From Solirubrobacterales bacterium (lineage in GTDB: Bacteria > Actinomycetota > Thermoleophilia > Solirubrobacterales > Solirubrobacteraceae), in NCBI GenBank assembly GCA_025963965.1, contig JAOPZS010000116.1:1-34364 (forward strand): a stretch of DNA of 34,364 bases, given 5' to 3'. The translations under genes were made by a program, and so were the position numbers. Positions 1 to 34,364 of this stretch are shown here, piece by piece (position 1 is the first letter of the stretch; each line of letters opens with the position of its first letter). Below the pieces are notes generated by a model that made no database searches, was not told the DNA's origin, and saw only the letters and a list, made by a program, of their open reading frames with translations.

Positions 1-547
1 CCTCGGCCAGCTTCGGGCCGAGGCGCTCACCGAGGTTCATGTACATCTGGCGGATCCGCTCGCTGGTCGTCACCGACGCCTGCCGCGGCAGCACCTCGAT
101 GCGCCCGACCAGCCCGCTCAGACCGGCCAGGTCCTGCTCGCTGTAGGAGTGGTCCTCGGTCAGCACCAGCACGTCCGGGCGGACCGCCTCGATCAGCGCC
201 CAGCGTGTTTCGTCCTCTTCCTTCTTGTAGATCAGGTCGACCGGCCGCTGAAAGGCGAGTAGCTCCAGACGCTCCATCTCCGGCACCATCGGACGGTCCT
301 CTCCCTTGCGGCGGCGGATCTTGGCGTCGCTGTCGACGCCCACGGCAAGAACGTCGCCGAGCTGCTTGGCGCGTTCCAGGTACTTGACGTGACCGAGGTG
401 GATCAGGTCGAAGGAGCCCGACGTGAGCACGACCGCGTACCCCAGTCCCTTGAGGTGGGTGACGGTGCGAGTCATCTCCTCCAGGGAGGGGATCAGCCGC
501 TCGGAGAAGTTGACGTGGGGGCTGAGGATGCCGGTGCTGGCTGGCAA
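1..547 (-). CDS. Cytidylyltransferase-like nucleotidyltransferase (RfaE2/HldE C-terminal type), partial
   Basis: The minus-strand frame contains GSFDLIHLGHVKYL, the GxFDxxHxGH nucleotide-binding signature of the cytidylyltransferase superfamily, followed by a short basic RRRKGEDRP stretch and TSERIRQ near the window edge, as in RfaE2/HldE-type enzymes that join a nucleotide to a sugar phosphate. The gene runs off the left edge, so the C-terminus is missing. An ATG at 475 is available, but the codons before it read SLEEM. In HldE-type proteins a similar SLEEL-like helix sits the same distance before the GxFD motif, so the true start is probably upstream. The only usual start codon before the in-frame stop is TTG at 547, and it has no clear Shine-Dalgarno. 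The family is solid; the exact nucleotide and acceptor are not known. Confidence 0.82.
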   Translation of the reverse strand, partial: MPASTGILSPHVNFSERLIPSLEEMTRTVTHLKGLGYAVVLTSGSFDLIHLGHVKYLERAKQLGDVLAVGVDSDAKIRRRKGEDRPMVPEMERLELLAFQRPVDLIYKKEEDETRWALIEAVRPDVLVLTEDHSYSEQDLAGLSGLVGRIEVLPRQASVTTSERIRQMYMNLGERLGPKLAE

Positions 548-608
548 GTTAATTCGCTGTTTGCGGCCTTCTGGGAGGGAGCTTCAGCACCTTACCCGCC
601 TTTGCCCC

Positions 609-636
609 CAGCCTCGCCGCGAGCGCTGCGAGGCTG
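609..636. promoter_or_regulatory. Perfect 9-bp inverted repeat between divergent genes
   Basis: CAGCCTCGC (609-617) and GCGAGGCTG (628-636) are exact reverse complements separated by 10 bases. They lie in the 138-bp gap between the nucleotidyltransferase (minus) and thyA (plus). It could be an operator or a 5' leader hairpin. No T-run follows, so a terminator is less likely. Its function is not established. Confidence 0.4.
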
Positions 637-685
637 TCTGACCGAGCCTTCAGACTGGCTCGCCCAGCGACCCGAATCCGCACAC

Positions 686-1594
686 TTGCCCGACTACCTT
701 CCCTTCGACGAGCGCACCCCGAGCACCGCCTATCGAGACATGCTCGCGGCGATTCGCGACGGGGGCGTGCGCGTGCAGACCAAGCAGGGCCTGCAGGCGC
801 TCGCGCTGGCCGGGCAGCCGATGCGCTTCCCGATCGCTCACGGCGCGGCGGTGATCACCGAGCGCTCGATCAAGAGCTTCGTCGGCAAGGCGATCGGCGA
901 GCTGTGCGCCTTCATCAACGGCGCCCGCACGCTCGAGGAGCTGGCGGCCTTCGGGTGCGACTGGTGGGACGCGTGGGCGACGCCGGAGAAGTGCCAGGCG
1001 CGTGGCCTCGAGCCGGGCGACCTGGGACCGGGCTCCTACGGACACGCCTTCAGGAACTTCACGACCGATCTCGACGGTGACGATCCCGGCTTCGACCAGC
1101 TGCCGCACCTCGTCGCCAAGCTGCGCGACCTGCCGCTCGACCGCACCGCCGTGATGAGCCCGTGGATCCCGAACGCCAACCACCGCGAGGCCGGCGTGCG
1201 CTCGCGCAACACGATCGCGCCCTGCCACGGCTGGATCCATGCGCTGGTGTTCGGCGAGGACCTGCACCTGATCCACAACCAGCGCTCCGGCGACACGCCG
1301 ATCGGCGTGCCGTCGAACATGGCCCAGTACACAGCGCTCGGTCTGATGCTCGAGCAGCTGACCGGCTACCGCTTCGTGGAGTACGTGCATTGGATCCAGT
1401 ACGCGCACATCTACGCCAACCAGCTGCCGGCCGTCGAGGAGATGCTCGCGCGCGAGCCGCGCCCGCTGCCGACGCTGAGCCTGACCGAGGCGGGCCGTCG
1501 GGTCACCGACATCCACGACTTCCGCGCCGAGCACTTCGAGCTGAGCGACTACCACCCACACCCGCCGATCGCAGGCATCCCGGTGGCGACGTGA
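686..1594 (+). CDS. thyA: Thymidylate synthase
   Basis: ThyA converts dUMP and methylene-tetrahydrofolate to dTMP and dihydrofolate in the cytoplasm. The catalytic cysteine is in APCHGW (about Cys180). The phosphate/dUMP-binding stretch reads QRSGDTPIGVPSNMAQYTAL, and the conserved His/Tyr region is AHIYANQ. The frame is open far upstream, but that part is low-complexity and unlike the family. The first ThyA-like residues are YLPFDERTPSTAYRDML, so TTG at 686 (giving 302 residues) is preferred over ATG at 740, which would remove the first helix. E. coli ThyA is 264 residues, so this is somewhat longer. The stop overlaps the GTG of the dihydrofolate reductase, which recycles the product of this reaction. 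Function is near certain; the start is not. Confidence 0.92.
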   Translation: MPDYLPFDERTPSTAYRDMLAAIRDGGVRVQTKQGLQALALAGQPMRFPIAHGAAVITERSIKSFVGKAIGELCAFINGARTLEELAAFGCDWWDAWATPEKCQARGLEPGDLGPGSYGHAFRNFTTDLDGDDPGFDQLPHLVAKLRDLPLDRTAVMSPWIPNANHREAGVRSRNTIAPCHGWIHALVFGEDLHLIHNQRSGDTPIGVPSNMAQYTALGLMLEQLTGYRFVEYVHWIQYAHIYANQLPAVEEMLAREPRPLPTLSLTEAGRRVTDIHDFRAEHFELSDYHPHPPIAGIPVAT

Positions 1595-2079
1595 TCGCGA
1601 TCGTCGTCGCCCACTCCGCAAATCGCGTGATCGGCCGCGACGGCGAGCTGCCCTGGCGGCTGCCGGCCGACATGCGGCGCTTTCGCGAGCTGACGCGGGG
1701 GGGCACCGTGGTGATGGGCCGGCGCACCTTCGAGTCGCTGCCCGACGCCTTCCGCCCGCTGCCCGAGCGCCGCAACCTGGTGCTGAGCGCCGACCCCGGC
1801 TACCGCCCCGCAGGCGCCGAGGCGTTCTCCTCGCTCGATGCCGCCCTCGATGCGTGCGAGCGCGACTGCTTCGTGATCGGCGGAGCCGTCACCTACCGTG
1901 ACGCGCTGCCGCGCTGCGAGCGCCTCTACGCGACCGAGATCGACGTGGAGCTCGACGGCGACGCGTACTTCCCGGAGATCGACGCGACGCAGTGGACGTG
2001 CGTGGAGGACGGCGAGCGGCTCGTCGAGAACGACCTGGGCTTCGCGTTCAAGACCTATGAGCGATCGCCCGCTCTATAA
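1591..2079 (+). CDS. folA: Dihydrofolate reductase
   Basis: This 162-residue protein reduces dihydrofolate to tetrahydrofolate with NADPH. It starts at a GTG overlapping the thyA stop (GTGA), so the two are probably translationally coupled. The sequence opens with the strand IAIVVA, then IGRDGELPWRLPADM. The acid in PAD is residue 27, the position of the catalytic Asp in E. coli DHFR. VVMGRRTFESL and the glycine-rich FVIGGAVTY are the cofactor-binding segments. The pairing with ThyA is functional, since ThyA is the main cellular source of dihydrofolate. No resistance-type change can be judged by eye. Confidence 0.96.
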   Translation: MIAIVVAHSANRVIGRDGELPWRLPADMRRFRELTRGGTVVMGRRTFESLPDAFRPLPERRNLVLSADPGYRPAGAEAFSSLDAALDACERDCFVIGGAVTYRDALPRCERLYATEIDVELDGDAYFPEIDATQWTCVEDGERLVENDLGFAFKTYERSPAL

Positions 2080-2518
2080 CCTCGAGGCGGCCCGGGGCTC
2101 CGGGCAGCTGGAGCGGATGCGCAGCCTCGAAGCCGAAGGCGTCTGCATCTTCTGCCCAGAGCACGCCGGACGCTGGCAGCGCGAGCCGGTCGAGCACACC
2201 GGCGAGCACTGGTACGTGACGCGCAACGACTTCCCCTACGAGGGAACCGCCGCCCACTACCTGATCGTCGCGCGACGCCACGTCAGCACCTTCCAGGAGC
2301 TGCCCGACGCGGCAGGCGCAGAGCTGTGGCAGATCAGGCGCGAGCTCGCCGAGCGCCTCGGGGCGCTCGCCTTCGCGACGATCGAGCGCAGCGGCGAGAT
2401 GCGCCTCAACGGCGGCAGCGTCGCGCACCTGCACGTGCACATGGTCGCCCTGGAGCCGGCTCCCGCGAAGACCGTGCGCTTCCGCGTCAGCGCACGCGCC
2501 GAGCGCGACCCGGCCTAG
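2057..2518 (+). CDS. HIT-family hydrolase
   Basis: The protein is 153 residues long, with ATG at 2057 lying 23 bases inside the end of folA, so it is the third gene of an overlapping thyA-folA-HIT operon. The histidine triad reads HLHVHMV near residue 131, matching the HxHxHxx active site of HIT hydrolases and nucleotidylyltransferases. The N-terminus carries FCPEH, resembling the CxxC/H part of metal-binding HIT proteins. Members hydrolyse nucleotide phosphoramidates, dinucleoside polyphosphates or related adducts. The substrate here cannot be assigned, and the link with folate metabolism is inferred from the operon only. Confidence 0.88.
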   Translation: MSDRPLYNLEAARGSGQLERMRSLEAEGVCIFCPEHAGRWQREPVEHTGEHWYVTRNDFPYEGTAAHYLIVARRHVSTFQELPDAAGAELWQIRRELAERLGALAFATIERSGEMRLNGGSVAHLHVHMVALEPAPAKTVRFRVSARAERDPA

Positions 2519-2548
2519 CGCTCCGGCGCCGTGCACTGCGCGAGCGCG

Positions 2549-2554
2549 TATGCT
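2549..2554 (+). promoter_or_regulatory. Candidate -10 hexamer TATGCT
   Basis: TATGCT lies 37 bases before the ATG at 2592 and fits the actinobacterial TAnnnT -10 pattern seen before several genes here. No convincing -35 is visible. The leader would carry the AGGAAGGAG ribosome-binding site. Confidence 0.4.
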
Positions 2555-2591
2555 CGCCGGGCCGCCCTGCACCGAGGAAGGAGCCTGAGAG

Positions 2592-4232
2592 ATGAGCAGA
2601 GGCACCCTGTCGTTCGTGGCCCTCGTCTTCGCGCTGGCGCTCGCCGTCGCCCTGCCGACCGCCGCGCTCGCCGGCGAAGCGTCCTACCAGGACGCGGCCA
2701 CCGGCCTCATCGCGCGTGCCCCAGCTGCCCCGCCGGCGGCCGTGCCCTTGCAGAGCTCGCTCACCGCCCGTCCGCGCGGCGCCCGGCGCGTGCACACGAT
2801 TCGGCCCGCAGCGGGCGCGCTGCGCTCGGCGCCGGGCGTCTCCGCGCCGGCCGCCCGCGCGGCCGGCGCCTCGCTGCTCACGAACTTCAACGGCGTCAGC
2901 AGCCGCGACAGCGCTCTGACGAACTTCGGGCTGCAGTTCGAGCCACCCGACCAGGGGCTCTGCGTCGGCAACGGCTTCGTCGTGGAGATGGTCAACTCGG
3001 CCTACACGGTCTACGACCAACGCGGCAACGCCCTCGCGGGACCGTTCAATGTCAACGGTCCGTTCGGGGAAGGCCTGACCGAATTCACGAGCGACCCGCG
3101 CTGCTACTACGAACCGGTCCATCACACGTGGATCGCGATCATCCTCGCGATCGGCAAAGGCGAAGAAAGCTCCTCTCTGGACATCGCCGTCAACACCTCC
3201 GGCGATCCCCGCACCGTCTGGACCGACTACAGGCTCGACACGACCGACACTCCGAAGCACGGCGGCAAGGGCAAGGAATGCCCCTGCTTCGGCGACCAGC
3301 CGAAGCTCGGCATCGACGCCTCCAACCTGTATGTCACGACCGACGAGTTCTCGATCCTCGGTCCGCAGTTCAACGGCGACCAGCTCTACGCCTTCGCGCT
3401 CAAGGACCTCGTCGCCGAAGCCGCAACGGTGCACTTCGCGCACTTCGCGGGGCTGAAGATCGCCGGCGCCCCAGCAAGCTCCGTGGAGCCTGCGCTGACC
3501 AGCGGCTCCGCCCCGGCGGAGTACTTCCTGAACTCCATCGACCCGAGCGAAACGTCGGGCAACACCATCGGCGTGTGGGCGCTCACCGGCGCGAAGAACG
3601 TCGCCAGCGGCGGCAAACCGACGCTGTCGAGCACGGTGCTCCCGTCGGAGCCGTTCGCGCTGCCCGTGCCCGCCGAACAGAAGGGGACCGGGACGGCGAT
3701 CGAAGCCGGCGACGACCGCATGCAGCAGACGCAGTTCATCGGCGGCAGGCTCTGGGGCGAGCTGGACACGAGCGTGCAGATCGCAGGCGAAAGCCAGACC
3801 CGCGACGGGGCCGCGTGGTTCTCCGTCGAACCTTCGCTGCGCCAGGGCGTGCTCGGGCCCAAGACGCGGCTCGCCCAGCAGGGCTACGTCGCCGCGCCGG
3901 GCAGCTTCTTCCTGTACCCGGCCCTGCAGCTGACGCCGAGCGGGCACGGCGCGATGGTCGGCACGCTGACGAGCGCCAAGCGCTTCCCCAGCGCCGCCTA
4001 CGCGACGATCGAACCGGGCGGAGCGATCTTCACGCCGATCGCCGTCGCCGCGGCGGGCACGACGAACTACGACCCCGAAGCCGAACGATGGGGGGACTAC
4101 TCGTGGGCGATCGCCGACCCGGCCGGCGAATCGGTGTGGCTCGCCACCGAGTACGTGCCGCCGAAGTCCAGCCAGACGCCCGACGGATTGCGCGACTGGG
4201 GCACGCGCGTCTTGCAGGTTCCCACCGGCTGA
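2592..4232 (+). CDS. Secreted protein of unknown function, possibly a beta-propeller
   Basis: The 546-residue protein has a strong Shine-Dalgarno (AGGAAGGAG, 7 bases before the ATG) and a classical signal peptide: hydrophobic VALVFALALAVALPTAALA, ending in an AxA cleavage site near residue 27. After an Ala/Pro/Arg-rich linker (about residues 35-95) the mature part begins with LLTNFNGV. It has PPDQGLCVGNGFVVEMVN and many short strand-like segments ending in aromatic or Gly-Asp turns, a look typical of exported beta-propellers. A Cys-rich CPCFGDQPKLG lies near residue 230. No catalytic motif is recognised. It stands alone between the dTMP operon and a small membrane-protein gene. I do not recognise a named family. 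Confidence 0.85.
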   Translation: MSRGTLSFVALVFALALAVALPTAALAGEASYQDAATGLIARAPAAPPAAVPLQSSLTARPRGARRVHTIRPAAGALRSAPGVSAPAARAAGASLLTNFNGVSSRDSALTNFGLQFEPPDQGLCVGNGFVVEMVNSAYTVYDQRGNALAGPFNVNGPFGEGLTEFTSDPRCYYEPVHHTWIAIILAIGKGEESSSLDIAVNTSGDPRTVWTDYRLDTTDTPKHGGKGKECPCFGDQPKLGIDASNLYVTTDEFSILGPQFNGDQLYAFALKDLVAEAATVHFAHFAGLKIAGAPASSVEPALTSGSAPAEYFLNSIDPSETSGNTIGVWALTGAKNVASGGKPTLSSTVLPSEPFALPVPAEQKGTGTAIEAGDDRMQQTQFIGGRLWGELDTSVQIAGESQTRDGAAWFSVEPSLRQGVLGPKTRLAQQGYVAAPGSFFLYPALQLTPSGHGAMVGTLTSAKRFPSAAYATIEPGGAIFTPIAVAAAGTTNYDPEAERWGDYSWAIADPAGESVWLATEYVPPKSSQTPDGLRDWGTRVLQVPTG

Positions 4233-4262
4233 GCCCGAGGTGCCGACAAACGGCTCGGTGGG

Positions 4263-4541
4263 ATGACAGCGAACATCGCCTTCTCGATCGGTGCCGCCGT
4301 GCTCTCGCTGGCGATCGTCGTCGGTGCCGGCCTCAAAGGCGACTGGGCGGTCGTCGCCGTCTACTCGCTGCTCGTCGCCGGGTTCCTCGCCCGCGCCTCG
4401 TTCGGGCGTCGCGCGCGGCGCGAGGCGCCGGAGCCGCCGGCGTCCCCTGGCGCGTCCGAGCACGAGGACTCACCGGCGGCGGGCGCTCCCGAGCACGAGC
4501 CCGAGCGGCACCTGCGGCGAGCGCGGTTCAAACGCCGCTGA
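4263..4541 (+). CDS. Small membrane protein with two helices
   Basis: The 92-residue protein has two predicted transmembrane helices (about residues 6-24 and 28-44) followed by a hydrophilic tail rich in Pro, Glu and Arg. It starts 30 bases after the preceding gene, at an ATG preceded by GGTGGG. It ends 32 bases before the SDR gene on the same strand. The hydrophobic/hydrophilic layout and the tight fit between neighbours support a real gene. No family is recognised. Confidence 0.6.
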   Translation: MTANIAFSIGAAVLSLAIVVGAGLKGDWAVVAVYSLLVAGFLARASFGRRARREAPEPPASPGASEHEDSPAAGAPEHEPERHLRRARFKRR

Positions 4542-4573
4542 CGCACCCGCTCGCCGAGTGACAGACTCTTCTG

Positions 4574-5437
4574 ATGGCCAGCTACGACCTCGCCGGCAAG
4601 GTCGCGCTCGTCACGGGTGGCGCCCGCGGCATCGGCTTCGCGACCAGCCAGGCGCTGATCGCCCGTGGGGCGAGCGTCGTCGTCCTCGACCTCGAGCAGT
4701 CCGCAGCCGAGCGCGCCGCAGCGCAGCTGCACGACACGCGAGCCTTCGGGATCGGCGCCGACGTGACCGATCGCGGGGCGCTGCAGCGGGCCGTGGCGAG
4801 CGCCGTCGAGCGCTTCGGCGGGCTCGACGTGGTTGTCGCCAACGCCGGCATCGCCAGCCGCGTCGCAACGTTCCGGGCGATGGCAAGCGAGAGCTTCGAA
4901 CGCGTGCTCGACGTCAACCTGATGGGCGTCTGCCGCACCGTCGAGGCGGCGCTGCCGCAGATCGTGCCGCGTCGCGGACACGTCGTCGTGATCTCCTCTA
5001 TCTACGCGTTCACCAACGGCATCGGAGCGATCCCGTACGCGATGAGCAAGGCCGCCGTCGAGCAGTTCGGGCGCGCTCTGCGCGCCGAGCTCTCCCCCCA
5101 CGGAGCGAGCGCCACCGTCGCCTACTTCGGCTTCATCGACACGGAGATGGTGCATCGCGCGATCGACGCGGACCCGCTCGCCGACAAGATGCTGCACACG
5201 CTGCCCAAGGTCCTCCACAAGCGCCTGCAGCCCGCCGCCGCCGGCGAGGCGATCGCGCAGGCGATCGAACGGCGCAAGCCGCGTCTGATCCGCCCGCGCC
5301 GCTGGACCGTCCTGTCGGTGCTGCGCGGGATCCTCGGTCCGCTGTCCGACGCGCAACTCGAGCGCGACGCCGACGCGCAGGCGCTGCTGCGCGAATTCGA
5401 CGCGCGCTCCGGCCAGGACCAGCCGACGACCGCCTGA
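4574..5437 (+). CDS. Short-chain dehydrogenase/reductase (SDR family)
   Basis: This 287-residue cytoplasmic oxidoreductase has the classical SDR set: cofactor loop TGGARGIG (residues 14-21), the NAG motif in VVANAGIAS, the catalytic Ser in VVISSIY (about 141), and YAMSK with Tyr155 and Lys159. After the Rossmann core there is a basic C-terminal tail with KPRLIRPRRW, as in acyl- or lipid-type SDRs that touch the membrane surface. An Asp (VVVLDLE) follows the second strand, which usually favours NAD over NADP. CAGACT lies 6 bases before the ATG, so the message may be leaderless. The substrate is not known. Confidence 0.93.
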   Translation: MASYDLAGKVALVTGGARGIGFATSQALIARGASVVVLDLEQSAAERAAAQLHDTRAFGIGADVTDRGALQRAVASAVERFGGLDVVVANAGIASRVATFRAMASESFERVLDVNLMGVCRTVEAALPQIVPRRGHVVVISSIYAFTNGIGAIPYAMSKAAVEQFGRALRAELSPHGASATVAYFGFIDTEMVHRAIDADPLADKMLHTLPKVLHKRLQPAAAGEAIAQAIERRKPRLIRPRRWTVLSVLRGILGPLSDAQLERDADAQALLREFDARSGQDQPTTA

Positions 5438-5515
5438 CCGCCCCGCCGCTGCCGCACGGGCCGGCGCGAAGCTAGATTGAGGCGCGTGCCCGCCGTCAGA
5501 CACGCCCGCTGAGCC

Positions 5516-5965
5516 GTGAGCGAGCCCGAGATCAGGTGGGCCCGCGACACCGCCGACGTGCACGGCGCGATCGCCGTGCGCGAGCGCGTGTTCGTCGATG
5601 AGCAGGGCGTGCCCGCCGAGGAAGAGCTCGACGGACGCGACGAGCAGGCGCTGCACCTCGTCTCGGTCGCCCCCGACGGCGGCGGCGTGATCGCCACGCT
5701 GCGCCTGCTGTTCGACGGCGACGCCGTGAAAATCGGCCGCGTCGCAGTCGACCGCCCGTGGCGCCGGCGCGGGATCGCCGCCCGGATGATCGAGCTCGCG
5801 GTCGAGGAGGGGCGTGCCCGCGGCGCCCGTCGCGCCCGCCTGTCCTCGCAGGTCGACGTCGTCGGGCTCTACGAAGGCGCCGGGTTCGCAGTCGAGTCCG
5901 ATGTCTTCGTCGAAGCAGGCATCCCCCACGTGTGGATGGGCCTCGAGCTCCGCGCGGACGCGTGA
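5516..5965 (+). CDS. GNAT acetyltransferase, ElaA/YjcF-like
   Basis: The protein is 149 residues, a single GNAT domain. VRERVFVDEQGVP near the start and YEGAGFAVESDVFVEAGIPH near the end match the ElaA/YjcF-type group. The acetyl-CoA pyrophosphate loop is in VDRPWRRRGIAARMI (Q/RxxGxG/A motif). The start is GTG at 5516, with an in-frame stop just upstream. TAGATT at 5473-5478 is a plausible -10. The stop overlaps the GTG of the next gene by 4 bases, so the two are co-translated. The acceptor substrate is unknown. Confidence 0.88.
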   Translation: MSEPEIRWARDTADVHGAIAVRERVFVDEQGVPAEEELDGRDEQALHLVSVAPDGGGVIATLRLLFDGDAVKIGRVAVDRPWRRRGIAARMIELAVEEGRARGARRARLSSQVDVVGLYEGAGFAVESDVFVEAGIPHVWMGLELRADA

Positions 5966-6654
5966 GCGCAACAGACCGCTCGAGCGCGGGACGCGTGGCA
6001 CCCCCTCCATTGGTCATCTTCGACTGCGACGGCGTGCTCGTCGACAGCGAGCCGATCTCCAACGGCGTGCTCGCCGCGATGCTCCTCGAGCAGGGCTGGG
6101 AGCTGACGCTCCCCGAGGCCCGCGCGCTCTTTCAGGGCCTGCTGCTCGAGCAGGTTCGCGCCGTCGCCGAGCAGCACCTCGGGCGTCCCCTGCCGCCCGA
6201 TTGGCTCGAGGAGTACGTGAGTCGCCGCGCCGTGGTCTTCGACGCCGAGCTGCTTCCCGTGCACGGCGCCCGTGAGCTCGTCGAACTGGTCGCCGGCGCC
6301 GGCGCCGGCGTGTGCGTCGCCTCGCAGGGCAGCCTCGCCAAGACCGCTCGCTCGCTCGCCCTGACCGGGCTCGCCGACCTGTTCGCAGACCACGCTCGCT
6401 TCTCCGCCGCGCAGGTTCCACGCGGCAAGCCCCACCCTGACCTGTTCCTACACGCCGCCGCGACCTTGGGCGTCGCGCCGAGCGACTGCGCCGTCGTCGA
6501 GGACACCCCGTCGGGCGTCACGGCAGCGGTGCGCGCCGGCATGACCGCCTACGGGTTCTGCGCCGACAGCGACGAGCGGGCCCTGCGCGAGGCGGGTGCG
6601 CGGACCGCTCGTTCACTCGAGCAGATCGGGGAGCTGCTGGTCCCCGCCGGCTGA
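5962..6654 (+). CDS. HAD-superfamily phosphatase/phosphomutase-like protein
   Basis: The protein is 230 residues, starting at a GTG that overlaps the GNAT stop (GTGA). All four HAD motifs are visible: DCDGVLVDSEP (nucleophile Asp21, general acid Asp23), ASQGS (motif II), KPHPDLF (motif III Lys) and VVEDTPSGV (motif IV). The helical cap between motifs I and II fits the beta-phosphoglucomutase/phosphoglycolate-phosphatase-like subfamily. Such enzymes act on small phosphorylated metabolites in the cytoplasm. Substrate not assigned. Confidence 0.92.
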   Translation: MSATDRSSAGRVAPPPLVIFDCDGVLVDSEPISNGVLAAMLLEQGWELTLPEARALFQGLLLEQVRAVAEQHLGRPLPPDWLEEYVSRRAVVFDAELLPVHGARELVELVAGAGAGVCVASQGSLAKTARSLALTGLADLFADHARFSAAQVPRGKPHPDLFLHAAATLGVAPSDCAVVEDTPSGVTAAVRAGMTAYGFCADSDERALREAGARTARSLEQIGELLVPAG

Positions 6655-6696
6655 CGGCTCCTCACACGCGCGGCCTGCTGCTGAAGGCCCAATGGG

Positions 6697-6725
6697 TTGA
6701 CACGTCGTTACCGCTCTGGCACGAT
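6697..6725 (+). promoter_or_regulatory. Candidate sigma-A-type promoter for the Ig-repeat protein
   Basis: A perfect -35 TTGACA (6697-6702) is followed after 17 bases by CACGAT (6720-6725), a weak -10. It lies in the 120-bp gap upstream of the GTG at 6775. GGGGAG 4 bases before that GTG is the ribosome-binding site. Confidence 0.45.
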
Positions 6726-6774
6726 CTTGCGCGCACGGGTGGAGGGGCCGGTGCCGACATAACAGGGGAGATCC

Positions 6775-9700
6775 GTGCCGTATAGGACCAGGGAGGGTTT
6801 GCGCCGGTTCGGGGCGCTGCCGCTGATGACGATTGCGCTCACGTTGAGCGTCACCGCCACCGCCGCCGCGCTGCCCAAGTCGGGAGCGCCCGTCAACGTC
6901 TCGCCGCCGCTGGTCAAGGGCAAGACGACCGATGGCAAGAAGCTAAAAGCCTCGAGCGGCAAGTGGTCGGGCGCGACCCCCTCCTACTCCTACGTCTGGG
7001 AACGCTGCGACGACGAAGGCGAAGGCTGCGCGCCGATCGCCGGTGCCGCCGGCGCCAGGTTCCAGACGAGCGACATGGACGTCGGACACCGGCTGAGGGC
7101 TGTCGTGACAGCGACCAACGGCGAAGGCAGTGCCTCGGCGACGACGGCGCCGTCTCAGAAGATCGCGCCGCTCGCACCGAAGAAGAAGAAGGGCCCGGCG
7201 ATCTCCGGGGCCGCGCAGGACGGGCAGGTGCTGAACGCGTCGAGCGGCACATGGCTCGGAACCGGACCGCTCGACTTCGCCTACCAGTGGGTCGCGTGCA
7301 GCGGGTCCTCGTGCGCGCCGATCGCCGGCGCGACGCATGCGAGCTATCGCGCAACCAGCGCCGAGCTCGGCAGGAAGCTGCGCGTGCTCGTCACCGCGAC
7401 GAACCTGACCGGCTCTGCAACGGCGAAGTCGAAGCCCTCGTTGGCAGTCGCCGAAGGCGCGCCGGCCAACGTCGGCGCGCCAAGCGTGTCGGGGCTGCCG
7501 GTCGTCGAGCAGACGCTGACGGCCGACCCAGGGACGTGGGGCGGGACCGGTCCGTTCACCTACACCTACCAGTGGCGCGGCTGCCCGCTGCTCGGCGAAT
7601 GCGAAGACATCTCCGGCGCGACCGGACCGACCTACACCGTCGGCCCGCTGCAGATCGCCAACTCGATCGAGGTGGTCGTCACAGCGCACAACGCGCACGG
7701 CTCGTCCTCGGCCACCTCACCGGCAACCGATCTCATCAAAGCGCTTCTGCCGGCGAACATCGAACTGCCGAGCATCACCGGGCTGCTGCAGGACGGCGGC
7801 CTGCTCGCCGCTCTGACGGGCGCCTGGTCGGGGTCCGAACCGCTCAGCTTCAGCTACGTCTGGGAGACGTGCAACGCGGCCGGCCTCGACTGCAATGAAG
7901 TCTCCGGAGCGATCGGCGGAACGCTCGGCCTGCTCGCGAGCGAGGTCGGCTCGACAGTGCGCGTGATCGTCACCGCGACGAACAGCGCCGGCTCGACGAC
8001 AGCGACCTCGGAACCGACGAGCCTCGTCAAAGCTCTGCTGCCGTCGAACACGGGGCTGCCGAGCATCACCGGGCTGCTCCAGGACGGCTCCTCGCTGCTC
8101 GCCGGCCTCGGCTCATGGTCGGGCACCGGCCCGCTCAGCTTCAGCCAGGTCTGGGAACTGTGCGACGCAGCCGGGCAGAACTGCAACGCCATCGAAGGCG
8201 CAGTCGGCTCGACGCTCGCCCTGATCGCCGGCGAGGTCGGCGGCACCGTGCGGCTCGCCGTGACGGCTACCAACGGCGCCGGGTCAACCACCGCTACCTC
8301 CGAACCGACGAGCCTCGTCAAAGCTCTGCTGCCGTCGAACACCGGGCTGCCGAGCATCACCGGGCTGCTGCAGGACGGCTCCTCGCTCACCGCTGCGCTC
8401 GGCTCCTGGTCGGGGACCGGCCCGCTGAGCTTCAGCCAGGTGTGGGAACTGTGCGACGCGGCCGGGCAGAACTGCAACGCGATCGAAGGCGCAGTCGGCT
8501 CGACGCTCGCCCTGATTGCCAGCGAGGTCGGAAAGACGGTGCGGCTCGCCGTGACCGCGAGCAACGGGGCCGGGTCCGCGACAGCTCGATCGGAACCGAC
8601 GAACGCGATCGGCTCCCTGCTCCCGTCGAACACCGGCCTGCCCAGCATCACGGGCCTGCTTCAGGACGGTGGGCTGCTCTCCGCGGTGACGGGCTCATGG
8701 GGTGGCACCGAACCGTTCACCTATGGCTACCAGTGGCTTCTGTGCAACGCGGCCGGTGCATCCTGCAAAGAAATCCCGGGCGCGACCAAAACGACGCTCG
8801 GGCTGCTGACGAGCATGATCGGCTCGACGGCGCGGCTGGTCGTGACGGCGACGAACGGCGCCGGCTCGACGTCGGCGACCTCTGAACCGACGAGCCTCAT
8901 CAAAGCGCTGCTGCCGTCGAACACCGCGCTGCCGAGCATCGTCGGCTCGCTGATCGACGGCTCCGCGTTGACCGGTGCCAAAGGCACCTGGTCCGGTAGC
9001 GAACCGAGCTTCAGCCAGGTGTGGGAACTGTGCGACGCGACCGGGCAGAACTGCAAAGCGATCGAAGGGGCCGTCGGCCCGACGCTCGGCCTGCTCACGA
9101 GCCAGATCGGCCACACCGTGCGGCTCGCCGTCACGGCCACGAACTCGGCGGGGTCGACGACAGCGACCTCTGAACCGACGAGCGTGATCAAAGCGCTGCT
9201 GCCGTCGAACACGGCGCTGCCGAGCATCGTCGGCTCGCTGATCGACGGCTCCGCGTTGACGGGCGCGAAAGGCTCCTGGTCGGGCTCGGAACCGACCTTC
9301 GCCTACCAGTGGCTGCTGTGCAACAGCGCCGGTGCGGCGTGCAAAGAAGTGTCGGGGGCGACGGGCACGACGCTTGGCTTGCTGACGGGCATGATTGGCC
9401 AGACGGCGCGGCTGGTCGTGACGGCGACGAACGGCGCGGGGTCGACGTCGGCGACGTCTGAACCGACGAGCGTGATCAAAGCGCTGCTGCCATCGAACAC
9501 GGCACTGCCGAGCATCACGGGGCTGGCCGAAGACGCCCAGACTCTGACCGGTGCGAAAGGCGTGTGGACGGGCTCGGAACCGGCCTTCAGCTACCAGTGG
9601 CTGCTGTGCAACAGCGTCGGTGCGGCCTGCAAAGAAGTCTCCGGGCCGAGCGGCGCCGGCACGACGCTCGGCCTGCTCACGAGCATGATCGGGCAGACCG

Positions 9701-10326
9701 CGCGCCTCGTCGTCACCGCGACCAACGGCGCCGGCTCGACCTCGGCCACGTCCGAACCCACCTCGCCGATCCTCGCGATCCTGCCCGCCAACCCGGCCGT
9801 GCCGACGATCGCCGGGATCCTGCAGGTCGGGAAAATCCTCGAAGCCGTTGCGGGTGGCAAATGGACGGGCAGCGCCCCCGTGAACATCACCTACCAGTGG
9901 CAGACGTGCGGCCTGCTCGGGAAACAGAGCGAATGCGTCAACATCAAAGAAGCGGTCGCGAAAACGCTGAAACTCGAACTGCTCCAGGTCGGCCTGACGA
10001 TGCGCGTGATCGAAACCGCGACGAACGCGCGCGGCTCGGTGTCCAAGCCGTCGGCGATCACGAGCACGGTGCTCGGGCTGTTGCTGAACCCGGTCTCCGG
10101 CTCGACCGCGGGGGGGACCGCCGTGACACTGGCCGCACCCGGCGTCTCGAAAGCCAGCGCCGTGCAGTTCGGATCGAAGAAGACGACCGAAATCGAAGTG
10201 AACTCGCCCGACGAAATCACGGCGATCGCCCCGGCGGGCGCCGAAGGCACCGTGCCTGTGACGGTCAGCACGCCGGAAGGCAGCACGCACCCGACGCCCG
10301 AAGACCAGTTCACCTACGAACCCTGA
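6775..10326 (+). CDS. Secreted surface protein with eleven Cys-paired Ig-like repeats and a C-terminal IPT/TIG domain
   Basis: The 1183-residue protein starts at GTG with a GGGGAG ribosome-binding site. The N-terminus is basic (RTREGLRRF) then hydrophobic (LPLMTIALTLSVTATAAA), a signal peptide. The mature part is eleven repeats of about 96 residues. Each carries a SGxWxG turn, a Y/F-x-W core, two cysteines 5-9 residues apart, and the strand VTATNxxGSxxATSEPT. The paired cysteines probably close a hairpin in an Ig-like fold outside the cell. Residues from about 1104 on (NPVSGSTAGGTAVTL to FTYEP) look like an IPT/TIG domain. There is no LPXTG or C-terminal membrane anchor, so the protein is secreted or held non-covalently. 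Such repeat proteins are frequent in Thermoleophilia; the binding partner is unknown. Confidence 0.93.
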   Translation: MPYRTREGLRRFGALPLMTIALTLSVTATAAALPKSGAPVNVSPPLVKGKTTDGKKLKASSGKWSGATPSYSYVWERCDDEGEGCAPIAGAAGARFQTSDMDVGHRLRAVVTATNGEGSASATTAPSQKIAPLAPKKKKGPAISGAAQDGQVLNASSGTWLGTGPLDFAYQWVACSGSSCAPIAGATHASYRATSAELGRKLRVLVTATNLTGSATAKSKPSLAVAEGAPANVGAPSVSGLPVVEQTLTADPGTWGGTGPFTYTYQWRGCPLLGECEDISGATGPTYTVGPLQIANSIEVVVTAHNAHGSSSATSPATDLIKALLPANIELPSITGLLQDGGLLAALTGAWSGSEPLSFSYVWETCNAAGLDCNEVSGAIGGTLGLLASEVGSTVRVIVTATNSAGSTTATSEPTSLVKALLPSNTGLPSITGLLQDGSSLLAGLGSWSGTGPLSFSQVWELCDAAGQNCNAIEGAVGSTLALIAGEVGGTVRLAVTATNGAGSTTATSEPTSLVKALLPSNTGLPSITGLLQDGSSLTAALGSWSGTGPLSFSQVWELCDAAGQNCNAIEGAVGSTLALIASEVGKTVRLAVTASNGAGSATARSEPTNAIGSLLPSNTGLPSITGLLQDGGLLSAVTGSWGGTEPFTYGYQWLLCNAAGASCKEIPGATKTTLGLLTSMIGSTARLVVTATNGAGSTSATSEPTSLIKALLPSNTALPSIVGSLIDGSALTGAKGTWSGSEPSFSQVWELCDATGQNCKAIEGAVGPTLGLLTSQIGHTVRLAVTATNSAGSTTATSEPTSVIKALLPSNTALPSIVGSLIDGSALTGAKGSWSGSEPTFAYQWLLCNSAGAACKEVSGATGTTLGLLTGMIGQTARLVVTATNGAGSTSATSEPTSVIKALLPSNTALPSITGLAEDAQTLTGAKGVWTGSEPAFSYQWLLCNSVGAACKEVSGPSGAGTTLGLLTSMIGQTARLVVTATNGAGSTSATSEPTSPILAILPANPAVPTIAGILQVGKILEAVAGGKWTGSAPVNITYQWQTCGLLGKQSECVNIKEAVAKTLKLELLQVGLTMRVIETATNARGSVSKPSAITSTVLGLLLNPVSGSTAGGTAVTLAAPGVSKASAVQFGSKKTTEIEVNSPDEITAIAPAGAEGTVPVTVSTPEGSTHPTPEDQFTYEP
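7750..9783 (+). repeat. Seven consecutive, DNA-level tandem repeats (repeats 4-10 of the surface protein)
   Basis: Repeat units start at 7750, 8041, 8332, 8623, 8914, 9202 and 9490, with lengths 291, 291, 291, 291, 288, 288 and 294 bases. Units 5 and 6 are very similar at the DNA level, as are units 9 and 10. All junctions read CTGCCG/CTGCCA within a Leu-Leu-Pro linker. Earlier units (before 7750) and the last one (from 9784) are more diverged. Confidence 0.9.
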
Positions 10327-10336
10327 GGATCACGCG

Positions 10337-10350
10337 GCGCCGAGCGGCGC
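10337..10350. terminator. GC hairpin between convergent genes
   Basis: GCGCC-GAGC-GGCGC lies between the stop of the repeat protein and the end of the minus-strand hydrolase. It could end transcripts in both directions. There is no T-tract, so the call is tentative. Confidence 0.35.
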
Positions 10351-10360
10351 GGGTCAAGCC

Positions 10361-11227
10361 TCAGCCGTCGAGCAATGCCGCCGCGACCCGCTCGGGCGCT
10401 TCGAGCGGCGGCCAGTGCGCGACGTCCTCGAGCGCCAGGAACGGCGCGCCGGGGACTCGCGCGCGGATCTGAGCCGCCATGTGCGCCCCGGAGACGGGGT
10501 CGAGCATGCCCCATACGAAGCGGAGCGGCACGGCGGTCGCCTCGAGCGCGCCGGTCCAGCGAGCCGCATGCTCGGCGCGGTCGCTGATGTAGCGAATCAG
10601 CAGGTGGCCGATCCGCTCGCCGCCGTCCCGGCTCGTCGCCTCCCAGATGTCCTCGCTGTCCCCGGTGGCGTCGTAGCCCTCGGCGAACGTCGGGCGCAGC
10701 CCTCCGATGTAGAGGTCCTCGGTCACCATCGCCGAGATCTTCGGGCCCTGCTCGGGGTCGAGCAGGGCAGTCTGCACCGGTTGCGGCCGGTGCAGCTCCG
10801 GATAGAGGCCGCCGTTGAACAGGTGAAGCATCGTGATGCTCACCGCGAGCCTGCCCTCGCCGGCACGTGCCAGCAGCTCCTGGGCGACCGAGACGCCGTA
10901 GTCGTGGGCCACGAGGATCGTCTCCTTCACTCCCTCCCGCGCCCACACCGCCTCGATCAGGTCTGCCTGCTCGAGCAGCGAGTAGCGATGCTCGACAGGC
11001 TTCTCCGAGGCCCCGAAGCCGAGGAAGTCCGGCGCCAGCACATCGTGTCTGCGCGCCAGTGCCGGCAGCACCTTCGCCCAGTCGTGTGAGGAGCTCGGGA
11101 AGCCGTGCAGCATCGTCATCGCCGGCCCCGTCCCGGCGCGCGCCAGGAACACCTGTCGCTCGCTGCCGCCCAGGCTCAGCCCGAGACGCTCCCCCTTGGC
11201 CCACCATCGGCGCAGATCCCCCACCAC
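10361..11227 (-). CDS. Alpha/beta hydrolase, haloalkane dehalogenase/epoxide hydrolase-like
   Basis: The 288-residue protein has the oxyanion motif HGFP (41-44), the nucleophile elbow in VAHDYG with Asp109 where esterases have Ser, an acid in WGMLDP (Asp243), and His271 in DVAHW. An Asp nucleophile is characteristic of haloalkane dehalogenases and epoxide hydrolases, which form an alkyl-enzyme ester. The cap region (about residues 130-215) starts MLHLFNGGLYPE. The substrate cannot be told from the sequence. The start is GTG at 11227 or the adjacent GTG at 11224. The latter lies 6 bases from GATAAT (11231-11236, minus strand) and would give a leaderless message. It is divergent from the SRPBCC gene. 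Confidence 0.9.
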   Translation of the reverse strand: MVGDLRRWWAKGERLGLSLGGSERQVFLARAGTGPAMTMLHGFPSSSHDWAKVLPALARRHDVLAPDFLGFGASEKPVEHRYSLLEQADLIEAVWAREGVKETILVAHDYGVSVAQELLARAGEGRLAVSITMLHLFNGGLYPELHRPQPVQTALLDPEQGPKISAMVTEDLYIGGLRPTFAEGYDATGDSEDIWEATSRDGGERIGHLLIRYISDRAEHAARWTGALEATAVPLRFVWGMLDPVSGAHMAAQIRARVPGAPFLALEDVAHWPPLEAPERVAAALLDG

Positions 11228-11230
11228 GCC

Positions 11231-11254
11231 ATTATCGCGTCCTGCGAATAGGCT
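11231..11254. promoter_or_regulatory. Two opposed -10 elements in a 34-bp divergent gap
   Basis: On the minus strand GATAAT (11236 to 11231) precedes the hydrolase GTG. On the plus strand TAGGCT (11249-11254) precedes the ATG at 11262 by 7 bases. Polymerase could hardly occupy both at once, so the two genes may compete for transcription. Confidence 0.5.
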
Positions 11255-11261
11255 GTGCGCG

Positions 11262-11690
11262 ATGCGCGCCTACCACGTGACCGTCGACCACCTCTTCTCC
11301 AAGCCGCCGGAGCGGATCTTCGCCTACCTCGCCGAGCACGAGAACCTGGCGGATCTGTTCGGCGCGAAGGTCACGCGGCTGAAGGACGGCGACGACGGCC
11401 ACCGCAACGGGGTCGGCTCCGTGCGCAAGCTTCAGATCGGCCCGGGTCCGCCGTTCGAGGAGACGGTCACCGAGTTCGACCCCCCTTCGCGCATCGTCTA
11501 CCGCATCACGAAGGGCGGCCCCCTGCGCGGGCACGTCGGCATCATGACCTTCGCGCCCGAGGGCACCGGCACGCGCCTGCACTACGACATCCGCCTCGCA
11601 TCCCCGGTTCCCGGACTCGCCGCGATCGTGCGCGCCTCGCTGACGCGCTCGGTCAACAAGAGCCTCCCCAAAGTCGACCGCGACGCCTGA
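11262..11690 (+). CDS. SRPBCC (START-like) family protein
   Basis: This 142-residue protein shows the SRPBCC pattern: a first strand with HLFSKPPERIFAYLAEHENL, then DLFGAKVTRL, a Gly-rich GVGSVRKLQIGPGPPFEETVTEF turn with the typical VTEFDPP, RIVYRITKGGPLRGH, and a final helix ending in KSLPK. Members bind hydrophobic ligands in a deep pocket and are often annotated as polyketide cyclase/dehydrase-like. No catalytic residue can be claimed. The start is ATG 7 bases after a TAGGCT -10, so the mRNA is probably leaderless. It is divergent from the hydrolase. Confidence 0.85.
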   Translation: MRAYHVTVDHLFSKPPERIFAYLAEHENLADLFGAKVTRLKDGDDGHRNGVGSVRKLQIGPGPPFEETVTEFDPPSRIVYRITKGGPLRGHVGIMTFAPEGTGTRLHYDIRLASPVPGLAAIVRASLTRSVNKSLPKVDRDA

Positions 11691-11691
11691 G

Positions 11692-11707
11692 GCCGCCGGC
11701 CGGCGGC
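11692..11707. terminator. Perfect 16-bp GC palindrome after the SRPBCC gene
   Basis: GCCGCCGGCCGGCGGC begins two bases after the stop codon and is its own reverse complement. In RNA it would give a 6-bp stem with a GGCC loop. It is well placed to end the SRPBCC transcript. It lacks a T-run. Confidence 0.45.
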
Positions 11708-11752
11708 GCCGCTCAGGTCGCTGGGAGGCCCGCCGGCATCCCCCGCTGGCCC

Positions 11753-11758
11753 TATCGT
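11753..11758 (+). promoter_or_regulatory. Candidate -10 hexamer TATCGT
   Basis: TATCGT lies 9 bases before the GTG of the SNF2 helicase and would give an almost leaderless transcript. Confidence 0.4.
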
Positions 11759-11767
11759 GCTCAGCCC

Positions 11768-14524
11768 GTGCCCGTTCCCTTTCTCTCAGCCTCGATCCGC
11801 CATGACGAGGCCGTGCTGCGCTTCCCCTACGACGAGGACCTGCGGCTGCTGCTGCGGGCGATTCCGGGCCGGCGCTGGGACCCGGTCGATCGGACGTGGT
11901 GCGTACCGCTCGGCGACGAGCAGGCCGAGGCGCTGGCGCGCCTGCTCGAGGCGGTCCCGTGCGAAGCGGAGGTCGAGGAGCAGCTCGCGCGCGTGATCCG
12001 GCGCCGGAGGGCCCGGCGCCGGCCCCAGGAGCTCGTCCTCGATGTCGTGCGCCCGGACAGCGACTGGTGGCTCAGCTTCGCGACCGACGGGCCGGTGGCG
12101 CTCGTCGCCGAGCTCCTCACCCATCCCGACGCACGCGAGCTGGAACGCATCGGCCGCGCTCAGGTGCCGCTGGACGAGCTCGCCGCGGGGCTCGTGCGCT
12201 CGGTGCGCGCCGCCGCCGGCGCCGGCGCCGTCGTGAGGCTGACCGCGGCCGCCGAGCGGGCGCTCGGAGAGCGCGACGAGCCGGCGGCTTCGAACGAGAT
12301 GGGCGAGCAGGACGCTGCCCGCGCGTCCAGCTACGACGTCGGCTTCCGCCGCGACCGCCGCGGCGAGCATTGGATCCTGATCGGCGGGCGCCACGCAGCG
12401 CTCGCACGCGTGCTCGCGGCTCAGGCCGGGCTGCTGCCGCGCGAGGGACCCGCGCACTCGGTCGGCCTGGCGGCGCGCGAGCGTGACGCCGAGGCGATCG
12501 GAGAGCTGCTCGCGCAACTGGAGGACGCGGACGTCGAGCCGCGTGTCGTGGCATGGCTCGACCGGGCGACCAGCTGGCGCGGGAACATCGACGTCCACGG
12601 ACCCCGCGCCGCGCCTCTGCTGCTGCTGCTCGGCGACGCCGAACGGTTGCCGCGGGCCGTGCGCGAGCACGCGACGGCGGCGCCTGGCGGAGCGAACCTG
12701 CCGCTGACACTCGAGTCCTGGCGGCTCGCCGGCGCGCACCTGGACGGCTGGGTCACCCCTGCGGCGCGCCGCTGCGGCGAGGCGCTCGAACAGGGACATC
12801 CGGCGCCACCGGGCGTGCTCGAGGTCTCGTGCGTCCACGAGGATCCGACATTCGTACTCGCCCCGGGCCACGACGCGACGCTGCGCGAGCGCTTCGCCGC
12901 GCTGCCGGGGGCGCAGGCGCGCCGCGGGGGCAGAGGACGGCCCCTGCCGGCCGGTGCGCACGCCGAGCACGCGAGCCTGCCGGCGATTCGGGCCGATCCG
13001 TTCTGCGTTCCCGACCTCGACGGCTTCCTCGCCGACAGCGGCGCCTGGGTCGCCGACGACGCGCTGGCGCTGCTGCAGGAGGCGCGCGAGGAGCACGCTC
13101 GAGCCGCGGGCGTCGTTGCTCTCTCGGCGGCGGATGACGCCGAGCTGCTGGTCGAGGGGCTGGGGGGCGAGCTGAAGCCCTTCCAGCGTGCCGGCGTGGC
13201 CTACCTGCTGGAGCGCAGGCGCGCGTTCCTCGCCGACGAGCAGGGCCTCGGCAAGACGATCGAGGCGCTCGCCACGCTGCAGGCCGATGAGGCGTTCCCG
13301 GCGGTCGTCGTCTGCCCGGCCAACCTGAAGCTGAACTGGCGCCGTGAGACGCGGGCGTGGCTGCCGGGGCGCACCGTGCAGGTGCTCAGCGGCCTGGGCA
13401 CCGGCGCCGAGGAGCCGGCCGCGGACGTGACGATCGTCAACTACGACATCCTCGCCGCGCGCCTGCCGGGGCTGCTCGAGCACTCCCCGCGTGCGGTCGT
13501 GATCGACGAGGCGCACTACTGCAAGAACGCCAGCGCGAAGCGCACGCAGGCCGTCCAGCAGCTGACCGCCGCCGTGCCGCAGGAGGGGATCGTGCTGGCC
13601 CTGAGCGGCACGCCGATCGTCAACCGGCCGGCCGAGCTGATCGCGCAGCTGCGGATCATCGGGCGGCTGGGCGAGTTCGGGTCCGGCGCCGAGTTCGGTA
13701 CGAGGTTCCGCGGCGCCGACGCCCACCAGCGCCTGCACTGGCATCTGCGGGCGCGCTGCTTCGTGCGGCGCCTGAAGCGCGACGTGCTGCCGCAGCTGCC
13801 TGCGAAGACGCGCGCCGTCGTCCCTATCGAGCTCGACAACGCAGCCGAATACCGCCTCGCCGAGAGCGACTTGCTGGCGTGGCTGCGCAGCCAGCCGCTC
13901 GACCTGCGCGAGCTCGACGCGAAGCTCGCCGCCGCCCTGCGCGCCGAACGCCTCGTGCGGCTGAACGCGTTGAAGCTGTTGGCTGCGCGCGGCAAGCTCG
14001 CCGCGGCCCTGGCCTGGATCCACGACTTCCGCTCATCCGGTGAGCGACTCGTCGTGTTCGCACGCCACCGCGAGATCCAGCGCGCGCTCGTCGAGCGCTT
14101 CCCCGGCGCCCTGCACATCCTCGGCGAGGATTCACCCGCCCGCCGTGAGCAGGCGCTGCGGGAGTTCCAGGAGCCCGACGGGCCGTCCAACCAGCTGATC
14201 GTCTGCTCGATGGAGGTGGCCGGGCAGGGCCTGACGCTGACGCGCGCGTCGAACGTCGCGTTCCTCGAGCTCGACTGGACGCCCGCCAAGCACGACCAGG
14301 CCGAGGACCGCTGTCACAGGATCGGCCAGCAGGACGCTGTGAACGCCTACTACCTGCTCGCCGCCGACACGGTCGACGAGACGATCGCGACGCTCCTCGA
14401 GCGCAAGCGCGCCGTCATCGAAGCCGTCACGGACGGTCGCGAGGAGGACGAGGAGGCCGTGCTCGACGCGCTCGTGCGCGAGCTGCGCGGCGCTCCTTAC
14501 CGGCACCTGCGCGCCGTCGCCTGA
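11768..14524 (+). CDS. SNF2-family ATPase with HARP-like N-terminus (SMARCAL1-type)
   Basis: The protein is 918 residues from GTG at 11768; the frame is open further upstream but that part is not family-like. Residues about 15-50 (FPYDEDLRLLLRAIPG, then RRWDP and TWCVPLG) resemble the HARP domain of SMARCAL1, the eukaryotic annealing helicase. A second, weaker copy may lie near residue 195 (YDVGFRRDRRGEHWILIGG). The ATPase part begins with LKPFQRAGV, then Walker A DEQGLGKT (about 490), the DEAH box DEAHYCKN (about 579), SGTPIVNRPAEL, and motif VI DRCHRIGQQ (about 850). SNF2 proteins move along double-stranded DNA; HARP proteins reanneal unwound DNA at stalled forks. The long middle region (about 60-460) is unassigned. 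Role in repair is inferred. Confidence 0.92.
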   Translation: MPVPFLSASIRHDEAVLRFPYDEDLRLLLRAIPGRRWDPVDRTWCVPLGDEQAEALARLLEAVPCEAEVEEQLARVIRRRRARRRPQELVLDVVRPDSDWWLSFATDGPVALVAELLTHPDARELERIGRAQVPLDELAAGLVRSVRAAAGAGAVVRLTAAAERALGERDEPAASNEMGEQDAARASSYDVGFRRDRRGEHWILIGGRHAALARVLAAQAGLLPREGPAHSVGLAARERDAEAIGELLAQLEDADVEPRVVAWLDRATSWRGNIDVHGPRAAPLLLLLGDAERLPRAVREHATAAPGGANLPLTLESWRLAGAHLDGWVTPAARRCGEALEQGHPAPPGVLEVSCVHEDPTFVLAPGHDATLRERFAALPGAQARRGGRGRPLPAGAHAEHASLPAIRADPFCVPDLDGFLADSGAWVADDALALLQEAREEHARAAGVVALSAADDAELLVEGLGGELKPFQRAGVAYLLERRRAFLADEQGLGKTIEALATLQADEAFPAVVVCPANLKLNWRRETRAWLPGRTVQVLSGLGTGAEEPAADVTIVNYDILAARLPGLLEHSPRAVVIDEAHYCKNASAKRTQAVQQLTAAVPQEGIVLALSGTPIVNRPAELIAQLRIIGRLGEFGSGAEFGTRFRGADAHQRLHWHLRARCFVRRLKRDVLPQLPAKTRAVVPIELDNAAEYRLAESDLLAWLRSQPLDLRELDAKLAAALRAERLVRLNALKLLAARGKLAAALAWIHDFRSSGERLVVFARHREIQRALVERFPGALHILGEDSPARREQALREFQEPDGPSNQLIVCSMEVAGQGLTLTRASNVAFLELDWTPAKHDQAEDRCHRIGQQDAVNAYYLLAADTVDETIATLLERKRAVIEAVTDGREEDEEAVLDALVRELRGAPYRHLRAVA

Positions 14525-14526
14525 AG

Positions 14527-15204
14527 TCAGGGACTCAGCAGCAGCTCGTCCATGATGTCGCCCCACGTTTCGACGGCCTGTGCTTCGACGTTCGTGATCT
14601 GGTATTCGAAGCGCCCCGAGTTGCGGGCGAGCGCGCGGCCCTGTGAGCTCTCCAAGCGAGAGAGCCCCGCAGGGATCAGTCCCAGCGCGACCCAGTTCGG
14701 GTAGAACGCCTTGACGAACGACACGGTGCTCGAGGCCGTCGATTTGAAGTGGCTCGCCGCCCACGCCTTGACGTCACCGCACAGGTCCGGGACGGGGAGG
14801 TTGTAGAGCGTCCGCAGCATCGAGGCATAGCCGGCGACAGCGTGGGTGATCGAGGCCTTGCTCCAGCGCAGTCCCGCCACGGCACGCAGGTAGGACTTCA
14901 CCGCGGGACGGTCGGGCCTGCCTGCGGTCAGCACCATCGTGCCGATCACCTCGTTGCTCAGTTCGGTCGACTGCGCGTTCTGCGGCGATTCGGCGGCGGC
15001 GCGGGGACAGTCGCGCCTGACGCTGCTCAGCACGCTCTTGTAGGCCGCGATCGATGAGCCGAGGTGGGCGTGTCCGGCCTTGACCAGCGCGTAGTTCGCG
15101 CGGAGGTACGTTTCGGTCGCCGACGCATCCGAGCCGCTCGCGGCGGCGGGCGCCACCGCAAGCGCCAGCATCGCGCCGACGATCGCCGGAACCCGCTTCA
15201 GCAT
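14527..15204 (-). CDS. Secreted protein of unknown function
   Basis: The 225-residue protein has a signal peptide (basic LKR, then VPAIVGAMLALAVAPAAASG) and a mostly alpha-helical mature part with two cysteines (RRDCPR and PDLCGD) that may pair. It ends 2 bases from the SNF2 stop, convergently. TAGGCT on the minus strand (15216 to 15211) is 6 bases before the ATG, which indicates a leaderless transcript separate from the MFS-ASST gene just upstream on the same strand. No family recognised. Confidence 0.8.
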   Translation of the reverse strand: MLKRVPAIVGAMLALAVAPAAASGSDASATETYLRANYALVKAGHAHLGSSIAAYKSVLSSVRRDCPRAAAESPQNAQSTELSNEVIGTMVLTAGRPDRPAVKSYLRAVAGLRWSKASITHAVAGYASMLRTLYNLPVPDLCGDVKAWAASHFKSTASSTVSFVKAFYPNWVALGLIPAGLSRLESSQGRALARNSGRFEYQITNVEAQAVETWGDIMDELLLSP

Positions 15205-15210
15205 CGCCAG

Positions 15211-15216
15211 AGCCTA
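15211..15216 (-). promoter_or_regulatory. -10 hexamer TAGGCT, leaderless configuration
   Basis: On the minus strand TAGGCT ends 6 bases before the ATG at 15204, the spacing expected when transcription starts at the first base of the start codon. Confidence 0.5.
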
Positions 15217-15232
15217 TGCGATCGGGAACGCC

Positions 15233-18199
15233 CTACGCGCCGGCTGCGAACGGCTTTGAGGTGCCGAGCACGCGCCCGCCGGCGTCGAGCGCCTGAACCT
15301 CGAACTGCGCATGGTCGCCGCTGACCGGGATCGCCGTCTCAAAGCCCCCACGCGCGGCATGTGCCACCGCCGCCGGCGCCGCGGCGCCCGTGCCGGCGAG
15401 CACCCGCCACGAGGCCACCTTGGTCGCGCCGTTCCAGCTGGCGTACACGGTGGTGCCCGCGCCGCTGCGCCGCGCGGCGCCGGCCGGCGCCGTGAGCGGC
15501 AGGCCCGTCCATTGCTGCACGGACGCGCGGTAGGTGAGATCCGGGCCGGGCAGTTCGACTTCGAAGAGCGTCTTGCCCGCGCGGTCGTATTCGGCGAAAT
15601 ACGGTTCCGAGCCGTAACCGGCGAACACGTTGCCGCCGGGGAGCAGCTGCGTGTCGCCCATGTACTCCGACTCGAAGCCATCGGCGCGGCCGTACTCGCT
15701 CACGAGCGTCGCGGTGTGTCGCTGTTCGTCGAGCTTCAGCACCAGGCCGCGCGAGGGAGCCGTCGCACGGACGTAGGTGCCGCCGCCCGTCAGCTGGCAG
15801 CAGTGATCGTCGAACAGGCTGATCGTCGAGTTCGGCCCGAGCCGCGCGTCGTGCTGCCACTGGAACCCTGCCTCCGAGCCGAGCTTGAAGCTCGAGTGCC
15901 GCCCGCCCAGCGTCCACGTGATGTTGCCGCTGGCGATGTCGACGAGGTACACCGCCCACGTGTCGCGCATCGACACGAGGAAGCTCTTGCCGTCCGGCGT
16001 CAGCTGGATCGAGTTCACGTGGTAGGCGTCCCAGGGGAAGCCGTTGGTGGGCAACGTCGCCTGCGCGTCGTTCAGCGGAATGTGGTCGAGGGCATCCCAG
16101 CTGCGCAGCAGCTTGCCGGTTCGCAGGTCGTACTCCTGAACGGCCGAGTCGATCAGCGCGCCGTTGTAGGCGCCGCCGTACTTGGACAGGTCCTTCGGGA
16201 CGTTCTTGTTCGCCGTGACCCAGGCGTGTTCGCCGTCGATCAGCAGCTCGTGCAGCGTGAGCACCCAGCCGCCCGTCGCTTTGAGGTGCGCCACGGGCCG
16301 GTAGTGCTGGTCGACGACCACGTATTCGCCGTATTCGGTTGCGCCCGTGTTAGTGACGATCCCCTGCCACCACGAGAGCGCCGGCTTGCCCTTCCAGGTC
16401 TGCGTGGCGAGGTTCGAGGCCACGTACTTTTCCGGCACCGGCTGGAACCACACGGGCTGCAGGCTGCGGTCGAGGATCAGCGGGCCGCTTTGCCCGATGA
16501 TCGGCGGTTCGTTGAGGTTCAGGAAGTTGGCCGCGAAGACGTACCCGGGTTCGAGCTTCGCCCCCGAGCTGCGGTGCACCACGCGGTAGCGGGGCGGGTG
16601 AAGCGACGGCGCCGTGACGAAGTGCAGCGTGTGGGCTGTCGTGTAGCGACCGAGAGGCGCACCATGGTTGCCGGAGAAGGCAGCGGCGAGCCCGACGAAC
16701 CCCGCCAGCACCAGCGCGATCACGCCTGCCAGACGGCGATCTGCGCCGCGCTGAGCACCCTCGGGGCGGGGGATGGCGAGGAAGGTCAGCACGGCCGCCG
16801 CCGCGGCCAGCCCGGCGCAGATCAGGTACGCCAGCTGAAAGCCGTGCGTCAGCGCCTCCGCGACCTGCTGGCCGTGGCCGATCAGGTCAGTGCTGTGCTG
16901 CGTTGCGAGCGTGATCAGCAGCGCCAGACCGAGGCCGCCGCCGACCTGGCGCGAGGTGTTGACGAGGCCCGACGCGAGGCCGGCCTGTCCCTCCTTGGCT
17001 CCCTGCGTCGCGGCGATCGTCGAGGGCACGATCGACATCGCGATGCCGGCCGCGGTGAGCACGCCGGGAATCACCACGTAGACCAGGGGGCTGCCGCTCG
17101 AGTTGATCTGCGTGAACAGCAGGAGCCCGCCGGTCATCATCGTGAGCCCGCTGCCGAGCACGGCGCGAACGCCGAAGCGCCCGACGAGTTTGCCCGCCCG
17201 CGGCGCGATCAGCAGGATCGCCAGTGTCATCGGCAGGAAGTTCAGGCCGGCGTGCAGCGGGGAGATCCCAAGCACCTGCTGCATGTACAGGGAGCTGATG
17301 AACCACATCGGGAACAGCGCTGCGCTGAACAGCAGCACGATGTTGTTCGCGATCTTGAGCGGCTTCGTCAGCTCCTTGAATGGGATCAGCGGCGCCTTGG
17401 CGATGCGCGTCTCGATCACGCCGAACGCGGCGAGCAGGGCCACGCCGAGGGCGATCGGGCCGAGCGCCTGGAAGGAGCCCCAGCCCTTCAGGCCGCCTTC
17501 GACGACGCCGAAGACGATCAGGATCTGGCCGATCGTGAGCGTCAGGGCCCCCGCCAGGTCGAAGCTGTCGCCGGCCTTCGCGCGTTTGCGCTCGGTGATG
17601 ACCACCCAGCCGACCGCTGCGGCCGCGACGGCGATCGGCGGGTTGATCAGCAGCACCCAGCGCCAGCTGAGCAGTTCGGTGATGACGCCCCCGAACAGAA
17701 CGCCCGCGGCGCCCCCCAGGCCGTTCATCGCGGCCCACGTCGCGATCGCGCGGTTCAGCTGGGCGCCGGGCGCGAAGGACGCCGTGATGATCGCCAGCGA
17801 ACACGCCGCCATCAGCGCGCCCGCCAGGCCCTGCAGCGCCCGTGCGCCGATCAGCATTCCCTGGCTGGCCGCGACGCCGCCGACGAGCGAGGCGATCCCG
17901 AACAGCAACAGCGCCGCGACGAACGTGCGGCGCTGCCCGAAGTGGTCGGCGGCGCGGCCGCCGAGCATCAGGAAGCCCGCGAACGTGATCGCGTAGGCGT
18001 CGACGACCCACTGCAGATCGGGCGAGGAGAAGCCGAGATCCGACTGGATCGAGGGCAGCGCGACGTTGACGATGCTGAGGTCGAGGATGACCATGAACTG
18101 CGCAACGCAGCACACGGCCAGCAGCCACTTCGCTCCCGCTTTGCCGGCCTCCCCCGGCGGCGGCGAGGCGAGCGGCGGCTCTGCCGTTCCGACGCTCAT
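15233..18199 (-). CDS. Fusion of a 14-helix MFS transporter (DHA2 type) with an extracytoplasmic arylsulfotransferase domain
   Basis: One uninterrupted frame of 988 residues. Residues about 25-480 form a DHA2/EmrB-QacA-like MFS transporter: motif A GGRAADHFGQRR after helix 2, MIGARALQG-like helix 4, and 14 hydrophobic helices in all. After a short basic loop (GAQRGADRRLAG) a fifteenth helix follows (about 490-510, VIALVLAGFVGLAAAF). It would carry the chain outside, where the ASST family acts. Residues about 540-985 are an ASST beta-propeller with the conserved LHE (His650), YHVNS (His727, Asn729), SMRDTW and WQHDAR (His783), then the C-terminal SWNGAT module shared with its neighbours. The N-terminal Ig-like domain of the other ASSTs is absent, replaced by the transporter. 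GGGGAA lies before the ATG. Transport substrate and sulfuryl acceptor are unknown. Confidence 0.93.
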   Translation of the reverse strand: MSVGTAEPPLASPPPGEAGKAGAKWLLAVCCVAQFMVILDLSIVNVALPSIQSDLGFSSPDLQWVVDAYAITFAGFLMLGGRAADHFGQRRTFVAALLLFGIASLVGGVAASQGMLIGARALQGLAGALMAACSLAIITASFAPGAQLNRAIATWAAMNGLGGAAGVLFGGVITELLSWRWVLLINPPIAVAAAAVGWVVITERKRAKAGDSFDLAGALTLTIGQILIVFGVVEGGLKGWGSFQALGPIALGVALLAAFGVIETRIAKAPLIPFKELTKPLKIANNIVLLFSAALFPMWFISSLYMQQVLGISPLHAGLNFLPMTLAILLIAPRAGKLVGRFGVRAVLGSGLTMMTGGLLLFTQINSSGSPLVYVVIPGVLTAAGIAMSIVPSTIAATQGAKEGQAGLASGLVNTSRQVGGGLGLALLITLATQHSTDLIGHGQQVAEALTHGFQLAYLICAGLAAAAAVLTFLAIPRPEGAQRGADRRLAGVIALVLAGFVGLAAAFSGNHGAPLGRYTTAHTLHFVTAPSLHPPRYRVVHRSSGAKLEPGYVFAANFLNLNEPPIIGQSGPLILDRSLQPVWFQPVPEKYVASNLATQTWKGKPALSWWQGIVTNTGATEYGEYVVVDQHYRPVAHLKATGGWVLTLHELLIDGEHAWVTANKNVPKDLSKYGGAYNGALIDSAVQEYDLRTGKLLRSWDALDHIPLNDAQATLPTNGFPWDAYHVNSIQLTPDGKSFLVSMRDTWAVYLVDIASGNITWTLGGRHSSFKLGSEAGFQWQHDARLGPNSTISLFDDHCCQLTGGGTYVRATAPSRGLVLKLDEQRHTATLVSEYGRADGFESEYMGDTQLLPGGNVFAGYGSEPYFAEYDRAGKTLFEVELPGPDLTYRASVQQWTGLPLTAPAGAARRSGAGTTVYASWNGATKVASWRVLAGTGAAAPAAVAHAARGGFETAIPVSGDHAQFEVQALDAGGRVLGTSKPFAAGA

Positions 18200-18214
18200 C
18201 TCAGCGTTCCCCGT

Positions 18215-18226
18215 CTGTGCTCACAG
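18215..18226. promoter_or_regulatory. Operator-like palindrome CTGTG-CT-CACAG
   Basis: A 5-bp inverted repeat with a 2-base centre lies 15-27 bases upstream of the MFS-ASST start and about 10 bases from the TAGGCT that serves the opposite gene. The shape fits a dimeric regulator site; no specific regulator can be named. Confidence 0.35.
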
Positions 18227-18236
18227 GGTGCCCTGG

Positions 18237-18242
18237 TAGGCT
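18237..18242 (+). promoter_or_regulatory. Candidate -10 hexamer TAGGCT for the small lipoprotein
   Basis: TAGGCT lies 42 bases before the ATG at 18285, giving a leader of about 35 bases. It adjoins the palindrome at 18215-18226. Confidence 0.4.
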
Positions 18243-18284
18243 GGACGGCCGAGCAATCGAGTGAGAAATGGAGCCCGGCCCACC

Positions 18285-18452
18285 ATGAAGAGAACGCCAC
18301 TGACCGCCATGCTAACGCTCCTGGCCGTCCTGGCTTCCAGCTTCGCGATCGCGGGCTGCGGCGGCAAAAGCTCGTCCTCGACGACGTCCTCGTCCGGCAA
18401 GTCGACGACGACCGAAACGACGGGCAAACGGAAATCCAAACCGGGCTACTAG
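18285..18452 (+). CDS. Small lipoprotein, 55 residues
   Basis: The sequence begins MKRTPLTAMLTLLAVLASSF and has a lipobox AIAGC, so the mature chain would start at the lipidated Cys and be only about 30 residues: Gly, Ser, Thr and Lys only, ending in KSKPGY. This is a tether-like tail without a fold. It is divergent from the MFS-ASST gene and convergent with the next ASST. GTG at 18261 is an alternative start but would place a charged stretch before the signal. No clear Shine-Dalgarno is seen. Its role is unknown; it could be a membrane-surface peptide or partner of the ASST proteins. Confidence 0.65.
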   Translation: MKRTPLTAMLTLLAVLASSFAIAGCGGKSSSSTTSSSGKSTTTETTGKRKSKPGY

Positions 18453-18471
18453 GCCCGGCCGGCGAGCCACG

Positions 18472-18495
18472 GCGAGCCTCTGAGCGGAGGCTCGC
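18472..18495. terminator. Hairpin between convergent lipoprotein and ASST genes
   Basis: GCGAGCCTC (18472-18480) and GAGGCTCGC (18487-18495) form a perfect 9-bp stem with a 6-base loop in the 51-base gap between two convergent stops. This is a good candidate for a two-way terminator, though without a clear T-run. Confidence 0.6.
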
Positions 18496-18503
18496 GGCTC
18501 GCG

Positions 18504-20384
18504 TCATTTCGCCGCCCCGGGACGTGTCAGGGACGCGTAGAAGCCGATCGTCTTGACCGCTGCCGAGCTGCCGAGCACGCGCCCGCCCCTGTCGAGCGCC
18601 TGCACCTTCGCGTAGGCGTACTTCACCGGCAGGATCGTGTCGCTCTCGAAGTCGAGGGCCGGGATCGTCGCCTGCGTGGAGAGCGCGGCTTCGCTCTTGC
18701 CGGCCAGCACCCGCCACGCGGCCACCCCGGTCGCTCCGTTCCAGCTGGCGTGCACGATCGTCTCTTCGCCCGTGTCGTTTTCGCTGGCGAACACGACCGG
18801 CGGGGTCGCGGGCAGGGCGCTCCACGGGTAGCGGAAGGCGCGGTAGAAGGACATGTCATACGGCGTGTGCGCGTCGAACAGCACCGTGCCGTCGGGTGCG
18901 AACTCGGTGATCGCCGGCAGGCCGCCGTAGCCGATCAGGCTGTTGCCGCCTCCCAGCGTCTGCATGTTCCCCTGGCTCGCCGAGAGCAGAGGCGGGTCGG
19001 GATGCACGTAGGAGGCGAGCAGGCGCGCCTGCATCTTCGTGAAGTCGAGCGCGATCCGCAGCCCGCGCGACTGTTTGTGGACCGGCGGGTTGGCGCCGTC
19101 GTCGAACAGCGTGATCTCGGCGTCTCCGAGCATGCGCGCGTCGTGCTGCCAGGCTGTCTGCGTCCCCGGTCCCATCTTGAACGAGCTCTTGCGGCCGCCG
19201 AGCCGCCACAGGATCCGTCCGCTTCCGGCCTGCAGGCGGTAGGACGCCCAGGTGCTGCGCGCGGAGATCACCAGGTCGCCGTTCGGCTGGGGGTCGATCG
19301 AGTTGATGTGGAAGTAGTCCCACGGCGTGGAGTCGCGCGACGCTTCGACTTCGGACTCGCCCGCCGCGACGTGGTCGAGGCTGTGCCATTCCGAGCGCAC
19401 GAGCCCGGTGTTCATGTCGATCTGCTGGATCGCCGTGTCGGTGATCGTGCCGTCCCGCGCCCCCTGCACCCGCGACAGGTCGCAGCGGATCGGGTTGAAC
19501 GCGGTGTTGTAGGAGATCCCGTGGGGGCGGATCTGGAACTCGTGGAGGTCGGCGCGCAGGCCGTTGCCGCCATGGATCCGCTTGATCACCTGGTAGCGGT
19601 CGTTCATCACGAGGTCCTGGCCCTGGCCGAAGCCGTACTGCAGCACCCGGCCCTCCCACCAGGTCAGCACGCGCTGTCCTTCGTAGCTCTGGACGTTGAG
19701 GTCCTCTGCGGTCTGGGCGCCGAGGAGTTCTCCGAACCACACCAGCCGGCCCTTCGGTGTGTAGATCAGCGGCCCGTACTGCCCGGGGCCGGGACCGTTG
19801 GTCGTGAAGATGTCGCCGGCCGCCGGGTCGCGGTCGGCTCCGGTCACGGTCAGGATCGGCGCCCGCAGGTCGGGCCGGGTGTAGAAGCTCTGGTAGTCGG
19901 CGGGGGCCGCCGGGGGGTTGTGGAAGTCGGGACTGGCGGCGGTCGGGTACGGCGTGTCGACGAGGAAGCCGAACGAGACCGGCTTGCCGGCGATCGTCGC
20001 GCTCACGCTGACCCGCTCGCCCGGCACGAACGGGGCGTTCGGCAGGAAGCTCGCGCCGTCGCCCTGGGAGTAGCCACGAACGCTCCCCGCATGGGGACCG
20101 CTGCGCGCGCCGCGCACCGAGATCGAGGTGATCGCCGAGGCGGGCGCGCCCAGGAAGCTGATCTGCGTGTGAGGGTTCGCCGAATCCGTCTCCGGGGCGG
20201 GCGAGACGTTCACGGCCGTGCCTGCCAGCGAGGCGCTGTGCTCGACCGTGCTCGGCAGGCACGCGGGCGAGGCGCTCGCCGAGCTCGAGCCGCCGATCTT
20301 CAGGCTCGCCGAGCCGAGCACGATCGCCAGCACGCCCCAGACGAGCACGGCGACCCCCAGGATGATGAGCACGTAGCGGCGCAT
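18504..20384 (-). CDS. Arylsulfotransferase family protein, membrane-anchored
   Basis: ASST enzymes move a sulfuryl group from one phenolic ester to another phenol outside the cytoplasm, without PAPS. From ATG at 20384 the protein is 626 residues, starting RRYVLIILGVAVLVWGVLA, which lacks a clear cleavage site and probably anchors the protein. An Ig-like N-domain follows (VSPAPETDSANPHTQISFLG to GERVSVSA). Then comes the propeller with DLHE (His281), HINS (His359, Asn361), SARSTW (Arg376) and WQHDAR (His414). These fit the His/Asn/Arg set known from E. coli AssT, in which one His is transiently sulfurylated. The C-terminus is the SWNGAT module. An upstream ATG at 20453 would add a charged 23-residue extension. 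It is divergent from the next ASST. Confidence 0.88.
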   Translation of the reverse strand: MRRYVLIILGVAVLVWGVLAIVLGSASLKIGGSSSASASPACLPSTVEHSASLAGTAVNVSPAPETDSANPHTQISFLGAPASAITSISVRGARSGPHAGSVRGYSQGDGASFLPNAPFVPGERVSVSATIAGKPVSFGFLVDTPYPTAASPDFHNPPAAPADYQSFYTRPDLRAPILTVTGADRDPAAGDIFTTNGPGPGQYGPLIYTPKGRLVWFGELLGAQTAEDLNVQSYEGQRVLTWWEGRVLQYGFGQGQDLVMNDRYQVIKRIHGGNGLRADLHEFQIRPHGISYNTAFNPIRCDLSRVQGARDGTITDTAIQQIDMNTGLVRSEWHSLDHVAAGESEVEASRDSTPWDYFHINSIDPQPNGDLVISARSTWASYRLQAGSGRILWRLGGRKSSFKMGPGTQTAWQHDARMLGDAEITLFDDGANPPVHKQSRGLRIALDFTKMQARLLASYVHPDPPLLSASQGNMQTLGGGNSLIGYGGLPAITEFAPDGTVLFDAHTPYDMSFYRAFRYPWSALPATPPVVFASENDTGEETIVHASWNGATGVAAWRVLAGKSEAALSTQATIPALDFESDTILPVKYAYAKVQALDRGGRVLGSSAAVKTIGFYASLTRPGAAK

Positions 20385-20463
20385 GAAGGAATGCGAAGAC
20401 AGCGACCGGAGGCGCCGTGGGCGCCGCCGGTCGAGCCCGGAAGCCTGCCACATCCGCTACCGC

Positions 20464-20479
20464 GGAACGTAAGAGTTCC
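20464..20479. promoter_or_regulatory. Inverted repeat GGAAC-N6-GTTCC between divergent ASST genes
   Basis: GGAACGTAAGAGTTCC lies between the two divergent ASST genes. It contains TACGTT on the minus strand, a possible -10. It could be a shared operator. Confidence 0.35.
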
Positions 20480-20532
20480 CGCAAAAGCCGCAAAGCGGAG
20501 CGTCAAGCGGCGAAGCGAGCGGGACGGGTCGG

Positions 20533-20538
20533 TAGCCT
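20533..20538 (+). promoter_or_regulatory. -10 hexamer TAGCCT
   Basis: TAGCCT ends 9 bases before the ATG at 20548, so the transcript would have a leader of only a few bases. Confidence 0.45.
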
Positions 20539-20547
20539 GCCGGGCTG

Positions 20548-22356
20548 ATGAGCAGACTCCGCCTGGCCACACCTCCGCTCGCGCTCGCCGGCTGCGCGGT
20601 TGCCGTGATCGCCTGTGGCAGCGCCTCCTCGGCGAGCGTGTCGAGCGAACCCGCCGCCGCACCGGCGACCGCGAATCCCGTCGCCGTCTCGCCCCAGCCG
20701 GGAACTCCCGACGCCTCGGCGAGCACGCAGATCAGCTTCCTCGGCGCCGGCGGCACGCAGGTCTCCGGCGTCACCGTGAAGGGGTCGCGCAGCGGATCAC
20801 ACAGCGGCGTGCTGCGTCCCTATTCGACCGGGACGGGGGAGAGCTTCATCCCGAGCCACCCGTTCACGCCCGGCGAGAAAGTGACCGTGCACGCGCAGGT
20901 CACCGGTGGCCCGAACACGGGCGCGGCGTCGACGAGCTTCACGATCGCTCGGCAGTACTCCCCCAGCCAGAAAGGGTTCCCGCTCAACCCCGGCAACTCC
21001 TCCGAAGTGCAGCACTACTCCTCCGCGCCGACGCTGACGCCGTCGACGGTTCGCATCCGCACCCACGCCAAGCCGGGCGCGGCGCCCGGGGACCTGCTGC
21101 TCGCGCCCTACCAGGGCAAGGGCACCGCCGGGCCGATGATCACCGATCAGGAGGGCAACCTGATCTGGTTCCACCCGCTGGCCAGCGGCCAGACCGCCAC
21201 GAACCTCGAGGTCGTGCAGTTCGGCGGGCAGCCGGCGCTGATCTGGTGGCAGGGCCGGGTCCTCGAGGTCGGCTTCGGCCAGGGCGAATACGTCATCTAC
21301 AACTCGAGCTACCGCCAGATCGGGCACGTGCGCGCGGGCAACGGCTACCACGCCGACCTGCACGAGATCCGCCTCCAGCCCGACGGCACCGCCTGGATCG
21401 ACGAGTTCAACCCGATCCAGATGAACCTCTCCTCGCTGCATGGCCAGTCCAACGGCGTTCTGACCGACTCGATCGTCCAGCAGGTCGACGTGAAGACGGG
21501 CCTCGTGATGTGGGAGTGGCACGCGCTCGGGCACATCCCGATCTCCGAATCCCACAACGCCGTGCCGAAGTCGCATTACCCGTGGGACTACGTGCACATC
21601 AACTCGATCAGTCCCGGCAGCTCCGGTGACGTGCTGCTCTCCTCACGCAACACGTGGGGGCTCTACGACGTCGACCAGCGCAGCGGCGCGATCCGCTGGC
21701 GCCTGGGCGGGCCGCACAGCAGCTTCAAGCAGGGGGCCGGCACGAGCTTCTACTGGCAGCACGACGCCGAGTGGCAGCCGGGTGGGCTGATCTCGCTGTT
21801 TGACAACGGCTCCAACCCTCCGAAGGAGAAGCAATCCCGGGGCCTGCTGCTGGAACCGAACATCTCGGCGCACACGGTGAAGCTGCGAAAGGCGTTCACC
21901 AACCCGTCGCGAACGCTCCTGGCCTCCAGCCAGGGCAACCTCGTGAGCCTGCCCGGCGGCACCTGGCTGATGGGCTACGGGGGCCTGCCCGACTTCACCG
22001 AGTACGACGCCTCAGGCCACGTGCTGCTCGACGGCACGCTCGGCAAGAACGTCCAGGACTTCCGCACGTACCTCTCGCCCTGGACGGGGCACCCGACGAC
22101 TTCGCCGTCGGTCTCCGCGAAGAGCGCCGGCGCAGGAGCGCTGCAGGTCGCGGTGAGCTGGAACGGCGCGACCGACGTGGCGAGCTGGAAGGTGCTGGCC
22201 GGAGCATCCTCGAGCTCGCTCGCGCCCGTCGCGGCGGCTCCCAGGAGCGGATTCGAGACGACCGTGAAGGCGCCGAGCGGCGGCCCCTACGTGCAGGTCC
22301 AGGCGCTCGACGCGAGCGGCAACGTGATCGGCACGTCGAGCACGGTCAAAGCCTGA
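20548..22356 (+). CDS. Arylsulfotransferase family lipoprotein
   Basis: This 602-residue protein has an N-terminus (RLRLATPPLALAGCAVAVIAC) with a lipobox-like VIAC (or LAGC), so it is probably a lipoprotein. A Ser/Ala linker and the Ig-like N-domain (VAVSPQPGTPDASASTQISF) come next. Then the ASST propeller: DLHE (His272), HINS (His350), SSRNTW and WQHDA (His405), with WRLGGPHSSFKQG between them. The C-terminal module (SWNGATDVASWKVLAG) closes the protein. It is the first gene of a pair whose second member starts within its stop codon. The substrate is unknown. Confidence 0.9.
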   Translation: MSRLRLATPPLALAGCAVAVIACGSASSASVSSEPAAAPATANPVAVSPQPGTPDASASTQISFLGAGGTQVSGVTVKGSRSGSHSGVLRPYSTGTGESFIPSHPFTPGEKVTVHAQVTGGPNTGAASTSFTIARQYSPSQKGFPLNPGNSSEVQHYSSAPTLTPSTVRIRTHAKPGAAPGDLLLAPYQGKGTAGPMITDQEGNLIWFHPLASGQTATNLEVVQFGGQPALIWWQGRVLEVGFGQGEYVIYNSSYRQIGHVRAGNGYHADLHEIRLQPDGTAWIDEFNPIQMNLSSLHGQSNGVLTDSIVQQVDVKTGLVMWEWHALGHIPISESHNAVPKSHYPWDYVHINSISPGSSGDVLLSSRNTWGLYDVDQRSGAIRWRLGGPHSSFKQGAGTSFYWQHDAEWQPGGLISLFDNGSNPPKEKQSRGLLLEPNISAHTVKLRKAFTNPSRTLLASSQGNLVSLPGGTWLMGYGGLPDFTEYDASGHVLLDGTLGKNVQDFRTYLSPWTGHPTTSPSVSAKSAGAGALQVAVSWNGATDVASWKVLAGASSSSLAPVAAAPRSGFETTVKAPSGGPYVQVQALDASGNVIGTSSTVKA

Positions 22357-24239
22357 TTCGCGCCCGCAGCCTGATCCTGCTGGGCGCGCTGGCGCTGCTG
22401 GTCCTGATCCCGGCCGGGCGCGTCAACCGCTCGGTCCCGCGGCTCACGCTGAGCGGCGCGCACTCCAAGCTCGCCCGTTCCGCCGCATCGGCGGCCTCCG
22501 CCTCGTGCGTGCCCGACACGCTCGATCGCTCAGCGCTGCTCGCCGGCGCCGTGACCGTCTCGCCGCTTCCCGGCAGCCGCGATGCGTCGCCGCTCACGCA
22601 GATCAGCCTGCTCGGCGTACCGGCCGGGGAGCTGTCGGGGATCAGCGTCACGGGCTCGCGCAGCGCTCGACACAGCGGGCGCGTGCTGCCCTACTCGCAG
22701 GGCGACGGTGCTAGCTTCGTGCCCGCCCGCCCGTTCAAGGCCGGCGAGCACGTGACGGTGCGGGCGACGATCACCGCGGCCGGTCGCACGACGCCGCTGG
22801 CCTACAGCTTCGACATCGCCGTGCCGGACACCTTCGGCGAAGCCGGCGGCAGCTCGACGCCGGCCCCGAAACCGCGCGACTACCAGAGCTTCCACTCGCG
22901 CCCGGACCTCAAGCCGCCGACGATCACGGTCACCGCGCACGCCTCCGGCGCCTCGCCCGGCGACGTGCTGCTGGCGCCCTACTCCGGGCCGGGCCAGTAC
23001 GGGCCGATGATCCTCGATGAAAACGGGGCGCTGCTCTGGTTCAAGCCGCTCTCGCCGGCCGGCGCGCGGGCCGCGGATCTGAGCGTGCAGAGCTATGAGG
23101 GCAAACAGGTCCTGGCCTGGTGGCAGGACCCGCTGGTCACGGCGACCAGCCGCAAGGCGGGGATCGTGATCGCCGACAGCGCCTACCACCAGATCGCGGT
23201 GGTGCGTGCCGGCAACGGCTATCAGCCGGACCTGCACGAGTTCAAGATCACGCCGCGAGGCACCGCGCTGATCACGGTCTACGACGGGGTCCTCTGCAAC
23301 CTCTCGGCGCTCGGCGGCCCGGCCGACGGCGCAGTCGCGGACACCCTGATCCAGGAAGTCGACCTGAAAACGGGCCTCGTCCGCTACGAGTGGCACAGCC
23401 TCGACCACGTCGCGCTGAGCGAGTCCTACGTGTCGCCTAGGCCGGGTAGCCGCAAGGAACCGTTCGACTACTTCCACGTCAACTCGATCGACGTGACCCG
23501 CACGGGCGATCTGCTGATCGACGCGCGCAACACCTGGGCGGCCTACGACACGGACCCGCGCACCGGCAAGGTCCGCTGGCGGCTGGGCGGGCGGCGCAGC
23601 AGCTTCAAGCTCGGGCCCGGCACGGTCACGGCCTACCAGCACGACGCCCGCGAACAGCCGGACGGCAGGATCACGTTCTTCGACAACGGCGCCACGCCGA
23701 AGGTTCACCCGCAGTCGCGCGTGATCGAACTCGCGCTCGACACGCGCGCGATGACGGCGACGCTGCTGCGGCGCGACGAGCATCGCCCGTCGCTCGTCGC
23801 CGGCAGCCAGGGCAACATGCAGGTCCTGCCCGGCGGGAACTGGCTCGTCGGCTGGGGGCAGTCGCCCTACATCAGCGAATTCGCGCCGTCCGGACAGCTG
23901 CTGTTCGACGCCCACATGCCGTCGACGTACCAGTCCTACCGCGCCTACCGACAGGCCTGGAGCGGGCAGCCGACGACGCCGCCGGCGATCGCGCTGCAGC
24001 GCGCCGGGGCGCGCGCGACGGTCTATGCGAGCTGGAACGGAGCAAGCACCGTTACCTCCTGGCGCGTGCTGTCGGGTCCCTCGCCTGCTTCGCTGGCGCC
24101 CGTCGGCGCCGCGCCGCGATCGGGCTTCGAGACGGCGATCACGCTCGCCGCGGCTCCCGCGCGCGGGAGCTGGCTGAGCGTGCAGGCGCTCAGCGCTACG
24201 GGCGCCGTGCTCGGAACCTCCCCGGCCCGGAGGGGCTGA
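22353..24239 (+). CDS. Arylsulfotransferase family protein with a probable non-AUG (CTG) start
   Basis: From GTG at 22509 the protein would begin at VPDTL and have no export signal. The frame is open upstream and encodes IRARSLILLGALALLVLIPAGR, a clear signal/anchor helix, then a Ser/Ala linker and SCVPD as in the ASST at 26015. In this upstream stretch there is no ATG, GTG or TTG. The best start is CTG at 22353, which overlaps the preceding stop as CTGA, like the ATGA/GTGA couplings elsewhere; ATT at 22356 is the alternative. That gives 628 residues. ASST residues: DLHE (His295), HVNS (His375), DARNTW, YQHDAR (His430). The C-terminal module is SWNGASTVTSWRVLSG. The last 44 bases overlap the convergent sulfatase gene. 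Confidence 0.85.
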   Translation: MIRARSLILLGALALLVLIPAGRVNRSVPRLTLSGAHSKLARSAASAASASCVPDTLDRSALLAGAVTVSPLPGSRDASPLTQISLLGVPAGELSGISVTGSRSARHSGRVLPYSQGDGASFVPARPFKAGEHVTVRATITAAGRTTPLAYSFDIAVPDTFGEAGGSSTPAPKPRDYQSFHSRPDLKPPTITVTAHASGASPGDVLLAPYSGPGQYGPMILDENGALLWFKPLSPAGARAADLSVQSYEGKQVLAWWQDPLVTATSRKAGIVIADSAYHQIAVVRAGNGYQPDLHEFKITPRGTALITVYDGVLCNLSALGGPADGAVADTLIQEVDLKTGLVRYEWHSLDHVALSESYVSPRPGSRKEPFDYFHVNSIDVTRTGDLLIDARNTWAAYDTDPRTGKVRWRLGGRRSSFKLGPGTVTAYQHDAREQPDGRITFFDNGATPKVHPQSRVIELALDTRAMTATLLRRDEHRPSLVAGSQGNMQVLPGGNWLVGWGQSPYISEFAPSGQLLFDAHMPSTYQSYRAYRQAWSGQPTTPPAIALQRAGARATVYASWNGASTVTSWRVLSGPSPASLAPVGAAPRSGFETAITLAAAPARGSWLSVQALSATGAVLGTSPARRG

Positions 24240-25998
24240 CGCTGGGCTGCTCGCGGGGCGCCGGGCCGCCCTGCCCCCGCGCGACGTCGCCGACGATGCT
24301 TTCGACCTTCTCCTTGCGCCTGCCGGTCGCCTTCGCGGCGGCTGCTCGCGCTGTGGAGAAGTAGTCGGCGAAGCCGCGCCCGTGAGCGGCCTGCAGCCGT
24401 TCGGGCAGCGGCCGGCGCAGCTCGTGCACGAACGCTTTCTTCATCTGCTCGCGCATCGATGACTCGAGCGCCGTGTGTTCGGCCGCGTTGTGCAGCTCGA
24501 GTCGCCCGCTCTCGGTCGAGTAGTCGTAGAGCTCGGCTTCCTGGCCTTCGCTGGCCGGCTGTATCCCGGCTTCGCCCCAGTGCGAGTAGAGCGCGAACTT
24601 CGCCTGAGCGGTGCGCATCGCGACGACGTGCAGCGGCGCCTCCGCGGCGTACTGCTCGCTCGCGAACTCGGTGACGGTCTCATCGGTGGCGTGCAGCACG
24701 TATTCGCGCCCGGGGGCTTCGGGGTCGGCGAGGATCGCCGCCAGGTCGAGACGGTCGGCGAGGTGCGCGTAGTGGGCCTCGCTGCGCCATTGGTTCGAGC
24801 CGGTCGCGAGCGTCAGCAGCAGCGGTGCGAGGTCGACGCTCGAGCTGAGCTGCGTGCGCACGGTCTGCGGCGAGGCGGCCAGCTTCCCCCGCATGTCCTT
24901 GACGATCAGCGGCACGCGGATCGCCTCCTCGTAGGCGCCGCCCCCCTTGCCGCGCAGGCCGTGCGATGCGCCGTACTCGCCGTGGTCGGAGGTGAACACC
25001 ACGATCGTGTTGGCTGCCACCTCGGGGCGGCTGTTGAGGGTCTGAAGGACGCTGCCGACGTGACGGTCGACCTCGCGCTGGAGCTTCGCGTACAGGTCGA
25101 GGAAGGCGAGCCAGATCGGGGCGACTTCAGGCCCCGTGAACGGCACAGGCCCGAACGACGCGGCGGCGGTTTCCTGCAGCGAGCGCTGCAGGCGCGGCTT
25201 GTTGCGTTCGATCATCCGTTCGGGGGTCTCGAAGTTGGGCGGCAGCCTGCGCACCGTGCGCCGCGCCGTCGTCTCGGCCGCGACACGGTCGCTCCACACG
25301 TACCACCAGGCGATGTCGTGCGGGTTGACGAACGAGACGGTCGTGCACCACGGCTCAGAGCCGCCCGCTTCCTTGAACCACCCGCGGAAGTGCCTGGCGA
25401 TCTCCGGATCCCTGTGCCAGCCCTGCCCCGGGCCGCCGTCGGGGGAGGGGTAGACGCCTCCGGCGAAGCCGTAGCGCTCCAGCGCTTCTTCGCCGAGCGC
25501 CGGCGTCCAGTGGTTGTCGTGGTGGGTCACGTGCCACTTGCCGAGCCAGCGGGTGTGGTAGCCGTGCTCGCGCAGCATCGTCCCGTAGGTCGGAAAGCCC
25601 GGGTCCAGCGTGCTGCCGCCCGTGATCATGCAGCCGGTCTGATGGGTGTAGAGACCCGTCAGCATCGCCGCCCGCGAGGGACTGCAGTCGTTGGAGGCCG
25701 TGTAGTGGTGGTCGAAGGAGACGGCGCCCTGGCGCAGCCGGCTCAGGTTGGGCGGCAGGGCCATGCCCATCGGGGTCGCCGAGAACCACTGCGGGTAGCG
25801 CAGCTGGTCGACCACGATGACGAGGATGTTGGGCCGTTTCGGGGCCGGTTTGTGCGCCGTCCGCGCCGGCTTTGCGGTCGTGTTGGCGCCCGGCTCGCCG
25901 TCTGCTTCCGCTAGCGCCTTGATGCCCAGTCCGGCACCGGCGAGCAGGCCTCCGGCGACCGCTCCGCGCTTTAGGAACGTGCGCCGATCCACTCTCAT
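24196..25998 (-). CDS. Tat-exported formylglycine-type sulfatase
   Basis: This 600-residue member of the sulfatase/alkaline phosphatase superfamily hydrolyses sulfate esters outside the cytoplasm. The N-terminus has a twin-arginine signal (DRRTFLKRG) and a hydrophobic VAGGLLAGAGLGIKALA. The enzyme domain starts RPNILVIVVDQLR (metal-binding Asp). Cys105 in CSPSRAAMLTG fits CxPSR, the site converted to formylglycine before export. GKWH and SDHGEYGASH supply further active-site residues. The start is ATG at 25998, or ATG at 26016 six codons upstream. The formylglycine-generating enzyme is not in the window. The gene lies antisense between two ASST genes: its 3' end overlaps one by 44 bases and its start is 16 bases from the other. 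Confidence 0.95.
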   Translation of the reverse strand: MRVDRRTFLKRGAVAGGLLAGAGLGIKALAEADGEPGANTTAKPARTAHKPAPKRPNILVIVVDQLRYPQWFSATPMGMALPPNLSRLRQGAVSFDHHYTASNDCSPSRAAMLTGLYTHQTGCMITGGSTLDPGFPTYGTMLREHGYHTRWLGKWHVTHHDNHWTPALGEEALERYGFAGGVYPSPDGGPGQGWHRDPEIARHFRGWFKEAGGSEPWCTTVSFVNPHDIAWWYVWSDRVAAETTARRTVRRLPPNFETPERMIERNKPRLQRSLQETAAASFGPVPFTGPEVAPIWLAFLDLYAKLQREVDRHVGSVLQTLNSRPEVAANTIVVFTSDHGEYGASHGLRGKGGGAYEEAIRVPLIVKDMRGKLAASPQTVRTQLSSSVDLAPLLLTLATGSNQWRSEAHYAHLADRLDLAAILADPEAPGREYVLHATDETVTEFASEQYAAEAPLHVVAMRTAQAKFALYSHWGEAGIQPASEGQEAELYDYSTESGRLELHNAAEHTALESSMREQMKKAFVHELRRPLPERLQAAHGRGFADYFSTARAAAAKATGRRKEKVESIVGDVARGQGGPAPREQPSVSPSGPGRFRARRP

Positions 25999-26003
25999 AT
26001 GCT
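25998..26003 (+). promoter_or_regulatory. Candidate -10 hexamer TATGCT for the last ASST
   Basis: TATGCT ends 11 bases before the ATG at 26015 and overlaps the complement of the sulfatase start codon. Activity here would have polymerase sitting on the beginning of the sulfatase gene. Confidence 0.4.
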
Positions 26004-26014
26004 GCTCGGGATCC

Positions 26015-27850
26015 ATGCGTTGTGTGCGAGCTCTCATCCTGGGGCCGTTGCTGGCCCTCGGTTTGGGGTTTGCCGGCCTGACCGCCACCGCCGAGGCGCA
26101 ATCTGCGCCAACGTGCGTCCCCGCGAGCATGGAAACCTCCGCTCTGCAGGCCGGTGCCGTAACAATATCGCCCCTGCCGGGCAGCAGAGACGCCTCGCCG
26201 CAGACCCAGATCAGCTTTCTCGGCCTGCCGGCGCGAGACGTGGCCGTGGACTCCGTCACCGGATCGCGAAGCGGCGCCCATCCGGGGCATCTCGCGTCCT
26301 ACTCGCAGGGCGACGGCGCGAGCTTCCTGCCGGCCCGTCCGTTCCTCGAAGGCGAGCGTGTCACGGTCCACGCGCGCGCCCGCGTGGCGGGAGCGTGGCG
26401 AGCGGTCCTGGACGTGTTCGCAGTCGCGCGCCCAGACCGGATCAGCTCGACGCCGGAGCCGATCCACGCGGGCAGCGTCACCGAGGAACAGCGCTTTCAC
26501 ACGCGGCCCGATCTGCGTCCCCCGGCCGTGACCGTCACCGCCACCTCGCCCGCCGCCGCGCCCGGCGAGGAGTTCGTCGCGCCGTACGGCGGCCCCGGGC
26601 AGGCGGGTCCGATGATCCTCGATCCGGCCGGCGGCCTGCTGTGGTTCAAGGCGCTGCCGCGCTACACGTCGGCCACGAACTTCCAGGTCCAGGAATACGC
26701 GGGCCGAAAGGTGCTGACGTGGTGGCAGGGGAACATCTCCGTGCACGGCTTCGGCGAAGGCGAAGACGTGATCGCCGACGGCGGCTACGACGAAATCACC
26801 CGCGTGCGGGCGGGCAACGGGCACCGCTCGGACCTGCACGAGTTCCAGCTGACGCCGCAGGGGACAGCCCTCGTCACCTCGTACTTCCCGGTGCTCTGCA
26901 ACCTGTCGTCGATCGGCGGCTCCTCATACGCCGGCGTGACCGACGGCGTCTTTCAGGAGATCGACGTGCGGACGGGACTCGTGATGTACGAATGGACGAG
27001 CCTGGACCATGTCGCGCTGAGCGAGTCCTATTCCTCGCCGAGGCGCTCTGACGCGCGGTACCCGTACGACTTCTTCCACATCAACTCACTCGCCGTCACC
27101 CGCGACGGATCGCTTCTGATCTCCGCGCGCAACACGTGGGCTGTCTACGAGCTGAACGCCGCCAGCGGCCTGATCAAGTGGCGGCTGGGAGGCAAGCATT
27201 CGAGCTTCACCGGCGCCTCGGGGACCCGTACCGCGTGGCAGCACGACCCGCGTGAACTGCCCGACGGGTCGATCAGCGTGTTCGACAACGGCTCCTCGCC
27301 GACTGTCCACTCACAATCGCGCGGCATCGTCGTCAGGCTCGACCCGCAGAGCGGGACCGTCAGCGTCGTCGGGCAGCTGACGCACCAGCCGGCGCTCGTC
27401 GCGGAAAGCCAGGGCAACATGCAGGAGCTCGCCAACGGCGACTGGTTCCTCGGCTGGGGCCAGGAACCGTTCTTCTCGGAGGTGAGCCCGACCGGCCAGC
27501 AGCTGTTCGCGGCCCACTTCCCCGTCCACGAGCAGTCCTACCGCAGCTTCCGCCTCAGCTGGACGGGCGCTCCACACCATCCGCCGGCGCTCGCCTTTCA
27601 GGCCGGGGCCGGCGGCGGCACGGCGTACGCGAGCTGGAACGGCGCGACGCAGGTTGCTTCGTGGCGTGTGCTGGCGGGCGCCTCGGCAAAGGCCCTTCAC
27701 CCGATCGCAACGACAGCCCGCACCGGCTTTGAGACTGCGATCGCCGTGCCCGCCGGCACGGTCGGGCCGATCCTCGCGGTGCAGGCGCTGGACGGCGCCG
27801 CCGGCGTGCTCGGCACTTCGCCTGCCTTGCGCGAGCCCGCCCTGCGGTGA
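26015..27850 (+). CDS. Arylsulfotransferase family protein, secreted
   Basis: The protein has 611 residues. The N-terminus (RCVRALILGPLLALGLGFAG, then TATAEAQS) is a signal peptide with an AxA-like site. The Ig-like N-domain (ISPLPGSRDASPQTQISFLG, YSQGDGASFLPARPF) precedes the propeller with DLHE (His275), HINS (His355), SARNTW and WQHDP (His410); the usual Ala-Arg after the last motif is Pro-Arg here. The SWNGATQVASWRVLAG module ends the chain. It is most similar by eye to the ASST at 22353. The divergent sulfatase starts 16 bases away. The start at 26015 was chosen because the frame upstream is antisense to the sulfatase signal peptide. Confidence 0.92.
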   Translation: MRCVRALILGPLLALGLGFAGLTATAEAQSAPTCVPASMETSALQAGAVTISPLPGSRDASPQTQISFLGLPARDVAVDSVTGSRSGAHPGHLASYSQGDGASFLPARPFLEGERVTVHARARVAGAWRAVLDVFAVARPDRISSTPEPIHAGSVTEEQRFHTRPDLRPPAVTVTATSPAAAPGEEFVAPYGGPGQAGPMILDPAGGLLWFKALPRYTSATNFQVQEYAGRKVLTWWQGNISVHGFGEGEDVIADGGYDEITRVRAGNGHRSDLHEFQLTPQGTALVTSYFPVLCNLSSIGGSSYAGVTDGVFQEIDVRTGLVMYEWTSLDHVALSESYSSPRRSDARYPYDFFHINSLAVTRDGSLLISARNTWAVYELNAASGLIKWRLGGKHSSFTGASGTRTAWQHDPRELPDGSISVFDNGSSPTVHSQSRGIVVRLDPQSGTVSVVGQLTHQPALVAESQGNMQELANGDWFLGWGQEPFFSEVSPTGQQLFAAHFPVHEQSYRSFRLSWTGAPHHPPALAFQAGAGGGTAYASWNGATQVASWRVLAGASAKALHPIATTARTGFETAIAVPAGTVGPILAVQALDGAAGVLGTSPALREPALR

Positions 27851-27867
27851 CGGATCCCGTCCGGCAG
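27842..27867. terminator. Imperfect hairpin between convergent ASST and kinase genes
   Basis: An outer CTGC/GCAG pair and an inner GACGG-ATC-CCGTC stem span the ASST stop codon. The 44-base gap before the kinase stop has no better candidate. There is no T-run. Confidence 0.35.
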
Positions 27868-27894
27868 CCGCTCATCGCAGCGGACTCGCAGCGA

Positions 27895-29322
27895 TCATCC
27901 GACCGGCGCCGACTTGCGCGGCGGGTGTCGGACGGTGGCTCGAGGCAGCGTGAGGCACACGTGCGCACCGCCGCCTGGATCGTTGGCCACGTGCGCCTCT
28001 CCGCCGTGCGCGCGGGCGATCACGCGGACGATCGAGAGGCCCAGGCCGGCACCGTTGCCGGTGCGCGAGCGCTCCGATCGGGCAAAGCGCTCGAACGCGA
28101 GCGGTAGGAAGTCGGGGGGGAAGCCGGGACCATCGTCGGTGACGTGGAAATCGACGAGCGCATCGCCGCGGGCCCTGGCCTGCACGAGAACCGAGCCGGC
28201 GCCGTGGTGGAGCGCGTTCTCGGTGAGGTTCCCGAGCGCTTGCTCCAGGCGGCGCGGATCGGCGAGGACCTCGAGGCCGGCGGGGGCGCTCGTGCGGATC
28301 GTGGCGCCGACGGCGGCCGCGCGCTGGGAGAAGCGGTCGCTCAGCGCCTGCAGGCAGTCGCTCGCGTCGATCGCCACCGACGTGATCGTCACGGCGCCGC
28401 GGTCGGCGCGGGCGAGGAGGAGCAGATCCTCCGCCAGCGCCGACAGGCGGTCTGCCTCCTCGGCCGCTGAGGAGACGGCATCGCGAAGCTCGCGCGGGGT
28501 GCTGTTGCCGATCAGCGCGACATCCAGCTCGGCGCGCAGGATCGCCAGAGGCGAGCGAAGCTCGTGGCTGGCGTCGGCGACGAAGGACCGCTCTCGCTCG
28601 AAGGCGACGTCGTTTCGCGCGAGCATGTCGTTGAGCGTGCGGGCCAGGCGCGCGAGCTCGTCGTTGCTCGGCGGCACCGGCAGGCGCTGCCCCGGCTCGA
28701 GCACGGAGAGCCTGAGCGCGCGGCGGCGCATCGACTCGACGCTGCGCAGCGCCACGGCCGCAACCGCATAGCCGAGCAGGGACGCCAACACGAGCGCCAT
28801 CGGGCCGCCGATCAGCAGCACCTTCCGGATTTCGGCGAGCGATTCGTCGTGTTGGCGCAGCGACGTCCCGACGAGCACGATCAGCCGCTGGCCCTGCGCG
28901 CTCACGGGGATCGCCAGCAGCCGCGAGGAGCCGGCCGAGCCCGGCACGGTCTTGCGATCGATCAGCGTCGGCGCGACGCGGCTGCGCGCCTGTTCGCTCG
29001 GGCCGAGCAGGGCTGCGGTCGGGAGTAGGCGGGTCGAGTCGAGCACGCGTCCGCCTTCGCCGATGATCTCGGCGAAGCGTTCACCGGGGGCCGCAAGCGA
29101 GGTTCCGGCTGCCTGGCGCAGCCCCGAGTCGGCTTGGATCACGAGCGCGCGAACGTCATCCGCACGCGAGCGCAGCCCCTGGTTGACTGAGCGGTCGAGG
29201 TTGCTTTCGAAGCGGAAGTACACGAACACGCCCAGCGCGGCGAGCACGAGCGCCATCGACGCGGCGAACACGATCGTCATCTTGGTCCGCAGCCCGAGAC
29301 GCGCAAGACGCGGGGCTCTCAC
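27895..29322 (-). CDS. Sensor histidine kinase
   Basis: This 475-residue membrane kinase has a helix at about 15-36, an extracytoplasmic sensor of about 130 residues, a second helix (about 168-190, VLLIGGPMALVLASLLGYAV), a HAMP-like linker, then the H-box DASHELRSPLAIL (His253). N-box NLTENALHH, G1 DDGPGF and G2 GNGAGLGLSIV form the ATP domain. It starts at GTG overlapping the regulator stop (GTGA), so the two are made together. The sensor domain shows no recognised ligand motif. It follows the ASST/sulfatase block convergently, and no link with that block is shown. Confidence 0.95.
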   Translation of the reverse strand: MRAPRLARLGLRTKMTIVFAASMALVLAALGVFVYFRFESNLDRSVNQGLRSRADDVRALVIQADSGLRQAAGTSLAAPGERFAEIIGEGGRVLDSTRLLPTAALLGPSEQARSRVAPTLIDRKTVPGSAGSSRLLAIPVSAQGQRLIVLVGTSLRQHDESLAEIRKVLLIGGPMALVLASLLGYAVAAVALRSVESMRRRALRLSVLEPGQRLPVPPSNDELARLARTLNDMLARNDVAFERERSFVADASHELRSPLAILRAELDVALIGNSTPRELRDAVSSAAEEADRLSALAEDLLLLARADRGAVTITSVAIDASDCLQALSDRFSQRAAAVGATIRTSAPAGLEVLADPRRLEQALGNLTENALHHGAGSVLVQARARGDALVDFHVTDDGPGFPPDFLPLAFERFARSERSRTGNGAGLGLSIVRVIARAHGGEAHVANDPGGGAHVCLTLPRATVRHPPRKSAPVG

Positions 29323-29996
29323 GCCTCTTCACCCCTGATGCGATAGCCGGCACCCCGTACCGTCTCGAGCGAGTGTGTTCCGAACGGCCGGTCGATCCTC
29401 GAGCGCAGGCGATGGACGTAGGCATCGACGATGTTCGAGCGGTTCTCATAGGACTGATCCCAGGCCGCCTCGAGCAGGTCGAGCCGTGAGAGCACGTCGC
29501 CCTCGCGGCGCATCAGCGCTTCCAGCAGGGAGAACTCCTTGCGGGAGACCGCGATCTCCCGCTCGCCGCGCCACAGGCGACCCGAAGCGGGATCGAGCCG
29601 CAGGTCGCCGACCTGCAGCTCGACGGGTCGCTCGCGGCTCCCGCGCCGCGCGAGCGCTCGCAGGCGCGCGAGCAGCTCGCTGAGGGCGAACGGCTTGGTG
29701 AGATAGTCGTCGGCGCCGCTGTCGAGCCCCGCCACCCTGTCCTCGATGCCGTCCCGCGCCGTGAGCATCAGCACCGGCGCCCAGATCTCTCGCGAACGAA
29801 GCTCGCGGCAGGTCTCGAACCCGTCGATCCCCGGCAGCATCACGTCGAGCACGACGGCTTCGTAGGGGGTCGAAGCGGCCATCCAGATCGCGTCCTCGCC
29901 GCTGCCGGCGAGATCCGGGGAGTGCCCTGCCTTCCGCAGCCCGCGGCTGATCACAGCGGCGAGCTTGGTCTTGTCCTCGACCAGTAGAACGCGCAA
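29319..29996 (-). CDS. OmpR/PhoB-family response regulator
   Basis: From TTG at 29996 the protein has 225 residues. The frame is open further upstream, but those residues are unlike a receiver, and GAGGAG lies just before the TTG. The receiver shows the acidic pair VEDK, phosphoacceptor Asp51 in VVLDVMLPG, Thr in MLTARD and Lys in TKPF. The C-terminal winged helix contains VSRKEFSLLEALM and the recognition region NIVDAYVHRLRSRID, ending in VRGAGYRI. Partner of the kinase encoded next. It is expected to bind direct repeats with about 11-bp period; such a repeat lies upstream of this operon. Confidence 0.95.
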   Translation of the reverse strand: MRVLLVEDKTKLAAVISRGLRKAGHSPDLAGSGEDAIWMAASTPYEAVVLDVMLPGIDGFETCRELRSREIWAPVLMLTARDGIEDRVAGLDSGADDYLTKPFALSELLARLRALARRGSRERPVELQVGDLRLDPASGRLWRGEREIAVSRKEFSLLEALMRREGDVLSRLDLLEAAWDQSYENRSNIVDAYVHRLRSRIDRPFGTHSLETVRGAGYRIRGEEA

Positions 29997-30081
29997 GGCA
30001 CTCCTCAGTGTGCCGCCCGAGCTGAAGGCCAGCTCAAGGCCTCCGGACGCACGCCACCCGCCTCCGCTCCCGGTGCGACTG

Positions 30082-30447
30082 CTACTCGACGCCTTCGAAC
30101 TGGTGGTCTTCTTCAGCGCCGGCGGGGTCTTCGTGCCCGCCCGGCCCGTCACTCGCGGCGCTCTCCGAGCTCCCCGTCTCGGAGCCGGTCTCGCTCGAGG
30201 CGGACTGAGATGCGCTGTTCGAGGATGCCTTGATCGAGTCGGGTGTCGTCTGGTCGCCTGCCTGGACGTTGTCGGTGTCGGGGCCGGTGGGCGTCTCGCT
30301 CGCTCGCGAGCTGTGCTTCACGGCGTGATGGGCGGCCTTCTTGTGCACCGTCTTGCCCTTCGTGGCGCTCGCGACGCCGCCGACCGCCAGAGCGGTCACA
30401 GCGGCGGTCGCGAGGAGCGCCGTGAGTGTCTTCCCTCGGTTGAACAT
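30082..30447 (-). CDS. Small secreted protein with acidic Ser/Glu-rich tail, first gene of the two-component operon
   Basis: The protein is 121 residues with an excellent ribosome-binding site (AAGGGAG, 4 bases before the ATG). The signal peptide (GKTLTALLATAAVTALAVGGVASA) is followed by a basic His/Lys segment (KTVHKKAAHHAVKHSSR) and a low-complexity tail of Ser, Glu, Gly and Asp. No Cys and no fold are obvious. It lies 85 bases upstream of the regulator on the same strand. It may be a target, ligand or periplasmic modulator of the kinase, or an ion-binding peptide (His/Lys then Asp/Glu). This is inference from position and composition. Confidence 0.72.
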   Translation of the reverse strand: MFNRGKTLTALLATAAVTALAVGGVASATKGKTVHKKAAHHAVKHSSRASETPTGPDTDNVQAGDQTTPDSIKASSNSASQSASSETGSETGSSESAASDGPGGHEDPAGAEEDHQFEGVE

Positions 30448-30499
30448 GTAGCTCCCTTCGTGGGTTTGCATGCATCGCGGCCAGCATGCCGGGGGCCAC

Positions 30500-30517
30500 A
30501 TGAAGCGACGATGAAAG
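30500..30517 (-). promoter_or_regulatory. Pho-box-like direct repeat upstream of the two-component operon
   Basis: On the minus strand CTTTCAT (30517 to 30511) and GCTTCAT (30506 to 30500) are separated by 4 bases, giving an 11-base period. OmpR/PhoB regulators typically bind such 7-mers; the E. coli pho box has CTGTCAT repeats with the same spacing. The site is 53-70 bases before the ATG of the first gene, suitable for autoregulation. Confidence 0.45.
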
Positions 30518-30554
30518 GAGCGGGCGAGCTGCGGCGGGAGTCTGCCGGTTGAAC

Positions 30555-30977
30555 CTACGTCGATTGCACCGTCGCGGCACCGACGGGTTCGCCACTCTCC
30601 CGCCATGGACTTTCGGAAAGCCCTTGATCGGCACTGCCGCCCTGATGGGATTTCACCTGCCGGGCTTTGGCGCCCCGCAGCGAGATCAGCCCTGCCGTGA
30701 GGGCGCAGGCGACAAACAGCGCTCTGCGCCCCCGTCGCTTCGGCTTAGGCGGTGGCTCTTCGATAGCGCCCGCAGCGCGCCGGAGCGACGTCGCCGCTTC
30801 CCGGAGTTTCCTGTAGAGCTTCTTGTCCTCCGCTGCCTTCCCGCCCTCCTTGCTGCCACGGCGGTACACCTCGCGCAGCCGGGTCGCCGCTTCCCGTAAC
30901 TGCTTCTGCACGTAATCGTCCTCGGCTATGCGCCGGAGATAAGGGAGGGCAGCCTTGGACTGCTTGCGCTTCGCCAT
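30555..30977 (-). CDS. Small helical membrane protein of unknown function
   Basis: This 140-residue protein has AGAGGAG 6 bases before the ATG. Residues 1-72 are helical and charged with an internal repeat (QLREAATRLREVYRR and KLREAATSLRRAAG), probably a coiled coil. A Pro/Lys/Arg linker is followed by one transmembrane helix (about 86-101, ALFVACALTAGLISL) and a hydrophilic tail. It follows the DUF4235 gene by 28 bases on the same strand and is probably in the same operon. No family name is recognised. Confidence 0.75.
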   Translation of the reverse strand: MAKRKQSKAALPYLRRIAEDDYVQKQLREAATRLREVYRRGSKEGGKAAEDKKLYRKLREAATSLRRAAGAIEEPPPKPKRRGRRALFVACALTAGLISLRGAKARQVKSHQGGSADQGLSESPWRESGEPVGAATVQST

Positions 30978-31005
30978 TTCTTTCTCCTCTGTCTACGTTG
31001 ACGGC

Positions 31006-31284
31006 CTATGCAGGATCTGGACGTTCCTCGCCCGGCCAACGTCCGGTCAGCTTGCTGAACAAGCGGCGGGAGCCGTGGTCGAACAGTCCTTTGAGGGCGC
31101 GGAAGATCGCGCCCTCGAGCAGCAGCGCCGGAATCAGCTTCCGCAATTGGACCTGGCGGTGCTTGGCGTCGGGAGGCTCCTGGTCGTCCACCACACCCCA
31201 CAGGCCCTCGAACGCCTTCTTGCCAACAGCTCCGGCGATTATTCCTCCGAGCACGCTGAACGGGACAAACAGAATCTTGCTCAT
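31006..31284 (-). CDS. DUF4235-like membrane protein
   Basis: The protein has 92 residues. VLGGIIAGAVGKKAFEGLWGVV followed by DDQEPPDAKH matches the actinobacterial DUF4235 pattern: a glycine-rich N-terminal helix, an acidic EPPD turn, then a second amphipathic helix with LLEGAIFRALKGLFDH. Function unknown. The ATG overlaps the stop of the YihY gene (ATGA), so the two are translationally coupled. Confidence 0.82.
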   Translation of the reverse strand: MSKILFVPFSVLGGIIAGAVGKKAFEGLWGVVDDQEPPDAKHRQVQLRKLIPALLLEGAIFRALKGLFDHGSRRLFSKLTGRWPGEERPDPA

Positions 31285-32324
31285 GCGGACGTCTGCTCCT
31301 TTGCTTTCATCTTGCGCGTGTCGCGAGGCTCGATGAACGGCTCACGCTCGGGCGGGTTGCCCGCCTCGATGAAGCGTCCTCGCTCGAGCTCGGCGTTGAA
31401 CTCGGCGCCGAGCAGGATGGCGATATTGGAGAGCCACAGCCAGACCAGAAACACGACGACCGCAGCAAGCGCGCCGTAGGTCTTGTTGTAGGAGGAGAAA
31501 TTCGCCACGTAGAGAGCGAACGCGGCGGAGGCGATGAGCCAGACCGCGACTGCGACGATCGAACCCGGACTGATCCAGCGAAAACCGGGATGCCGCACGT
31601 TGGGAGCAGCCCAGTAGAGAATTGCCAGCATGAAGCTGACAAGCAGGACGAGGACGGGCCACTTGGCGATGTCCCAAACCTGCACCGCACTGGATCCGAC
31701 GCCGACCAGATCGCCAACCTGCTTGGCCAGCCCGCCCGTCAGCACGACCGCGACTGAGATGATCGCGAGCAGAACGACGGTGACGATGGTGACGCCGACC
31801 CGCACGGGGAGCGTCTTCCAGATCGGGCGACCCTCTTCAACGTCGTATATCGCGTTGGAGGCCCGCATGAACGCCGCGACGTAGCCGGACGCCGACCACA
31901 GCGCGCCTGCGAGCCCCGCGACGAAGATGATCCCCGCGGCACCTTGGCTCTTGTTCAGGTTCTGGATGGCACTCGTAAAGATGCTCTTGGCCGGTCCCGG
32001 CGCAACCTTTCCGAGGTTTTCGATCAGCGGTTCGGTCGCCGAGTGACCGATCAGGCCGAGGATCGAGACCAGCGCGATGATCGCCGGGAAGATCGCCAAC
32101 ACGCCGTAGTAGGTGAGGGCAGCGGCCAGGTCTGTGACGTTGTCGCGGCGGAACTCGCTGACAGTGCGCTTGAAGACGCCGGCCCACGACCGCGTGCTCA
32201 AGCCGGTGGGTGTCTCCGGGGCGCGCCCGCCGCTTTCACGCCCGTCGCGCTCACGCCCGTCGCTCTCGACCACACGACCGTTGCCTTCAGTTGGTTCGCC
32301 GAGGCGCTCTCTGGTTCGCGGCAT
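31281..32324 (-). CDS. YihY/BrkB-family inner-membrane protein
   Basis: This 347-residue protein has a charged N-terminal tail (about 45 residues) and then AAALTYYGVLAIFPAIIAL, the family signature. About six transmembrane helices follow, including GALWSASGYVAAFMRASNAIY and NKTYGALAAVVVFLVWLWLS, with a hydrophilic C-terminal tail. The family was once called ribonuclease BN, wrongly; its true role (transport or envelope integrity) is unsettled. GAGAGGAG lies before the start; an earlier ATG 11 bases upstream is in another frame and ends quickly. It is first in a three-gene operon. Confidence 0.95.
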   Translation of the reverse strand: MPRTRERLGEPTEGNGRVVESDGRERDGRESGGRAPETPTGLSTRSWAGVFKRTVSEFRRDNVTDLAAALTYYGVLAIFPAIIALVSILGLIGHSATEPLIENLGKVAPGPAKSIFTSAIQNLNKSQGAAGIIFVAGLAGALWSASGYVAAFMRASNAIYDVEEGRPIWKTLPVRVGVTIVTVVLLAIISVAVVLTGGLAKQVGDLVGVGSSAVQVWDIAKWPVLVLLVSFMLAILYWAAPNVRHPGFRWISPGSIVAVAVWLIASAAFALYVANFSSYNKTYGALAAVVVFLVWLWLSNIAILLGAEFNAELERGRFIEAGNPPEREPFIEPRDTRKMKAKEQTSA

Positions 32325-32465
32325 CCCGCATCGCTCCTCTCGAGCTCATTTGTTCCGCTGTCGGGCGCGTCCGATCAGAAGTCCCGCGAGGGACGCTCCG
32401 GGTCACTGCAAGCGCAAACGGATTTTCACGCGCAGTGCGCGATGCGCCGGATGCGACGGGACCGC

Positions 32466-32486
32466 CTCTCGGGTTACCTCCGAGAG
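32466..32486. promoter_or_regulatory. 7-bp inverted repeat near the start of the YihY transcript
   Basis: CTCTCGG (32466-32472) and CCGAGAG (32480-32486) flank 7 bases. They lie directly downstream of the candidate -10 at 32486-32491, where transcription would start, so this is an operator or a leader hairpin. The 141-base leader to the YihY ATG otherwise shows nothing clear. Confidence 0.35.
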
Positions 32487-32510
32487 TTCCCAGATCGCAG
32501 CGGTATAAAC
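32486..32510 (-). promoter_or_regulatory. Candidate general-stress-sigma (SigB-like) promoter for the YihY operon
   Basis: On the minus strand GTTTAT (32510 to 32505) and GGGAAC (32491 to 32486) are 13 bases apart. SigB-type promoters have GTTT and GGGTAT-like boxes at 12-15 bases. The -10 is imperfect. Confidence 0.3.
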
Positions 32511-32589
32511 GGACAATTGCTGGGAAGTCACCAGAATCATCCTTGCGCAGCGCTATTTCGAAGGCTCGGTTGACAACTGGCGCTGGAGG

Positions 32590-32679
32590 CGGAAGGGGGG
32601 GGATTCGAACCCCCGAGACGGGGTTCGCCCGTCTAGCGGTTTTCAAGACCGCCGCATTCAACCGCTCTGCCACCCTTCC
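32590..32679 (-). tRNA. tRNA-Ser (anticodon UGA)
   Basis: The minus strand folds as a class II tRNA. Acceptor GGAAGGG pairs with CCCTTCC. The anticodon arm is GCGGT-CTTGAAA-ACCGC with anticodon TGA. There is a long variable arm (GACGGG-CGAAC-CCCGTC), T-loop GTTCGAATC and discriminator G. It reads UCA/UCN serine codons. The 3' CCA is not encoded. No integrase or duplicated 3' end is seen near it. Confidence 0.97.
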
Positions 32680-32693
32680 GCGTGCTCGACGGC

Positions 32694-32722
32694 ATCTTAT
32701 TTGTAGTGGAAGCCGTGGTCAG
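32694..32722 (-). promoter_or_regulatory. Promoter of tRNA-Ser
   Basis: On the minus strand CTGACC (32722 to 32717) and TAAGAT (32699 to 32694) are 17 bases apart, and the predicted start is about 8 bases before the tRNA. A good sigma-A-type match. Confidence 0.5.
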
Positions 32723-32805
32723 CCGGACGGGGGTGCCCGGAGCGTCCCAGGATCATCCCAGCAACGGGACAGCTTGAGCCCAGGACGCCGGTCGAGCATC
32801 CCGGC

Positions 32806-34364
32806 ATGACAACAGCCGAGCTCGTCCGCAAGCCGTTTCCGCGCAGCCGTCCGCGTCCTCGTCCCCCGTACCCTCCCTCCCCGCGTGAGAGCGCGCCTCA
32901 GCCTTCTGGCCCGAGCTGGGCGCGGCCGGCGCTGCTCGCTCTGCTGGCGCTGACGGCGCTCGCGTACGTCTGGGACCTGAGCGCCTCGGGCTACGCCAAC
33001 TCCTTCTACGCGGCTGCCGTCCAGGCCGGCACGAAGAGCTGGAAGGCGATGTTCTTCGGATCGCTCGACTCGTCGAGCTTCATCACCGTCGACAAGCCGC
33101 CCGCGTCCCTGTGGGTGATGGCGCTGTCGGGGCGGATCTTCGGCTTCAGCAGCTGGAGCATGCTGCTGCCGCAGGCGCTCGAGGGCGTCGCTGCCGTCGC
33201 GCTGCTGCACGCGGCGGTCAAGCGCTGGTTCGGCGCGGCGGCCGGGCTGATCGCAGGGACCGTCTTCGCATTGACGCCGGTAGCCGCGCTGATGTTCCGC
33301 TTCAACAACCCGGATGCGCTGCTCGTGCTGATGCTCGTCGCCGCGGCCTACTGCCTGGTGCGGGCGCTCGAGGCGGGCTCGACGAGGTGGATCGTGGCGG
33401 TCGGGACGATGCTCGGCATTGCCTTCCTCGCGAAGATGATGCAGGCATTCCTCGTCGTGCCGGCCTTCGCCGGCGTCTACCTGCTGGCTGCTCCGGTGAC
33501 GCTGCGGCGTCGGCTCGGGCAGCTGCTCGCCGGCGGCTTGGCACTGCTCGTGAGCGCCGGCTGGTGGGTCGCGATCGTCGCCCTCTGGCCCCCAGGGTCC
33601 CGTCCCTACATCGACGGCTCGCCTGACAACAGCATCCTCAACCTGATCACCGGCTACAACGGTTTCGGCCGGATCGTCGGCGCGAGCGGCCCGGGCGGCG
33701 GCGGCGTCAACTTCAGCGGCGCGACCGGTCCGCTGCGGCTGTTCGACTCGCTGATGGGCGGCCAGGCGTCGTGGCTGCTGCCGGCGGCCCTGATCGGATT
33801 GCTCGGCGGCCTGTGGGCGAGGCGGGGCACACCGCGCACCGACCGGCCACGGGCGGCGCTGCTGCTCTGGGGCGGATGGTTGCTCGTCACGGCCGCCGTG
33901 TTCAGCTTCGCGGGCGGCGTGATCCACACCTACTACACCGTTGCGCTCGCCCCTGCGATCGCGGCACTGGTCGGTATCGGCGCGTGCCTGGCGTGGCGCC
34001 ATCGCGGCAACGTCGCCGTGCGGCTCGCCGTCGCGGTGGCTCTTGCCGCGACCGCGCTGTGGGCGCACGCGCTGCTCGGCCGCACGCCCTCCTTCGAACC
34101 ATGGCTGAGCGCGGCGATCCTGCCCGTCGGGCTGCTCGCCGCCGCCGGCCTGCTGTTCGCGCCGCAGCTCGGCCGCCGCCTGGCCGTAGCCACCGTCGTG
34201 CTCGCGGCGTTCGCCGCGCTCGCCGGACCGACGGCGTATGCGATCGACACGATCGTCACGCCCAAGTCCGGCTCGACCGTCTCCGCCGGCCCGGCCGTGG
34301 CGGGCGCCGGGGGCAGGATGGGCCCGGGCGGCGGTCGTCCCGGTGGCTTCGGCGGCGGCGCGCC
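32806..34364 (+). CDS. ArnT-like membrane glycosyltransferase (GT39/PMT-type), partial
   Basis: The gene starts at ATG 32806 and runs off the right edge after 519 codons without a stop. After a Pro/Arg-rich cytoplasmic tail (about 35 residues) comes a helix, then a loop with YANSFYAAAVQAGTKSWKAM, FFGSLD and ITVDKPPASLW. The Asp in DKPP is in the position of the catalytic acid loop of ArnT/PMT enzymes. FRFNNPDALLVLML and GGVIHTYYTVALAPA are further family-like segments. About ten helices follow, then a Gly-rich stretch (GGRMGPGGGRPGGFGGG) at the edge. Such enzymes transfer a sugar from a polyprenyl phosphate to an acceptor outside the membrane; donor and acceptor are unknown. No clear Shine-Dalgarno. 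Confidence 0.9.
   Translation, partial: MTTAELVRKPFPRSRPRPRPPYPPSPRESAPQPSGPSWARPALLALLALTALAYVWDLSASGYANSFYAAAVQAGTKSWKAMFFGSLDSSSFITVDKPPASLWVMALSGRIFGFSSWSMLLPQALEGVAAVALLHAAVKRWFGAAAGLIAGTVFALTPVAALMFRFNNPDALLVLMLVAAAYCLVRALEAGSTRWIVAVGTMLGIAFLAKMMQAFLVVPAFAGVYLLAAPVTLRRRLGQLLAGGLALLVSAGWWVAIVALWPPGSRPYIDGSPDNSILNLITGYNGFGRIVGASGPGGGGVNFSGATGPLRLFDSLMGGQASWLLPAALIGLLGGLWARRGTPRTDRPRAALLLWGGWLLVTAAVFSFAGGVIHTYYTVALAPAIAALVGIGACLAWRHRGNVAVRLAVAVALAATALWAHALLGRTPSFEPWLSAAILPVGLLAAAGLLFAPQLGRRLAVATVVLAAFAALAGPTAYAIDTIVTPKSGSTVSAGPAVAGAGGRMGPGGGRPGGFGGGA

Follow-up and report, generated by a model that had tools for sequence, protein, structure and literature searches.

The window, a 34,364-nucleotide stretch of DNA from a member of the Solirubrobacterales, carries on its minus strand a gene in which an MFS transporter and an arylsulfotransferase (ASST) are encoded as one polypeptide, P0001, surrounded by free ASST genes and a sulfatase gene (Table 1). 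The original prediction had described a single frame of 988 residues holding both parts, leaving its strand unstated, and the open reading frame (ORF) call and Pfam confirm it: MFS_1 matches residues 31-424 (E = 5e-54; 183.9 bits against a cut-off of 33.4), Arylsulfotran_2 (PF14269) residues 600-881 (E = 3.5e-44; 151.9 bits against a cut-off of 27), and Arylsulfotrans residues 683-882 (E = 2e-16). In many relatives, a member of the P0002 clade is the gene immediately upstream of the fusion, and the clade also occurs beside the unfused MFS genes.

Table 1. Features of the fusion gene and its neighbours in the window
Feature	Position	Strand	Basis and remarks
MFS-ASST fusion gene P0001	15233..18199	-	988 aa from ATG; ORF call, Pfam
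MFS part, helices 1-14, residues 18-475, DHA2 type	16775..18148	-	Profiles, model
Fifteenth helix, residues 484-509	16673..16750	-	AlphaFold2 model, alignment
ASST part, residues about 527-983	15251..16621	-	Pfam; nearest solved structure Cpz4 (9kf4, 9kf6)
H783 codon, equivalent of E. coli AssT H436 (transiently sulfurylated His)	15851..15853	-	Alignment
DDHCC signature, residues 797-801, 14 residues after H783	15797..15811	-	Alignment
Free ASST P0002, upstream of fusion, same strand	18504..20384	-	Pfam; alternative ORF start 20453
Free ASST P0003	20548..22356	+	Pfam
Free ASST P0004	22509..24239	+	Pfam
Sulfatase (PF00884), CSPSR motif, twin-arginine-like start	24196..25992	-	Syntenic in several relatives
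Free ASST P0005	25817..27850	+	Pfam; start uncertain, 25817 or 26129

The fusion in one frame is present in 37 assemblies, that of the window and 36 others. In a separate genome scan, the MFS and ASST parts share one frame at 36 of 37 loci, including L095, whose MFS part aligns well over only about 150 residues, and the remaining locus (L089) is truncated at a contig start; chance, misassembly, and a shift of frame at the junction are thus ruled out. The fused MFS parts form one clade, the sister group of which consists of three unfused MFS genes, each situated between ASST genes in the same kind of locus (3/3), with genes for a PF17784 sulfotransferase and a type III polyketide synthase (PKS) following in one of them (G016). 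Homologues are therefore not always split, although a split relative does exist as the sister group, and the sequence relationships support what was probably a single fusion event. As an actinobacterial trait at large the fusion can be dismissed, given that none of 395 other genomes in an even sample of the phylum matched it at E 1e-150, with two candidates scored per genome, against four in the genome scan. Its carriers are a group of uncultured soil bacteria. Long frames also surround other ASST genes, as in G074 (1036 aa) and G196 (958 aa), but the gene calls there are only 502 and 499 aa, and for this reason a long frame by itself was not counted as evidence. At the four ASST loci of genus g22, the ASST gene adjoins and diverges from an MFS gene in three, whereas in the fourth it lies some genes away. 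No described MFS-ASST fusion was found among the papers listed by literature searches covering few subscription journals, in keeping with the original prediction, which knew of no example.

In the AlphaFold2 model of P0001 (mean pLDDT 77; helices grouped by hand into 14 plus one), the 14 helices of the MFS half are followed by the fifteenth and then by a beta-propeller, and hydropathy alone recovers 14 of the 15. The TIGR00711 profile (EmrB subfamily) scores below its cut-off (209.9 against 230.2 bits), and hence the MFS half is not classed as EmrB proper. The loop preceding helix 15 has four K/R and two D/E, which under the positive-inside rule places the loop inside and consequently the ASST part outside. 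The earlier proposal that 14 helices and an added fifteenth put the ASST outside is supported by the model and by this loop charge, and the predicted 15-helix topology is coherent. The model places a large part of residues 510-598 poorly and is therefore silent on how a substrate might be handed over from one half to the other.

The ASST half contains the motifs named in the original prediction, LHE (H650), HVNS (H727 and N729), and WQHDAR (H783). H650, H727, N729, R745, and H783 align with H252, H356, N358, R374, and H436 of E. coli AssT (numbered as the precursor minus 27), which are key residues given in the available text of PMC10932419. All five are invariant across the 37 alignment rows of fusions, and in the comparison with AssT they are kept in 27/27 fused and 48/48 free rows; no conserved Thr is found at or near the position aligned with T501 of AssT. 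The alignment to Cpz4, the nearest solved structure, starts at residue 522 of the fusion but at residue 159 of P0003, and the fusion indeed does without the additional domain that the neighbouring ASSTs carry at their N-terminus, as had been noticed at the outset. That this domain was replaced by the transporter, as then suggested, is doubtful because the free ASST L053, which belongs to the same clade and has what by eye is a signal-peptide-like start, lacks this domain too.

Within 5 kb of the 37 intact fusion loci, another ASST is encoded in 27, a PF17784 sulfotransferase in 12, an APS kinase in 5, and a type III PKS in 4, while in six none of the partners sought is present in the flank covered (L077, L083, L085, L086, L095, and L101). 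At seven loci the PF17784 gene immediately precedes the fusion and has its orientation; none of these seven has a type III PKS in the covered flank, and in three (L096, L099, and L102) the gene touches or overlaps the fusion by our own gene calls. Only the L096 enzyme was modelled, and its best fold matches are the sulfotransferases SgdX2 (8y9p; 38% identity) and Cpz8 (9kf1, 9kf2; 37-39% identity). A TetR regulator was considered as the gene preceding distant fusions and was rejected, Pfam identifying the product as Sulfotransfer_4. In the flanks covered for 20 control loci of close unfused DHA2 homologues, some of these flanks being short, no gene for an ASST, PF17784, APS kinase, or type III PKS occurs (0/20).

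At the genome level, PF17784 occurs in 51 of 201 genomes, with one to four copies in each; uncorrected for kinship, 25 of the 27 genomes whose fusion is full or cut by a contig end have it, versus 26 of 174 without a fusion, and outside genera g1 and g2 3/3 fusion genomes versus 22/170 without the fusion, likewise uncorrected. Of the 52 PF17784 loci read, 21 also encode a type III PKS, and in six of these (L040 and L114-L118; four checked by Pfam) the two are in one frame. Pks11, which is named an alpha-pyrone synthase, has Cys, HPGG, and GN blocks that are conserved in one such type III PKS, that of G007. Of the 27 fusion genomes, 19 have a type III PKS match and eight lack one, among them the window's own assembly (89.7% complete), which has no PF02797 match.

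According to the accessible part of a review (PMC13426309), ASSTs take aryl sulfates rather than PAPS as donors. In caprazamycin biosynthesis, as far as described in the available portions of PMC4257720 and PMC6731281, Cpz8 sulfates a triketide pyrone, and Cpz4 then uses the sulfated pyrone. We consider it about an even chance that the fusion represents the export-and-discharge half of a comparable two-step sulfation pathway. First, a cytosolic, PAPS-dependent, Cpz8-like PF17784 sulfotransferase would sulfate a phenolic or pyrone carrier, which in many relatives may come from the type III PKS, with PAPS supplied by way of the APS kinase. The aryl sulfate would then leave the cell through the 14-helix DHA2 part. 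On the outer side, where helix 15 would hold it, the ASST part would accept the sulfuryl group at H783 and transfer it to an acceptor that is secreted or lies on the cell surface. By conjecture, this exported donor may also serve the free ASSTs nearby in sulfating further acceptors.

The original prediction envisaged a pump that exports a phenolic compound and sulfurylates it on exit. Its core, a coupling of export and sulfation, is likely, whereas a plain phenol sulfurylated on its way out is not supported: because ASSTs use aryl sulfates, and because a Cpz8-like enzyme, APS kinase, and type III PKS are encoded beside some fusions, the phenol appears to receive its sulfate in the cytosol and to leave the cell as the donor of the sulfuryl group. 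Export of an unsulfated phenol, which the ASST half would sulfurylate with an external aryl-sulfate donor, is nonetheless favoured by the 25 of 37 fusion loci with no PF17784 within 5 kb, by the drug-exporting nature of DHA2 relatives, and by the many phenols that ASSTs accept, as reported in the part of PMC13426309 available; it leaves the donor unexplained, while genes for a Cpz8-like sulfotransferase, an APS kinase, and a type III PKS adjoin the fusion at some loci, and is in our judgement unlikely. The same neighbour genes are compatible with the aryl sulfate, a sulfated type III PKS product, being itself the end product, exported by the MFS half and trimmed, exchanged, or doubled in its sulfate by the ASST half. 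Type III PKS products that carry sulfate and have PAPS genes devoted to them do exist, for example, the adipostatins (PMC12135136, in its accessible text). However, the 27 fusion genomes each have 3 to 10 PF14269 matches in all, with a median of 6, and the further ASSTs would then have no explanation; this account is rather improbable.

In the MFS half, D40, R82, D85, R90, R120, and R417, which we take to be charged residues typical of working pumps, are invariant among the fusions. Relative to the outgroup, no conserved basic residue has been gained inside any helix, R204 being a gain in a loop, and the basic positions 52, 89, and 199 as well as the acidic positions 144, 147, 236, and 405 have been lost; a basic-residue signature for anion export was sought in the MFS helices and is absent. 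These changes give no pointer to a new substrate class and, with a linker modelled at low confidence, would suit an MFS half that is a mere membrane anchor or an unrelated pump, which would hold the ASST to the membrane while the two halves work uncoupled, but the invariant charged residues and the unfused position of the sister MFS between ASST genes speak against this reading, which is decidedly unlikely. Cleavage by signal peptidase after helix 15, giving a pump and an ASST that are made together and work as two proteins, is very improbable: helix 15 does align with the signal-peptide-like N-terminal stretch of L053, and many rows carry small residues such as AFAG after it, but the site is not uniform over the 37 rows, the window's own protein having AFSG.

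That the two genes are joined strongly hints at a single compound as the object of both transport and sulfuryl transfer. ASSTs do without PAPS and, as far as is known, many of them act outside the cytosol, so that a donor must reach them there. A 2026 review (PMC13426309), in the text available, describes the physiological role of bacterial ASSTs as poorly understood because their natural substrates are unidentified. The fusion and its neighbours name a concrete route for the donor in testable genes, from a cytosolic Cpz8-like sulfotransferase through an exporter to a Cpz4-like ASST, and, if true, this would answer where such outside ASSTs obtain their sulfate. More tentatively, and with somewhat less than an even chance of being right, the single polypeptide may be a transmembrane sulfuryl relay, taking an aryl-sulfate carrier that was charged in the cytosol out of the cell and unloading it there, in which case, together with the surrounding ASSTs, it would constitute a general bacterial route for sulfating surface and extracellular molecules without external PAPS.

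Among known systems, the MFS half shares its fold with the DHA2 14-helix pumps EfpA (8ufd, 8x6x, 9bii), its nearest solved structures (TM-score 0.85-0.87 by EfpA length), and QacA (7y58; TM-score 0.79), neither of which, to our knowledge, carries an enzyme domain, their chain lengths being in agreement. AssT of E. coli CFT073 has the five key residues aligned and conserved in the fused ASST, but is distant from it (hhalign E 9e-8) and unfused. No PF17784 enzyme, the family whose L096 member resembles Cpz8 and SgdX2, is encoded in the window; its genome has a single copy, which a separate contig (C58) carries close to an ASST other than those discussed here. Given that this assembly lacks a type III PKS match, the window is classed not as a member of the caprazamycin pathway but only as working alike. 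Cpz4 (9kf4, 9kf6), the PAPS-independent ASST of caprazamycin biosynthesis, is, among solved structures, the one most similar to the fused ASST, both in sequence (E 3e-84) and in fold (36% identity across 474 columns of the alignment), and the two have the same His motifs. The solved Cpz4 chain of 472 residues is without a transporter and, in the alignment, without the Cys-Cys of the DDHCC signature. The Cpz4 and Cpz8 entries of the PDB are named here after their Foldseek titles, and no paper was found for 9kf4.

The fusion of an MFS pump to an arylsulfate sulfotransferase (ASST) is, with near certainty, real. The open frame joining the two, as put forward in the original prediction, is borne out: Pfam places MFS_1 at residues 31-424 and Arylsulfotran_2 at 600-881 in the same frame, both well over cut-off, and 36 of the 37 loci found by a pattern-based contig scan with the ASST part as query are one-frame fusions, the other (L089) starting inside the ASST. 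NCBIfam puts the first half among the DHA2 drug pumps, with the EmrB model scoring under its cut-off. An AlphaFold2 model built from 37 sequences (mean pLDDT 77, pTM 0.72) has a 14-helix MFS part followed by helix 15 (484-509) and a beta-propeller, with low confidence over much of residues 510-598. Foldseek gave Cpz4 of caprazamycin biosynthesis as its top match, covering the ASST half, and EfpA as the top transporter match. Both halves are of known families and their chemistry has a known model; no mention of a joint MFS-ASST protein was found in the literature searched.

Features of the window and of related loci
Feature	Position	Strand	Remarks
MFS-ASST fusion gene	window 15233-18199	minus	988 residues
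DDHCC loop	window 15797-15811		vicinal Cys-Cys in fused ASST
Protein downstream of fusion	window 14527-15204		225 aa, no Pfam match; relatives near in L030, L031, L034, L036
Sulfatase	window 24196-25992		CSPSR motif, twin-arginine-like start, among ASST genes; syntenic in L030, L031, L034, L055
Open frame	window 2592-4232		546 aa, no match in Pfam or NCBIfam
Near-identical ASST copies, two contigs of own genome	L061:1-1263, L062:956-2740		either recent duplicate or assembly repeat
PF17784-type III PKS frames	L040:9141-10583, L114:8676-10496, L115:8633-10528, L116:8624-10315		Pfam-checked
PF17784-type III PKS frames	L117:6669-8354, L118:8816-10573		custom profiles

Among 201 genomes (the window's own and 200 relatives, with at most four candidates scored per genome), the intact one-frame fusion occurs in 23, own included; it is cut by a contig end in G146, and in G001, G006, and G156 it is cut where the fused state cannot be judged. 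In 18 of the 24 genomes from the window's genus the gene is fused, in 2 it is cut, in 3 a comparable locus carries it unfused, and one (G004) has no close match among the candidates scored. All 22 fused relatives are within the 36 scanned fusions, one of which (L095) aligns poorly across most of the MFS, so that the two sets together give 37 intact fusions, counting the window. The 36 are labeled mostly Solirubrobacterales or Solirubrobacteraceae, followed by unspecified Actinobacteria, Actinomycetes, or Actinomycetota, with one each of Acidimicrobiales, Acidimicrobiaceae, Nocardiopsaceae, Streptosporangiales, and plain 'bacterium'. Of 395 further genomes drawn evenly from across the phylum, none yielded a fusion at E 1e-150.

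All 38 fused rows fall into a single clade (100) in a maximum-likelihood tree of 71 MFS domains, built by quick search with SH-aLRT support alone and containing some very long outgroup branches; the contig-cut row L058, which may or may not be fused, belongs to this clade too. The sister of the clade (joint node 100) consists of three unfused MFS genes from the window's genus (G011, G012, and G016), and the remaining DHA2 pumps fall outside this group. A single fusion event is the simplest reading. Because the unfused sister genes sit between ASST genes, which group with P0002 and P0003, two of the window's free ASSTs, the pump probably stood beside ASST genes first and was fused later. It is possible that these three genomes secondarily lost the ASST from a fusion, but this costs one extra change. 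Since the fused clade takes in other orders too, whereas the unfused trio belongs to the window's genus, horizontal transfer or old paralogy has to be invoked. Four loci were read in genus g22 (L166-L169): in three an ASST adjoins a divergent MFS gene, and in L168 the two lie some genes apart.

A tree of 75 ASST rows, taken from the window and 38 selected loci, likewise unites the fused domains (100), with the free ASST L053 nested among them at an unresolved position. Since helix 15 aligns with the N-terminus of L053, which resembles a signal peptide, the helix may itself derive from one. H252, H356, N358, R374, and H436 of E. coli AssT, from the key-residue list in PMC10932419, align by profile, with the numbering verified, to H650, H727, N729, R745, and H783, which are invariant both in the 37-row fusion alignment and across the ASST rows compared (27 fused, 48 free); T501 lacks a conserved counterpart. 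A ping-pong mechanism through a sulfurylated His is reported for ASSTs in PMC13426309. Both Cys of the DDHCC loop, a possible disulfide or metal site, occur in 27/27 fused rows versus 3/48 free ones (L053, and one each in L059 and L060).

PF17784, a sulfotransferase family, is found in 25/27 genomes with a full or cut fusion versus 26/174 without (kinship ignored), the two exceptions being G005 (66% complete) and G010 (72% complete). With genera g1 and g2 left out, the figures are 3/3 versus 22/170 (kinship ignored); two of these three fusions are cut at a contig end, and that of G156 is not provable. With neighbor genes called by a custom codon-preference caller and partners by custom profiles anchored by Pfam, PF17784 lies immediately upstream on the same strand in 7/37 fusion loci, touching or overlapping the fusion gene in L096, L099, and L102; no type III PKS was found in the available flank of these seven. 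Within 5 kb of the fusion, PF17784 occurs in 12 loci, APS kinase in 5, type III PKS in 4, and another ASST in 27, with none of these in 6/37, many flanks being short; all four are absent from the available flank of 20 loci of close unfused DHA2 homologues. The modeled L096 PF17784 enzyme (mean pLDDT 87) best matches SgdX2 and Cpz8. Type III PKS is also present in 21 of the 52 PF17784 loci read, and in six of them the PKS and PF17784 share one frame, beside a second PF17784 gene, making another fusion within the proposed pathway; Pks11 is the nearest solved relative, by sequence, of one such PKS.

A relay is proposed in which a charged aryl sulfate would be exported by the MFS half and then discharged outside by the ASST half. 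We give the relay as a whole about an even chance, because type III PKS matches are missing from 8/27 fusion genomes, own included; PF17784 is beyond 5 kb or absent in 25/37 fusion loci, the own genome's single copy being on another contig (C58) near a different ASST; and the MFS helices display no charge signature of anion export. The four free ASSTs of the window may share the same donor, and it is a conjecture that the sulfatase between them takes the sulfate off again. The export-then-discharge proposal follows from caprazamycin, in which, according to PMC4257720 and PMC6731281, PAPS-dependent Cpz8 sulfates a triketide pyrone that then donates sulfate to Cpz4; compared with that system, what the fusion adds is a transporter joined to its Cpz4-like enzyme.
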